The position numbers and the translations under genes were made by a program. A stretch of DNA of 64,000 nucleotides from Nitrosomonas stercoris. Its GTDB lineage: Bacteria; Pseudomonadota; Gammaproteobacteria; Burkholderiales; Nitrosomonadaceae. This document shows positions 1 to 64,000 of this stretch, piece after piece. The stretch covers positions 1,488,001-1,552,000 of the forward strand of contig AP019755.1 of assembly GCA_006742785.1 (NCBI GenBank), given 5' to 3'. Numbering within the stretch: the first letter of the stretch is position 1; each line of letters opens with the position of its first letter. A model generated the notes under the pieces. That model saw nothing but the letters and a program-made list of their open reading frames with translations, did not search any database and was not told where the DNA came from.

Positions 1-1
1 A

Positions 2-442
2 TGTGAACAAGTAAAAGAACGATTAGCTGCTGGTCCAGCAGCACCAATGGATGAGGTTGTTCCGCCTTCAGCAACGGCACCTGTCGTAATGATCGTGGAC
101 GATTCATTAACTGTACGCAAAGTAACCAGCCGGCTACTGGAACGACAAGGCTATGAAATCCTGATTGCCAAGGATGGTGTAGGAGCATTGCAATTACTGC
201 GCGAAATAGTACCAGCCGTTATGTTGATTGATATTGAAATGCCTCACATGGACGGTTTTGAGCTGATCCGCACCGTGCGCAATAATCCGGAACTGCAAGC
301 AATCCCGATTATTGTTATCACCTCACGCACGGCGGAAAAACATCGTAAAGTAGCGGAAGAATTAGGAGTAAGCGCATTCATGGGTAAACCCTACCAAGAA
401 GATGAATTGCTGCAGCATATTGAACGCTTGGTGACGCATTAG
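2..442 (+). CDS. C-terminal receiver domain of a CheA/ChpA (PilL)-like hybrid histidine kinase (5' truncated)
   Basis: The reading frame is open to the left edge of the window, so this is the tail of a larger protein and not a free CheY. A short linker rich in Ala and Pro leads into a complete receiver domain. Its acidic pair is in IVDDS, the phosphoacceptor Asp is in LIDIEMP, the conserved Thr/Ser is in VITSR and the Lys is in MGKPY. Receivers fused in this way, with the signature DSLTVRKVTSRLLER, are typical of the ChpA/PilL kinases that control type IV pili twitching. The kinase core, Hpt domains and CheW domain would lie upstream, outside the window. An internal ATG at 47 exists, but the open frame before it argues against a separate start. 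Domain identity is sure; the pilus role is inferred. Confidence 0.8.
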   Translation, partial: CEQVKERLAAGPAAPMDEVVPPSATAPVVMIVDDSLTVRKVTSRLLERQGYEILIAKDGVGALQLLREIVPAVMLIDIEMPHMDGFELIRTVRNNPELQAIPIIVITSRTAEKHRKVAEELGVSAFMGKPYQEDELLQHIERLVTH

Positions 443-459
443 TGTTGGTGTGGCTACGT

Positions 460-735
460 CTACATGTTGCTTCTTCTGTGCTGGACAATGCCAGCACGTA
501 GTTTGCGCCACCAGTAAGCTGAAACTGGGCGTAGCCATTTATAGGGCAGAGTTTTTCCAAAGCGGGATTTGAGAAGTACCTGTTTTTTGAGCCACTCAAT
601 CTCAAAACCAGCCCATTCCGGTGCCGGAAGCATTAATAGGTTGAATGTAACCGCAGGATCGATATCCATCCAGAATTCCTGCATGGAACTCCATATGAGA
701 GCACGATCTTCAAGATCTTCTGCTGGTGGTTGCAT
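460..735 (-). CDS. DUF7079-like small protein
   Basis: A 91-residue protein convergent with the kinase gene, 17 bases from its stop. The pattern ALIWSSMQEFWMDID followed by PEWAGFEIEWLKKQVL resembles the DUF7079 family, in which a short helical protein begins with a W-x-x-L-S-x-L-F-D-type motif and ends with a G-E-W-A-G-F-D-x-x-W-L motif. No catalytic residues, signal peptide or membrane segment are visible. Family members often occur near polymorphic toxin or accessory genes, but no function is established. The start is uncertain: there is no clear ribosome binding site before the ATG, and the frame stays open for about 17 codons upstream. The gene may be a trimmed remnant beside the insertion sequence. 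Confidence 0.45.
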   Translation of the reverse strand: MQPPAEDLEDRALIWSSMQEFWMDIDPAVTFNLLMLPAPEWAGFEIEWLKKQVLLKSRFGKTLPYKWLRPVSAYWWRKLRAGIVQHRRSNM

Positions 736-914
736 TTTCTGACAACGTTTGGGGTAATCAATATGAAAATACGTATAGATGGGGTATCAGCTGATTGAGG
801 TTGCCGGTACTCACCAGATATGGTCCATATCCTGAATAAAAATCTATGTGACTAGGTAGTTCACAACTTATTTAATGATTTGAAGCAGACAGCTAATATC
901 TATAGCCTCTATTA
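736..914. other. intergenic stretch before the first IS element
   Basis: About 180 bases separate the DUF7079-like gene from the left end of the IS element. I see no convincing gene or RNA here. The last two bases (913-914) are the TA that is repeated after the element at 1758-1759. Confidence 0.4.
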
Positions 915-1757
915 GATAATGTAGTCAAGAGATTAAAAATATGAGATCCTTGCAGGAAATTAAATGAAAGGAGGTTCTCGTGACACAATCACATCGCAGA
1001 CATGATATTTCAGATCAGGTATGGGCACTGCTAAAGGATCATTTACCGGGACGAGAAGGAGCCTGGGGAGGAGTAGCTACCGATAATCGTCAGTTTATCA
1101 ATGCTGTTTTCTGGATTATCCGAACAGGCGCGCCATGGAGAGATTTACCGCCGGACTATGGAGGCTGGAGCAATACCCACCGTTGTTTTATTCGCTGGCG
1201 TGATAAGGGTATCTGGGAGAAACTGCTGGAAATCCTGATTGATGATCCGGATTATGAATGGCTGATGATTGATGCCAGCCATTGCAAGGTTCATCCACAT
1301 GCCAGCGGAGCCAAAGGTGGCAACCAGACTATGAGTCAGATAAAGGGGGGCTCAACACCAAGATACATTTGGCCGTGGATGCGCATGGTGTGCCGGTCAG
1401 AATCCTTGCTACACAAGGTACCACTGCTGATTGCACGCAGGCTGGCCACCTGATCGCAGGAATAGATGCGCATTATCTGTTGGCAGATCGTGGCTATGAT
1501 AGTAACGCCATTATTGAACAGGCAGAAAAACAGGGAATGAAAGTGGTTATTCCTCCGAAGAAAAACCGAAAGATACAAAGATCTTATGATAAAGAACTGT
1601 ATAAACTGAGGCATCTTGTCGAGAATGCTTTTTTGCATCTCAAACGATGGCGTGGCATTGCTACAAGATATGCTAAAAACACTTCTTCTTTCCTTGCTGC
1701 TGTACAAATTAGATGTATCTATCGCCCTTTGGGCAAACATCTCGTGACTACATTATT
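915..1757 (+). mobile_element. IS5-family element (IS427-like group), 843 bp, TA target duplication
   Basis: The ends are imperfect inverted repeats of about 19 bases. The left end is GATAATGTAGTCAAGAGAT, and the complement of the right end is AATAATGTAGTCACGAGAT. TA flanks both sides (913-914 and 1758-1759), as expected for the IS427 group. It encodes a two-frame DDE transposase. A decayed, internally deleted relative lies in inverse orientation at about 3559-3776. The element is probably no longer autonomous because of a 4-bp duplication near the transposase 3' end. Confidence 0.85.
980..1747 (+). pseudogene. IS5-family (IS427-like) transposase, two-frame, damaged C-terminus
   Basis: The first frame (980-1453) gives the N-terminal IS5 domain, ISDQVWALLKDHLPGR to GAPWRDLPPDYGGWSNTHRCF, and the first catalytic Asp in LMIDASHCKVHPHA. 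A -1 shift at the G run 1345-1350 joins it to the second frame, which supplies VDAHGVPVRI, the second Asp in LLADRGYDS and the Glu in LRHLVENAFLHLKRWRGIATRY. This -1 shift is normal for the group. A tandem TATC duplication at 1716-1723 then throws the end out of frame. Without it the protein would end CIALWANIS at the TGA at 1745-1747. With it the frame reads through the right inverted repeat and stops at 1854. The relic at 3.6 kb lacks the duplication. Transposition activity is therefore doubtful. An SD (AAAGGAGG) precedes a GTG or the local start near 980. Confidence 0.8.
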
Positions 1758-1769
1758 TAGTTTGGATGG

Positions 1770-1833
1770 AAAAATTAATCTGGTGCAACGATCAGCTTGT
1801 GTCCATTTCCCCACCATTGGCACGCTGGTTCGT
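1770..1833 (-). repeat. short remnant of the methyltransferase gene (second copy)
   Basis: About 64 bases next to the right end of the IS match, with scattered mismatches, an internal part of the methyltransferase gene at about 2742-2805. They share the stretch CCATTTCCCCACCATTGGCA. The match begins just after the IS and ends before the hicA stop codon. It is a relic of a duplicated block, not a gene. Confidence 0.7.
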
Positions 1834-1850
1834 CTGTCGAGTTATATTCT

Positions 1851-2070
1851 TTAGTGCAATGCATTCACAAATTCCTCTGCCGTGACGCCTGCCTGCTTGA
1901 GGATTCCGGCCAATGTGCCAATTTTCAGCTCTTGATGATTGGGTAACGACACAGCCAGATGCACCACGACGGAGGATAACGTGGCTGCCACGTTGCCGCA
2001 CAACTGAAAATCCTAGACGCTCCAGTGCACGAATTGCCTGCGTGCCTGAAACGTAGGGCAATTTAGGCAT
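1851..2070 (-). pseudogene. hicA: HicA-type toxin, frameshifted
   Basis: HicA toxins are mRNA interferases of about 60-80 residues with a dsRBD-like fold and one catalytic His. The first 42 codons give a good HicA N-terminus: LPYVSGTQAIRALERLGF and the catalytic His30 in RQRGSHVILRR. One extra base at about 1944-1946 breaks the frame. In the next frame the typical ending continues as NHQELKIGTLAGILKQAG and TAEEFVNALH, stopping at 1851-1853. If corrected, the product is 72 residues, the usual size. The start overlaps the end of hicB by eight bases, as in a normal hicBA pair. Unless the frameshift is a sequencing error, the toxin is inactive. Confidence 0.8.
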
Positions 2071-2269
2071 TTGTTCGAAGCTCGAACGTTGTTATTAGCG
2101 GACGGCCAGCTACTGCCAGTGGAAATTCTTCTATATAAAGTTCGGTAGCTTCCTGAAGGTTTGCGAGTGCTTCCTCCACCGTCTCACCTTGGGAGATCGT
2201 ACCAGTTTCTGGATTCAACGCGGTGAAGCCACCCTCTGTGGCTGGTAAGAGAACAGCAGTAAAAAGCAT
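2063..2269 (-). CDS. hicB: HicB-family antitoxin
   Basis: HicB antitoxins neutralise HicA and often repress their own operon. This one (68 residues from the chosen start) shows the partial RNase H-like HicB fold: FTAVLLPATEGGFTALNPET, then GTISQGETVEEALANLQEATELYIEE. I chose the ATG at 2269 because GGAG lies six bases before it. An upstream in-frame ATG at 2281 lacks such a site. No C-terminal DNA-binding domain is visible, so it is the short form. It lies upstream of, and overlaps, the broken hicA. With the toxin frameshifted, the antitoxin may be kept only by chance or as protection against another HicA. Confidence 0.75.
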   Translation of the reverse strand: MLFTAVLLPATEGGFTALNPETGTISQGETVEEALANLQEATELYIEEFPLAVAGRPLITTFELRTNA

Positions 2270-2281
2270 GGTTTGCTCCAT

Positions 2282-2597
2282 TTTTAATATGTTATGTGCA
2301 ATATTTTATCTGATAATTCTGAATTTAATATTATGTAACCTCAATACAAATCAGTTACCTATATATATTTAATCATAAAGCCATATTGAGTAAGACACGC
2401 ATCATGAATAAATGCGGTAGTGTTGCCAACTAAAGTTGATTGGCCGGGCTATCAAAACATCACGCTGATAAATTAATTTGACCGATCAAGGGCAGTTTGA
2501 TGGCAAAGGGATCGAGTTTGATGTCCGGTATAAGCGTAAACCATTCACTATAAGTGGGTCAGCTTAAGTGGTTATATGCAGATTTATTAGCTTTTAT
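2282..2597. other. intergenic stretch holding a DUF3750 gene relic
   Basis: No intact gene is present. The left part (about 2282-2400) is very A+T rich and would carry the hicBA promoter on the minus strand. The right part holds the decayed 3' end of a DUF3750 gene, listed separately. Confidence 0.5.
2460..2535 (-). pseudogene. relic of the 3' end of a DUF3750 gene
   Basis: On the minus strand this stretch translates as DIKLDPFAIKLPLIGQINLS, then Ala and a stop at 2460-2462. That is almost the same as the last 21 residues of the intact DUF3750 protein at 6081-6803 (GIKPDPFAIKLPLIGQIDLS, Ala). Nothing upstream continues the similarity well. It is a broken second copy that shows shared ancestry between the two ends of this accessory segment. 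Confidence 0.75.
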
Positions 2598-3413
2598 CTA
2601 TCTGCGAATTTGCGCTAACAATTCACCATGTGGCATGCAAAACCAGGCATCAGGTTCTGCTGCCCATTGGCGCCAGCCATTTACGATGGCTTCGATTTCT
2701 GCATCATCTAACCCTTGTTCTTGAGCTTGGTTGGAAAAAATTGAACCGGCACAGCGATTAGCTTGCCCATTTCCCCACCATTGGCACGCTGTTTCATCTG
2801 CATAGCTCCATACTGATGCCGTAATTTGTGGATTTGCAATGCCAGCGGCATGTGCCCAGGCACGCAACCTTCTGCCTGCGTCAGGTTGAGCACCATTGGC
2901 ATACGCTGCTGCACGATAAGTTTCTCGCCAGCGTTCAAGCTGCGGGAGCTCAGGATACCAGCTCATCGCCGCATAATCTGCATCGCGTACTGCAATAAAA
3001 CCGTCAGTTTTACAGACACGCACCATCTCGCGTAAGGCCGCCACAGGATCTTTCAAGTGCTGCAAAACCTGATGGGCATGTACAACATTAAAAGTTTCGT
3101 TTTCAAACGGCAGATTCAAGACATCTGCGAGCTGAAAGCGAGTTGTCGTATCCGAGCGAGCAACAGCCTCAGTTCGTGCAGTAACAAGTGGCGTATCAAC
3201 ATTTTCGATACCTATTGTTATCCCGGGAGCTACTAGCGCAGCCAAATCCAGCGTAATTGTGCCCGGTCCACACCCTATATCCAGCAGATGCATTCCGGGT
3301 TTCAAGTGAGGCAAAAGATAGGCTGCTGAGTTTTTGGCGGTGCGTGCACTATGGGAAGCAAGCGCACTGCGCTCGTGCCCGTGCGTGTATAGAGTGGTTG
3401 AAGTTTTGCTCAT
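2598..3413 (-). CDS. class I SAM-dependent methyltransferase (UbiE/Methyltransf_11 type)
   Basis: A 271-residue Rossmann-fold methyltransferase. Motif I is LLDIGCGPGTITLDLAAL near residues 43-60, the acidic residue that binds the ribose is in GIENVD, and motif IV/post-I is in FNVVHAHQVLQHLKDP, with MVRVCKTDGFIAVRD after it. This matches small-molecule methyltransferases of the UbiE-like clan. The C-terminal 100 residues (AAAYANGAQPDAGRRLRAWA onward) resemble family members of unknown substrate. No partner gene hints at the substrate. The gene sits between decayed fragments of hicBA and of itself, so it is probably mobile cargo. It has no signal peptide and is cytosolic. Confidence 0.8.
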   Translation of the reverse strand: MSKTSTTLYTHGHERSALASHSARTAKNSAAYLLPHLKPGMHLLDIGCGPGTITLDLAALVAPGITIGIENVDTPLVTARTEAVARSDTTTRFQLADVLNLPFENETFNVVHAHQVLQHLKDPVAALREMVRVCKTDGFIAVRDADYAAMSWYPELPQLERWRETYRAAAYANGAQPDAGRRLRAWAHAAGIANPQITASVWSYADETACQWWGNGQANRCAGSIFSNQAQEQGLDDAEIEAIVNGWRQWAAEPDAWFCMPHGELLAQIRR

Positions 3414-3429
3414 GTAGATCTTGGTAGCT

Positions 3430-3558
3430 TGAGTCTCTAACGCTCCAGCGCACGAATTGTCTGTGCACTTGAAACGTGCGGTAATTTAGGTATTTCCCTA
3501 AAGCTCGAACGTTGTGATTAGTGGACAGCCAACTACTACCGGTGGAAATTTTTCTGTT
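3430..3558 (-). repeat. decayed second copy of the hicA-hicB junction
   Basis: About 125 bases match 2012-2135, the 5' end of hicA and the 3' end of hicB, at roughly 80 percent by eye. Shared landmarks are the segments CACGAATTG, AATTTAGG and AAGCTCGAACGTTGT. The match stops where the IS relic begins at about 3559, so the relic interrupted this copy of hicB. There is no functional product. Confidence 0.75.
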
Positions 3559-3776
3559 AGATGGTGTTTTGTTACGAGATACTCGTCCAAAGGATGGTAC
3601 ATCTAATCTGTATGGTAGCGAGGAAAGGAGAAATATTTATAGCATATCTTGTAGCAATATCACACTATTTTTTGGGATGCAGAAAAGCATTTCTCGGTTC
3701 TTCTTCGGAGGAATAACAACTTCCATTCCCTGTTTCTTCGCCTGAAAGGACTTCACATTTTTAATCTCTTGACTAC
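3559..3776 (-). mobile_element. internally deleted relic of the IS427-like element
   Basis: This roughly 218-bp stretch is in inverse orientation to the IS at 915-1757. It keeps both degenerate ends: ACGAGAT at about 3574-3580 and AATCTCTTGACTAC at 3763-3776. Between them are parts of the transposase 3' coding region (a minus-strand stretch reading RCTILWTSIS then stop, and a part matching KVVIPPKKN), with the central coding region deleted. It is a MITE-like derivative that cannot encode a transposase. Confidence 0.75.
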
Positions 3777-3922
3777 GATGCTTGGCGAATCCGATTACAG
3801 TCCGTCAATACCATTTGCATATTATTTGTTCCCCGCACCTGCGATCTGGTATTACCATGTCATTTAGTAGCTGGAATATACGGTTGTGAGCACAAATATC
3901 AGATTTTTACAAAGGGAGGAAT
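3777..3922. other. upstream region of the pectinacetylesterase-like gene
   Basis: About 146 bases with no gene. It ends with GGGAGGA seven bases before the ATG at 3923, a strong ribosome binding site. Confidence 0.45.
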
Positions 3923-5194
3923 ATGTCGAAATTCAATCAAATGATTTTTTCTTTGGGATTAATGCTTCTTGTTATTCCACGAGTCTATGCGGGAAATTGG
4001 CAGAAAATAGAAGTACCCGAAACAGTAATGACTATCATGGATGACGACAACAATTATAAAGATATCCGGCCTGGTTGCGCATTCAGTCATTTATCGGATG
4101 AAGCTGGCTTACCCAACAAACCGTTCCATTTCTACTACCGCAAAGGATCGGTATCCAAAACACTTATTTACCTGAATGGCGGGGGAGGTTGCTGGAACGA
4201 TGCCACTTGTCTGACTTCCCTGGCTCTCCCGGTCACGCCAACAACCCGGCCAGCTTACAATCCCTCGATTGAAGATGAAAATAACCCGGCAGTACTGGGT
4301 GGGATAATGGATGCTACCCGCGCAGATAACCCTTTGAAAGACTGGAATATGATTTTCGTTCCTTACTGTACAGGAGACGTCCATATCGGTTCCCAGGACA
4401 GCATTTACACCGATCCATCCGGAACCATCAATGCCGGCCAGCCCGTTCTGGTACAGCATCGCGGGTTTGATAATTTTATGGCAGTGCGTGAGTGGCTGAA
4501 AAACAGCTCTGATCGGACAAGCACGAAACAGGTATTAGTCGCCGGATCCAGTGCCGGTGCGTATGGTGCCTTAATGAATTTTTCTCGCATACATAGTATT
4601 TATCCGACCACGACCAAAATTTCACTGCTTGCTGACGGAGGAATCGGCAATTTCACGGATAGTTTTATAAAAAAGGTTTTCAGGCCTAATGGCCCGTGGA
4701 AAACCGAAAACACATTAGCAACCTGGATTCCCGTAATAAAAAATATCGGCAGCTATCATGCCCTTAACTTCTTTGCTACGTTGGCTACTGGTATTGAGCA
4801 CCATTTCACAAAAAGCAAGTTTGCTTATGTTACGACAGCGTGGGATAGCGTTCAGATACTGTTTCTTAACATCATGAGAAAAACAGATCAGGGAATCGAT
4901 GATCCCAACCAGTGGTTCAATGTCACGCCTGCAACTGCGTTGGAATGGAATCTGAGAATGTTGCTTACGCTGAATGCCAACGCATTACTTAATAGCAATG
5001 CCAAGTACTATATCGGTGCAGGCACCAATCATGTGGAATTGCTGGATGCATTTACAGAGAATGTTTTTTTCACTGAGAAAAGTGCAGGAGGAGTTTATCT
5101 AAAAGACTGGGTTAACCGTCTGGTTGGCCATAACACACCTCCATTAGTTAACCTGATGTGTAGCGGGTCTTGTGGTGCACCGCCGCTCCATTGA
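3923..5194 (+). CDS. secreted pectinacetylesterase/Notum-like serine esterase
   Basis: A 423-residue alpha/beta hydrolase of the pectinacetylesterase family (PF03283), which removes acetyl or acyl groups from polysaccharides or proteins. The N-terminus is a signal peptide (MIFSLGLMLLVIPRVYA, then GNW), so the enzyme is exported. The oxyanion-hole motif is LIYLNGGGGCWND, the nucleophile is Ser210 in GSSAGAYG, and His370 in GAGTNHVELL is the likely triad His. The Asp is not assigned with certainty; DGG in LLADGGIGNF is nearby in the fold. It has a strong ribosome binding site. It stands alone between an IS relic and an intact IS starting 12 bases after its stop, which suggests acquired cargo. 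The substrate is unknown. Confidence 0.8.
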   Translation: MSKFNQMIFSLGLMLLVIPRVYAGNWQKIEVPETVMTIMDDDNNYKDIRPGCAFSHLSDEAGLPNKPFHFYYRKGSVSKTLIYLNGGGGCWNDATCLTSLALPVTPTTRPAYNPSIEDENNPAVLGGIMDATRADNPLKDWNMIFVPYCTGDVHIGSQDSIYTDPSGTINAGQPVLVQHRGFDNFMAVREWLKNSSDRTSTKQVLVAGSSAGAYGALMNFSRIHSIYPTTTKISLLADGGIGNFTDSFIKKVFRPNGPWKTENTLATWIPVIKNIGSYHALNFFATLATGIEHHFTKSKFAYVTTAWDSVQILFLNIMRKTDQGIDDPNQWFNVTPATALEWNLRMLLTLNANALLNSNAKYYIGAGTNHVELLDAFTENVFFTEKSAGGVYLKDWVNRLVGHNTPPLVNLMCSGSCGAPPLH

Positions 5195-5206
5195 GAAAAT
5201 AGCTAA

Positions 5207-6050
5207 GAACCTGTTCAAAATCTTTTTTTTGGTAGATACTCTCTGGATGAGAAAATACTATCCTAGCGACATTAGTCGAGAACAATTTGAGCAGGTTCGC
5301 CTGTTGTTGGAGGGTGCGAGGAAGAAGACACGTCCGCGCACCGTGGATCTGTACGAGGTGTTTTGTGCGGTGCTATATTTGCTCAAGAGTGGCTGCCAGT
5401 GGCGTCTGTTGCCGGACAGTTTTCCGAAGTGGCGCACAGTGCACTCGTACTGGGCCATCTGGAGTGAGCCAGATGCGGAGGGAGTGAGCCTGCTGGAGCG
5501 GGCGTTAAAAAAAATCCGTTGGCGCGGTTCGTACCAGACAGGGGCGCAGCGCTTGCAGCACGTTCTTGATCGTGGACGCGCAGAGCGTGAAAAACACGGA
5601 CACGGCGGGCCAGAAGGGTTATGACGCTGGCAAGAAGATCTCTGGTATCAAGCGTCACATCGCAGTTGATACCCAGGGCTTGCCGCATGCCATTGCGGTG
5701 ACGACGGCAGAAGTGACTGACCGCAAAGGGGCGTTGCAAGCCCTGGAGCACTGCAGACCAAGCTTGGGAAAAGTACAAAGTCTGCTGTGCGATAGCGGCT
5801 ATACCGGAGAACCATTTGCTGAAGGCGTGCGAGAAATTCTAGGAAAACTGGTTACGGTGCAGATTGCCAAGCGCAGTGAATTGCATACCTTCGCCGTTAT
5901 CCCCAAGCGTTGGGTGGTGGAGCGCAGCTTTGCCTGGCTGGAGAAGAATCGACGGTTGTGGAAAAACTGCGAGCGTAAACTCAATACCAGCTTGCAATTC
6001 ATTCAGCTGGCATTCCTGGCTCTTTTGCTTAAAAGATTTTGAACAGGCTC
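5207..6050 (+). mobile_element. IS5-family element (IS1031-like group), 844 bp, TAA target duplication
   Basis: Terminal inverted repeats are GAACCTGTTCAAAATCTTTT at the left (5207-5226) and its near copy beginning GAGCCTGTTCAAAATC, inverted, at the right end (to 6050). TAA flanks both sides (5204-5206 and 6051-6053), matching the TNA preference of the IS1031 group. The transposase spans two frames joined at an A8 run. Both ends and the duplication are clean, so the insertion appears recent. It landed between the esterase stop codon and the 3' end of the DUF3750 gene. Confidence 0.9.
5247..6042 (+). CDS. IS5-family (IS1031-like) transposase, two overlapping frames
   Basis: The first frame starts at ATG 5247 and carries the N-terminal domain: MRKYYPSDISREQFEQVRLL, then YEVFCAVLYLLKSGCQWRLLP. 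The frame must change by +1 at the A8 run 5507-5514 to continue as GAVRTRQGRSACSTFLIVDA. The DDE residues are then Asp in IVDAQSVKNTD, Asp in LLCDSGYTG and Glu in VVERSFAWLEKNRRLWKN. The product ends LALLLKRF at 6042, just before the right inverted repeat. Slippage at the A run, either ribosomal or by RNA polymerase, is plausible, as in related elements. A damaging indel in the homopolymer is the alternative. All catalytic residues are intact. Confidence 0.85.
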
Positions 6051-6080
6051 TAAGGAACTCTTGGTAAAGACAGATTGATT

Positions 6081-6803
6081 TTATGCTGATAAGTCAATTT
6101 GTCCGATCAAGGGTAGTTTGATAGCAAATGGATCAGGTTTGATGCCGAAGGTGAGCCCAAGCAGGTTGATTTCATAGCCTTCTACATCGCTGACGATGAC
6201 GCCGAACAGACCAAGAACAGAAAATTGCCAGCCGTTGCCGCTAGGTGCGGTGGCGGTGATGTTATCTCCCAGATAATCCTTGCCGATGGCGGTGGGTGGC
6301 AGATTTAGCCCGATTTCCGGCACAGCGCGTGAGAGCCATGCGGTAAATGTATTGGAATTGGGGCCTGGCCAGACGGTGTAGTCTTTTTCATAAGGATAGG
6401 TTTGTGCCGCTGCATCAACTCGTTTGATCAGTTCATCCACTCCTTCGCCGCGTTTTTCTGCCAATAACACGGGGGCGTTGCCAAACCAGCGTCGATCCGG
6501 TGCTTGCTCATGAATTGCGACAACTGAACCACCCCATTGTGCATACCATCCGGCAACCTCATATACCGTGAAGGATTTGGCATGAGAAGGCTTGGTGGCA
6601 AACCAAGTGTGTACCCCAAAAATTCCCCGCCAGCTATAGGCGCGTGCGGCATACACCTGAATAACTGCTTCTGGTGTTTGTGCTGGGTCAGGCGCGATGC
6701 CTGTTTGTGCGCGGCTGGCTGTTCTCCAGTCGGCACTGCCAAAATTGCAGCTCGCTGCAATGGCGAGCAATAGGAGGGCAAGTACAATATTTTTAGCGGA
6801 CAT
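6081..6803 (-). CDS. DUF3750 family protein, probable lipoprotein
   Basis: 240 residues. The N-terminus is hydrophobic and ends in a Cys at residue 19 (LLLLAIAASC), a fair lipobox, so it is probably anchored in the envelope. The family signature is clear: WRTASRAQTGIAPDPAQTPE, then VIQVYAARAYSWRGIFGVHTWFATK, and the central YTVWPGPNSNTFTAWLSRAVPEIGL with N and T residues typical of DUF3750. The family function is unknown. The gene ends 28 bases from the right side of the IS1031-like element. A broken copy of its last 21 codons lies at 2460-2535. No operon partner is visible on this strand. Confidence 0.85.
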   Translation of the reverse strand: MSAKNIVLALLLLAIAASCNFGSADWRTASRAQTGIAPDPAQTPEAVIQVYAARAYSWRGIFGVHTWFATKPSHAKSFTVYEVAGWYAQWGGSVVAIHEQAPDRRWFGNAPVLLAEKRGEGVDELIKRVDAAAQTYPYEKDYTVWPGPNSNTFTAWLSRAVPEIGLNLPPTAIGKDYLGDNITATAPSGNGWQFSVLGLFGVIVSDVEGYEINLLGLTFGIKPDPFAIKLPLIGQIDLSA

Positions 6804-7139
6804 GATTTATTCAGAAATAGAGCATCCAGTGTTGGCTGTTTCACTGGCAAAGCAAGCGTGTATTTGTGTCTATCAGGTCGAGAGAACTCGAGATGAGAAT
6901 TCTATCATGCGGCAAGTTTAGCTAACTGCGCAAGTTTTTTTGTATGCAATTATTTGTGACAACTTAATTATTAAGTGGTGTAGATCGCTCTTGAAAAGTT
7001 TCTGTGTCGTTATTTTGTCCCGAATTGAATGTTTTGCTGATGTTATGAACGTTTGTGTAGATACTTTTTGCATTTAATTTCCAAATTAAGTGTCAATTTA
7101 ACTTACAGTATAATTGACGGTTTTGAATAAGGAATAGTT
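6804..7139. other. intergenic region between the divergent DUF3750 gene and prfB
   Basis: About 335 bases of A+T-rich sequence without a gene. It must hold the DUF3750 promoter (minus strand) and the prfB promoter. A TATAAT at 7109-7114, 26 bases before the prfB start, is the best -10 candidate; the matching -35 (TTAAGT at 7086-7091) is poor. Confidence 0.45.
7109..7114 (+). promoter_or_regulatory. candidate -10 box for prfB
   Basis: A perfect TATAAT lies 26 bases upstream of the prfB ATG, with a weak -35 (TTAAGT) at 17-base spacing. It is seen by eye only. Confidence 0.4.
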
Positions 7140-8244
7140 ATGGAAGCTGAACGAATTAATGCATTAACTGGGCAGCTGGATGATTTGAAGCAGCGGGGTG
7201 AAGTATTACGGAGGTATCTTTGACTTTGACAGCAAGCAATTACGGCTAGAGGAGCTGGGGCGTCAATTGGAAGATCCTGCTGTTTGGAATGATCACGTGC
7301 GCGCCCAGGAAATCGGGCAGGAAAAGAAATCATTGGAAAAGGTGGTGTTAACTTTGCAATCACTTGAGCAGCAGTTGCAGGATGCACACGAGTTACTAGA
7401 GATTGCGCGCGAAGAAAAGGATGAGGAAATCTTGCTCAGTATTGCTGATGATGCGGCAGTGCTGGTGCAAACCGTGGAAAGCATGGAGTTTTTGCGGATG
7501 TTTTCTGATCCAATGGATCCCAACAATTGTTTCATTGATATTCAATCCGGTTCTGGTGGAACAGAAGCGCAGGACTGGGCTTCTATGCTGGAGCGCATGT
7601 ATTTGCGCTATTGTGAGCGGCAAGATTTGCAAGTGGAGTTGTTAGAAGAATCGCACGGTGATGTGGCTGGTATTAAGAGTGCTACGATAAAAGTAAGTGG
7701 TGATTATGCTTATGGCCATCTGCGTACGGAAACTGGGGTGCATCGCTTGGTGCGTAAATCTCCTTTTGATTCAGGCAACCGTCGTCACACCTCTTTTGCT
7801 AGCGTATTTGTTTATCCAGAAGTGGATGACAGCATTGAGGTGGATATTAATCCGGCTGACTTGCGGATAGATACTTATCGTGCTTCGGGAGCAGGCGGGC
7901 AACATATCAACAAAACTGATTCGGCAGTCCGAATTACTCATATCCCTACTGGCATTGTCGTGCAATGCCAGAACGGGCGTTCACAGCATCGTAATCGCGC
8001 TGATGCAATGACTGTATTGCGCTCCCGTTTGTATGAAGCGGAATTGAGCAAGCGTAACGAAACCAAGCAGGCTATCGAAGATTCCAAAACGGATATTGCC
8101 TGGGGGCACCAGATTCGCTCTTATGTATTGGATCAATCGCGCATCAAGGATTTGCGCACCAATATTGAGATAGGTAATACACAAGCAGTGCTGGATGGCG
8201 ATCTGGATACTTTTATTGAAGCGAGCCTGAAGCAAGGGGTGTAA
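7140..8244 (+). CDS. prfB: peptide chain release factor 2 (RF2), with programmed +1 frameshift
   Basis: RF2 ends translation at UGA and UAA. The ATG at 7140 opens a 27-codon frame that ends in TGA at 7221-7223. The ribosome must shift +1 at CTT-TGA to read on through codons starting at 7222, giving 367 residues, the normal RF2 length. The shift site has the known layout: an SD-like GGAGG just upstream, then TATCTTTGAC. Domain landmarks are the anticodon-mimic SPF in [15 protein letters not shown] and the GGQ loop in [18 protein letters not shown], which triggers peptide release. Low RF2 makes the in-frame UGA stall and favours the shift, so the gene is self-regulated. In related bacteria lysS often follows prfB; here an antiporter gene follows instead. 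Confidence 0.97.
7211..7223 (+). promoter_or_regulatory. RF2 autoregulatory frameshift site
   Basis: Internal SD-like GGAGG, then TAT, the slippery CTT and the in-frame TGA. Both the spacing and the CTTTGAC core match the known bacterial prfB recoding site. Confidence 0.93.
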
Positions 8245-8330
8245 CTTGCTGTATGGTGTTGCTGTAAAAGTAATCAGTCAGTCTGATTATTCAGTTCAAT
8301 TTTTAAACTGACCTACCATTTTTATAAAAC

Positions 8331-9587
8331 ATGACTCCTACTTTCATTGAGTTCGTCAGTGCGTTGTTGTTTACGCTAGCTATTGTGCATACTTTTAGCA
8401 CCGGTTTTTTCAAGAAACTGGCACATATTCAACCAGCACATGCAGGTGTCTGGCATCTGCTGGGGGAAGTGGAGGTTGTGTTTGGTTTTTGGGCGATGGT
8501 GTTGGTGGTCATGCTGTTTGCTGTGGAGGGTAATGAAACAGCGGTTGCTTACATTGATTCACGTAACTTTACTGAGCCAATGTTTGTATTTGTCATCATG
8601 GTGGTAGCGGGTACGCGCCCTATTTTGCAGACAGTCAAAGCGCTTGTGTTGCAGCTGACTCGTGTTATTCCGTTGCCAGGCAGCATGGGATTTTATTTGG
8701 TGGTGCTGACGTTAATCCCATTGTTAGGCTCTTTTATTACTGAACCAGCTGCCATGACGTTGGCCGCGTTAATTTTAGCGGAGCGTATTTTTTCGAAAGG
8801 TATTTCTGCCCATATGAAATACGCGACTTTGGCCGTGCTGTTTGTAAATATTTCCATTGGCGGAACGCTTACACATTTTGCAGCGCCCCCGGTTTTAATG
8901 GTGGCAGGTAAATGGGGATGGGATATGTGGTTTATGTTAGCAACCTTTGGCTGGAAAGCAGTCATTGCCGTGATAGTGAACGCGTTGGGTATCACGCTGA
9001 TGTTTCGTGAAGAATTGCGATTATTACCTGTTGTTGAGGAGGATCAGCGTAATACGGTGCCTCCGGTATTAGTGGCTATGCATTTGCTATTTTTGATCGG
9101 AATCGTCGTTTTTGCACATCATCCTGCCATCTTCATGGCTCTGTTCCTGTTTTTTCTAGGTGTTGTGCATGCTTATCAACACTATCAGGATCATTTAATT
9201 TTACGTGAAGGATTGCTGGTGGCTTTTTTTCTGGCTGGATTGGTGGTGTTGGGAGGACAGCAACAGTGGTGGTTACAGCCGTTGTTGATGAGTATGAACA
9301 GTGATCAGATGTTTTTTGGCGCAACGCTGTTAACAGCAGTCACCGATAATGCCGCACTGACTTATTTAGGATCACTCGTCGAGGGTTTGTCCGATGAGCT
9401 CAAATACGCATTGGTAAGTGGTGCGGTAACAGGCGGTGGGCTAACAGTGATTGCAAATGCACCTAATCCAGCTGGAGTAGCTATTTTACGTGATCATTTT
9501 GATAACAAGGCAGTACAGCTATTTAGATTACTACTAGCTGCACTCGTACCGACGTTAGTGGCAGCATTGGCATTTCGCTTGTTGTAA
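8331..9587 (+). CDS. putative Na+/H+ antiporter (PF07399 family)
   Basis: A 418-residue polytopic membrane protein with roughly ten or more hydrophobic segments, such as FVSALLFTLAIVHTF and LVVLTLIPLLGSF. It carries the conserved stretches ITEPAAMTLAALILAERIF, FVNISIGGTLTHFAAPPVLM, and a matching second half with LLTAVTDNAALTYLGSLVEG and VIANAPNPAGVAIL. These belong to the putative Na+/H+ antiporter family once called DUF1504, related to the ion transporter superfamily. The two half-motifs suggest an internal repeat. It sits in the inner membrane and would exchange sodium for protons. It lies 86 bases after prfB in the same direction and could share its transcript. The transported ion is inferred from the family name only. 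Confidence 0.8.
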   Translation: MTPTFIEFVSALLFTLAIVHTFSTGFFKKLAHIQPAHAGVWHLLGEVEVVFGFWAMVLVVMLFAVEGNETAVAYIDSRNFTEPMFVFVIMVVAGTRPILQTVKALVLQLTRVIPLPGSMGFYLVVLTLIPLLGSFITEPAAMTLAALILAERIFSKGISAHMKYATLAVLFVNISIGGTLTHFAAPPVLMVAGKWGWDMWFMLATFGWKAVIAVIVNALGITLMFREELRLLPVVEEDQRNTVPPVLVAMHLLFLIGIVVFAHHPAIFMALFLFFLGVVHAYQHYQDHLILREGLLVAFFLAGLVVLGGQQQWWLQPLLMSMNSDQMFFGATLLTAVTDNAALTYLGSLVEGLSDELKYALVSGAVTGGGLTVIANAPNPAGVAILRDHFDNKAVQLFRLLLAALVPTLVAALAFRLL

Positions 9588-9657
9588 TGAGATGTTCCTG
9601 AAGAACTTTTGACTTGCTGAGGTTATTGGTGGGTGTTGCGTGGTGTGGTGTAGATTC

Positions 9658-10191
9658 TCAACGTTTGTTGATGATACCCATATGCGGCTCAGGGTGTCCG
9701 TAGCGTCGTTCTTCCAGATAGCGTTTGAGCGGATCATGAATAACGCGAACGGCAATGTTATCCCAGGGAATTTCTTGCTCTTCAAACAGTTGAACTTCCA
9801 GACTTTCAATGCCTGGAGAAAAATCGAGATCCAGCAATTTTGCCTGAAATAGCATATAAACCTGGCTGATATGCGGCAGGCTGTAAATGGCATAAAGCTG
9901 ATGTATATCTACCCGGGCATTGGCTTCTTCAAGAGTTTCGCGCGCAGCCCCTTGTTTGAGCGTTTCGTTATTTTCCATGAAACCTGCGGGCAATGTCCAC
10001 TTGCCGCGATGAGGAGCAATCGCACGTTTACATAACAGAATTTTTCCTTCCCATTCTGGAATACAGCCGACAATTACTTTCGGATTTTGGTAATGAATAG
10101 TGTGACAATTAGGGCAAATATAACGCGGGAGTGTATCACCCTCGGGTATACCCAGCGTGACTGAATGGCCACATTCACTACAAAATTTCAT
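9658..10191 (-). CDS. Nudix hydrolase with N-terminal zinc ribbon
   Basis: A 177-residue hydrolase of nucleoside diphosphate derivatives. The N-terminus has a four-Cys zinc ribbon (CSECG near residue 4 and CPNCHTIHYQNP near 26). The Nudix box is GFMENNETLKQGAARETLEE followed by ANA. It has G-x5-E-x7-R-E-x2-E-E in place, but Asn replaces the second Gly, a change common in this zinc-ribbon subgroup. The layout is like NudC-type or COG1051 proteins, but too short for NudC itself (about 257 residues in E. coli). The substrate could be an NADH-like or ADP-ribose compound. It starts 21 bases after the DUF2914 gene on the same strand, so they are likely cotranscribed. Confidence 0.85.
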   Translation of the reverse strand: MKFCSECGHSVTLGIPEGDTLPRYICPNCHTIHYQNPKVIVGCIPEWEGKILLCKRAIAPHRGKWTLPAGFMENNETLKQGAARETLEEANARVDIHQLYAIYSLPHISQVYMLFQAKLLDLDFSPGIESLEVQLFEEQEIPWDNIAVRVIHDPLKRYLEERRYGHPEPHMGIINKR

Positions 10192-10212
10192 ATCTAAAAT
10201 AGCAATTGGTAA

Positions 10213-11124
10213 TTAATGGGTTACGCTGAAATTGAATTTGACCAACTCTTTGCCGGTTGTATCCGTAGCAGTGACATGCCAAGGACCCAGGTGCTGTCGA
10301 TTGAGTATCTTGCTGGAATAAGTACGCCAATCTTTAGTTCCAACCGGCAAGTTAACCCTGGCTACGCGTCTGTCGCGATAATACCAGTTTACAAAGATCT
10401 GTTTACCCTGGAATTGATTGAAGTGTAAGAACAGGAAGATGCCCCGACTGGGGCGGTTTGCAAGAGAAATACTATTAACAGTATCAACAGGCGTTCTTTG
10501 ATGCACATTGGAAGTAAGCTGAGCTTTGATGAGACCTGCTGGAAGTTCGATTTGAGTATTGTTTTCTTCAAGTAGATCAGTAGGAACTGTTGGTTTAACT
10601 TCAGGCTGGATTGGTAAATCGGTTACCGGTTCTTCAGTTATCAGCGACTCAGTGACTACCTCTGGCAAAGTATCGCTTTCGATCATTTCTGTGTCTTGAG
10701 ACGATTCGAATGGTGGATTCGCAGAATCAGTATCTATTGGTTCGTCTAATATGAATTGGTCTTCTATTATTTGAGCGGAAGGTGAGTTCTCGATAGGCTC
10801 GACAGGTAATTCAGGTTCTGCTATGGCTATGGCAGAAGAATTATCTGTATCCAAGTCAACCGTGGTTTCTGAAAGATCGTTGGAGAGCGCAGCATTTGAC
10901 GCATCATCGTGTGTATTCGAGCTAAAGGCTAACCATGCCAACAATGCCAAGATCAGTAACAGTATCAGAGATACTCCGATAATTCTGCGCCAGTGATATT
11001 CGTAGGTGGCTGGAGGAATAGCAGATGCTGCATCTTCTTGGGGAGGTGAAAGTTCTTGCTCAATAGCAGGGTGATCGTTAGGTTGATCCAGTCGAATACG
11101 AATTTTTAGCTGGTTGTCAGACAT
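10213..11124 (-). CDS. single-pass membrane protein with C-terminal DUF2914 domain
   Basis: 303 residues. A cytosolic N-terminus of about 48 residues is followed by a membrane segment (VSLILLLILALLAWLAF, about 51-67). Next comes a long acidic, Pro/Ser/Thr-rich spacer (about 70-195). The last 100 residues form a DUF2914 domain with SRGIFLFLHFNQFQGKQIF, VNWYYRDRRVARV and GPWHVTATDTTGKELVKFNF. DUF2914 is thought to act outside the cytoplasm as a beta-rich domain, but its role is unknown. The gene precedes the Nudix gene by 21 bases. An 82-base gap separates it from cbpM upstream, enough for its own promoter. Confidence 0.8.
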   Translation of the reverse strand: MSDNQLKIRIRLDQPNDHPAIEQELSPPQEDAASAIPPATYEYHWRRIIGVSLILLLILALLAWLAFSSNTHDDASNAALSNDLSETTVDLDTDNSSAIAIAEPELPVEPIENSPSAQIIEDQFILDEPIDTDSANPPFESSQDTEMIESDTLPEVVTESLITEEPVTDLPIQPEVKPTVPTDLLEENNTQIELPAGLIKAQLTSNVHQRTPVDTVNSISLANRPSRGIFLFLHFNQFQGKQIFVNWYYRDRRVARVNLPVGTKDWRTYSSKILNRQHLGPWHVTATDTTGKELVKFNFSVTH

Positions 11125-11206
11125 AGTGAATTAGATAGCATCCCTGTAGTAAATAAAACATAGGGTAATTATCGCAAAACATGCGTTAAATATGTTGATG
11201 GAATAG

Positions 11207-11503
11207 CTACAAATTGGTTCGAGCCAGCAAATTATCTCTTTCCTCTAGTAACTCGATGATCAGGGCAGCGCCTGCTAAATTAATATCCAGATCTTGTTGC
11301 AACCGCGAAATAATGAGTGCGCGTCGTAGCGAAATTCCGCTGAAAGACCAGCATTCTGGTTCGGGGCCAATGGGTTCAAGCACACCTTCTTGTACCAGAG
11401 CGATGACCCATTCAGTATCGACTTGGCAGATCTGGCAGAATTCGACTAGTGAGATGTTGTCACTTTCTTCAATGATGGAGCCGTGCAAGATGGTATGTTC
11501 CAT
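11207..11503 (-). CDS. cbpM: chaperone modulatory protein CbpM
   Basis: CbpM binds the J-domain of CbpA and blocks its chaperone and DNA-binding functions. This 98-residue protein has the MerR-like helix-turn-helix fold of the family: SLVEFCQICQVDTEWVIALVQEGVLEPIG, then SLRRALIISRLQQDLDINLAGAALIIELLEE. It starts 12 bases after the cbpA stop on the same strand, the usual cbpA-cbpM order. The Glu/Leu-rich C-terminal helix after DINLAG is typical. The length matches the family (about 100). Confidence 0.9.
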   Translation of the reverse strand: MEHTILHGSIIEESDNISLVEFCQICQVDTEWVIALVQEGVLEPIGPEPECWSFSGISLRRALIISRLQQDLDINLAGAALIIELLEERDNLLARTNL

Positions 11504-11515
11504 AGTAGCAGCTAA

Positions 11516-12460
11516 TCAACGATTGAGTTTGGTGCGCGGGTTGTAAGCGAGTTTTTGTTCCATCTCACGATACAGTGCGCGCGCTTGTTCATTATCAGCG
11601 GGTGGTAGGGTGATTTGTAAAATAACATATAGATCCCCTGGTGTTGAGCTGGGAATACCACGTCCTTTTAGACGCAACTTTTGTCCTGAGCGGGAATTAG
11701 GCGGAATTTTGAGATCAACTTTGCCAGTAGGGGTAGGAATGGCGATAGTTGCGCCTAACGCTGCTTCCCAAGGGGTAATCGGTAGTTCCAGGAAAATGTT
11801 TTTACCCTCGGTACTGAAGTATGGGTGAGCTTTAAAGATTACTTCAAGATATAAATCTCCTGCTTTGCCTTGACCTACGCCGGGGCTACCTTGACCAGCT
11901 AGTCGAATATGCTGCCCTTGTTGTATACCTTTGGGAATACGTACTTTCAAGGTGCGTTCCCGGGTATGCGGCCTTCCTTCTGGACTGAGTTCCGTGTGTT
12001 GTAATGTCAGATTGCGGATGCCACCGTTAAAGGAATCCTCCAGATCAACGGTTATTTTTGCGTGAGAGTCTTGTCCCTGTTGATTAAATCCACGTGTACT
12101 ATGCTGACTCCTTCCTTGATTGCGCCCAAATAATGCTTCAAAGAAACTGCTAAATTGTGAGGCGGTTGATTGTGTAAAATCATTGCTATGGAATTCAAAT
12201 CCTTGTCCCCATTCGGGTGGAGGTTGAAATTCCTGTCCGCTTTTCCAACTCGAACCTAAACGATCATAGGCTGCTCGTTTTTCAGGATCTTTTAAAACCT
12301 CGTAAGCTTCACCCACTTCTTTGAAATGTATTTCAGCATCTGGTTCTTTGCTGACATCTGGGTGATATTTACGTGCCAGTTTGCGATAAGCGCGTTTGAT
12401 ATCATCCTGTGTCGCATCACGTGCGACATCCATAATCTGATAGTAATCCTTATATTCCAT
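11516..12460 (-). CDS. cbpA: DnaJ-class co-chaperone, curved-DNA-binding protein CbpA
   Basis: A 314-residue J-protein that stimulates DnaK and can bind curved DNA. The J-domain (residues 1-70) has the HPD motif in [13 protein letters not shown] and the start [21 protein letters not shown] Gly/Phe/Gln-rich linker follows (about 75-130). The two C-terminal beta domains (about 130-305) carry [32 protein letters not shown] and the DnaJ-like [15 protein letters not shown]. The Cys-rich zinc centre of DnaJ is absent, as expected for CbpA. It is followed at once by its inhibitor gene cbpM. Confidence 0.93.
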
Positions 12461-12508
12461 TGCTATAGCATCATCTGGATAAAATAAATAATGTCGAACG
12501 TGTAAGTA

Positions 12509-14170
12509 TCAAGCTGCATCGTCTACGCAGTATACTTGGTCACGTCCTAGTCGCTTGGCCTCATATAATGCAGCATCAGCACGAGCAATAAGATCACTTG
12601 CTGTGGTATCAGTTTGATGGCTTTGTGTAATACCGATGCTGAGCGTGATAGGAAGCGGATGTGCTTCAAGTGTGAGGCAGGTGGCTTTAACTTCAGCACG
12701 AATACGTTCTGCAATGATGCTTGCTGCATGTAAATCAGTTTCGGTCAAAACTATCATGAATTCATCCCCTCCATAACGTGCAGCATAGTCTATTGTCCTG
12801 ATAGATTTCAATAGAACCGTAGCAACCATCATCAGGATTTTGTCACCGACAATATGGCCAAGCTCATCGTTGATATTTTTGAAGTGATCAATATCTATCA
12901 TTAGCAAACAAAAAAGGCGGTGGTGTCGTTTAAGTCTAGCGAGCTGCTCTGCCAATATGACGTTGAGTTTGTTGCGATTATATAGACCCGTCAAACCATC
13001 TGTAATGGAAAGCTTTTGCAGCAATTGATTTTGCTGCTGCATAGCTTGGTTGGCAGCCAGTATTTCTGTACGCTGGGAGCGTAATGAATTAGTCATGTGA
13101 TTAAACATATCAGTCAGTTGACCCACTTCATCTTTATGTCTGATTGGCAATTGAATATCCAGATTGCCTTCGACAATAGATCTGGCTGCACCGATCAATC
13201 GTTTCAGTGGTGTGACAATGGAATGCCCCATGTATAGTGCGACACCGGTAATAATGACGACAAGCATGCCGACGAACTCAATAAAACGATCACGTAATTT
13301 TATCCATGCTGCTTGTATGGAGCTGTAGTAGTTTTGTTCTACCAGAATGACAGCTGGAATTGCTTCTGATAAATAAGTAAGACCAATTGCTTGCGGATAA
13401 GCGAGTCCTTCATAAGTGACCGATTCCTCATCCATCTGCATCAGTTCCCATTGCTGTGAACTAAGAGTTGTCTGGTGATCAACATTGGGAGCACTGCTCA
13501 GTAGGACATTGCCCTTGTGATCCAGCATAGTGATTTCGCCGGCTGCAAGTTTCTTGATTTCCATCAATTTGCTCTTGAACGTGCCTATATCCAGTGTGGC
13601 TGCAATAGCACCGATGCGTTGATTATCGTATGACAGTACCGGGAAGGTGATGCTGACGGTAGCAGTTGCAAAATGATTATTCCAAACAGGAGGAATAGCA
13701 ATCACACCTGAAGTGAGCAGGGCATGTGTCCATTTCTCAGGTACTTTGTGTACTTCAGGTGTATTGCTGCTGCTGGCAATAATCTTACCCGCATGATCGA
13801 AAACAGTTAATTCCAGTATTTCATCCAGTTTTTCTTGTACGGAATACAAATAATCAACCATATTGGATGATATTTGTTTGGTATCAGTGAGTTCGTTATC
13901 AGTACCCGGCTGCTGCAGAACTGTTAAACCTTCAATGACTGTATTGGAAGTGGAGAGCGCACGAATGGCAAGCATGTTTTCTTCGGACCATTTGTTGAGC
14001 TGACGATTGATATTGTCAATAAGGACGCGTAACTCTCGTGTGACGCTATCATTGATAAGCGCCTCATTTTGCTTGAACGACAGCAGACCAAGCCCGATTG
14101 TTGGTAGCAATGTGGAAATCACCGCAAACACCACTAATTTGCTTTTTATACTGTATACATCCGGTTTCAA
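12509..14170 (-). CDS. membrane diguanylate cyclase (periplasmic sensor-HAMP-GGDEF)
   Basis: A 553-residue enzyme that makes cyclic di-GMP from two GTP. TM1 is at about 12-30 and TM2 at about 300-320, bounding a periplasmic dCACHE-like ligand-sensing region with FPVLSYDNQRIGAIAATLDI. A HAMP domain follows (about 320-370), with a short coiled coil (RSQRTEILAANQAMQQQNQL). The GGDEF domain covers about 390-550, starting ITDGLTGLYNRN and with the active-site GGDEF near 467 in RYGGDEFMIVL. An RxxD inhibitory site (RTID) sits five residues before it, so product feedback is likely. It lies between the ABC permease gene and cbpA on the same strand, with gaps of 48 and 63 bases. The signal sensed is unknown. 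Confidence 0.9.
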   Translation of the reverse strand: MKPDVYSIKSKLVVFAVISTLLPTIGLGLLSFKQNEALINDSVTRELRVLIDNINRQLNKWSEENMLAIRALSTSNTVIEGLTVLQQPGTDNELTDTKQISSNMVDYLYSVQEKLDEILELTVFDHAGKIIASSSNTPEVHKVPEKWTHALLTSGVIAIPPVWNNHFATATVSITFPVLSYDNQRIGAIAATLDIGTFKSKLMEIKKLAAGEITMLDHKGNVLLSSAPNVDHQTTLSSQQWELMQMDEESVTYEGLAYPQAIGLTYLSEAIPAVILVEQNYYSSIQAAWIKLRDRFIEFVGMLVVIITGVALYMGHSIVTPLKRLIGAARSIVEGNLDIQLPIRHKDEVGQLTDMFNHMTNSLRSQRTEILAANQAMQQQNQLLQKLSITDGLTGLYNRNKLNVILAEQLARLKRHHRLFCLLMIDIDHFKNINDELGHIVGDKILMMVATVLLKSIRTIDYAARYGGDEFMIVLTETDLHAASIIAERIRAEVKATCLTLEAHPLPITLSIGITQSHQTDTTASDLIARADAALYEAKRLGRDQVYCVDDAA

Positions 14171-14233
14171 AATAGATTACGCCATAGTAATAATAAAAAG
14201 TGGTTGCTCACACTTATAAATAAGCAAAAATAA

Positions 14234-15211
14234 TTATTCCAGTCGTACCCTTGGATCCGCTAGTGTGTAAGAAATATCAGTCAGTATCAAACCAGCGATA
14301 TACAGTAGTGATCCTAAAAATACCATTGCACGTACAATGGCAAAATCTTGTGACTGAATTGCATCAATGGTGTAGCTACCCAGCCCTGGAATGCCAAAAA
14401 AGGATTCGGTAATTAATCCACCGAGAAATAACAGGGGAATCACCACTACAACTCCGGTCAGGATAGGGATCATCGCATTTTTGAGGACATGTCTGAATAG
14501 TACGATGTTTTCTGATAGCCCTTTGGCTCGAGCGGTACGCACATATTCTTTATTGATTTCTTCCAGGAAAAGTGTGCGATACCAACGTGTATTGGCGCCA
14601 GCGCTGCTGATTACTCCAACAATGACTGGTAGTATCAGAAAGCGTGTGGTATCTAATCCGCTGCTGTAGCCGGATATGGGCACAAGGTGCCAAAGCTTGC
14701 CAACCAGAAATTGTCCCGCAATGATATAAAACAGGCTGGAGATAGACATCAGCGTCACGCATAACACCACCCCCCAAAAATCGATATAGGTGGCTCGGAA
14801 GAAAATCATGATGAGTGCAAAGGTAATATAAACCAGTAACCCAAGTAGAAAAACAGGCAAGGCAATGGCAAGACTGGGCCACATGCGTAGCTGGATTTCA
14901 TGCGCGATATCGCGCCCATCATCAGCACGGCCAAATTCAAAAGCAAACATGGCCACTGATTTTTCAAAAAAGATTGTGTTGGTCAGTTTTTCAATACCGG
15001 TAGCGGATTGGTTATAGAGCAGTGGTTTGTTGTAACCATGTTCCTGTTTCCATTTCCAGATAGCTTCTTCAGTAACATGTTTGGTTCCCAAATGCATCCG
15101 TGCCATGTCATCAGGTGTATTGACTATAAAAAAGAGTGCAAATGTAATCAGGTTGACGCCAATCAATATTGGAATTGCATACAGTAATCGGCGGATAATA
15201 TAGTTCAGCAT
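14234..15211 (-). CDS. peptide/oligopeptide ABC transporter permease (YejB/OppB type)
   Basis: A 325-residue inner-membrane permease with the N-terminal signature MLNYIIRRLLYAIPILIGVN and about six membrane segments. The binding-protein-dependent permease EAA loop is EYVRTARAKGLSENIVLFRHVLKNAMIP near the middle of the second half. The long periplasmic loop after the first helix (PDDMARMHLGTKHVTEEA) is typical of YejB-like proteins. It starts 10 bases after the binding-protein gene and is surely cotranscribed with it. The second permease and ATPase expected to follow are not in the window; the next gene is a diguanylate cyclase. Confidence 0.87.
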   Translation of the reverse strand: MLNYIIRRLLYAIPILIGVNLITFALFFIVNTPDDMARMHLGTKHVTEEAIWKWKQEHGYNKPLLYNQSATGIEKLTNTIFFEKSVAMFAFEFGRADDGRDIAHEIQLRMWPSLAIALPVFLLGLLVYITFALIMIFFRATYIDFWGVVLCVTLMSISSLFYIIAGQFLVGKLWHLVPISGYSSGLDTTRFLILPVIVGVISSAGANTRWYRTLFLEEINKEYVRTARAKGLSENIVLFRHVLKNAMIPILTGVVVVIPLLFLGGLITESFFGIPGLGSYTIDAIQSQDFAIVRAMVFLGSLLYIAGLILTDISYTLADPRVRLE

Positions 15212-15221
15212 AATCAGTAAG

Positions 15222-17441
15222 CTATCCAGCTTGTAATGCTTGGTGTTGTTCTTTACGGCGGTAACTAATCCATGCCGGTAGTAAAACTATGATCAACAGC
15301 ATGATTCCACCGATGATGGGCCATACTACTGGTGTGTTCCACTGATGGCGTTTTTGCTGTCGTAGTTCGGGATCGATTCGATAATATTTGAGTGTGTTAT
15401 AGGCCATTCTGTTCGGTTTCACATTTTGGTACCAGGCATGGTAGAGAGCAAATATTTTAGGATGATAACCCCATAACCAGGGTGCATCTTCTCGCAGAAT
15501 AGCAATCATACGATCAATGATGGCTACCCGTTGCGGACCGTGTTCCATATTTTTCATTTGTTCGAACAAGCGGTTATATTCGGCGTTGTCGTAGTTGGCT
15601 GCGTTTTCACCGCTGTTACCAACTTTGCGTTGCGGCCCATACAATAAAAATAGGAAATTTTCAGGATCGGGATAATCAGCGTTCCATCCCCATTCAAAAA
15701 TCTGTGCATTGCCCTTGCGTATTTTATCCTGAAAACGGTTATAGTCTGTGCTGCGTACGATTAGCTGAATGTTAAGTTTCTTGAATTGCATCCGCATCCA
15801 ATCCAGCATGGAGCGATCATCAGCGCCGCGCGCGGTCACATCGTAATACAGCACCAGTGGTTTGCCGGTTTTACGGTTAATACCTTTAGGGTAGCCTGCT
15901 TCGGCAAGTAATGCTTGTGCCACTTGAATGGGTTTGCGTTGTGCTTCTCCGTTGTGCCACTCGTAAACGATTGGATTGATACCTGCTTTTCCTTCGTGAT
16001 AGCCCTCGATACCAGGTGGAATAAGGCCCTGTGCAGCAATGCCTCGGCCATTGGCAAAAATGGTCAGAAATTCTTCATAATTGACCGCGATAGAGATTGC
16101 CTGCCGTAGCTTGCGGGCAGCCGCTTGACCTTCGGGAGTGTTGCCGCCTCCCACGACAGGATCGAGCATATTGAATCCCATGTAATAGGTTGAAGGGGCA
16201 ACTTCGGTACCGAGGCGGATACCTTGTGCTTCCATTTCTTCTGTGATAGTGGCTTCTCCTTGCCCTGTGATTTGCACCGCCTGATCGAAACTATCGGAGG
16301 CAATGCCTGACGCATCATAATAACCTTGTAAAAATTTGTTCCAATACGGGATGCTTTCTCTTTCACGGCTATAGACAATTTTGTCAATAAAAGGTAATGG
16401 CTTGCCTGCGTCTTGTAATAAGCCGTTGGCGATATCTTCTGGCATGCCTTCGTTGGGATAATATTCACCTTTGAAATTCGGGTTGCGTTCCAGCACCATG
16501 ATCTGATTGGGATTGTTTTCAGTCAGCATGTAGGGGCCAGTTCCGACTGGGTACCAATCGAGGGTGAAATTCTTTTCAGCCATGCCAGGCTGTGAGAAAA
16601 AATGATCTGCTTCCCATGGCACTGGTGCGAAAAAAGCCATGGTCAGCCAATAAATAAACTGTGGATATTTGCCTTTGATACGGATCCGATAAGTGTGATC
16701 ATCTACATGTTCAACACCCGACAAAGGAAAGTTACGTAAATCCAGGAAATGATTCGTATCGTGATTTTTATTGTATTCGCTTAATGTGTCTGCGTATTCG
16801 CGCAATCCCACAATATAATCAGCCATTAGGCCAAAAATGGGGGAGTGCAGGCGAGGATGAGCCAAACGTTTGATTTGATAGATAAAGTCGTCGGCCACTA
16901 ATTCACGTGTTCCGGTATGCTCAAAATCGCTTATTTTTTGATGCGCCTGGATCGCTTGTGGAGTGAGGGTGTGATAACGCAGTGTTCCATTGTCATCTTT
17001 AGCAAATGCTGGGTGAGGCTGGTAAAGGATATCAGGCCGAATGGTGATTTCGTAAACAGAATAAGCAATATGCGCTTCTTCGGTATCAGTGGGTAATTCT
17101 GTGCCGTTATTGTCGAAATAACTGACCGTTGGCATCTTGCTGGCAGTTTGTGGGATCAGCTCTAAAGGCCGTTTCAGAAAATGATACTGTAGGGGAGGTT
17201 GGTAAATTTGGGCAGTAAACTGAATTTCGTTCGAGCTGTATGATTGCACTGGATCTAAATGTTTGGGGCGTTCTGCAAAAGCATTGTAAAGAATATTTTT
17301 ATCAGCCTCGCCAGCAGGATAAGGATTATTCCAGATATCCGAGCAACCGGATATCAATAGTAATGATATGAGACAGAGTATCAGCAAGCCGATAGAGCGA
17401 ATTTTGTTGTGATGTATTTTAGGATCGAAATGTATCAGCAT
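15222..17441 (-). CDS. extracellular solute-binding protein family 5, lipoprotein with C-terminal membrane segment
   Basis: 739 residues, longer than usual for SBP_bac_5 (about 500-620). The N-terminal hydrophobic segment ends in a lipobox with Cys33 (LLLISGC). The peptide-binding family motif follows: NAFAERPKHLDPVQSYSSNE. Typical conserved parts are LDWYPVGTGPYMLTENNPN and WGWNADYPDPENFLFLLYG. Near the C-terminus is a membrane helix (WPIIGGIMLLIIVLLPAWI, about 705-723) with a basic tail, so the protein may be held at both ends in the inner membrane. It leads the operon with the OppB-like permease. It probably binds peptides; the exact ligand is unknown. Confidence 0.87.
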   Translation of the reverse strand: MLIHFDPKIHHNKIRSIGLLILCLISLLLISGCSDIWNNPYPAGEADKNILYNAFAERPKHLDPVQSYSSNEIQFTAQIYQPPLQYHFLKRPLELIPQTASKMPTVSYFDNNGTELPTDTEEAHIAYSVYEITIRPDILYQPHPAFAKDDNGTLRYHTLTPQAIQAHQKISDFEHTGTRELVADDFIYQIKRLAHPRLHSPIFGLMADYIVGLREYADTLSEYNKNHDTNHFLDLRNFPLSGVEHVDDHTYRIRIKGKYPQFIYWLTMAFFAPVPWEADHFFSQPGMAEKNFTLDWYPVGTGPYMLTENNPNQIMVLERNPNFKGEYYPNEGMPEDIANGLLQDAGKPLPFIDKIVYSRERESIPYWNKFLQGYYDASGIASDSFDQAVQITGQGEATITEEMEAQGIRLGTEVAPSTYYMGFNMLDPVVGGGNTPEGQAAARKLRQAISIAVNYEEFLTIFANGRGIAAQGLIPPGIEGYHEGKAGINPIVYEWHNGEAQRKPIQVAQALLAEAGYPKGINRKTGKPLVLYYDVTARGADDRSMLDWMRMQFKKLNIQLIVRSTDYNRFQDKIRKGNAQIFEWGWNADYPDPENFLFLLYGPQRKVGNSGENAANYDNAEYNRLFEQMKNMEHGPQRVAIIDRMIAILREDAPWLWGYHPKIFALYHAWYQNVKPNRMAYNTLKYYRIDPELRQQKRHQWNTPVVWPIIGGIMLLIIVLLPAWISYRRKEQHQALQAG

Positions 17442-17760
17442 TATTTCGTTTTTTATGTTGTATAAGGAGCAAATGAAATTTGAATCGTATTGTGCCTATA
17501 GAAAGATTCGAAGCAGCATTGCAAATATGAGAAAATGCTTGTTTTAGAACCTGTTTATTTCACTGAAGAGCACATTACGACGTTAGATAAAATACGATCC
17601 AAAATGAGTACATGCTTTGAGCATTTCGTTTCCCCCTCAATTTTGCTGGTGCCGTTTCTCTTGATTAAAAATTTAAACAAGTTCTTAGATGTCAGATTAG
17701 CTTGAGAGTAATCTGGCATATCCAAACTTTAACGTAAATAAATATACTAAATACATAATT
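17442..17760. other. divergent intergenic region with a MITE-like insert
   Basis: About 320 bases between the divergent binding-protein and truncated haemoglobin genes. No gene is visible. It holds a 138-bp terminal-inverted-repeat element (listed separately). The remaining A+T-rich flanks must carry both promoters. Confidence 0.5.
17547..17684. mobile_element. MITE-like element, 138 bp, with TTA target duplication
   Basis: The ends are inverted: left GAACCTGTTTA (17547-17557) and, read inward from the right, GAACTTGTTTA (17684-17674). TTA flanks both sides (17544-17546 and 17685-17687). The first nine bases GAACCTGTT match the end of the IS1031-like element at 5207, and the TNA target agrees. 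It has no coding capacity and would need a transposase in trans. The inside shows no similarity to the IS by eye. Confidence 0.6.
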
Positions 17761-18189
17761 ATGACACGTCCTATTCCTGAGCCTAGTCCCGATCTCTATA
17801 CCGAAGAAGAAATTTCCCAACTTGTACATGAATTTTATGCCAAGGCGAGAAAAGATGCTGCACTAGGCCCAATTTTTGAAGAACATGTGATTGATTGGGA
17901 TGCACATTTTGACCAAATGATTGATTTTTGGTCGGCCCAATTGCGTGGAACCAGTCGTTTCCGCGGCGCACCTATGCCTAAACACGCCGCTTTGCCTGAT
18001 TTGAATGCAGCGCTCTTTAGGCGCTGGTTGGAGCTATTCAGAGAAACCACGCAAGAATTGGGCAATATGCAACTTAAGCAGCATGCAGATACCGTTGCAG
18101 AATTTATTGCTGGCCGATTGTGGATGGGTTATCAGATGAGCAATGTGCCTGAGCAGGAGCCCGTTGGTTTGAATACGGTAGAAGTGTAA
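17761..18189 (+). CDS. group III truncated haemoglobin
   Basis: A 142-residue 2-over-2 globin (COG2346, group III/trHbP). Recognised parts are FYAKARKDAALGPIFEEHV, the helix with HFDQMIDFWSAQLRGTSRFRG, the His-containing MPKHAALPDL (His is the likely proximal haem ligand) and the C-terminal AEFIAGRLWMGYQMSN. The family binds O2 or NO. In a nitrifier that produces NO, a detoxifying or redox role is reasonable but is inference. It stands alone before ribF with a 114-base gap, with the MITE in its upstream region about 76 bases from the start. Confidence 0.85.
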   Translation: MTRPIPEPSPDLYTEEEISQLVHEFYAKARKDAALGPIFEEHVIDWDAHFDQMIDFWSAQLRGTSRFRGAPMPKHAALPDLNAALFRRWLELFRETTQELGNMQLKQHADTVAEFIAGRLWMGYQMSNVPEQEPVGLNTVEV

Positions 18190-18303
18190 AGTTTGATTCA
18201 AATTGGCAAAGAAAGTGGTTGTGACAAAGGCTGATTATTACAATTACAATTGGATGATCCGATCTGGTTGTAGTGCACTTCAGCCAATTGATGTGCCGTT
18301 GCT

Positions 18304-19281
18304 ATGCAAATAACCAGACGAACAATCCCTGGTGAACAAGCACCAGTTGCTTTGACGATAGGTAATTTTGACGGGGTGCATCTTGGACATCAAGCCATGA
18401 TTGCTCGATTAAAGCGTGCTGCACATCGTTTGGGAGTGGGTGCCTGTGTCATGACGTTTGAGCCTCATCCACGAGAGGTGTTAACGCCTGATCGTGCGCC
18501 AGCTCGGTTAACGGGTTTGCGTGAAAAATTGGCACAGTTAGCACGTTTGGGAGTAGATCGGGCTCAGATTTGTCGTTTTGATCGTGCATTTGCCAATATC
18601 ACTGCAAAATCATTTATTACGCATATTTTGTTGCAGGAAATGGATGTGCGCTGGCTGCTGATAGGAGAGGATTTTCGCTTTGGTGCGCGGCGTTCGGGGA
18701 ATATTGATCTGTTGCGGCAGTATTTTGTCGAGGCAGAAAAAAGAGAATTGGAAATCATGGCGCCAGTTATGCTGGATGATCAGCGAGTTTCAAGCACAGC
18801 AATCCGTCATGCTTTGGCGGATGGTAATTTGGCTTGGGCGGCAGAACTGTTGGGTCGCCCTTTTAGTATCAGTGGTCGAGTAGTAGGTGGATTAAAACTG
18901 GGCAAGAAATTGGGTTTTCCAACAGCAAATATTCATTTAAAAGATCGTTATCCTCTACCCAATGGTATTTTTGTCGTGGAAGCGAACTGGAAAAATGATT
19001 CCGATGTAATACAGAGAGTAAGAGGGGTCGCAAGTTTGGGAGTACGGCCAACAATATTAGAAAGTGCACATCCTGTACTAGAAGCTCATCTGTTTGATTT
19101 TGATGAAGATATTTATGGGAAGCATTTGCAGATCGAGTTTTTGCATTGGCTCAGAGACGAGCAAAAATTTCCGGATATGACAACATTGGTAGCGCAAATA
19201 GAGCAGGATGTCATTGATGCCAAAGCTTATTTTTCTCAAGTAGATGCTGCTGCACATTCAATGGTGTGTCTGGATTGTTAG
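18304..19281 (+). CDS. ribF: bifunctional riboflavin kinase/FAD synthetase
   Basis: RibF phosphorylates riboflavin to FMN and adenylates FMN to FAD. In 325 residues the N-terminal nucleotidyltransferase domain (1-185) carries TIGNFDGVHLGHQAMI and GEDFRFGARRSGN. The C-terminal kinase domain (about 190-310) carries GGLKLGKKLGFPTANIHL and LEAHLFDFDEDIYG. It is followed after nine bases by ileS, the usual ribF-ileS-lspA order in proteobacteria. Confidence 0.95.
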   Translation: MQITRRTIPGEQAPVALTIGNFDGVHLGHQAMIARLKRAAHRLGVGACVMTFEPHPREVLTPDRAPARLTGLREKLAQLARLGVDRAQICRFDRAFANITAKSFITHILLQEMDVRWLLIGEDFRFGARRSGNIDLLRQYFVEAEKRELEIMAPVMLDDQRVSSTAIRHALADGNLAWAAELLGRPFSISGRVVGGLKLGKKLGFPTANIHLKDRYPLPNGIFVVEANWKNDSDVIQRVRGVASLGVRPTILESAHPVLEAHLFDFDEDIYGKHLQIEFLHWLRDEQKFPDMTTLVAQIEQDVIDAKAYFSQVDAAAHSMVCLDC

Positions 19282-19290
19282 ATTGTTAAT

Positions 19291-22101
19291 ATGACCAACG
19301 ATTATAAGAAAACATTAAATTTACTGGATACACCTTTTCCTATGCGTGGCAATTTGGCTCAACGTGAGCCTGTCATGCTTAAAGCCTGGCAAGAAAAAAA
19401 GCTTTATCAAAAAATTCGAGAAGTGAGTCAAGGGCGGCCAAAATTTATTTTGCATGATGGGCCGCCTTATGCAAATGGTGATATTCATATTGGTCATGCG
19501 GTTAATAAAATCCTCAAAGATATTATTGTTAAAAGTAAAACTTTGTCAGGTTTTGATGCGCCCTATGTACCGGGTTGGGATTGTCATGGTTTGCCGATTG
19601 AACATCAAATTGAAAAAAAACATGGCAAACATCTACCGGCAGATGAATTGCGTGCGCGTTGTCGGCTATTTGCACAGCAACAGGTGGATCGACAAAAAGC
19701 AGATTTTATTCGGCTGGGGGTATTAGGCGATTGGGATCAACCTTACCTGACCATGAATTATGCAACTGAAGCTGGCATTATTCGTGCATTGGGAAAGATT
19801 CATCAAAGTGGCTATCTTTATCAGGGACGAAAACCGGTTAATTGGTGTATTGATTGTGGTTCTGCTTTGGCAGAGGCTGAAGTTGAATATGAAGATAAGC
19901 GTTCACCAGCAATTGATGTTGGCTTTGAAGTAGTCAGAAACCAAGATGCACTGCAAGTGCTGGGAACTGCTATGCAGATTCAGATTCCGGTGGAGACGCG
20001 TATTTTAGGAGTGATCTGGACCACAACACCATGGACGCTACCTGCCAATCAGGCGGTGTGTGTACATCCTGAATTTGAATATAGCTTAGTGAATACAGCA
20101 CAAGGTTGGTTATTGCTGGCCACCGAATTGGTGGAGAGTTGTCTGGCTCGCTATCAGCTACAAGGAGAAGTGGTTGCTTCTTGCGTCGGTGCCGCTTTGG
20201 AGGGGTTACCGTTACAACATCCTTTTATTGAGCGTACTGTCAAAGTAATCTGCGGCAAGCATGTCACCTTAGAAGCAGGAACAGGCTTGGTACACACTGC
20301 ACCAGCACATGGGGTGGATGATTATGTGATTGGCCAGCAATATAAATTACCAAGTGAAAGCCCAGTTAAGGGAGATGGCAAGTTTTTAGATCAAACGCCT
20401 TTAGTGGGCGGCATGTTTGTTTGGAAGGCCAATGATGTTGTGATTGAGGCTCTGCGAACAAATGGCAATGTGCTACATGCGGAAAATATTGAGCATAGTT
20501 ATCCTCATTGCTGGCGCCATAAAACACCGATTATTTTCCGTGCGACACCCCAGTGGTTTATTGGCATGCAACAATCCGCTCGTGCACAGGATACCGAACA
20601 ATCATTACGTGAACTGGCATTACAAGCAGTAGATCACACTCAGTTTTATCCAACCTGGGGGAGAGCACGGCTAGAAGCCATGCTTAAAAATCGTCCGGAT
20701 TGGTGTATTTCCCGTCAGCGCAACTGGGGTGTGCCTATGCCCTTTTTTATTCATAAAGATACTCATGCTTTGCATCCTCAAACAACAGCGCTACTTGAAC
20801 AAGTAGCAGAACTTGTTGAACAGCAGGGAATTGAGGCCTGGTTTAATCTGGATCCAGTTGAATTACTGGGAGCAGAGGCACAACATTATTTGAAACTGAC
20901 AGATACCCTGGATGTCTGGTTTGATTCCGGTACCACGCATGAAACCGTGCTCAAAACTAATCCACAATTGAGTTACCCAGCAGACCTTTATCTGGAGGGT
21001 TCGGATCAGCATCGTGGTTGGTTTCAATCTTCATTATTAACCAGTTGCGCGATGAATGGTCAGGCACCTTATGCTGCATTACTAACTCATGGCTTTGTGG
21101 TAGACGGGCAAGGTTACAAGATGAGTAAGTCGAAGGGTAACGTCATTGCACCACAGAAGATTGTTGGCACACTGGGAGCTGATATTTTACGGTTATGGGT
21201 AGCTGCTACTGATTATTCAGGTGAATTATCCATTTCTGATGAAATTCTCAAGCGTACGGTAGAAACCTATCGTCGTATCCGCAACACCTTACGTTTTTTG
21301 TTGGCTAATCTTGCTGATTTTGATCCGGAGATTGACGCATTGCCGTTGCCGCAATGGGTGGAAATTGACCGTTATATGCTAGCTCATACAGAAGCACTAC
21401 AGGTTGAGCTTGCGCAACTCTATGCAGATTATGATTTTCACCAAGTTATTACCCGGCTGCATTACTTTTGCTCTGAGGATTTAGGTGGATTCTATCTAGA
21501 TATTCTCAAAGATAGGTTATATACCACATTGGTGAATGGAAAACCGCGTCGTTCTGCTCAAAATGCGCTCTACCATATTGCACATAGTTTGGCGCGTTTG
21601 TTTGCACCCATTTTGAGCTTTACAGCAGAAGAAGTGTGGCAGCAACTTAGCCAATCAGAAGAAGATAGTATCTTTTTACACGCCTGGCATCATTTTCCAC
21701 AACAAGCAGAAGATGCAACATCCATTTTGTTACAGCGTTGGCAACAATTACGCGAATTACGTGCTCAAGTTCTGAAAAAGTTGGAAGATGCACGTACCCG
21801 TGGTGCGATTGGTTCTTCATTGGCTGCAGTGGTAGAAATTCGTGCTAGTGGAGATAATTATGCATTACTGGCATCACTGGGAGATGAGTTGCGGTTTGTA
21901 TTGATTACTTCTGAAGTGCATTTGCAGCAAGTAGAAAATGTGGCTGAGGAGGCAATTATTGTGACGGCTAGTTCTCATCAAAAATGTGAGCGTTGCTGGC
22001 ATTATCGGCAAGATGTCGGAGCGGTTGTTGAACACCCAACATTGTGTAGCCGCTGCATCAGCAATTTGTCCGAACCTGGCGAACATCGCGATTATGCTTA
22101 G
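19291..22101 (+). CDS. ileS: isoleucyl-tRNA synthetase
   Basis: Charges tRNA-Ile. It is 936 residues, normal for bacterial IleS type 1. The HIGH motif is in [11 protein letters not shown] near residues 64-67, and KMSKS is in [11 protein letters not shown] near 610. The editing domain (about 200-400) includes [17 protein letters not shown] and the Asp region [17 protein letters not shown]. At the C-terminus the zinc ribbon [10 protein letters not shown] ... CSRC, common in bacterial IleS, is present. It lies between ribF and lspA. Confidence 0.97.
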
Positions 22102-22134
22102 CGCTTAGGTTTGGGAGAATTATAAAGGTACATA

Positions 22135-22632
22135 ATGAAACTGTATTTCAGCCTAAGTTTAGCGATTATTGTCTTGTTGTTGGATCTTCTGACCAAACGC
22201 TGGGTTGAACTCAGCTTGTCGTATGGAGAGCGCGTAGCAGTGACAGATTTTTTTAATCTTGTACTTACTTATAATGCAGGGGCTGCTTTTAGTTTTTTAA
22301 GCGATGCTTCTGGTTGGCAGCGCTGGTTTTTGAGTGCAATTGCTTTGTTTGTTTCAGTTTTTATTGTTTATTTGTTATACAAACATACTACCAATCGTTT
22401 ATTTTGTGTCGCGTTGAGTCTGATTTTAGGCGGCGCATTGGGCAATCTTTGGGATCGTATTGCGCTGGGACATGTTGTTGATTTTCTGGATTTTCATATT
22501 GCAGGCTATCATTGGCCAGCGTTTAATCTGGCTGATTCCGTGATTGTGTGTGGTGCCTTCTTACTGATATTAGATAGTATTCGCAACGGACAGCCTGGCT
22601 CTCAGTCAGAAGATAAGGATCCATCTGCATAG
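22135..22632 (+). CDS. lspA: lipoprotein signal peptidase (SPase II)
   Basis: Cleaves the signal peptide of prolipoproteins in the inner membrane. It has 165 residues and four hydrophobic segments. The family motifs NAGAAFSFLSDASGWQ, GGALGNLWDRI, HVVDFLDF and FNLADSVIVCG are all present; the catalytic Asp pair is in the last two. It starts 33 bases after ileS. Lipoproteins in the window that it would process include LptE, the DUF3750 protein and the binding protein at 15.2-17.4 kb. Confidence 0.96.
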   Translation: MKLYFSLSLAIIVLLLDLLTKRWVELSLSYGERVAVTDFFNLVLTYNAGAAFSFLSDASGWQRWFLSAIALFVSVFIVYLLYKHTTNRLFCVALSLILGGALGNLWDRIALGHVVDFLDFHIAGYHWPAFNLADSVIVCGAFLLILDSIRNGQPGSQSEDKDPSA

Positions 22633-22676
22633 AAGAGAAAGTTGGATTTTTATAGAGTGGCGATATTGAGTAACGA

Positions 22677-22706
22677 ATTGCCTATGCTTTACCACGAATA
22701 GGCAAT
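22677..22706. terminator. hairpin between convergent lspA and ubiE
   Basis: A perfect 9-base stem, ATTGCCTAT with ATAGGCAAT (22677-22685 and 22698-22706), around a 12-base loop. It ends two bases before the ubiE stop codon. There is no strong U run on either side, so termination may need Rho or be weak. The convergent position fits a shared terminator. Confidence 0.5.
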
Positions 22707-22708
22707 CA

Positions 22709-23440
22709 TCAAAATTTGTAGCCACGATGTAATGCGACGACACCTGCTGTCAGGTTGAAATATTCGACATGTTCAAAACCAACCGTTTGCATCAATTGTT
22801 TTAATTCTTCCTGAGAAGGATGCATACGAATGGATTCCGCCAGATAGCGATAACTGGCGTCGTCGCGTGCGATAATTTTTCCCATGATAGGGAGTGCCTT
22901 GAAGGAATAGGTGTCGTATAAAGGTTGCAAGGGTTTCCAGATTTTGGAAAATTCCAGTACGATTAGTGTGCCGCCTGGTGCAAGTACCCGCAACATTTCA
23001 CCCAAGGCGGCATCTTTATGTGTCATATTGCGTAAGCCAAATGCGACACATACACGGTCAAAGTAATTATCCGGATAAGGAAGTTTCTCGGCATCGCATT
23101 GAGCAACGGGTACGCTTTTGCCATCATTTAACATGCGATCGCGCCCAATTGATAGCATTGAATTGTTGATATCCGTCAACCAAACTTCTCCGCTATCACC
23201 TACTTTTTCTCGGAATAGGGCAGTTAGATCAGCAGTACCCCCAGCGATATCTAACACTTTGTCGCCTTTTTTGACACCACTGACATCAATTGCAAATTTT
23301 TTCCATACACGATGCAAGCCCATTGACATGAGATCGTTCATCAGATTGTAGCGAGCTGCGACAGAGTGGAAAACATCTGCTACCTTGCGTGCTTTTTCTG
23401 TTTCTGAAACTGTTTTGAAACCGAAGTGTGTCGTGTTCAT
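22709..23440 (-). CDS. ubiE: demethylmenaquinone/ubiquinone C-methyltransferase
   Basis: UbiE adds the C-methyl group to demethoxyubiquinol (and demethylmenaquinol) with SAM. It has 243 residues, with the family start [20 protein letters not shown] and [18 protein letters not shown]. The SAM motif is [14 protein letters not shown], and the signature [20 protein letters not shown] is present. The ending [11 protein letters not shown] is characteristic. It is followed downstream by lspA in the opposite direction and preceded by a DUF971 gene 50 bases upstream. Confidence 0.96.
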
Positions 23441-23490
23441 GGTTATACAAAAATTTCCAAATAGCTAATTAAAATTTTATTGTGGTTCAC

Positions 23491-23865
23491 TCATGGTTCG
23501 CGGCTGGCACCCGATTTTTCAAGACGTTGCAAATAATCTTGCCACATGGTTTCTTGATGCAGTCCGTATTCATAAAGTAAATCCCAGGAATATAAACCGG
23601 TGTTATGGCCGTCAGAAAAATCTAATCTAACTGCGTAGCGTCCTACTGGTTCGATATGGGTAATGGTTACATTTTTTTTACCAGTTTGTAAAACTGCTTG
23701 TTCTGGTTCGTGGCCGCGGACTTCTGCTGAAGGGGAATAAACACGCAGAAATTCACAAGGGAAACGGAATGCTTTACCGTCATTAAAAGTAACAGCTAAT
23801 ACACCGGATTTACGATGCAGCTTGAGTTCAGTAGGAATAGGAGAATGTGGATTTAAGCCAGCCAT
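23491..23865 (-). CDS. DUF971 (GBBH-like N-terminal) protein
   Basis: A 124-residue protein with the DUF971 core: PTELKLHRKSGVLAVTFNDG, FRFPCEFLRVYSPSAEVRGH, then VTITHIEPVGRYAVRLDFSDGH and TGLYSWDLLYEYG. DUF971 stands alone in many proteobacteria next to ubiE or in iron-sulfur scaffold contexts. It resembles the N-terminal part of gamma-butyrobetaine hydroxylase, but its function is not settled. Here it directly precedes ubiE and may share its transcript. Cytosolic, no signal peptide. Confidence 0.85.
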   Translation of the reverse strand: MAGLNPHSPIPTELKLHRKSGVLAVTFNDGKAFRFPCEFLRVYSPSAEVRGHEPEQAVLQTGKKNVTITHIEPVGRYAVRLDFSDGHNTGLYSWDLLYEYGLHQETMWQDYLQRLEKSGASREP

Positions 23866-23890
23866 AAGTAATCAGAAATTATATTCCGGT

Positions 23891-24820
23891 TCATGGTACG
23901 ACTTCTTCCTTGGGTTTACGTATTTTGACCAAATCTTCACGCTTGGCGCCCAATAACAGCAGAGTCGGGCTGGCAATCATGATGGAGGAATAAATACCGA
24001 ATAAGATGCCAATGGTTAACGCCAGGGCGAAATTGTGTAATGCCTCACCACCGAATAAAAACATGGAAACTACTACCAGTTGTGTACTTCCGTGTGTAAT
24101 GATAGTACGTGACATGGTTTCGGTAATTGCATTATTGATAACGTGTTCTGTAGTTGCTTTGCGTAGTTTGCGAAAGTTTTCCCGAATTCGGTCGGAGATA
24201 ACGACTGATTCATTCACCGAATATCCCAACACGGCCAAGACAGCTGCTAGTACAGTTAAGTCAAATTCCCATTGAAAGAAGGAAAAACAACCTAGAATGG
24301 TGAGTACGTCATGCAGGTTGGCGATAATGCAGGAAACACCAAATTTCCATTCGAAGCGAAAAGCTAGATAAGCAACGATACCCATCGCAACAAACAGGAG
24401 TGCCAAGAGACCATTTTCCAGTAGTTCATCGCCTACTTGTGGCCCGACAAATTCAATTCGCCGCATTTCGACCGACGGATCATCTGCCTTAAGTGCAGCA
24501 ATAACAGTCTCCGACAAGTCTCCACCCGCATGCTCTTCTTTTACTGGCAATCTGATCATGACATCCCGCGATGTACCAAAATTTTGTACGATGGCATCCG
24601 GCATGCCAATATCGGCTAGTACTTGGCGAGTTTTATTCAGGTCAGCAGGTTGCTGATAGCTGATCTCCATCACGGTACCACCAGTAAAATCCACCGCGAG
24701 ATTGAGCCCTTTTGTCGCGAGAAAATAAACTGATGAAATGGTAATAATGATCGAAAGAGTAAAAGAAAATAACCGATAGCGAGTAAAAGGTATATCGTTC
24801 TCGAATCTGAAAAAATCCAT
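23891..24820 (-). CDS. secF: protein translocase subunit SecF
   Basis: SecF works with SecD to pull exported proteins across the inner membrane using proton motive force. It has 309 residues: N-terminal membrane helix (SFTLSIIITISSVYFLATKG), periplasmic domain with GLNLAVDFTGGTVMEISYQQ, then five membrane helices including VLAVLGYSVNESVVISDRIRENFR and the Arg/Thr-rich TMSRTIITHGSTQLVV. It starts 30 bases after secD. Last gene of the queA-tgt-yajC-secD-secF cluster. Confidence 0.96.
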   Translation of the reverse strand: MDFFRFENDIPFTRYRLFSFTLSIIITISSVYFLATKGLNLAVDFTGGTVMEISYQQPADLNKTRQVLADIGMPDAIVQNFGTSRDVMIRLPVKEEHAGGDLSETVIAALKADDPSVEMRRIEFVGPQVGDELLENGLLALLFVAMGIVAYLAFRFEWKFGVSCIIANLHDVLTILGCFSFFQWEFDLTVLAAVLAVLGYSVNESVVISDRIRENFRKLRKATTEHVINNAITETMSRTIITHGSTQLVVVSMFLFGGEALHNFALALTIGILFGIYSSIMIASPTLLLLGAKREDLVKIRKPKEEVVP

Positions 24821-24849
24821 AGTTATCCAGTTGCTGTGAGGTAAATATC

Positions 24850-26700
24850 TTAATTTTTCTTGCTACTTTTCTTCAGCATTTTGATGCTGCCAATAGGTAC
24901 ATGGGTAAGTTTACGATTGCCGTACATCAGGTTGACCATAGCGCGAGAAACAGTTACTGCGCTGAAAAGCGTGGTCAAAATACCCAAACATAGTACAACA
25001 GCAAATCCTTTGACAGGTCCACTACCAAACACCATCAGGCCAATACCGGCCAGCATGGTCGTCAGGTTGGTATCAATAATGGCATCCCAGGCACGGTCAT
25101 ATCCAGCGTGAATTGCGGCTTGAGGGGACGCGCCATGCCGAATTTCATCGCGAATTCGTTCATTAATCAGCACGTTAGCATCAATCGCCATCCCGACAGT
25201 TAACGCCATGCCCGCCATTCCTGGCAGCGTTAAAGTTGCTTGCAGAATCGAAAGCAGGCCGATAAGAAACAGCAGGTTAATGGCAAGTGCAATGGTGGAA
25301 ATCACGCCGATAGAAGAGTAATACACCATGATAAAGGCGGCTACACCTAAGAAGCCATACAATGTTGAGTTAAAGCCCTTGGTAATGTTCTCAGCTCCCA
25401 GACTCGGTCCAACGGTGCGTTCTTCAACAATTTCCATAGGGGCAGCCAGTGCACCTGCACGTAGTAGCAAGGCAACGTCACGCGCTTCAATGCTGCTCAT
25501 CTTGCCACTGATTTGAACACGTCCTCCGCCAATTTCTTCACGAATTACGGGTGCGGTAACCACTTCAGTCAGGTTCTTTTCCACCAACAGTATCGCCATA
25601 CGTTTACCGACGTTATTGCGGGTTAGCTGCTTGAAAATACGTGAGCCGTTGTTATCCAGTGTTAGGTGTACAGCTGGCTGATTATCTTGGTCAAAGCCAG
25701 GTTGCGCATCAGTAATACGGTCACCTGTCAGCAGAATTTGTTTTTTAACTAAAATAGGACCACTGCCACGTTCGGTAAACAGTTCTGTTCCAAGTGGAAC
25801 GGCACCGCGTAAGGCAGCATCAATATCACCTTTTTCATCCACCATCCGAACTTCCAATGTGGCAGTTCTACCCAAAATTTCCTTCGCTTTAGCAGTATCC
25901 TGCACACCAGGTAGTTGCACAATGACGCGATCTGCACCCGCCTGTTGAATAATGGGTTCTGCAACACCTAATTCGTTCACTCGATTGCGCAGGGTGGTGA
26001 TATTGCGCTGAACAGCGGAATTTTGCATCCCTATCAAAGCTTCCGGCTTGATAGAAATTACCAAGCGTGGCTCACCAGCGGAATTGTCTGGCTGGAAATC
26101 GAGATCCTCAAATGCTTTTTTGAATTCAGCAATTGCTCTTTCACGTGCCTGTCCATCGCGAAATTTAATGATGACTTTTGATCGCTCGCGACTAATACCT
26201 GCAGAAGGTATTCTTTTTTCACGTAAGGTACTACGCAGGTCGGCACTAAAACGATCCAGTGATTTGGTCAGTGCACCATCCATATCCACTTGCAACATGA
26301 AGTGGACGCCTCCGCGCAAATCCAATCCCAAATACATAGGAAGCGCACTGATATGGCGCATCCATTGCGGAGAGTTGGGCAGCAGGTTCAGTGCAACAAT
26401 ATAATCATTGCTGTCAATCTCGGCACTTAAAATATCTTTCGCTTTGATTTGGGTGTCTGTATCGGCAAACCGGATTTTGATTCCGGTTGCTTCTAATATG
26501 GTTCCGCTATATGGAATATTTTGCTGCTTGAGAGTTTGTTCTACGCGCTGCAGCAGTGCCGTGTCAGTGTGGGCACCAGCACGTAGTGGTGAGATTTGTA
26601 CTGCAGGAGATTCACCAAAAAAATTGGGTAAGGTGTAGAGCAATCCGAGCAGAATTGAAGCAGCAATAATAATATATTTCCAGAGAGGGTAGCGATTCAT
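24850..26700 (-). CDS. secD: protein translocase subunit SecD
   Basis: 616 residues, normal for SecD of proteobacteria. It has one N-terminal membrane helix (YIIIAASILLGLLYTLP), a large periplasmic region with the motif LGLDLRGGVHFMLQVDMDGA and AEPIIQQAGADRVIVQLPGV, and a C-terminal five-helix block with GMALTVGMAIDANVLINERI, which includes the Asp of the proton path. It acts with SecF and YajC at the Sec pore. It follows yajC by 83 bases. Confidence 0.97.
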   Translation of the reverse strand: MNRYPLWKYIIIAASILLGLLYTLPNFFGESPAVQISPLRAGAHTDTALLQRVEQTLKQQNIPYSGTILEATGIKIRFADTDTQIKAKDILSAEIDSNDYIVALNLLPNSPQWMRHISALPMYLGLDLRGGVHFMLQVDMDGALTKSLDRFSADLRSTLREKRIPSAGISRERSKVIIKFRDGQARERAIAEFKKAFEDLDFQPDNSAGEPRLVISIKPEALIGMQNSAVQRNITTLRNRVNELGVAEPIIQQAGADRVIVQLPGVQDTAKAKEILGRTATLEVRMVDEKGDIDAALRGAVPLGTELFTERGSGPILVKKQILLTGDRITDAQPGFDQDNQPAVHLTLDNNGSRIFKQLTRNNVGKRMAILLVEKNLTEVVTAPVIREEIGGGRVQISGKMSSIEARDVALLLRAGALAAPMEIVEERTVGPSLGAENITKGFNSTLYGFLGVAAFIMVYYSSIGVISTIALAINLLFLIGLLSILQATLTLPGMAGMALTVGMAIDANVLINERIRDEIRHGASPQAAIHAGYDRAWDAIIDTNLTTMLAGIGLMVFGSGPVKGFAVVLCLGILTTLFSAVTVSRAMVNLMYGNRKLTHVPIGSIKMLKKSSKKN

Positions 26701-26783
26701 GGTGGCTGGTTTCAGAAGAAAGGAGAATGTAGGAGATCGATTACAGTTTTAGTTGGCAACAAGTAGATCAATAACCTAGAACG

Positions 26784-27263
26784 TTAATTTTTCTCATTGT
26801 TTGGCTGTGTGGTTTCTGGTTTTTCTGCTTCGACTGCTTCTGTTTGATCAGCAGATTGATCAGCAGATTCAGTGTGATGTGATTCATTGGATTTATGCTT
26901 GTTATTTTTGAGGGGGCGATTGCCTTTGCTTGTTCCGATACTTTTTAGTGTGCCTTTCGGCAGTAGAGTTTGTACAGAGGTTTTCAATACAGTAATTTCA
27001 ACGTCTGTAGCAATTTCCATCGTGACGTAGTTATCACTAACATTCATGACGCGACCGAGCTCTCCGCCGGAGATAACAATTTCATCACCTCTGCGTAATT
27101 CGCTTTGCATTTGTTTTTGTTCTTTTGCACGTTTGGTTTGCGGACGAATCAGTAGCAGGTAAAAGATGACGATCAAACCAATCATGGGTAGAAAACTCAT
27201 CAAGGTGGGGTCGGCGGCAGCTGCGTCGTTGGCCGCTTGGGCAAAGGCTTCATTTATCAGCAT
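26784..27263 (-). CDS. yajC: preprotein translocase accessory protein YajC, extended tail
   Basis: YajC associates with SecDF-YidC in the inner membrane. The single membrane helix (FLPMIGLIVIFYLLLIRPQT, about 24-43) and the following RRGDEIVISGGELGRVMNVSDNYVTMEI match the family. At 159 residues it is longer than typical YajC (about 110). The extra C-terminal tail (about 105-159) is highly charged and repetitive, with SADQSADQTEAVEAEKPE, and probably disordered. It lies between tgt (64 bases) and secD (83 bases). Confidence 0.95.
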   Translation of the reverse strand: MLINEAFAQAANDAAAADPTLMSFLPMIGLIVIFYLLLIRPQTKRAKEQKQMQSELRRGDEIVISGGELGRVMNVSDNYVTMEIATDVEITVLKTSVQTLLPKGTLKSIGTSKGNRPLKNNKHKSNESHHTESADQSADQTEAVEAEKPETTQPNNEKN

Positions 27264-27327
27264 AAGGTCTTCTCCTTCAATTGGATATGAATGGGAATCA
27301 AAACGTGGTGTATTTTAGCACGAAGTA

Positions 27328-29450
<2,123 letters not shown>

Positions 29451-29567
29451 GTGGCGAATTATACCGGTGGTAAGGCGCTTTTCTATGTTTTTTGGAAGAT
29501 GACATTGTAGTTGCCGTCATCATATATTTTTGCAAGGAGTTTTTGAGTGACTGGGAGGGGAGGTTGT

Positions 29568-29573
29568 TATAAT
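29568..29573 (+). promoter_or_regulatory. candidate -10 box for leuS
   Basis: TATAAT 41 bases before the leuS ATG in the divergent queA-leuS gap. A weak TTGAGT at 29543-29548 is 19 bases upstream, a poor spacing, so only the -10 is offered. Confidence 0.35.
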
Positions 29574-29611
29574 TGATTTTTATTTTTAGCCCATTCAGAA
29601 AACTCCATTAA

Positions 29612-32733
<3,122 letters not shown>

Positions 32734-32748
32734 TTACGTGGCATACAT

Positions 32749-33816
32749 TTGAATTCACGTTCTGTTACAACACAAACCGACAAAACGATTGTCCCTTTGC
32801 AAGTTGTTCTGGGGGATGAGTTGCTATTGGTGATGGAAGCGGCCGATCAAATTCGAACGTATGCCAGAGCACAAGGTTATCTGGAACGTGAAATTTTTAC
32901 GGTTGAACAGCGATTTGAGTGGGGAGAGTTATTTCGCTGGACGCAGCAATCTTCCTTGTTTGGTGAACGGCGCATACTTGATTTACGTATTCCGACCGGA
33001 AAACCAGGTAAAGAAGGAGGAGCAGCCATAGAGCAACTGTGCCATGCCTTGCCGCGCGATACAGTCATAATTGTAACGTTACCGACAATTGATAAACGGG
33101 GGCGTGCAAGCAAGTGGTTCAAGGCTTTGGCAGATGCTGGTAAATTGACTGAAATCAAATCGATCAGGCGCGATCAATTACCTTTCTGGATCAAGCAACG
33201 GCTTGCATTGCAGCAACAAACAGTAGATCAGGAAACGTTGCAGTTTCTGGCAGATAAGGTGGAAGGCAATTTATTGGCAGCGCATCAGGAAATAAGTAAA
33301 TTAAGGTTGCTGTATCCATCTGGTCAATTGACTTTTGAACAAATCAGACTCGCTGTATGGGACGTGACGCGTTTTGATGTATTGCAGTTGGCTGAAGCCA
33401 TGTTGGCAGCTGATAAGGTGCGATATAGTCGTATTCTGGAGGGATTGCAAGGGGAGGGTGTGGCACCCCAATTAATTCTTGCAATATTATCCGAGCAGAT
33501 GCGCTTGTTACTGAAAATTCACTTTGCCAAAAATAATAGAAAAGGTATGTCTCTAGAGCAAGCTATGACGGCATTACATATCTGGCCTTCCAGACAGAGA
33601 TTGGTTGCAAGCGCTTTTCAGCGCATATCTTACGAAAGATTAGTGCAGGCTTTATTGCAGGCAGCAGCGATTGATCGCATGATTAAAGGAGTGGCAGCAG
33701 GCAATATCTGGGAAGAATTGTTGAGCCTCGGTATGTGTTTCGTGCGGAATGGTAATTGTGTCAAGCTAGCTACAAGCAACAATTTTTTATCTACGGTTAA
33801 TTATCAAAAACAATGA
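32749..33816 (+). CDS. holA: DNA polymerase III delta subunit
   Basis: HolA opens the sliding clamp in the clamp loader. It has 355 residues: PLQVVLGDELLLVMEAADQI and REIFTVEQRFEWGELF at the N-terminus, then SLFGERRILDLRIPTGKPGK and the helical collar KVEGNLLAAHQEISKLRLL. The only start I can find after the in-frame TAA is a TTG at 32749, unusual but supported by the lack of other starts before the conserved N-terminus. There is no clear ribosome binding site before it, so coupling with lptE is possible. The osmC-like gene overlaps its stop by four bases. Confidence 0.92.
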   Translation: MNSRSVTTQTDKTIVPLQVVLGDELLLVMEAADQIRTYARAQGYLEREIFTVEQRFEWGELFRWTQQSSLFGERRILDLRIPTGKPGKEGGAAIEQLCHALPRDTVIIVTLPTIDKRGRASKWFKALADAGKLTEIKSIRRDQLPFWIKQRLALQQQTVDQETLQFLADKVEGNLLAAHQEISKLRLLYPSGQLTFEQIRLAVWDVTRFDVLQLAEAMLAADKVRYSRILEGLQGEGVAPQLILAILSEQMRLLLKIHFAKNNRKGMSLEQAMTALHIWPSRQRLVASAFQRISYERLVQALLQAAAIDRMIKGVAAGNIWEELLSLGMCFVRNGNCVKLATSNNFLSTVNYQKQ

Positions 33817-34232
33817 AAGCTAGGATTACGTGGCAGGAAGGGGTCTGTTTTATCGGGCAAACCGAAAGTGGACATACTGTGACCATGGATGGTGCGCCAG
33901 AAGCAGGTGGAGAAAACAAAGGCGCGCGTCCCATGGAAATGATGTTGTTAGGAATGGGGGGGTGTACTTCTTTTGATGTTATTTATATTTTGCGTAAAGG
34001 ACGTCAGGAGGTAACTGATTGTCAGGTGGAAATAACCGCTCAGCGAGCGACGCGAGTACCAAAAGTATTTACGAATATTCATTTGCATTTTGTGATTTCT
34101 GGAAGAAGTTTGGATCATAAACTAGTCGGGCGAGCGATTAATTTATCAGCTGAAAAATATTGTTCTGCTTCGATGATGTTGAGAACGACGGTAAACATTA
34201 CACATGATTTTGAAATACAGGAAATTGCGTAG
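33813..34232 (+). CDS. OsmC/Ohr-family peroxiredoxin-like protein
   Basis: A 139-residue OsmC-family protein of the YhfA type. The two family cysteines are present, in LGMGGCTSFDVIYILRKGR (mid-protein) and LSAEKYCSASMML (near the C-terminus). They can reduce organic hydroperoxides in this family, though YhfA-type proteins have no proven substrate. It starts inside the holA stop (ATGA), so it is cotranscribed with leuS-lptE-holA. Cytosolic. Confidence 0.88.
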   Translation: MKARITWQEGVCFIGQTESGHTVTMDGAPEAGGENKGARPMEMMLLGMGGCTSFDVIYILRKGRQEVTDCQVEITAQRATRVPKVFTNIHLHFVISGRSLDHKLVGRAINLSAEKYCSASMMLRTTVNITHDFEIQEIA

Positions 34233-34423
34233 TATTTTATTTTTTCCAAGTTTTCAATAAGTTCCGGGACAGCTGTAAAAGCAGGCCACAAGCAGTTTAT
34301 AAATTTCTGGACAATGAAATTTTATTCTGATAATAATAGAGAGCACTGGCTTTCTATTTAGAAAATCAGGCAGTAAATGTAAAGAAAATTATGTATTTTA
34401 AATTTCTATAGGGAGACAAGAAA

Positions 34424-34627
34424 ATGAAAGTTTCACATATACTGGTTGCTGCATTTGCCGCTGCTACTTTAACTGGTCTGGCTGGATGTGGTATTGATAC
34501 GGATAAACCTGGTAACTATCCTCCAAGTATGAATTTGGAGCGCGATTCCATGCCTGATAATGTGGATAAAGCAGAAGCAGCAGGTCAAAAAGGCGCAAGT
34601 GAGGCAGGACAAGGCGAAAATAACTGA
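34424..34627 (+). CDS. small predicted lipoprotein
   Basis: 67 residues. A classic lipoprotein signal ends at Cys22 (ATLTGLAGC), then a short hydrophilic tail with GIDTDKPGNYPPSMN and Ala/Gly/Glu-rich C-terminus. The ribosome binding site GGGAG precedes the ATG by about nine bases. A strong terminator lies 26 bases after the stop, which supports a real, separately expressed gene. Small lipoproteins of this style are common in betaproteobacteria; I do not recognise a named family. Confidence 0.75.
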   Translation: MKVSHILVAAFAAATLTGLAGCGIDTDKPGNYPPSMNLERDSMPDNVDKAEAAGQKGASEAGQGENN

Positions 34628-34652
34628 GGAGCGCTGTGATTCAAATTTTTTA

Positions 34653-34677
34653 ACCGCCCTTTTGGGCGGTTTTTTTA
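34653..34677 (+). terminator. Rho-independent terminator after the small lipoprotein gene
   Basis: A stem of ACCGCCC with GGGCGGT around a TTTT loop (34653-34670), followed at once by seven T. It is the clearest intrinsic terminator in the window and faces rightward. It also blocks readthrough towards the GGDEF-EAL gene on the other strand. Confidence 0.9.
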
Positions 34678-34702
34678 TGAATGCTGTAAATATCAATTAT
34701 TA

Positions 34703-37666
34703 TTAAGTGGTGCTGGTTTCATCTTTGGGAAAGAGCTCATCTGCCAGGATTGGAGAGCCAATATAGTAACCTTGCGCGAAATCAACTTCCATTCGGTTAA
34801 GGATGGCTAATATTTCTTTGTTTTCGACAAATTCTGCCGTAATTTTCTTGCCAAATCCTTTTGCCACGCTGCATAACGCGCTGACCAGTATCTGATCATC
34901 AGGATTACTTGCCAGATTGCGTATAAATGAGCCATCAATTTTGACGGCATCGACCGGCAATTCACGCAAATAATAAAAAGAGGAAAATCCCACGCCAAAA
35001 TCATCCAGTACAAAGCCACATCCGAGCCGTTTAAGATCCTGCAGTAGGCTGCGTGTTCCAGGTAGGTTATCTAGTGCTGCTGTTTCGGTGATTTCGAACA
35101 TCAGCAAATTTGGATTTACATTGTTGGTTGATAGCGCTTGGCTGATAGTGGGTAAGAGCTCTGGATCATTAAAAGCATGTGCTGACAAATTGATTGACAA
35201 TCCAATTTGCCTATCTGCTGTTTGGTTGATTCTGGCTGCCAGCGCGATTGCTTTATGCAATACTAGATGATCGATTTTATGGATGAGTCCAGTATGCTCA
35301 GCCGCACGAATGAATGCGCCAGGTAGGTGGATGGTGCCATCTCGATCCAACATACGTAGTAGCACTTCGTAATGATGGGTAATTCCATCGCGCAGGGTTT
35401 GAATCGGTTGCAGATAGAGCAGATAGCGATCATGTGTGTTGGCATATTCAATTCTTTCTTTCCAATATACCAATGTGCGGACACGTTCGCGCGATTGATC
35501 TTCTCTGGAAAACAGATACCAGGTGCCACGTCCTGTTTCTTTGGCCTGATACATAGCTAGATCTGCTGTGGCCAGCAAATCAGGCACATTGTTACCGTGT
35601 TCTGGAAAGATAGCGATACCAATACTGGCTGAAATACTGTGTGTTCTACCGTTAATCGTCAGCTGTGTTTCGTTGAGCCGTGCCAGTATTTTTTTAGCAA
35701 CCTCAATGGCGGCTGCGGGAGAAATTTCAGGCAAGATAATGGCAAACTCATCTCCTCCCAGGCGAGCAGCAATGTCAGCTGTGCGAATGGTGCGAGACAA
35801 CATATCAGCGACCATTTTCAGCATGGCATCCCCTGCCTGGTGGCCACTGGTGTCATTGACAAATTTAAAGCGATCGAGATCGAAGAACAACAGTGCGCCA
35901 GGATGTTGATATCTTTCTGCCCAGCCTAGAATTTGTTCCAGTTCTTCGCTAAAACGACGACGATTATACAGATTGGTAAGCGGATCATGATCAGCCAGCC
36001 ATGCCAGATGGCCTTCTACTCGCTTGTATTCTGTGATGTCGAGGCCAACTGATAAGATAACTGAAGTGTCATCCTGAGATTGCCAGGTCAGGCGTGAATG
36101 CAGCCAGGCAATGTTGCGTTTTGAATCATCTTTACATAGCACGATTGCTTCGTGCCGTAGTTGCTCCCGATCTCCTTTACGGATCTCCCGCAAATAAGTG
36201 TCTAGATTATATTGTTCGCTGTCTGGCGCCAATAATTCTGTAAAGTATTTGTTTTGTAGTTCCTTTTCACTATAGTGAGTCAGCATTTCACCATAAGTGT
36301 TGGTCATGACTATTTTTCCATGTGCATCTTGTGTCAGCACGATAACTTGTGCAGTATCCAGCAAATTTTCAATGAAATCTTTTTCCTTGCTAAGTTCATC
36401 ATGCTGCTGGATTAACATCTGTGTACGGTATGCGATTTTCTCTTCCAGTTTTTCAAGCTTATGTGAAAGGGTTAGTGAGGCATCGTGCAGCAGATCGATT
36501 TCATCGCTAAGCGGACGTTTGCGCCAGCGTGTGGTAAGAGATTTGCGAAAACCATCGAATCCGCCACCTGCAAGCAATGGTAGTAGTGATACGATATGTT
36601 TGAGGCGTGATAAAGGTCTGGAGATGATATAAAACAAAATACTGCCAGATAGTATCGTTCCGATTAGCCCAATAATAACAATACGCTGAATGGAGGTCTG
36701 TATAGCTTGAATGGTATCCGTTATTTCAGTAATGATAACCAGCTGACCTTGATCAGGTATGCGGATGCCGTGCAGAGGGAGTAACTTGATCTGGTAGTGG
36801 CGTTTGTCCCATTCGAATTGAATACCTTGCTCTATTTTTGCGAGGTTTGGATGATTTTTAGCTGTTTCTTTTAAAAGAGTGAGATTTTTGCCACTGTTGG
36901 TTAAGGCTGTAATACAGACATTCCATTCATCTATGCCCATAAGGGCACTACCATCACATGAATAGGTATTGTGCGCGTCGTTGATGGTATGGCCAATAAA
37001 TAATCCGATGTCGGAACCAGATGTACGCTTGAAATTCAGAAAAACATCAACCAAGGATGAGCCGATTGCGATAGCTCCAGCGCGTGATCCTTCAATCAGT
37101 AATGGCTCGATAATGTATTGAACGCAACTTTCTACGCACACCATAAGTGTAGCTGGTTGTTCTCGTGTGTTAACCTCTTGGATATGCTCGAGAATCAAAT
37201 TATCGCGATAGCTGTCTGTTTCGAAATTTCCCCAGCGTGCAAGTAATGATCCAGAATTGTTATAGAAACGAATATCTTCAATGTCACTTTGGATCTGGAA
37301 TAGTGTCCAGTAGTGCTCAAAGGTGCTATATATTGCTTGCGAGCTGTCGGCCAGTAAGCTGTCTTTCATGCCTTTCAGATAGGGAAGAATTCTGACCAAT
37401 CCGTGTAGATTTTCAGAATTACGCCCAATCAGACTTTCTATTTCCCGAGTGTAGCGCTGGTATTGTGTATTTCTTTGCTGTTCAATACTTGTCATCAAAC
37501 TGTTGTAGTTAATCATACTGAATATTGTGATAACAAGTAGCAAGATCAGACTACTGAGTAAGGCGATCTTCCAGCTGAGCCCAATAAATATCCGGGAAGA
37601 TTTGTGACTGGTGTTTTTGAAATCAGCCGGTTCTTTAGAGGTGACAGGCTTTATTTGGTTTTGCAT
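34703..37666 (-). CDS. membrane PAS-GGDEF-EAL cyclic di-GMP protein
   Basis: 987 residues. TM1 is at about 33-53 and TM2 at about 330-350, bounding a large periplasmic sensor. Then come a HAMP-like linker, a coiled coil (about 400-430) and a PAS domain (about 432-540, HGKIVMTNTYGEML). The GGDEF domain (about 565-725) has an intact GGDEF near 639 with RTAD five residues before it, an RxxD inhibitory site. In the EAL domain (about 735-980) the signature reads EVL in YEVLLRM, which keeps the metal-binding Glu. The other catalytic residues are visible in SINLSAHAF, MFEITETAAL, VLDDFGVGFSSF, AVKIDGSF, ITAEFVENKEI and FAQGYYIGSPI. Both activities could be intact. Its start overlaps the porin stop (TAATG). 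Confidence 0.92.
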   Translation of the reverse strand: MQNQIKPVTSKEPADFKNTSHKSSRIFIGLSWKIALLSSLILLLVITIFSMINYNSLMTSIEQQRNTQYQRYTREIESLIGRNSENLHGLVRILPYLKGMKDSLLADSSQAIYSTFEHYWTLFQIQSDIEDIRFYNNSGSLLARWGNFETDSYRDNLILEHIQEVNTREQPATLMVCVESCVQYIIEPLLIEGSRAGAIAIGSSLVDVFLNFKRTSGSDIGLFIGHTINDAHNTYSCDGSALMGIDEWNVCITALTNSGKNLTLLKETAKNHPNLAKIEQGIQFEWDKRHYQIKLLPLHGIRIPDQGQLVIITEITDTIQAIQTSIQRIVIIGLIGTILSGSILFYIISRPLSRLKHIVSLLPLLAGGGFDGFRKSLTTRWRKRPLSDEIDLLHDASLTLSHKLEKLEEKIAYRTQMLIQQHDELSKEKDFIENLLDTAQVIVLTQDAHGKIVMTNTYGEMLTHYSEKELQNKYFTELLAPDSEQYNLDTYLREIRKGDREQLRHEAIVLCKDDSKRNIAWLHSRLTWQSQDDTSVILSVGLDITEYKRVEGHLAWLADHDPLTNLYNRRRFSEELEQILGWAERYQHPGALLFFDLDRFKFVNDTSGHQAGDAMLKMVADMLSRTIRTADIAARLGGDEFAIILPEISPAAAIEVAKKILARLNETQLTINGRTHSISASIGIAIFPEHGNNVPDLLATADLAMYQAKETGRGTWYLFSREDQSRERVRTLVYWKERIEYANTHDRYLLYLQPIQTLRDGITHHYEVLLRMLDRDGTIHLPGAFIRAAEHTGLIHKIDHLVLHKAIALAARINQTADRQIGLSINLSAHAFNDPELLPTISQALSTNNVNPNLLMFEITETAALDNLPGTRSLLQDLKRLGCGFVLDDFGVGFSSFYYLRELPVDAVKIDGSFIRNLASNPDDQILVSALCSVAKGFGKKITAEFVENKEILAILNRMEVDFAQGYYIGSPILADELFPKDETSTT

Positions 37667-38889
37667 TAGAACCGATAGGAAATTTGTGCTGCGAACAGAT
37701 TCCAGTTTCGCTTGGTACGAGTAATATCAGGGTTGTCTAATGGAGAAAGCCAGGCGGTTCCATGGACTCGATGATATTCGGTGCTGAGCATAATAGCAGG
37801 TGTGATATTCCAGCGTAATCCTATTGTTAAGTCTTTAGCATATTGACTATGTGCTGGTTGCGAATAACCGGTGTGAGCTGCAAATTTTTTACCATTGCGA
37901 TCTTTTCTGTTGGCAAATAGCAAATCATAACGCAGTACGGCCTCCCAGTTGGCTGGGAAGCGATATATTCCTTGTAGGTAGAAACTTTCTCCAGTTGTGC
38001 TTTTATCGAATTGAGGCAGTCCGAAACCGTGACGACGCGTATAACGCAATGCATATTCTGACGTTACACTCCAATGTTCAGCGTTATATTGTGCTGAGAA
38101 GATTAAAGGAGAAAATTTAAATGAACCTGATTCTAGAATATCATTTTGTCCAGGATTGTAACCGACGTTAAGCTGTGTACTGCTAATAGCCAAGCGGAAT
38201 CGTCCATCGGGTAATTCGTAAAGAATACGCCCCAGATATGATAGTCTAGGTCTGAGTTTGCCAGGGTATTGTGTTGATCCAAGGATAGAGACATCAGTAT
38301 TAGAATCATCAACCTGTGGGAACCCTGTTCCAAGCTGAATAGAAACATTTCCCCAATCAGTACGGGATTCTCCGTAAAAATGTACGCTATCTGAAGCAAG
38401 CGCCAGATTACGGGTTCGATCAAAATAGATAGATTGAGGAAGTAGTATGCTTGGGCGTGTAAAAGGGACATCACGCGTATCATTGTAAAAACCAAGCGGG
38501 TTTTTCATTCTACCTAGGCGAATACCGAACTCTCCGCTAGGAGTATTGATGAGATTATAGTCGAGAAAGCCAAAGTCAATGTGAATGCCGCCACCTCCCT
38601 TTCCTGCTCGACGATGAAGAAGTTGTCCAGAAAATTGTAATTTGGGTAATGGGCGTAAAGAGGCGGTTAAACCAATCTCTCTGAAGTCCAGGCTGCCTGA
38701 ATTATTGCTATGGCCAAATACATTATTTTTGGTTGTCTTGATATAACCTTGACTCAAGAATCCGTGTACTTGTAGCTGCTGCTTTGTTTGAATTTCTTGT
38801 TCGTGAGCAAAGCCTGAATAAGCAAGCAAGAACAATGATAGTCCTGCGATCCTTGAGAAGATATGGATAGATAATTTTCTACTATTCAT
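37666..38889 (-). CDS. porin-like outer membrane protein
   Basis: 407 residues from the chosen start. A signal peptide (FSRIAGLSLFLLAYSGFA) is followed by beta-barrel-like sequence with aromatic strand ends, such as LDFREIGLTASLRPLPKLQ, FGIRLGRMKNPLGFYND and a final Phe in NLFAAQISYRF. Such proteins resemble the DcaP/OprP-like porins. I chose ATG 38889 over one at 38931 because it gives a clean signal peptide and overlaps the stop of the upstream PstS-like gene (ATGAATAG), a sign of coupling. The stop overlaps the start of the GGDEF-EAL gene. Confidence 0.8.
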   Translation of the reverse strand: MNSRKLSIHIFSRIAGLSLFLLAYSGFAHEQEIQTKQQLQVHGFLSQGYIKTTKNNVFGHSNNSGSLDFREIGLTASLRPLPKLQFSGQLLHRRAGKGGGGIHIDFGFLDYNLINTPSGEFGIRLGRMKNPLGFYNDTRDVPFTRPSILLPQSIYFDRTRNLALASDSVHFYGESRTDWGNVSIQLGTGFPQVDDSNTDVSILGSTQYPGKLRPRLSYLGRILYELPDGRFRLAISSTQLNVGYNPGQNDILESGSFKFSPLIFSAQYNAEHWSVTSEYALRYTRRHGFGLPQFDKSTTGESFYLQGIYRFPANWEAVLRYDLLFANRKDRNGKKFAAHTGYSQPAHSQYAKDLTIGLRWNITPAIMLSTEYHRVHGTAWLSPLDNPDITRTKRNWNLFAAQISYRF

Positions 38890-39333
38890 CGATATGAACA
38901 ATTTTGACGCTGCCATCAACCTTGGCCTCACTTAAATAGCCAATTGCCCCCGGAGTAGTGGCGACTTTAGTGCGCATTTCCTCTTCGGAACGTACAGTGA
39001 ACGGCGCTTGCCCTGTTCCTGAGTATACTAAACGATCCCATATAGAACGGAGTTGGTAAGGGAAAACATTAAGTTTTTTTTGGCGAATTTGCTATGTAAT
39101 GGAATATTGTCGGATAGTACAAAGACTTGGATGGGCACACCATTTTGCCAGGTTCTAAGCCGCATGCTGAAAACCGAGCGCAACAAATTTCTGGATAGAT
39201 TTATATTTGTGTCGGGATGGGTGATGATCTCAACGGTCGTATCAGAGGATAGCGCATTACTCATACATAGAAATGTAGTTAGTAATGCAGGGAAAAAGAT
39301 CCTTTGGAGAAAGTGAGTGAGAAATCCCGTCAC
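38882..39333 (-). pseudogene. PstS-like periplasmic binding protein, frameshifted in an A8 run
   Basis: The N-terminus (from a GTG at 39333) is a signal peptide, FFPALLTTFLCMSNALS, then TTVEIITHPDTNINLSRNLL and SVFSMRLRTWQNGVPIQVFV, the small PstS-like (PBP-like) phosphate-binding fold. After FAKK the frame breaks at an A8 tract on the coding strand (39074-39081). In the other frame the protein continues NVFPYQLRSIWDRLVYSGTG and ends EAKVDGSVKIVHIDE at 38882. One more A would restore a 150-residue product. The tract suggests a recent loss, phase variation or a sequencing error. Its stop overlaps the porin start. Confidence 0.8.
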
Positions 39334-39351
39334 AATGATAGCTGTTGTTAA

Positions 39352-40161
39352 TTATTCTGACATACAAACATGATCGAACGGGCTGGGTGTGGTTTGTTTT
39401 GTCGGTACAGAGTGGTTTGATTTGATTGCTTTTAGATTTCCATGGTCTGTGACCAGCTCCCAAATAGATTGATGTTTGCAATGCATCCGGTTAAGTATGT
39501 CAACCAAGTATCCATAATAGGGAGTGCGGAACCCGTGAAAATCGGTTGATGGGCCAACCGGATTCAGTTGCATGCCATAAAATCCCAGTAGCTTATTAAG
39601 TGCTGGTTCCATGGATGAAATTAGATGATAAATTTCGTGTCGGGCACATGTTTGCATGATTCCGACAATCAATCCCAACATTGGATGAGGAAAACGACGG
39701 CGCTCATGTGGTATGTTTGCTGATTGGGGCGGTATGTCTACTGGCCCTGCTAGTGAGTAATGTTCATGCTTGCGTTTAAAAAAATCACTGAGTATGACAA
39801 AGCGTGATATTTCTGCCGTGTGTTTACGCATGGATGCATTTACCTGAAACTCAGGGTAGAACTGAGTATTCAGCTCAGTGGGTAGCTGTTTTTCCGGATA
39901 GTTTGGATCTGGCAGAATGAGGCGGGTTGTGCCGATAAAAGTATCGCTTGGACAATGGCGCAGCAGGAAATGTGCGGAGCGCTGATCGTATTCGTCTTGC
40001 TCCAGTTTGTCTGGAAAATTTGCAGGTTCAAAGCCAGGAATGGTGTTATTGATACACAACACACGAAATCGCAAGTTAAAAACCTCCTTAAGTAGTTCAG
40101 GTGTGTCTGCACTTACGATTTCAAAATATTGATGAAAAGCTCTTTCTAGATCGTTCTTCAT
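39352..40161 (-). CDS. PEP-CTERM/exosortase-associated acyltransferase (LuxI-like)
   Basis: 269 residues of the family of exosortase-associated acyltransferases that resemble acyl-homoserine-lactone synthases (TIGR03694-like). Landmarks are FNLRFRVLCINN at the N-terminus, the substrate region HFLLRHCPSDTFIGTTRLILPD and the conserved AEISRFVILSDFFKRK, then HPMLGLIVGIMQTCARHE and KLLGFYGMQLNPVGP. I chose ATG 40161 because GGGAGG lies six bases before it; an upstream in-frame ATG at 40209 has no such site. It lies 18 bases upstream of the PstS-like gene. The product in these systems is unknown. Confidence 0.85.
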   Translation of the reverse strand: MKNDLERAFHQYFEIVSADTPELLKEVFNLRFRVLCINNTIPGFEPANFPDKLEQDEYDQRSAHFLLRHCPSDTFIGTTRLILPDPNYPEKQLPTELNTQFYPEFQVNASMRKHTAEISRFVILSDFFKRKHEHYSLAGPVDIPPQSANIPHERRRFPHPMLGLIVGIMQTCARHEIYHLISSMEPALNKLLGFYGMQLNPVGPSTDFHGFRTPYYGYLVDILNRMHCKHQSIWELVTDHGNLKAIKSNHSVPTKQTTPSPFDHVCMSE

Positions 40162-40455
40162 GTTTCCTCCCGTATGGTGGTACTGAGCAGTATTTAAAAC
40201 TCTAGCCAAGTAGAATAAATTTTACTGCTCTGGGTGAACTTTCAATACAGGAAATATGTGAACGATATGACTTTATATTCAATTTGCATTTCGCCACCAA
40301 TGTTATTTAATCAGTCATATTTAATTTGCGCAAAGCTATAATCAGTAAGATAGAAAACTACATGATCATGTCATTTAAACGAATGCTCTTAACTATACGC
40401 ACGTCGTTAAAATATGACAAGTTGGTAGTGTTGTTTTTATGAGAAAAGGTAAATA

Positions 40456-42315
40456 CTAGTTTTTTACGGTATGGTGTTGTTTAAACCAATATTCTAGCAT
40501 CATCAATAACCACACCATTGTTCCATGGTAGCTAGCATGTTCTTGAAGGTGTTGATCGAGTAATTTATCAATAAAATCACTGCGTATGACATGGCGTGAT
40601 TTTAGATCGCTGAGGCTATCTGCAGCCAATTCTCGTAGCGGCTGGTGTGTTTGCATCCAGACACCAAATGGCAAGCCGAATCCTTGCTTTTTCTTGGCAA
40701 TAATTTCATTGGGTAGAAACCCAGTTAAGGCTCGTTTGAAGAAATAACGTAACTGTGTGCCTTTTAATTTCTGTTCAGGATCCAGTTTTAGAGAAAAGGC
40801 GATCATTTCATCATTCGTAAAAGGAAATGAAACCTCCATTCCTCCTAAACGACACGCTTGAACGACTTTGGGAAAATCATTGTCTGCCAGTGTGTATTTC
40901 CATTCAAAAGCAAGAATGCGATTAATCAAGCTATTATGTTCTTGGGAAGCATCATGATAAGTTTGCTCAATCAATTGTGCGGGTTGTTCAGCATCGATTT
41001 GTGCCAGTAGTTCAGGGGAGAAGACTGCCTCCAGACCATAATGCATCAACAGGTTATAGGTTTCCATGCGGTGTGGCATGGGTATAGTGGCTTGTTCTAC
41101 ATAGCTTTGTGCTTTGCGTAATAACTTAGGACTAATACTGGCTGGGAATGCCAAGATGAGCGGAGAGAGCAGATAGTTTCGTAGAAGTGACGGAACTCTA
41201 TCGTACAGAGAGAAGAGATATTGTTTTGCATAACGTGCGTTACCTGCAAACAATTCATCGCCGCCGTCGCCTCCGAGCAACAGATCCAAACCGTCATTTT
41301 TGGCCATGCGTGCGCAATAATAAGCTGGCAGGGCGGATGCATTACCAAAAGGTTGATCAAAAACCGAAGCAATTAGTGGAATGGTCGCAACGATGTCGTC
41401 CGGCGTTACATAATATTCGTGGTGATCGGTTGGAAAGTGTCGAGCCGCAATACGAGCATAATACATTTCATCATAACCGGTTGCCTCAAAACCAATTGAG
41501 TAGGTTTTGGCAGGTTCACCAGTTATGGTTGCCAGTATGCCTGTCAAGGTAGAACTATCTGTTCCGCCACTTAGAAAAGCACCTGCTTTTTGACCTTGTA
41601 TGGCTTCACTGACACTTTTTTTAAGTAACGAAATAAATTCTTGTTGTAGTTCCGGGAAAGGACGTCTGATGTTTTCATCAAATTCAAAGTGTATGTAGCG
41701 GTTTGTTTCTATCTGACCATTATGAAAATACAAATATTCTCCCGGGAGTAATCGCTGATGTGCCCGATAAATAGTATCTGGGCCCGGAATCATATGAAAG
41801 TAAAGATAGTTTAATAACCCTTGCGGATTGATTTCTCGATTGGCTTGTGGATGGGTGAGTAGTGAATCGGCGGACGATCCAAACAAAATACCATTGTTTA
41901 GCTGTTGGTAATAAAGTGTGTGGGTACCCGCTGGATCAATTGCCAATGCAGCTTTATGTGCGTGACTGTCCACGATACAACACACGAATTCTCCCGCCAG
42001 ATCGGCAAACAGCTCTTTTTCCTTCTGTTGCCATGATTCAGCCAGTGCCGTGGCCATCCCCTTGGCATCGATAGCCGCTTGCAGCTGTGCATTTTGTGAT
42101 TTTACACGTCCCCAGATACCAACGATTAATCCTTCTTTTTCGTAAAGATGTGCGTGGCTTGTTTTTGCAACGACTGATATTGCAGCGTTGTTTTGGATCG
42201 CCGTGAGTGCAGGGTTATGATCAAAACGCGCCAATAAATTAGCCATGCGATCAATAATTTGCTGGTTTTCCATTGCCGCTTGGTCAGCACTTAACCAGCC
42301 ACCTATACCACTCAT
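40456..42315 (-). CDS. asparagine-synthase-like protein, exosortase-associated type, Cys2 replaced by Ser
   Basis: 619 residues. The N-terminal glutaminase-like domain starts MSGIGGWLSAD, where true class II amidotransferases have MCG; the nucleophilic Cys2 is Ser here. The synthetase domain is intact: the ATP pyrophosphatase loop AGAFLSGGTDSSTLTGIL, then GYDEMYYARIAARHF and LDLLLGGDGGDELFAGNARY. It ends with a C-terminal helix block. It probably adenylates a carboxyl group and uses free ammonia or another amine, not glutamine. It lies 152 bases after the decarboxylase gene in the same direction, with the ligase and acyltransferase around it. Confidence 0.88.
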   Translation of the reverse strand: MSGIGGWLSADQAAMENQQIIDRMANLLARFDHNPALTAIQNNAAISVVAKTSHAHLYEKEGLIVGIWGRVKSQNAQLQAAIDAKGMATALAESWQQKEKELFADLAGEFVCCIVDSHAHKAALAIDPAGTHTLYYQQLNNGILFGSSADSLLTHPQANREINPQGLLNYLYFHMIPGPDTIYRAHQRLLPGEYLYFHNGQIETNRYIHFEFDENIRRPFPELQQEFISLLKKSVSEAIQGQKAGAFLSGGTDSSTLTGILATITGEPAKTYSIGFEATGYDEMYYARIAARHFPTDHHEYYVTPDDIVATIPLIASVFDQPFGNASALPAYYCARMAKNDGLDLLLGGDGGDELFAGNARYAKQYLFSLYDRVPSLLRNYLLSPLILAFPASISPKLLRKAQSYVEQATIPMPHRMETYNLLMHYGLEAVFSPELLAQIDAEQPAQLIEQTYHDASQEHNSLINRILAFEWKYTLADNDFPKVVQACRLGGMEVSFPFTNDEMIAFSLKLDPEQKLKGTQLRYFFKRALTGFLPNEIIAKKKQGFGLPFGVWMQTHQPLRELAADSLSDLKSRHVIRSDFIDKLLDQHLQEHASYHGTMVWLLMMLEYWFKQHHTVKN

Positions 42316-42467
42316 ACCTTCTCCTTGATTTCGGGATCATGCTCGAATAGAGCTGTTATTGTTGCATTCAATCTAATCATCTATGTTGTAGATTATCACT
42401 AACGATGGATTTATCTGCTAATTAAGTATGTATCAACATAATTTTTGCAAAAACAAACAATAAATTG

Positions 42468-43700
42468 TCAAACCAGTACTTCCAATGGAGTGGGGTGGCT
42501 CAGAAAAGAGACTGGGCTGGCTGTTAACCCATAAGCACCGGATTGGAACACAGCAATCAGATCTCCAGGTTCTGCCTTGGGCAATTCCATTTGATCGGCC
42601 AGTAAATCCAGGGGAGTGCAAAGTGGCCCTACTACTGAAACTGTTTCAGTTTTGGTGCTGTTCATTTTATTTGCAACGGCAACCGGATAGTTTTTACGGA
42701 TTACTTGGCCAAAATTACCCGATGCTGCTAAATGATGATGTAGTCCACCATTTGTAATCAGAAAAATTTGTCCTCTAGATAGTTTTTTTTCTAGTACGCG
42801 ACATACGTAGACACCTGCTTCTGCCACAATATAGCGCCCTAGTTCAATGACAAAGCGTATATTTGGAGGAGCAGGAGTGGTTGCCAGCAGTCGTTCCAGA
42901 TTGGCGCCAACTATAGCCAAATCTAGCGGCATTTCACCTGGAAAATAAGGGACGCCAAATCCACCGCCTATATTGATTGTTCGTATTGGCGCAGGTGAGC
43001 TTGCAACAAGCTGCAAACCGAGTTGTAGTGTTTTCTCATGTGCTTCCTGAATGGCTTCTATCTTGAGGTTTTGTGAGCCACTGAAAATATGTAAACCTTC
43101 CAAATCTAGTTTTAGTTGCGCAACGCGCTGTAATACAGCTGGCACCCGTTCAGCATCGATGCCGAATTGCTTGGAGCCGCCTCCCATTTTCATACCGGAA
43201 GATTTCAGCTCAAAATCGGGATTCACTCGTATGGCAACTGTAGGATGAAAGCTTGTTTCATGAGCCAATTGAGCAATTGTTTCTAGTTCTTGCTCAGATT
43301 CTACATTGATAATAATGCCGGCTGCGATGGCGCAAGCTAATTCCTGGCGACTTTTTCCTGGCCCTGCGAAACTGATATCTTTGGGCGCAACGCCCGCATC
43401 CAATGCCACTTTCATTTCACCGGCTGAAGCCACATCAATGCCATCCACAAGTCCCGCCAGGTGTTGTACCACCGCCGGCATCGGATTGGCCTTCATTGCG
43501 TAATGCAGTAGTACACCTGATGGCAAATGATGTTTGAGCGCATGTACCCGTTCAGTCATCAGTTGGCGGTCATAAGCGTAGAAAGGAGTGCTTCCTACTC
43601 GTTGTGCTAAACGTGTCAGCGGAATGCCACCGATAACGAGACAATGATCCTTAATAGGAAATTGTGTAATAGGTGCGTGTTTGGGACGGTTCTTTATCAT
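42468..43700 (-). CDS. PLP-dependent decarboxylase, exosortase A-associated type
   Basis: 410 residues of the ornithine/diaminopimelate decarboxylase fold (group IV, TIGR03099-like). The PLP Lys is in LLHYAMKANPMPAV. Other landmarks are DIASAGEMKVALDAGV-like GIDVASAGEMKVALDAGVAP, the phosphate-binding INIGGGFGVPYF, LHIFSGSQN, and the dimer-donated Cys in VVGPLCTPLDLLAD. The ending FQSGAYGLTASPVSFLSHP is typical of this subfamily. Its start overlaps the stop of the ligase gene by four bases, so ligase and decarboxylase are made together. The substrate is unknown. Confidence 0.88.
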   Translation of the reverse strand: MIKNRPKHAPITQFPIKDHCLVIGGIPLTRLAQRVGSTPFYAYDRQLMTERVHALKHHLPSGVLLHYAMKANPMPAVVQHLAGLVDGIDVASAGEMKVALDAGVAPKDISFAGPGKSRQELACAIAAGIIINVESEQELETIAQLAHETSFHPTVAIRVNPDFELKSSGMKMGGGSKQFGIDAERVPAVLQRVAQLKLDLEGLHIFSGSQNLKIEAIQEAHEKTLQLGLQLVASSPAPIRTINIGGGFGVPYFPGEMPLDLAIVGANLERLLATTPAPPNIRFVIELGRYIVAEAGVYVCRVLEKKLSRGQIFLITNGGLHHHLAASGNFGQVIRKNYPVAVANKMNSTKTETVSVVGPLCTPLDLLADQMELPKAEPGDLIAVFQSGAYGLTASPVSFLSHPTPLEVLV

Positions 43701-45286
43701 GATTCTTTGGCTTGAAAAGTATGCTGAAATTCGTTAGCGATATTTTTTCGATCAATTTTTCCATTCGGATTACGTGGCAGGCTATTTTGTCGTAACTCAA
43801 TCAGGCCAGGCTGCATAAAGGCAGGTAAATGTTTTTTACAGGCAGCAGCCAGCATATCCTTTTCCAGTTCGATACCTGCTTTTGGAACCGCGACAATAAC
43901 GATGATCTGATCCAAAGTGGGATGAGGAACACCAAATGCAGCTACTTCAGAAACAGTTTCTGTGGCATAGATAACCTCTTCAATTTCTGTTGGACTAACG
44001 CGATAACCGGAGGTCTTGATCATATCATCACGTCGACCGATAAAGTATAGATAGCCTTCCTCATCCATGCGTACTGTATCGCCGGACCAAACAGCTAATT
44101 CAGGAATAGTGAGCCCGGGTTGACGTGGCGTCAGCGGTCGGAAGCGAGTAGCTGTTTTATCTGGTGCATTCCAATAACCAAGTGAAACCAGTGATCCACG
44201 GTGCACCAGTTCACCTGGTTCACCTGGCGCGCAGTGGGAACCATCTTCACGTAGTACCATCACTTCAGCATTGGGAATAGCTTTACCCATAGAATCAGGG
44301 CGCTTGTCTACTTCTTCTGGAGGTAAATAAGTGGAGCGAAAAGCTTCTGTTAAGCCGTACATCAGAAAGATTTTTGTGGTCGGCAAAGCTGCTCGCAACT
44401 GTGCTAGGGTGGTGCGTGGCATAGCTCCTCCAGAATTGGTAATGTAGCGTAGTGTCTGCACACCTTGCCAATCTAGTGGTGCCAATTGAGTCCATAATGG
44501 CGGGACGGCAGCTAATCCAGTAATGTGTTCACGTTTAATGATGGAAAGAATATCACGTGGCATCAGGTAATTCATCAAAACAGCAGTAGCGCCGACATAA
44601 AAAGCAGTATTTAATTGGCTTAATCCGTAATCGAAGCTAAGTGGCAACACTGCCAGAATGCGGTCATCAGATCGATTATTCAAATATTGCGCCACGCTTT
44701 TGGCACCAGTTACCAAATTGCGATGAGAAAGCACAACTCCTTTAGGTTTGCCGGTACTACCAGAGGTATACAAAATGGCAGCCATGTCACTGTCAATACA
44801 ACGAGGCAGAGAGATGGAGTTAGAGGAAGATTGCTGTGTCTGTTGCCATGAAACAGTATTTAATCCGGTAATGGATGCAGTTATTTGCGTTTCATCTACG
44901 ATAACAATCGTATGCAGATCACGACATTGTGGTAATACTGCGCGTAGCAAATCAAGCCGAGCAACAGAAGTAACCAGTATTCTGACATTACAATCGTTGA
45001 GAATATAAGCAACTTGTTCGGCTTTAAGTAGTGGATTGACCGGTACAAATGCTCCACCTGCAGCTGAAGTGCCAAATAATGCAATCACAGTTTCAAGACG
45101 TTTCTCGAGATAAATAGCAGCTCGTTCTCCTCGATTTAAGCCTAATTTGTGTAAGGCACCAGCAAATGACTGCGTGGCTGTGGCCAAGTTTGCGTAGGAT
45201 AAATGCCGTTTGCGATCAATAAGTGCGGTTTTGTTGGCATTTTGATTGGCTGATTGGTAGATCAGTTCGTGAAAAAGAGCAGGCAT
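43697..45286 (-). CDS. AMP-forming acyl-CoA ligase, exosortase A-associated type
   Basis: 529 residues of the ANL superfamily (TIGR03098-like). The AMP-binding P-loop is ILYTSGSTGKPKGVVLSHRN, followed by FLMYGLTEAFRSTYLPPEEV and YLYFIGRRDDMIKTSGYRVSP, and the catalytic Lys near the C-terminus is in LPRNPNGKIDRKNIANEF. It loads a carboxylic acid onto CoA or a carrier protein. No acyl carrier protein gene is seen in the window. It overlaps the decarboxylase start and follows prsR by 51 bases. Confidence 0.88.
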   Translation of the reverse strand: MPALFHELIYQSANQNANKTALIDRKRHLSYANLATATQSFAGALHKLGLNRGERAAIYLEKRLETVIALFGTSAAGGAFVPVNPLLKAEQVAYILNDCNVRILVTSVARLDLLRAVLPQCRDLHTIVIVDETQITASITGLNTVSWQQTQQSSSNSISLPRCIDSDMAAILYTSGSTGKPKGVVLSHRNLVTGAKSVAQYLNNRSDDRILAVLPLSFDYGLSQLNTAFYVGATAVLMNYLMPRDILSIIKREHITGLAAVPPLWTQLAPLDWQGVQTLRYITNSGGAMPRTTLAQLRAALPTTKIFLMYGLTEAFRSTYLPPEEVDKRPDSMGKAIPNAEVMVLREDGSHCAPGEPGELVHRGSLVSLGYWNAPDKTATRFRPLTPRQPGLTIPELAVWSGDTVRMDEEGYLYFIGRRDDMIKTSGYRVSPTEIEEVIYATETVSEVAAFGVPHPTLDQIIVIVAVPKAGIELEKDMLAAACKKHLPAFMQPGLIELRQNSLPRNPNGKIDRKNIANEFQHTFQAKES

Positions 45287-45337
45287 GGTGTATTTGTGCT
45301 GGATAAATAGTTGAATTTTGTGAAAATATTGTAGTGT

Positions 45338-46696
45338 TTATTTGAGTCCGTGACGATTTATCAGATCGTAAAGCGTTGGGCGGGTAATACCCAGTAATTC
45401 TGCAGCTTTGGCAATATTGCCGTCTACATGTGCCAAGGCTTTGGCGATCACTTCATGTTCCGCTTGCTCGCGGACTTCACGTAATGTAGCGGGTTGTTTA
45501 GGATTCTCTACTGGTGTTAATCCCAGATCCTGAGCTGTAATTTGTGAACCTTCAGCCATGATAACTGCACGTTTGACACAATTTTCTAGTTCGCGAACAT
45601 TACCTGGCCAGGTATGTTGGCTGATAGCATCTAATGCATCCTGATTAAAATTAAGTGCCTGGCGTTTTTCCTTAAGCCGGAATTGATTTTTAAAGTGGTG
45701 AGCCAACAGCACGGCATCACCAATACGTTCACGTACTGGTGGGATATGAATACTTATTTCGCATAATCGATAAAATAAATCTTCACGGAATGTACCTGCT
45801 TCAATCATTTGGTTTAAATTTTGATGAGTGGCACAAATGATACGGACATCCACTGGAATCTCTTCTCTGCCACCAATGCGTTCGATGACGCGTTCCTGCA
45901 GAAATCTTAATAATTTTGCTTGCAGTGAAAGAGGCAAATCACCAACTTCATCCAGAAAAAAAGTACCGCCTTGTGCGGTTTCGATTTTACCTAAGGTTTG
46001 TTTAGCAGCCCCGGAATAGGCTCCTTTTTCATAGCCGAATAGTTCGGCTTCCAGCAATGTTTCAGGAATTGCTGCGCAATTTACTGCGATCATGCGTTTA
46101 TTACGTCGATCACTAAGTGTGTGTAGCCCCTTGGCCAGCACTTCTTTTCCAGTGCCGCTTTCTCCAAGAAGTGCAACTGTCACATCAGAAGTAGCGACGC
46201 GCTCAATTTGCTGACAAATTTTCACCATACCGGGATCTCCAGTAATAAATCCAGGTATGGATGAAATGCGATTGGATTGTTGCAGTTTGTAGTTTTCTTG
46301 CTGTAAATGATGCAGGTAGAATGCTCGGCTGACAATCAGATTGAGTACATCAGCATCTAAGGGCTTTTGATGAAAGTCATATGCTCCCATCCTAATTGCT
46401 TTCAGTGCATTTTCATGGTTTTGATTGCCAGTTAATACAATGATTTTAGTATCAGGTGCTAATGAGAGAATTTGTTGTAAAGTGGCTAAGCCTTCTGTTG
46501 CTCCATCGGGGTCAGGAGGCAAGCCAAGGTCCATAGTTACTACGGCCGGCTCATGTCGACGAATTTGTGCCAATGCACCTTCTCGATCAGAGGCGACCAC
46601 CACATTACAATCGTCGAAACTCCAACGCAATTGTTTCTGGAGTCCTGGGTCATCTTCTATAACGAGTAATTTTTTTTGTACTTTATCTACTTTCAT
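45338..46696 (-). CDS. prsR: PrsR-type sigma-54-dependent response regulator (PEP-CTERM-box)
   Basis: 452 residues in NtrC-like order: a receiver (1-130, LLVIEDDPGLQKQLRW and the phosphoacceptor in VVTMDLGLPPD), an AAA+ domain (about 145-385) with Walker A GESGTGKEVLAKGL, and a C-terminal Fis-type helix-turn-helix (GNIAKAAELLGITRPTLYDL). The sigma-54 contact loop reads GAYSGA, not GAFTGA, a tolerated variant. PrsR is the activator of exosortase/PEP-CTERM genes and is normally paired with the kinase PrsK. No kinase gene adjoins it here. It heads the minus-strand locus and probably regulates it. Confidence 0.9.
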   Translation of the reverse strand: MKVDKVQKKLLVIEDDPGLQKQLRWSFDDCNVVVASDREGALAQIRRHEPAVVTMDLGLPPDPDGATEGLATLQQILSLAPDTKIIVLTGNQNHENALKAIRMGAYDFHQKPLDADVLNLIVSRAFYLHHLQQENYKLQQSNRISSIPGFITGDPGMVKICQQIERVATSDVTVALLGESGTGKEVLAKGLHTLSDRRNKRMIAVNCAAIPETLLEAELFGYEKGAYSGAAKQTLGKIETAQGGTFFLDEVGDLPLSLQAKLLRFLQERVIERIGGREEIPVDVRIICATHQNLNQMIEAGTFREDLFYRLCEISIHIPPVRERIGDAVLLAHHFKNQFRLKEKRQALNFNQDALDAISQHTWPGNVRELENCVKRAVIMAEGSQITAQDLGLTPVENPKQPATLREVREQAEHEVIAKALAHVDGNIAKAAELLGITRPTLYDLINRHGLK

Positions 46697-47110
46697 ATCG
46701 TAACTACTATCACATCTTAATCGTAAAATATTGAATGCTAATGTTTGTTTCTGCTGAATTTAAAACGGGCTGTGTTTGATATATAGCTTGGCCGGTTTTT
46801 GGTACAGAGTCATCTTTGCACAGAAGGTCATTAAGCAATCTTTAGAATAGTGTAAGTTTTATCGACACTTCTTAATAGATATTAAGTCAAATTGTATGAT
46901 TGTCGTTTAAAGTGCTGCTTGCTATCTAATATAACTGTTCATAGTGATTCTAAATATAACGTCTATTTTGATCAGGTTGCTGCCAGGCTGGTTTATTTCT
47001 ATATAAGGTTACATGGTGCGTGCTGTTGTTTTTTATGCATACATCTTACCTTGTCGCTGATCTTGTAACGATATATAGATAATTCAGAGATTTCTTAAGG
47101 CATATAAGGC
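46697..47110. other. intergenic region between prsR and the penicillin acylase gene
   Basis: About 414 bases, A+T rich, between two minus-strand genes. It would hold the prsR promoter and the end of the acylase transcript. I found no gene, RNA, clear terminator or sigma-54 box by eye. Confidence 0.5.
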
Positions 47111-49483
47111 TTAATTGGCTGGATGCAAATACAGCGTTTGTTGTGGCAGACCGGGCAAAAATGGGCTAGTGTTTCCGGCGACCCAGTCAGTATGGCCACT
47201 GCCATAGTAAGGGGAGAGCGGGTGTCCACTTTGTCCACCGGGCATTTGGAAATAGCCTGTTTGTTCTTCTCCAGGCGCGACCACGAAACGCAGCGACGCG
47301 CCAAAGTTAGGCGTCTGAATGCGAGGCATGTGAAGATCTCCTGGTAGTTGATCCGCAGGCATATCCAGCCATGCTGCAATCCACGTAGGCAAGGCGCGGC
47401 TAAGAGGATGCTGAATAGCGGCGGTATTTTTTTCTCCCCAGTTGCGCACTGCGATACCTCCAGGTTGTACTTGCAGTTGTTCTACGACTGCTTGTGCTCT
47501 GGCAGCCAACATTTCATCCCAATTAGCATCGTCAGGAGGAAGTAGATGCGGAGGGCGTTGCTGAATTAATTGCCACACAGCATGCTCAACTTGGCTTAAA
47601 CGCGGTAATTCAAACTGTGGGTGTTGACGCTGGATAATTGCTGCAAAGGCGTTGAGTATATGTTCCATGACGGCATAGCGAAAACTGCGTACGATACGGT
47701 AAGCAACGGATTGAGGAGAGGCATGTCCATCCCAATCTTGCAGCGCTTGTTGCATAGCTTGGCTCCACGTAGCCGTTGGCGTCTTTTGTAATGTTTCGGT
47801 GAGTAATTCTTTCCAGCGCGTTAGCAGTAATGCGCGATCATCTAATTGAATGCCAAGAAGATCCTTGGCTGAAAATTGATCTTGTGTTTGTAACAAATTG
47901 CGTATTTGCTGGCTGCGTGCGCCAAGATCATATCCACCATCTCCCAGTTTTTTCAGTGCAACACCATCAATTGCTCTGGCATTGCCATTCCACAAGCGCA
48001 TACCGCTAGGATTAATGATTGATGGGTAATCAGTAGGGGCGAGCCATCCTTGCCATCCGACTATTTGTTCACTCCAATCTGCTGGTAAATTTGCATCATA
48101 ATTCCCTACACGAGCAGGAATGCGGCCAGCTATTGTCCATGCAATCTCTCCATTTTTGCTGCCAATGATAAGATTTTGCGCTGGGATACCCATATCAGGA
48201 GCAATTTTGACCGCTTCACTCAGTTCTTGTATTTGTTCCAGTCTCATGAGATCAAGATTAGCTGCATTGGGTTGTAGAGCAGTCCACATCAGTGCAAGCG
48301 GTGTACCATCGTGATCCTGGGCAAGAATTGGCCCCCAGTTGGTCTCACGGATTTCCAATTTTTCATCAGGCGCATCGCGCACGTGCAGTATTTCCTGATG
48401 AATTTGGATAGTTTCCCACTGGTTATGATTTGCATAGCGATTCGGATCGGCTGGATCAATTGTAATTCTGACCCAATCGGCAAAATCTCCGTAAGAATTG
48501 GTGAATCCCCAGGCAATATGGCGATTGGAACCAGCAACAATGGCTGGTGTGCCTGGTAAGCTGACGCCGATGACATCAATGGTTTTGTTTTGATCAGCGA
48601 GATCTGGATAACGTATGCGAGTACGAAACCACAAGCTGGGAACGCGTAATGATAAATGCATATCATTGGCAACTAGTGCGCTACCATGAGCGAGTTTTCC
48701 GCTAACAGCAAAAGCATTACTGCCCATGAGTGCAGATTCCTGGAAGTGATGGTTGAATGTGGTTGAATGGTTAGCGGAACGCAAATCGATATCGGTGATT
48801 GGTGGATAAGGTGGCCATTCAAATTTATCACCAATCAAGGGTGCATCCCATTCTCCGCCACTGGCGGTCAGAAAACGATAGACTGATTCTGGTAGAGAAG
48901 CATGCATGGCGGATAGCCCTAATTCACGGTCGATGCTGCCTGCTTGCAAATCAATGTACATGGCAAGTATAACCAGCAGGCTATCTTCACTGCGCCAAGG
49001 TTGTGGTGCGGTTTGTGTAAGGAGATAACCAAAGTGTCTAGTTGCCAATTGCTCCAACCCGCTATTGACTCCATCTTGATAAGCCTCGAGTAGCCGGAGT
49101 TGATCGGGAGGGAGCGCCTGCAGCATCAATTGAGCATGTGCTCGCATACGGTAACCACGTGTTTTACGATCAATCGGTAAAACAGCAGCTCCAAATAGTT
49201 CAGCAAGTTCTCCAGCTGCTTTGCGACGCATCAAATCCATTTCAAAGAAGCGTTCTTGTGCATGGACAAAACCCAGGCTACGGGCAAGATCAATTCTATT
49301 ATGTGCAGTTAGGGTAGCTGTACCTAATGCATCTCGTTCAACGATGACTGTATCAATGAGCTGAGGAAGTTGTTGCTCGCCCTCATAAATGGGTAAACTG
49401 CCTCGCAGTATCCACCAGAGTGTCACTAAGAGAATCACGATAAGAATGAGTAGTGCGAGCAGAAGTTTACGTAGCATGGTCAA
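47111..49483 (-). CDS. penicillin acylase family N-terminal nucleophile hydrolase
   Basis: 790 residues. The N-terminal hydrophobic segment (LLLALLILIVILLVTLWWIL) can be a signal or an anchor, so the enzyme is periplasmic. The alpha-chain part has HAQERFFEMDLMRRKAAGELAEL. Autocatalytic cleavage frees the nucleophile Ser255 in MGSNAFAVSGKLA. The beta chain carries DMHLSLRVPSLWFRTRI, AGSNRHIAWGFTNSYGDFAD and the Asn and Arg active-site helpers later. The family hydrolyses beta-lactam side chains and also N-acyl-homoserine lactones. A link with the LuxI-like acyltransferase in this window is only a guess. It is transcribed alone. Confidence 0.9.
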   Translation of the reverse strand: MTMLRKLLLALLILIVILLVTLWWILRGSLPIYEGEQQLPQLIDTVIVERDALGTATLTAHNRIDLARSLGFVHAQERFFEMDLMRRKAAGELAELFGAAVLPIDRKTRGYRMRAHAQLMLQALPPDQLRLLEAYQDGVNSGLEQLATRHFGYLLTQTAPQPWRSEDSLLVILAMYIDLQAGSIDRELGLSAMHASLPESVYRFLTASGGEWDAPLIGDKFEWPPYPPITDIDLRSANHSTTFNHHFQESALMGSNAFAVSGKLAHGSALVANDMHLSLRVPSLWFRTRIRYPDLADQNKTIDVIGVSLPGTPAIVAGSNRHIAWGFTNSYGDFADWVRITIDPADPNRYANHNQWETIQIHQEILHVRDAPDEKLEIRETNWGPILAQDHDGTPLALMWTALQPNAANLDLMRLEQIQELSEAVKIAPDMGIPAQNLIIGSKNGEIAWTIAGRIPARVGNYDANLPADWSEQIVGWQGWLAPTDYPSIINPSGMRLWNGNARAIDGVALKKLGDGGYDLGARSQQIRNLLQTQDQFSAKDLLGIQLDDRALLLTRWKELLTETLQKTPTATWSQAMQQALQDWDGHASPQSVAYRIVRSFRYAVMEHILNAFAAIIQRQHPQFELPRLSQVEHAVWQLIQQRPPHLLPPDDANWDEMLAARAQAVVEQLQVQPGGIAVRNWGEKNTAAIQHPLSRALPTWIAAWLDMPADQLPGDLHMPRIQTPNFGASLRFVVAPGEEQTGYFQMPGGQSGHPLSPYYGSGHTDWVAGNTSPFLPGLPQQTLYLHPAN

Positions 49484-49637
49484 TTTTACACAGGCTGATT
49501 TTGATCTGAAGCCACATACGTTGTGTTATTTATACAGGCTGTGGTGAGTTCTGGGTTGCCCGTGTGCGGAAGGAAGAGCGGATAAACAAGATTCTAGTGG
49601 TATGCCAGAATCTTGTGAGATATCAGGAGGTTTGTTG

Positions 49638-50063
49638 CTATTTGGCCATTTGCTTTTCCCGGATTTCGTCCAGTGTTTTACAATCAATACAAAGTGTTGC
49701 CGTTGGCCGAGCTTCTAATCGTTTTAAACCGATTTCGATGCCACATTTTTCACAATAACCGTATTCACCTTCATCAATTTTATTGATGATTTCACCGATT
49801 TTTTTAATGAGTTTGCGTTCTCGATCGCGGCTGCGTAGCTCCAGTGCCATATCAGATTCCTGAGTGGCGCGATCAGCTGGATCAGCGAACACTGTCGATT
49901 CTTCTTGCATCACATGTACTGTACGATCTATTTCCCGACTCAGTTCAGTCCGCTGGGTTTCCAGTATATTTCGGAAATGTGCTAATTGCTCTGAACTCAT
50001 GTATTCCTCACCTGCTTTGGGTTCATAAGGGGGAATGGCGTTTGATTCCAATTGTTTGCCCAT
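49638..50063 (-). CDS. dksA: RNA polymerase-binding transcription factor DksA
   Basis: DksA acts with ppGpp in the secondary channel of RNA polymerase. From the ATG at 50063 it is 141 residues. A coiled coil (LAHFRNILETQRTELSRE onward) bears the Asp tip in FADPADRATQE. The C-terminal zinc site is CEKCGIEIGLKRLEARPTA ... CIDC. An in-frame GTG at 50075 would add four residues, but it lies only one base from the AAGGAG ribosome binding site. From the ATG the spacing is long, so the start is not certain. Confidence 0.95.
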   Translation of the reverse strand: MGKQLESNAIPPYEPKAGEEYMSSEQLAHFRNILETQRTELSREIDRTVHVMQEESTVFADPADRATQESDMALELRSRDRERKLIKKIGEIINKIDEGEYGYCEKCGIEIGLKRLEARPTATLCIDCKTLDEIREKQMAK

Positions 50064-50478
50064 TATCTGTAACACGCTCCTTCTGATAATACTTTTTTAG
50101 TTTATAGGGTTGAGGAAAATAAATCTGCCATCAATACCAGAAAAAATAAATAATGGCAAGTGCTTTGTGGCATCTTCGTATATGGTATTGACCCGAAATT
50201 TTTTTCGGGTCGCGAGAATATCTCTACCAGAGTCAAATCTGTCGATGAACAGTATTAGATTTATTTTGCTATAAAACGGTGCACATGGCCATCAGACAAT
50301 AGAAAACAGAGATTGTTTGATAGCCATGCGTATGAGGAGGCGAGAAGGGAGGCTCGCTGGAGAAGACTCAGAAGAACCATCAGCATTACTTTTTTGTTTT
50401 TTACGTGCGCAATGAGTAAGCATCTTGAGTATAGCTGTAACACCGTGATTCTTCTTCAGTGAGTGTTTAAACTGATTT
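50064..50478. other. intergenic region between dksA and metE
   Basis: About 415 bases, A+T rich. It has a perfect hairpin at 50191-50210 (listed). Short open frames on the minus strand (for example one of 60 codons at 50261-50443) have no family signs and no ribosome binding site. I see no tRNA. Confidence 0.5.
50191..50210. other. perfect short hairpin (ACCCGAAA stem)
   Basis: ACCCGAAA and TTTCGGGT around four T, followed by CGCGAG on the + strand, so it lacks a U run and is not a typical terminator. It might be an RNA stem of unknown use. Confidence 0.4.
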
Positions 50479-52755
50479 TTAGGATTGTAATGTGTTGCGC
50501 ATAAGTCGGGCGCATTCCACCATTTTCTGTAGTGCCGTACGAGTTTCTGGCCAGCCGCGTGTTTTCAAACCACAATCTGGGTTTACCCATAATTGTTTGA
50601 CGTCAATATGGTGTGTTGCTTTTTGCAACAATTCCAACATTTCTGAAGCGTCAGGCACACGTGGTGAATGGATGTCGTACACACCTGGGCCAATTTCATT
50701 GGGATAGGAGAATTTGACAAAAGCATCCAGTAATTCCATGCGTGAACGAGAAGTTTCAATGGTAATCACATCCGCGTCTAGTTCGGCGATGGCTGGCAAG
50801 ATATCGTGAAATTCGGAATAGCACATATGGGTATGAATCTGCGTTTCATCTTTTACTCCTGAGCTAGCAATCCGGAATGCTTTAACTGCCCAATTCAGAT
50901 AAGTTTGCCAATCCTGCTTTCTAAGTGGCAATCCTTCACGGAAGGCGGGTTCATCGATTTGGATCATACCAATGCCGGCTTTTTCCAGATCAACAACTTC
51001 ATCACGAATAGCAAGAGCAAGCTGCAATGCTGTGTCTGCATAAGGTTGGTCATCCCGTACGAACGACCAAAATAACATAGTGACTGGACCAGTTAACATT
51101 CCCTTAACCGGTTTCTTGGTCAGGCTTTGAGCATAGCTCGCCCAGGTGACAGTCATTTCTTCAGGGCGATAGACGTCACCATATAAAATAGGTGGTTTGA
51201 CGCAGCGCGAGCCGTAACTTTGCACCCAACCATTTTCGGTAAAAGCATATCCCCATAATTGTTCACCGAAATATTCCACCATATCGTTGCGCTCAGGTTC
51301 TCCATGCACCAATACATCCAGTCCAATTTCTTCCTGTTTGTGTATGATGTCACGAATTTCTTCACGCATGGCGGAAAGATAATCGAGGTGACTGAGCTCG
51401 TTCTTTTTGAAGGCAGCGCGTGCTTGACGAATAGCGGTGGTTTGTGGGAATGAGCCAATAGTTGTAGCGGGCAGTAATGGAAGATTAAAACGCTGTTGCT
51501 GTTGTTGTTTGCGTGTTGCAAAAGGATGTGCCCGTTGACTATCTTGCGCGGTCAAATGTTCGATTCTGTCGTGAACTACCGAATTGTGAATGCGACTGGA
51601 TGTTTTCCTTGATTGGCTCGCTTGATCAGAGATAGCTAGCTTTTCTTGGATGGCTGCTTTACCTGATTTTAATCCTTGACCCAGTGTGACAATTTCTTCC
51701 AGCTTTTGGGTGGCAAAGGCGAGCCAGTTTTTAATTTCTGGATCCAGCTTGGTTTCCAGTGCCAGATCTACTGGGCAGTGGAGCAAAGAGCAGCTAGGTG
51801 CTATCCATAGGTCACCAGATAACTGCGAGGAAATTTCTGACAAGGCTGCTAATGTCTGTGATAGATCAGCTCGCCAGATATTGCGTCCATTGATATGGCC
51901 CAGTGATAAGGTTTTTTTGGCGAAGCTTCCGGAGCGAAACGCGTCAAGTTGTTCAGGTGCATGACTCAAATCAATGTGCAGCCCGTCTACTGGTAATTTT
52001 TCAATAAGTGCCGCGTGGTGTGCAACTGAACCAAAATAAGTTGTCAACAGCAGCTTGCAGTTGGTGTCACTTAATGCTTGATAGGCGGTTGCGAAGCCAT
52101 CTTGCCAAGCTGGTTCAAGATCAAGTGCTAGAATTGGTTCATCAATTTGCACCCATTCAACGCCTAATTCAGCAATTTTCTGCAGAATTTCACGGTATAC
52201 AGGCAGTAGGCGGGGCAATAGATCAAGACGTTGTAAATCAGGTGTGACTTCCTTACCTAAATACAGATAGCTCAGTGGACCCACTAAAACAGCTTTGGCG
52301 TTTATTCCTAATTTTTTAGCTTCTTTAATTTCCTGAAAAAGTCGTTCGGATGTCAAACGAAATTGAGTATCGTGTTCAAATTCAGGAACAATATAGTGAT
52401 AATTGGTGTTGAACCATTTAGTCATTTCCATGGCTGGCTGTTCTGCTGTGCCACGTGCCATGGCAAAATATAGATCAAGCGGATTTTGATTGCTGATGTG
52501 CTCGAAGCGGCGGGGAATTGCCCCTAACAGAGCCGTCATGTCAAGTACGTGATCGTATAATGAAAAATCCCCTACTGGAATGAGATCAATGCCAGTTTTT
52601 TGTTGCAACAACCAGTTATGAGTGCGAATTGTGTGCGCAGTGGCTTGTAGCTGATCAGCATTGCTCTGACCTTTCCAATAGGATTCAAGTGCTCTTTTGA
52701 GTTCGCGTTGTGCGCCGATACGTGGAAAACCAAGATTGTGGGTGTGAATGTTCAT
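50479..52755 (-). CDS. metE: cobalamin-independent methionine synthase
   Basis: MetE moves a methyl group from methyltetrahydrofolate to homocysteine without vitamin B12. It has 758 residues, the usual size. The N-terminal half starts [20 protein letters not shown]. The C-terminal catalytic half has the conserved [10 protein letters not shown] (zinc His and Cys) and [11 protein letters not shown] (second zinc Cys), and the substrate site IETSRS. Divergent from metR across a 98-base gap with a MetR-type box, so MetR and homocysteine probably control it. Confidence 0.96.
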
Positions 52756-52837
52756 GCTATTTGTGCTGGATGATCAAAAGATTACATTGTGTAAAATACT
52801 TTGCAATGAATCAAATGAAATATTTGAGATAAATTAA

Positions 52838-52850
52838 TGAATTTTTTTCA
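52838..52850. promoter_or_regulatory. MetR-type operator in the metE-metR gap
   Basis: TGAATTTTTTTCA fits the MetR consensus TGAA-N5-TTCA exactly. It ends three bases before the metR ATG, so it could also block metR translation or transcription. A half-site-like TGAAATATTTGA at 52816-52827 lies just upstream. Confidence 0.6.
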
Positions 52851-52853
52851 TAT

Positions 52854-53828
52854 ATGCTTGAATTGCGACATCTTCGAACGTTAAATGCTTTGGATGAAAC
52901 CGGCAGTATTTCGCTGGCAGCGCAGCGCGTTCATCTCACTCAATCTGCCATTTCTCATCAGATCAAAGTACTGCAGGAGTATTACCAGTTGCCTCTGATT
53001 CAGCGCTGTGGTCGTACGGTGCAGCTAACGGATGCCGGTAAACGTCTAGTGCAATTAGCCAGAAAAATATTGAGTGAAGTTCAGGTGGCAGAACGAGATC
53101 TCGCTAAAATTTCGCAACAAGCAGCTGGCAATTTGCGTATTGTGCTGGAATGTCACACTTGTTTTGACTGGTTGATGCCGATCATGAATGATTTTCGGCA
53201 ACATTGGCCAGAAGTGGAACTTGATCTGGTGTCCGGGTTTCATAGTGATCCCATTGCGTTATTGCGACAAAATGTTGCGGATGTTGTCATTGGTTCTGAT
53301 AACAAATCACGACCGGGAATCGTGCATTTTCCGTTGTTTTGTTTTGAGATTCTGGCGGTGCTTGCGCCAGGGCATGTGCTTGGAAATAAGCGTGTGCTGG
53401 AAGCCGCTGATTTTGCACAAGATGTACTGATTACCTATCCGGTTCCAGAAGAAAGAATTGATTTGATCCGACAGATATTAATGCCAGCAGGAGTGAGCTG
53501 GCAGCGGCGCACAACTGAGCTGACGGTTGCCATTTTGCAATTAGTGGCCAGTCGGCGGGGAATTGCTGCTTTGCCGGGTTGGGGCATAAAAAACTATCTG
53601 GATTATGAATATGTGATTGCGCGTCGTATCGGGAAAAACGGCTTGTGGAGTAATTTGTATCTGTCAGTGCGTGAGCAGGATGCTTCTTTGCGTTATTTGC
53701 TGGATTTTCTGGAAATAATTGATCAGGTTTGTTTTGCTGAATTGGACGGGATCAGACCGTTAGCCGAAAAGATCAATCGGGAAAAATCTGGCAGGGGACG
53801 TGGAAATAAAAGAAAAAAAGAGGTTTAA
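52854..53828 (+). CDS. metR: LysR-type methionine regulator MetR
   Basis: 324 residues. The N-terminal winged helix-turn-helix is LNALDETGSISLAAQRVHLTQ and SAISHQIKVLQ. The effector domain follows (about 90-300, with RRGIAALPGWGIKNYLDYEY). The best family match is MetR, which binds homocysteine and activates metE and glyA. Divergent orientation from metE strengthens this. The C-terminal tail (EKINREKSGRGRGNKRKKEV) is very basic and unusual. glyA lies one gene away, also a known MetR target in E. coli. Confidence 0.9.
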   Translation: MLELRHLRTLNALDETGSISLAAQRVHLTQSAISHQIKVLQEYYQLPLIQRCGRTVQLTDAGKRLVQLARKILSEVQVAERDLAKISQQAAGNLRIVLECHTCFDWLMPIMNDFRQHWPEVELDLVSGFHSDPIALLRQNVADVVIGSDNKSRPGIVHFPLFCFEILAVLAPGHVLGNKRVLEAADFAQDVLITYPVPEERIDLIRQILMPAGVSWQRRTTELTVAILQLVASRRGIAALPGWGIKNYLDYEYVIARRIGKNGLWSNLYLSVREQDASLRYLLDFLEIIDQVCFAELDGIRPLAEKINREKSGRGRGNKRKKEV

Positions 53829-53845
53829 GAAAAATAAATTCAAAA

Positions 53846-53885
53846 ATCGGGCAATGGCTTTCGGTTTGAAAAACAATTGCCCGAT
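53846..53885. terminator. hairpin between convergent metR and the CADD-family gene
   Basis: A perfect 10-base stem, ATCGGGCAAT with ATTGCCCGAT (53846-53855 and 53876-53885), around a 20-base loop. It has A+T-rich flanks on the metR side. It sits between two convergent genes, so it probably terminates one or both. Confidence 0.55.
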
Positions 53886-53903
53886 GAGAGGTTTACAACT
53901 GGA

Positions 53904-54644
53904 TTAGTGCAAGGTTACTGCTTCTTTCTCTTCACAAATAAGATTGGCACAGTATTTTTCGTGGATGCCATCCAGGAATTTCCAGAGTGCATCGCAAGCA
54001 CGACGGGTAGCAGCCAGTACTTCAGCTTGTTTTTCTGGAGAGTCAGCAAATCTTTCGATGATCGACCACTCTGCTTGGGAGTGATAAATATCAGCCACCT
54101 GATGCACCGAGAAAAATTCGTAATCGGCTGGATCAGTCATTCCATAGAATTTAGCTAGTCCATCAATTTTGACTGCGGCAATATCAGGCACCTGTGATTC
54201 AAATGCGTGTAATGCGGCCAAACCTGCATAGAAAGGTTCATTGATGCAGATATCGCGGAAGGTTGAGACCAGATTATCTGTTTCTGGCAATGCAGCAGCA
54301 TTTGCCAAGCTGGCATCATTTGCACCCAGTGCAAAAGCAAATGCTTTCCACAGTGCTGGGTGATTTTTTTCACCATGCTCTTCATCGATCAGATTTTTCA
54401 AAACTTCCTGGCGAACACTGATATCACCACAATTTTCTGCATCATGAAAATGCGGGGTGTTGAAGTGAACTGCGCTAAGGTAGGTAGGTTCAGCCAAAAC
54501 ATTATAAAAATATTGTTCAGCATAATGACCAAGTTGTTCGCGGGTCAGTTTGCCTTCGGTCCAGGCAACATAAAATGGATGTTTTAGCAGATGTTTGCCT
54601 TCGATAATGGCGTCAACTTGTTGTTTAAATACGGTTGTTGTCAT
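53904..54644 (-). CDS. CADD-family p-aminobenzoate synthase (haem-oxygenase/PqqC-like)
   Basis: 246 residues from the ATG at 54644, which has AGGAG seven bases before it; an upstream start at 54719 has none. The fold is the alpha-helical CADD/TenA-like group. Chlamydia CADD and its Nitrosomonas europaea relative make p-aminobenzoate without PabABC, by cutting up one of their own Tyr residues. The six metal ligands of chlamydial CADD line up here at +7: E88, H95, E149, H181, D185, H188, in NLIDEEHGEKNHP, LHAFESQVP and SVHQVADIYHSQ. Its Lys152 lines up with Lys159, and HPFY has a Tyr at 25 near the N-terminus. It neighbours glyA and metE, both folate-linked. Confidence 0.88.
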   Translation of the reverse strand: MTTTVFKQQVDAIIEGKHLLKHPFYVAWTEGKLTREQLGHYAEQYFYNVLAEPTYLSAVHFNTPHFHDAENCGDISVRQEVLKNLIDEEHGEKNHPALWKAFAFALGANDASLANAAALPETDNLVSTFRDICINEPFYAGLAALHAFESQVPDIAAVKIDGLAKFYGMTDPADYEFFSVHQVADIYHSQAEWSIIERFADSPEKQAEVLAATRRACDALWKFLDGIHEKYCANLICEEKEAVTLH

Positions 54645-54837
54645 AAAAAGACTCCTGTATTGAATTTGAATGAAATATGATGCGCTGCCAATCATCGCTA
54701 ATTCAATAAATGAAGTCAATTTTATGCAGAAAAATTGTGCCGTTTTTATTCTTGAATATCACCCTACAATTATGAAACCGGTGTCGCAACACGATGATAG
54801 AATGGCTGTTTTTCAGTAAAGATTAGAGAGTATATCA

Positions 54838-56088
54838 ATGTTTCCAAAGAGCATGACAATTGAGCAAGTTGACCCGGATTTGTGGCGCGCGATTCAAGGC
54901 GAGGTACAGCGTCAGGAAGATTATATTGAATTGATCGCATCAGAGAATTACGCAAGCCCTGCCGTTTTACAAGCGCAAGGGACAGTATTGACCAACAAAT
55001 ATGCCGAAGGGTACCCAGGTAAGCGTTATTACGGAGGATGTAAGCATGTCGATGTGGTTGAACAACTAGCTATTGATCGTTTGAGAGCTTTATTTAATGC
55101 TGAGTATGTCAACGTGCAGCCCCATTCTGGCTCGCAAGCCAATGCCGCCGTTTATTTGTCAGCTCTTAAGCCAGGTGATACGTTGCTAGGAATGTCGCTG
55201 GCTCATGGTGGGCATCTAACGCATGGTTCGCCAGTCAATATGAGTGGCAAGATATTCCATTCAGTTGCTTACGGTTTACATCCAGACACGGAGGAAATTG
55301 ATTATGCGGTACTGGAGCAGCTGGCGCATGAACATAAGCCACGCATGATCGTTGCGGGTGCCTCTTCCTATGCGCGGGTAATTGACTGGCAAGCCTTTCG
55401 TAAAATTGCGGATAGTGTCGGTGCGTATTTATTTGTGGATATTGCGCATTATGCTGGATTGATCGCAGCTGGATATTATCCAAATCCGGTAGGTATTGCT
55501 GATTTTGTGACCAGCACCACCCACAAAACACTGCGTGGTCCGCGGGGTGGCGTCATTATGGCCAAACCAGAACACGAAAAAGCGCTTAATTCAGCGATTT
55601 TTCCGCAGACACAGGGCGGCCCGCTCATGCATGTGATTGCTGCTAAAGCAGTTTCTTTCAAAGAAGCTGCCAGCCCGGAATTCAAAGTTTACCAAAAACA
55701 GGTGATTGAGAACGCACGTGCTATGGCGAAGGTATTGCAGCAGCGTGGCTTAAGGATCGTATCTGGTCATACTGATTGCCATATGTTTTTGGTGGATCTA
55801 CGTGCTAAAAATCTGACTGGAAAAGAAGCTGAAGCTGCTTTGGAAGTAGCACATATCACGGTCAATAAAAATGCTATTCCGAACGATCCGCAAAAACCTT
55901 TTGTTACTAGTGGAGTGCGAATTGGTACCCCTGCAATCACAACACGTGGATTTAAGGAGCCTGAGGCTGAGCAATTAGCGAATTTGGTAGCGGATGTCTT
56001 GGAGGCGCCATCTGAAGCTGCTGTTCTGGAGCAAGTTGCTGCCAAAGCACAAGCGTTGTGCGCAAAATTTCCGGTGTACGAACACTGA
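54838..56088 (+). CDS. glyA: serine hydroxymethyltransferase
   Basis: GlyA interconverts serine and glycine and loads tetrahydrofolate with a one-carbon unit. It has 416 residues. The N-terminal [20 protein letters not shown] and [14 protein letters not shown] are typical. The PLP Lys is in [15 protein letters not shown]. The closing residues [13 protein letters not shown] are conserved. It is divergent from the CADD-family gene with a 193-base gap. NrdR follows after 36 bases, a common order. Confidence 0.97.
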
Positions 56089-56124
56089 TTTTGCAATGAT
56101 CTGTTTTATTTTGGGGAAATAGCA

Positions 56125-56601
56125 ATGCACTGCCCATTTTGTGGTGCTGAAGATACCAGTGTGATTGATTCGCGTGTCAGTGAAGAAGGCTCACGTATCA
56201 GGCGTAGACGACAATGTACAACGTGTAATAAGCGCTTTACGACTTATGAAACCATCGAGGTGCGTTTTCCACAGGTTATCAAACAAGGTGGAAATCGGGT
56301 TGAGTTCGATCGCGAGAAGCTTTATACCAGTTTTGCACGGGCGTTGCATAAACGTCCGGTCCCAATTGGGCAGGTAGATACTGCAATAGAAGCTATCATG
56401 CAAAAATTATTGGGGAGTGGGACACAGGAAATTTCATCGCGCACAATTGGCGAATGGGTAATGCAGGAATTATATAGGCTGGATAAGGTTGCCTACATCC
56501 GTTTTGCTTCGGTGTATCGGAGTTTTGAGGATGTAGGTGACTTTCAGGAAGTTATTCGGGAAGTCCAAGCGTTCCCGACAGATAACGAATCGTCGAATTG
56601 A
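56125..56601 (+). CDS. nrdR: transcriptional repressor of ribonucleotide reductases NrdR
   Basis: 158 residues. The zinc ribbon at the N-terminus is [17 protein letters not shown] ... [12 protein letters not shown] (two Cys pairs), followed by the ATP-cone domain (about 50-140, [19 protein letters not shown]). It binds NrdR boxes before reductase genes and senses dATP/ATP. No nrd gene is in the window. It lies 36 bases after glyA and converges with the neuB-cupin gene, with only 6 bases between the stops. Confidence 0.96.
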
Positions 56602-56607
56602 TGTGCT

Positions 56608-58107
56608 TTACCAGTTGTCCAAAGTGGTTTTGCGTTGCATAGGATCCAGCTCAGCGATTGCTGGATTGGCGTAGTAAGAATCGCCAACAATACTGTGAGT
56701 AGATACTTCGGCAAATATCGCTCCTGACTGTGTAGAAAAATCATGCATGGTGTTACGCGGAATCAATAGCTTGTCGCCTGGCTTCAGTGTTACTGATTCC
56801 TGTTCAGGCAGATTAACCGTCAGATCTCCCCACAACATGCAAAAAGTTTCTTCTTTTTGTTTGTGCATGTGTGGTGGATGCTGTTGTCCAGGCAGCATGA
56901 TCAATACCTTGTAGCAGTACTCTCGATTGATCAGATTGATTAAAATGCAACCTGTTTCACGAAACTGCTCTAATCCATAGTGATGGGATATTTCAACTGT
57001 GTAATCGTCGCCGAGCACTACCCCAGATTCATATAGTTGTCCTTTCGCATCATGCAAAATACCTCTGATTAAGCGCATGGTATCTTGCTCTGGTGTTTCA
57101 AATACAGCAGCATTAGCAGCATAGTCTTGTGAGGCAACAAATTGTGCGCGTAATTGGCCAAATTCTCCACTGGTAAGCTGTCCTTCGGTGCGAGGCATGG
57201 CGAAGTAAACATCTTCCTCAGTGATTTTTTCACCTTTGGAAATTGCACGCTTGACGAAGACGCCGCGCTGTAATTCGCGTAGGGCAACAGCTTCATTTTG
57301 TGTGACATGTTTTTCTTCATCCTTGCCACAAATGGCACGCATGCGTTCCGCAGCCGCCACCCAATTGTCTGCTTGTTTTGTATCCAGTGAGTAGGCATTC
57401 AATTTAATCTCAGAAGTGGATACGCCCACGTGTCGCTCTAGCAAACGTGCACCTTTAGCGACAGCTGCCATGACGACTTCGTAGTTATCTGGCGCTTCGT
57501 GTCCGGAATATCCAGTGAGTACATACGGGTAGCGGCGCATGATTTTGCTGAGAAAGTTCATATGCACACGTTCGTTAGGAGTGGGATAGAGAGAGACGCA
57601 ATGCATCAGTGCAAAAGCTGGTACACGTTTGTGCAAATGGCTTACTAGATTATCAATATCATAAATACTGAGTCCGCCTGTTGAGGCAATAACTGGCTTG
57701 TTAGCGCTGGTAATGGCAGCAATCAGTGGCCAATCCGTGGCTGAGCAGCTGGCAAGTTTTAAGATTTGTACATCCAGCAATTGACAGGTTTGTACCGATT
57801 GTTCGTCAAATGGTGTTGCAACTGTGATTAGTCCATGATCGCGAATCGCTTCTGTGAGTTGACGGAATTCATCGATGCTGAGACGTGTGCTTTCAAAGCG
57901 ACCGATATGCTTGACATCAGTACGTCCTTTGTAATCTGGATGGATAAAAGTATCCAAATCACGCAGTTGCAGTTTAACTGCTGCTTTAATGTTATGTTTG
58001 CGAGCAATTTTAGCCACCATTTCGATTATTTTCAGGCCATGAGCCACGCTACCTTGGTGGTTGTTAGCCATTTCAAAAATATATAATCGATCTAGTAATG
58101 TTTCCAT
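56608..58107 (-). CDS. NeuB-type nonulosonate synthase fused to SAF and cupin domains
   Basis: 499 residues, longer than usual NeuB (about 350). The TIM-barrel part (about 1-280) has FEMANNHQGSVAHGLKII, KLASCSATDWPLIAAI, STGGLSIYDIDNLV and GYSGHE. The SAF antifreeze-like domain is at about 290-350 (FVKRAISKGEKITEEDVYFA). The C-terminal cupin (about 370-490) has GQQHPPHMHKQKEETFCMLW and LLIPRNTMHDF, with His residues fitting a metal site. NeuB condenses PEP with an amino sugar to make sialic, legionaminic or pseudaminic acid. Third gene of a minus-strand set with the cytidylyltransferase (33 bases) and the oxidoreductase. The sugar is not predicted with certainty. Confidence 0.88.
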   Translation of the reverse strand: METLLDRLYIFEMANNHQGSVAHGLKIIEMVAKIARKHNIKAAVKLQLRDLDTFIHPDYKGRTDVKHIGRFESTRLSIDEFRQLTEAIRDHGLITVATPFDEQSVQTCQLLDVQILKLASCSATDWPLIAAITSANKPVIASTGGLSIYDIDNLVSHLHKRVPAFALMHCVSLYPTPNERVHMNFLSKIMRRYPYVLTGYSGHEAPDNYEVVMAAVAKGARLLERHVGVSTSEIKLNAYSLDTKQADNWVAAAERMRAICGKDEEKHVTQNEAVALRELQRGVFVKRAISKGEKITEEDVYFAMPRTEGQLTSGEFGQLRAQFVASQDYAANAAVFETPEQDTMRLIRGILHDAKGQLYESGVVLGDDYTVEISHHYGLEQFRETGCILINLINREYCYKVLIMLPGQQHPPHMHKQKEETFCMLWGDLTVNLPEQESVTLKPGDKLLIPRNTMHDFSTQSGAIFAEVSTHSIVGDSYYANPAIAELDPMQRKTTLDNW

Positions 58108-58140
58108 AAGTATTTTAATCTGATTGGGTTTAAATTTGAG

Positions 58141-59211
58141 TTATGCGCCGTATTGTGATGCTACTTCCAATGTAATGAAACGATCATCAATATAAAAGTC
58201 AGCTGCAGGTTTACCAAATTGTAAAGCATGGTGTTGTACTCCCCACTTTACCATCTGTTTGCGAGTAATTTCCTGCCAATCAATACCAGTTGCTGATCCA
58301 CGTGCAGTGAACAAGATAATTTTATGGCCGGCTGCATATAGATTATTGATAATACGTATATTTTCAAGCATAGGCTGGCAATGAGAATAATCATTATCAG
58401 GAACAAGTGTTGCCAATACGCCATCAATATCGACTACAAAAATTCGGTGTTTGTGTTCGGCTCCTTCTTGTGGAGTGGGAGAAGCCATAGAGCTTGGCAC
58501 GGTCTGAGTACTAGCCTGTAACAATGCTGCTGCTTGTGCAAGATCCGCTTCGGTATCAATACTGATCATAGGTTCATCAATAACCACTGCCCCACTGCGT
58601 GCACCAAGTAATGTAGCTTGTTCTAGCAGGCAATTGCGTGTGAGCGCATACGCTACACCGTTACGATAGTAAGTAGTGTGAAGCTGTTGCCGGGCAATAA
58701 TGGCATGACCGCGCTGATCCCACAAGTTGAGCTCACCTTGTGGAGTCAATGTTAATTGTTTGAGGGGGTGATAGGTGAGTTCAATGGGACTGACTGTCCA
58801 AACCGCATCGAAACTTTCTTCAACCAATTTTTTAACAGTGGCGGTAACGTGTTCTGCTCGTCGTAATGGGGAGGTGGGTTGCAGCATGACAATTACATCA
58901 TATTGGCAGTTATCTATTGCTTCGGTTGCCTGTAATGCGTGTTGTAATACTGGAATATCGCCAATACGGTCACCGGATAATTCAGCAGGGCGTCGAAAGG
59001 GAGCAGCCAAGCCTGCATTGGTTGCTGTTTGGGCGATTGTTTCGTGATCAGTTGACACCACTGCGCGATCAACCCATACCAGTTCATGAATCAGTTGGCT
59101 AGTATGTTCAATCAGTGAGCGCCCAGCAATTTTTCGCAAATTTTTGAGCGGTATCCCTTTGCTACCACCTCGTGCAGGCACCACAACCAGTATTTTCTTG
59201 TGTGCGTACAT
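58141..59211 (-). CDS. CMP-nonulosonate cytidylyltransferase fused to a HAD-family phosphatase
   Basis: 356 residues. The N-terminal NeuA-like domain (about 1-235) has VVPARGGSKGIPLKNLRKIA, VVSTDHETIAQ, VMLQPTSPLRRAEHV and the metal Asp region VVIDEPMISIDTEADLAQA. A short linker rich in Ser and Pro leads to a HAD domain (about 256-356) with the DxD nucleophile in VVDIDGVLATL, FTARGS and the metal Asp pair in FYIDDRFITLE. Such KdsC-like or capsule HAD phosphatases act on the sugar-phosphate step. The gene starts within the Gfo/Idh stop (TAATG). Confidence 0.87.
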   Translation of the reverse strand: MYAHKKILVVVPARGGSKGIPLKNLRKIAGRSLIEHTSQLIHELVWVDRAVVSTDHETIAQTATNAGLAAPFRRPAELSGDRIGDIPVLQHALQATEAIDNCQYDVIVMLQPTSPLRRAEHVTATVKKLVEESFDAVWTVSPIELTYHPLKQLTLTPQGELNLWDQRGHAIIARQQLHTTYYRNGVAYALTRNCLLEQATLLGARSGAVVIDEPMISIDTEADLAQAAALLQASTQTVPSSMASPTPQEGAEHKHRIFVVDIDGVLATLVPDNDYSHCQPMLENIRIINNLYAAGHKIILFTARGSATGIDWQEITRKQMVKWGVQHHALQFGKPAADFYIDDRFITLEVASQYGA

Positions 59212-60308
59212 TAGCTTAATGCATCATATCCGTATGGCTGATCGTAATCTATGCGAACCAACTTGCCGGTTTGGTGCGAGCGAATCGCTGCTGCGATCAC
59301 CAACATGGTTTCCATACCATATGCTAATGAAATGGGCGAAGTTTGTTCTGGATGGGCCAGCAAAGTATCAATATGTGCAATTTCCGGTTGGAAATCATCA
59401 GGCCTCGTTTTCGAGAAAGTTTGTTGTTGTTCTGGTTGGCCTACTAAGCGTAGCCTGACAGCATCCATGCCGGGTTTAAGATTGATATACCAATCCAGAT
59501 AACCATTTTCCCCTTGTAAGCGTAATTGCTTGTCAGCAGGTTCAGTAATAACATCTTGTATCAAAAGGCCAACAAGTCCGCTTTCAGTGCGTAGATGAAG
59601 TTGTGCCAGCCGATCGTAGTGTGCGCCGCGCGCCTCGACCATATCGAGCATAGCTGATACTTCAGTAACACGGCCATGCCCGCTCAATCGTGCAAAATGC
59701 TGCCAAATGGCTAGCCCGTGTGAATGCTCTCCTAATGCGCCTCCGCCTCGTTCAGTATGACCGAGGTAAGTATCTTCCGGCCCTGAAATCCAGGGATGAG
59801 CATTAAAAATACCTTGCCAATGTTCGCGTATTTGAGCGTGAATGGTCAGTATGTTTCCTAATGAGCCTGCTTGTAGCCATTGTTCTGCAAGCAAGGTATT
59901 GGGTGTGAGGGTGTGATTGTAGCCAACAAGTACTTGGACGTTTTTTTGTTTGGCCAGCTCGTATAATCGTACACAACCGGTTAACGCAGGTGGACAAAGC
60001 GGTTTTTCAATAAGTAACAGTTTAGGTGGATTTTGTGATAATTCCTCTAAAGCAATATTGATATGCGTATCAGGAGGGGTGCCAATGAAAATAGCATCAA
60101 AATTTTCTCCCACTGTTTCATCTGGATGTGCTAGTCGAATGGCTGCATCCCATTGCCCATAGCGTGCAGGATAAATTTCATTGCGCGTGCGTTGTAAGGC
60201 GGCTGCATCTGTGTCACATAGCGTGACTTCCCAATCTTGCTGGCGACAGCCATGTGTCAGATGGTTGCCAATTGATCCCGCGCCAATAATTTTTACCTTG
60301 GTATTCAT
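59211..60308 (-). CDS. Gfo/Idh/MocA-family NAD(P)-dependent sugar oxidoreductase
   Basis: 365 residues from the ATG at 60308; the longer frame to 60476 would overlap tyrS and lacks family sequence. The N-terminal Rossmann part has KVKIIGAGSIGNHLTHG and the pocket FIGTPPDTHINIALE and LLIEKPLCPP. The second domain has GYNHTLTPNTLLAEQWL, GALGEHSHGLAIWQHF and RLQGENGYLDWYIN. It probably oxidises or epimerises a sugar for the nonulosonate. First gene of the three-gene set, overlapping the next by one base. Confidence 0.85.
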   Translation of the reverse strand: MNTKVKIIGAGSIGNHLTHGCRQQDWEVTLCDTDAAALQRTRNEIYPARYGQWDAAIRLAHPDETVGENFDAIFIGTPPDTHINIALEELSQNPPKLLLIEKPLCPPALTGCVRLYELAKQKNVQVLVGYNHTLTPNTLLAEQWLQAGSLGNILTIHAQIREHWQGIFNAHPWISGPEDTYLGHTERGGGALGEHSHGLAIWQHFARLSGHGRVTEVSAMLDMVEARGAHYDRLAQLHLRTESGLVGLLIQDVITEPADKQLRLQGENGYLDWYINLKPGMDAVRLRLVGQPEQQQTFSKTRPDDFQPEIAHIDTLLAHPEQTSPISLAYGMETMLVIAAAIRSHQTGKLVRIDYDQPYGYDALS

Positions 60309-60472
60309 ATTTATGCTGTGGTTGATTTTTGTAATCTGTAATGTAGCAAATATAAGAGAAAGTAAGTGATATCGTTCATATATACCGGTTTCTGCGAATG
60401 ATATGGAGCGCGCTGCTAAGCAATTTCTTCTGGTGTGAAAGAGTATTTCGGTGGTGCGGTGGTAACTTTGCG

Positions 60473-61687
60473 TCAATTTTGTTTGGGTAGAAGTGTTATT
60501 TTGGCAAATTTGCGTTTTCCTACTTGAGCAATGACGGTTGTATTGACTGGAACAATTTGTTCTTTATTGGTTGTTTTGTTTCCGTCCAGTTTGACTCCTC
60601 CTTGTTTAATCATGCGCAGTGCTTCACTGGTGCTAGAAGTAAGGCCGGATTGTTTAAGCAGTTGTGGTAACGCTAGCTGTTCATTCTCTATATATAAATT
60701 TTGTTCTGGAATGTTCTCGGGCATAGCGCCTTTGCTAAAACGCGCTTCAAAGTCTTTGGTTGCTTGAATAGCCGCTGATTGACTATGAAAACGCGCTACA
60801 ATTTCTTGTGCTAATAGTACCTTGATGTCACGCGGATTACGCCCAGATTCTACTTCTTGTTGCCATTGATGGATGGTATCTAATGACTGAAAGGAGAGTA
60901 ATTCAATATAACGCCACATTAAGGTATCGCTAATGGACATCAATTTACCAAATATTTCAGCAGCTGGTTCGTCAATGCCGATGTAATTGTTGAGAGATTT
61001 GGACATCTTTTGCGTGCCGTCCAGTCCTTCCAGTAAAGGCATGGTCAGTATACATTGAGGGGGCTGGCCATAATGCTTTTGTAATTCACGTCCAACCAAT
61101 AAATTGAATTTTTGATCAGTACCTCCTAGTTCAAGATCAGCCTTGAGTGCTACTGAATCATAGCCTTGTATTAAGGGATATAGAAATTCATGAATGGCAA
61201 TTGGACGATTTTCACTATAGCGTTTGCTGAAATCATCTCGTTCCAGCATGCGTGCAACAGTGTAAGTGGAGGCGAGTCTGATCAGATCGGCTGAGCTGAA
61301 TTGATCCATCCAAGCAGAGTTAAAAACGACTTCAGTTTGATCAGATTTCAGTATTTTAAATACTTGATCAGCATAAGTTTCTGCGTTTTGCAAAATTTGT
61401 TCGCGTGTCAGAGGTGGGCGGGTGGCGTTTTTCCCACTGGGATCACCTATCATCCCGGTAAAGTCACCTACTAAAAACAGAATATGATGTCCAAGATCCT
61501 GAAATTGACGCAGTTTATTCAATAGAACTGTATGCCCCAGATGCAGATCAGGTGCCGTAGGATCAAAGCCAGCTTTGATTCTTAAAGGCTGATTCTTGCC
61601 CAGTTTTTGTGTGAGCTCCTCCTCAATTAATAGCTCTTGGCAGCCACGTTTAATGACTTGTAATTGGTGTTGAAAGGATTCAGGCAC
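60473..61687 (-). CDS. tyrS: tyrosyl-tRNA synthetase
   Basis: 404 residues. Near the N-terminus [19 protein letters not shown] holds the HIGH-type signature, and [17 protein letters not shown] follows. The KMSKS motif is in [19 protein letters not shown]-terminal S4 RNA-binding domain (about 335-400) has [20 protein letters not shown]-like text. The length and signature place it in the TyrZ-like group. It is divergent from the M23 peptidase gene with a 92-base gap. Confidence 0.96.
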
Positions 61688-61779
61688 GGCGGGTTACTAA
61701 AAAATCAGTTGTCATCATAGTTATCTTTCCATGTTAAACTTCTTGGAAATTTCCAATAGACTGAAAGGAGTGATGGCTT

Positions 61780-63117
61780 TTGATTTACTACCAATCATCT
61801 CGTAAAAAAAGAAGAAACATTCTAGCGCAAAAAAACACTGTTTTTGCACAAAAAAAAGTACGATGGATTACTTGCCTACTTAGTCTGCCTTTGCTTGGAA
61901 TGGTTACTGCCTTCGGAATTGCTCCCGATTCCTCTCTACAGGAAGTACCCAATCAAAAAATTATTCGCGCCTTACCACTACCAGAGAAATTTGCTTCCTC
62001 CGATCCTGACATGACTTTTTGGCATCAGGAAAGTATTCGTCGAGGCGACACTATTGCTGCAATTCTTGCTCGTCTTGAAGTTAGTCAGAAAGACAAGCGG
62101 CATTTTTTGGAAACGGTGCGAAATAATCAGGTCATGAATCAGCTCAGGCCCGGTGAAATTATTCATGCGGAAACCAGGCCAGATGGAGAGTTACTGACGC
62201 TACGTTATTTTTATGGAAATGGCGAGCAGTTTCAGGTCGAAAAGATAGATGACACGTTTGAATTAAGCAAACAATCCACTGCAGATGGTACTACACGTAT
62301 TCAGGTTACATCTGGAATAATTACCACGTCCTTGTTTGCAGCAGTAGATAAAGCAGATTTGCCAAGTACAGTTGCTTCTCAAATGATAGAAATATTTTCC
62401 AGTAGTATTGATTTTCATCGTGATGTGCGTAAGGGAGACCGTTTTACTGTTGTTTATGAGTCGACACAGGATGAAAGTGGAAAAGTGCAGGTTGGGCGTG
62501 TACTGGCAGTCGATTTTTTTAATAAAAAGAAAGCGAGTCGTGCTGTTTATTTTAAATCGCCTGACGGAACAGATGGGTATTACACACCACAAGGAGAAAA
62601 TTTAAATAAGCCGTTTTTGATGGCGCCGTTGAAATTTTCTCGAATTAGCTCAGGATTTAGTAATGGGCGCTATCATCCGATACTGAAGCGTTGGCGTGCC
62701 CATAAAGGAATTGATTATGCAGCACCTACAGGAACGCCGATTATGGCAACTGCAGATGGCGTAGTCGAGTTTAAAGGCTGGCAAAAGGGTTATGGCAATC
62801 TGATTGTACTTAAGCATGATGCTCAATACAGTTCGGCCTATGGTCATTTATCAAAATTTAGTAAAACATTGCATAATGGCGCACGTGTTAAGCAAGGTGA
62901 TGTGATTGGCTTTGTAGGTGCAACTGGGATGGCCACAGGACCTCATCTTCATTATGAATTGCGTGTTAATGGCGTGCAGCGCGATCCCTCCAAAATTGTT
63001 ATGCCAGTCGCACAATCGGTTGGCAAAAAACATTACGGAGAGTTTCGTAAGCAAACTAGAGAACTGATTTCTCGCCTGGATTTATTGCGTAATACACGTT
63101 TTGTAGCGTTAAATTAA
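61780..63117 (+). CDS. M23 family peptidoglycan DD-metallopeptidase, membrane-anchored
   Basis: 445 residues. A membrane segment (WITCLLSLPLLGMVTAFG, about 29-46) is followed by an OapA/LysM-like region (RRGDTIAAILARLEVS) and the M23 domain near the C-terminus. The zinc residues are the His and Asp in RAHKGIDYAAPTG and the last His in GPHLHYELRVNG; it lies in the LytM group. The start is a TTG at 61780, nine bases after AAAGGAG; the nearby ATG at 61773 is out of frame. tyrS-M23-anmK is a known order in betaproteobacteria, linked by cell-wall turnover. Confidence 0.93.
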   Translation: MIYYQSSRKKRRNILAQKNTVFAQKKVRWITCLLSLPLLGMVTAFGIAPDSSLQEVPNQKIIRALPLPEKFASSDPDMTFWHQESIRRGDTIAAILARLEVSQKDKRHFLETVRNNQVMNQLRPGEIIHAETRPDGELLTLRYFYGNGEQFQVEKIDDTFELSKQSTADGTTRIQVTSGIITTSLFAAVDKADLPSTVASQMIEIFSSSIDFHRDVRKGDRFTVVYESTQDESGKVQVGRVLAVDFFNKKKASRAVYFKSPDGTDGYYTPQGENLNKPFLMAPLKFSRISSGFSNGRYHPILKRWRAHKGIDYAAPTGTPIMATADGVVEFKGWQKGYGNLIVLKHDAQYSSAYGHLSKFSKTLHNGARVKQGDVIGFVGATGMATGPHLHYELRVNGVQRDPSKIVMPVAQSVGKKHYGEFRKQTRELISRLDLLRNTRFVALN

Positions 63118-63147
63118 TGGTTTGTAAGTAATTAAAAACACTGTCGC

Positions 63148-64000
63148 ATGTATTACATCGGTATTATGTCAGGTACCAGCCTGGATGGTGTAGATGCGGT
63201 ATTAGTCGATTTTTCTGTCGCTACATGCTCACTCATCGGCGCTTGCTATATTGCATATGATGTTTCGCTTCAGCAGGATTTGCTGGCATTGTGTCAGAGA
63301 GGCGAAAATGAGTTACATCGTGCGGCTTTGTTAGCTAATAAATTAGCGGGTTTATATGCACAGGCAGTGACTCAATTACTTGAGCAGCATGCAATCGATC
63401 CTGAAGAGATTGCGGCAATTGGCTGTCATGGGCAAACAGTACGTCATTATCCCCAACCAGAAAATCAATATAGTATTCAACTGATAAATGGCGCTTTGTT
63501 AGCAGAGCTAACCAAGATCACCACCGTAACAGATTTTAGAAGTCGCGATATTGCTGCTGGAGGACAAGGTGCGCCACTGGTCCCTGCGTTTCATCAGGCA
63601 GTATTTTCTCACTCAGAAGTACATCGTTTGATCATCAATATAGGCGGTATTGCTAATATTACCAGTTTGCCCGTTGCGGATGAGGTGAGTGGATTTGATT
63701 GTGGACCAGGCAATATGCTGATGGATGCTTGGTGTCAGCAACACACTGGCCAACGTTATGATCGTGATGGATTATGGGCCCGATCAGGCAAAATAATTTA
63801 CGCATTGCTGGAAAATTTATTGCGTTTTCCCTATTTTTCTTTGCCACCTCCTAAAAGTACTGGTCGAGAAATGTTTGCCATTGATTGGTTATTGCCTTAT
63901 TTGACGGGTAAAGAAGCTGCGCAAGATGTACAGGCAACACTGTTACAGCTAACTGTGCAGAGCATTGCAGATGCAGTACGAACTTGTTATCCGACAGCTC
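63148..64000 (+). CDS. anmK: anhydro-N-acetylmuramic acid kinase (3' truncated by window)
   Basis: AnmK phosphorylates 1,6-anhydro-MurNAc released from the cell wall for reuse. The open frame runs to the end of the window without a stop, 284 residues seen of about 365. The start YYIGIMSGTSLDGVDAVLVD, then AIGCHGQTVRHYPQ, TVTDFRSRDIAAGGQGAPLV and IINIGGIANIT with FDCGPGNMLMDAWCQ match the family closely. It begins 30 bases after the M23 gene, whose product cleaves peptidoglycan, a matching role. Confidence 0.94.
   Translation, partial: MYYIGIMSGTSLDGVDAVLVDFSVATCSLIGACYIAYDVSLQQDLLALCQRGENELHRAALLANKLAGLYAQAVTQLLEQHAIDPEEIAAIGCHGQTVRHYPQPENQYSIQLINGALLAELTKITTVTDFRSRDIAAGGQGAPLVPAFHQAVFSHSEVHRLIINIGGIANITSLPVADEVSGFDCGPGNMLMDAWCQQHTGQRYDRDGLWARSGKIIYALLENLLRFPYFSLPPPKSTGREMFAIDWLLPYLTGKEAAQDVQATLLQLTVQSIADAVRTCYPTA

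Follow-up and report, generated by a model that had tools for sequence, protein, structure and literature searches.

Three genes of Nitrosomonas stercoris, located on the minus strand at positions 34703-39333 of the window (the whole analysed stretch of 64,000 nucleotides of contig AP019755.1), probably encode an envelope sensor that has not been described before and controls the production of surface polymers. The trio is composed of (i) a half PstS-type binding protein (half-PBP), (ii) a 16-strand outer-membrane porin and (iii) a membrane GGDEF-EAL protein. No description of such a half-PBP-porin-receptor trio was found in the open-access literature searched.

Organization of the trio and the frameshift in its first gene

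The half-PBP gene (38885-39333, minus strand) begins with a GTG at 39333 and closes with a TAG at 38885. It is followed by the porin gene (37666-38889, minus strand; 407 aa, ATG at 38889) and the GGDEF-EAL gene (34703-37666, minus strand; 987 aa). The place of the three genes, given earlier in a sequence-only reading, was confirmed on the sequence. The same reading held all three genes to be translationally coupled. Both overlaps are indeed present: the end of the half-PBP gene (...GAT GAA TAG) spans the porin ATG (ATGAATAG), and the porin TAA runs into the ATG of the GGDEF-EAL gene (TAATG, 37666). Coupling between the first and second genes, however, applies only with a restored frame, because the stop overlapping the porin start sits in the other frame. 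The half-PBP/porin overlap is conserved: in 60 of 75 loci the half-PBP stop is overlapped by an in-frame porin ATG. TAATG between porin and GGDEF-EAL gene occurs only in this genome and in the N. eutropha clade (four loci), and in most relatives the gap between the porin and GGDEF-EAL genes is up to ~45 nt. Convergent to the GGDEF-EAL gene lies a 67-aa lipoprotein-like ORF (34424-34627, plus strand) without family match; of six relatives inspected, four have it in the same position.

The frame of the half-PBP gene is broken by a run of eight A residues (39074-39081). The ORF starting at GTG 39333 ends at 39028, and the rest of the domain, beyond the run, lies in another frame that reaches the TAG at 38885. 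In relatives the gene is open, and N. eutropha Nm24 (L011/L041) has nine A residues and is in frame. The locus of N. europaea ATCC 25978 (L043) is likewise intact. It is possible, though on the unlikely side, that the module is decaying in this genome, with a pseudogene in first place and no function left, as the A run is one base shorter and no evident Shine-Dalgarno sequence precedes the porin start once the overlapping stop is gone. Against such decay, the porin and GGDEF-EAL genes are both intact, and the pN/pS ratio after the frameshift (0.14) resembles that of the porin (0.15), both values being rough since synonymous sites are near saturation. Because the part behind the frameshift is still strongly constrained, the frameshift either arose very recently, reflects a sequencing error in the homopolymer or is tolerated thanks to slippage. 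Homopolymer phase variation at the A8 run is also conceivable. Damaged modules occur among relatives as well: L062 has a broken half-PBP gene and lacks a GGDEF-EAL gene behind the porin, and in L078 the half-PBP is truncated (98 aa).

The receptor and its exchangeable outputs

The large periplasmic domain previously noticed in the third protein is borne out as a dCache_3 domain (residues 66-318; 9.8e-21) between two TM-like segments (~25-59 and ~321-350). The cytoplasmic part consists of PAS (432-546), GGDEF (558-714) and EAL (740-972) domains, and the GGDEF motif, the RxxD I-site and the EAL catalytic motifs are all intact. A phmmer search against the PDB found no sequence relative of the sensor domain.

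In distant members the third gene encodes a different output: a dCache_3-HisKA-HATPase-REC hybrid histidine kinase (L117 and L142), a further hybrid kinase (L149) or, in L144, a dCache_3 protein with GGDEF only. A second half-PBP clade, in which the usual order is porin-PBP, adjoins HAMP-MCPsignal chemoreceptors (L153, L160, L162 and L167) or GGDEF-EAL proteins of other make (L158, L165 and L166). A tree of 68 half-PBPs requires 19 changes among five output labels, with outputs at several separate places, the label "none" possibly reflecting in part short contigs or separated genes; the GGDEF-EAL label changes at least five times on well-supported branches. A constant porin and half-PBP with changing outputs has the look expected of a receptor front end, and this exchange makes it very likely that the trio is a sensory module.

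The acyltransferase and the exosortase-A-associated operon

In the window, the trio closes an exosortase-A-associated operon, which, like the synthase-type gene next to the trio, was overlooked in the sequence-only reading. It is preceded, on the same strand and in this order, by genes encoding (i) PrsR, a PEP-CTERM-box sigma-54 response regulator (45338-46696; TIGR02915, 778 bits, cut-off 503), (ii) an AMP-forming, exosortase A system-associated acyl-CoA ligase (43697-45286; TIGR03098, 817 bits, cut-off 592), (iii) an exosortase A system-associated PLP-dependent decarboxylase (42468-43700; TIGR03099, over cut-off), (iv) an asparagine-synthase-like amidotransferase (40456-42315; related to TIGR03108, 273 bits, below the cut-off of 817) and (v) a PEP-CTERM/exosortase-associated acyltransferase (39352-40209; TIGR03694, 262.6 bits, cut-off 111.95), which ends 18 nt before the half-PBP start. 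The order from PrsR to the trio is repeated in six other genomes, one of them without a recognisable decarboxylase. The amidotransferase starts with MSGIGGW; where glutamine amidotransferases (MCGI) have their catalytic Cys2, it apparently has a Ser. Upstream of PrsR, a penicillin-amidase family protein (47111-49483, minus strand; PF01804, weak PvdQ similarity) is encoded, as in five of the six relatives checked; it could hydrolyse N-acyl compounds. The XrtA gene of this genome lies at G000:C1:2219018 (347.5 bits), and a second TIGR03694 acyltransferase (G000:C1:1309956-1310651), unlinked to the trio, belongs to a different branch of the N-acyl amino acid synthase (NAS) tree.

Members of the TIGR03694 family make long-chain N-acyl amino acids. 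The window acyltransferase shows the Acetyltransf_5/FeeM/autoinducer-synthase relationship (N-acyl amino acid synthase/autoinducer synthase superfamily), and phmmer retrieved no sequence relative of it from the PDB. An acyltransferase gene lies immediately upstream of the trio in 61 of 66 named loci. In a class-wide sample, 22 of the 34 genomes with the porin also have TIGR03694, where 5.1 would be expected (OR 16.8; p=1.5e-12, an optimistic value because species are not independent). The two genes are adjacent in 13 of the 22 genomes, in divergent, downstream and convergent orientations, and even where no exosortase was found. Exosortase A was rejected as the main partner, its association with the porin in this sample (OR 2.3, p=0.04) being far weaker than that of the acyltransferase. 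In the NAS tree, the synthases linked to the trio group together (5 changes vs 15.4 when shuffled), though not as one clade, and none of the clade II (chemoreceptor) systems was seen adjoining a synthase. The other 12 of the 34 porin genomes have no TIGR03694 gene over the cut-off; an N-acyl product is therefore not a universal ligand, and the wider porin family must have others.

The trio might instead serve transport in the first place. The porin, with the half-PBP as its periplasmic partner, would then export or import what the ligase-decarboxylase-amidotransferase-acyltransferase operon produces, and the co-expressed GGDEF-EAL protein would sense something else through dCache_3. Thiorhodococcus and Imhoffiella keep the porin beside the acyltransferase without half-PBP and sensor; the two Chromatiaceae loci of this kind (L089 and L118) also fit a transport role and count against the sensor reading. 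Moreover, dCache domains usually bind ligands directly, and the nearest porin folds are substrate-specific channels. A primary role in transport nevertheless appears unlikely, as it leaves unexplained both the pairing of half-PBP and porin with kinases and chemoreceptors and the presence of the pair in genomes lacking the acyltransferase. At L089 and L118, porin and acyltransferase are encoded on opposite strands, with a methyltransferase gene between them in L089.

The porin and the half binding protein

The window porin gave no Pfam or NCBIfam match at E<=1, and thus none to Phosphate-selective porin O/P (PF07396); a distant porin relative matched Porin_4 and, weakly, Porin_O_P, hits to the latter being weak and limited to distant relatives. 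An AlphaFold2 model of the porin (pLDDT 82.6) has 16 strands, and a conserved L3-like loop with the motif TRPSILLPQSIYFD is placed between strands 5 and 6, at low model confidence. In the Foldseek search DcaP, chitoporin and Omp32 ranked first and OprO further down; the porin is similar to both general and substrate-specific porins with 16 strands. The closest named relatives (70-79% identity) are those of N. eutropha, Nitrosomonas sp. HPC101 and N. europaea. A plasmid collection yielded a porin relative in one Halomonas record (48%) and no DNA match to the half-PBP region.

The half-PBP is only ~150 aa long including the signal, vs ~250-330 aa for a two-lobed binding protein. Its PBP_like_2 (PF12849) match is limited to profile positions 96-185 of 267 and, at 19.3 bits, stays below the cut-off of 27, while a PDB profile search aligns it with PstS residues 80-186. 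Modelled from the N. eutropha sequence (pLDDT 87), it spans a single lobe of PstS, and a Foldseek comparison of this model with PstS (4exl) gave TMq 0.62 and TMt 0.37; as model and Foldseek both show one lobe, a full-length PBP was ruled out. The Ser-Gly-Thr loop, GADSGTFDYF in the PstS of this genome (L174), is replaced by PDDAPLHNIF in the half-PBP of relatives (ungapped register, aligned by eye). Sequence and model thus point to one half of a binding protein that lacks the known site for anions. Invariant residues are D76, H81, R97, W100-D101 and G107-Q110 (A1 numbering). Because it has a single PstS lobe and a replaced loop, the half-PBP is unlikely to carry a ligand as a full binding protein does, the role that the sequence-only reading assigned to it.

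The same two features led us to dismiss the phosphate ligand named in that reading. Sensing of phosphate or another small anion, admitted by the porin and carried by the binding protein to the GGDEF-EAL receptor, can draw on the relationship of the half-PBP to PstS in sequence and fold, on the Porin_4 and weak Porin_O_P matches of the distant relative and on the presence of OprO among the Foldseek matches. It is improbable all the same: to the missing lobe and the changed loop are added a neighbourhood without phosphate genes and structural porin matches in which OprO is outranked.

The half-PBP domain is also found fused C-terminally to membrane proteins (L183, 2867-4597; L184, 1731-3437; L185, 3241-5265) whose N-terminal part reads like a J-domain region. 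These fusions show that the half-PBP can exist as a detached domain. They were rejected as proof of contact with the receptor, since the fusion partners are J-domain-like membrane proteins and not receptors.

Conservation of the trio

Within the genus, the porin was found in 81 of 85 genomes. A search of a genome collection returned 358 porin relatives, the best 80 loci of which belong to Nitrosomonas, Nitrosospira, Nitrosovibrio, Nitrotoga, Chromatiaceae, Nitrospirota, Manganitrophaceae and others. The porin is adjoined by the half-PBP gene in 63 of 66 fully covered named loci, and by a GGDEF/EAL gene likewise in 63 of 66. In the class-wide sample the porin was detected at E<=1e-10 in 37 of 370 genomes; the fully covered loci of this sample have an adjacent PBP in 25, a GGDEF/EAL gene in 18 and a dCache sensor in 19 of 27 cases. 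Trio relatives reach Nitrospirota, Manganitrophaceae and a record titled Deltaproteobacteria. Co-occurrence beyond this genome, on which the earlier reading had staked its proposal, is thus found across families and phyla, and the conserved three-gene sensory unit that it envisaged is supported by this synteny together with the exchanged output domains. Chance, or inherited gene order without a functional link, has a negligible probability and is excluded by this conservation. Some synteny within Nitrosomonadaceae is to be expected from descent, but the linkage survives changes of orientation, order and output domains across families and phyla. Tandem duplications were seen in L093 (Manganitrophaceae), with two porins, and in L146, with two PBP-porin pairs.

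Proposed envelope sensor

The best overall explanation, which we hold with slightly better than even confidence, is an envelope receptor feeding cyclic di-GMP into polysaccharide/PEP-CTERM control. Its ligand-facing side would be formed by the outer-membrane porin and the single-lobe PstS-type periplasmic protein, and its transducer by the membrane protein with the periplasmic dCache_3 domain. The porin would admit or bind an envelope ligand, and the half-PBP would serve as a periplasmic co-receptor acting on the dCache_3 domain. In Nitrosomonas, the cytoplasmic GGDEF-EAL part would then change the cyclic di-GMP level, tuning exopolysaccharide and PEP-CTERM proteins. We infer in this way physical cooperation of the porin, the lobe and the dCache domain, as well as the ligand, the sign of the cyclic di-GMP change and its target. 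Control of exopolysaccharide and PEP-CTERM proteins by the trio is fairly likely; as its ligand, the operon's own N-acyl product can be put forward only tentatively. The overall explanation is supported by Methylomonas LW13, in which disruption of a PEP-CTERM NAS gene removed a polysaccharide band (PMC11072679). Against it, N. europaea alone is reported to form very little biofilm (PMC6711990).

The trio has a minority chance of being a receptor class of its own. The proposal in its full extent is doubtful: an undescribed, widespread class of outer-membrane-to-cytoplasm receptors, in which a dedicated porin and a lobe detached from PstS are plugged into exchangeable outputs and which, in nitrifiers, would receive a quorum-like N-acyl amino acid signal from the adjacent synthase. 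If true, an envelope receptor module would be common to many proteobacteria and Nitrospirota, and the porin would be part of a signalling unit, beyond a passive pore. Long-chain N-acyl amino acids, described as having a still unclear biological role (PMC4897644), would gain a candidate receptor. They would also be tied to cyclic di-GMP and to the making of polysaccharide in nitrifiers, bacteria of importance for wastewater biofilms.

Comparison with known systems

Each component of the trio has known counterparts. The half-PBP is homologous to one lobe of PstS (PBP_like_2, PF12849) and has the same fold, but it is one-lobed, falls under the Pfam cut-off in Nitrosomonas and has lost the anion motif. 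The porin shares the 16-strand barrel and the conserved loop between strands 5 and 6 with DcaP, chitoporin and OprO, but it is only 11-14% identical to them, fits no named family and is linked genetically with a receptor. A 2011 study by Craig, Cherry and Brady, cited in PMC11072679, reportedly described the PEP-CTERM/exosortase-linked N-acyl amino acid synthases (TIGR03694). The gene upstream of the trio exceeds the cut-off of this family and likewise shares its operon with exosortase-A-associated families; the difference lies in the attached porin-PBP-receptor trio, which was not found in the literature searched.

The nearest working analogue of the trio, judged by the kinds of protein involved, is NspS-MbaA, which operates with a complete binding protein and no porin. 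In Vibrio cholerae this system combines a periplasmic binding protein with a GGDEF-EAL receptor (PMC5646818, PMC8079147). In both cases the gene for a periplasmic binding-protein homologue accompanies that of a membrane GGDEF-EAL protein with possible control over the biofilm matrix, and the trio receptor is such a protein, with a periplasmic sensor and intact active-site motifs. The trio differs in that its PBP is one PstS-type lobe and not a full polyamine-binding protein, and in that a porin gene lies between the two, the receptor carries dCache_3 and the outputs are exchangeable.
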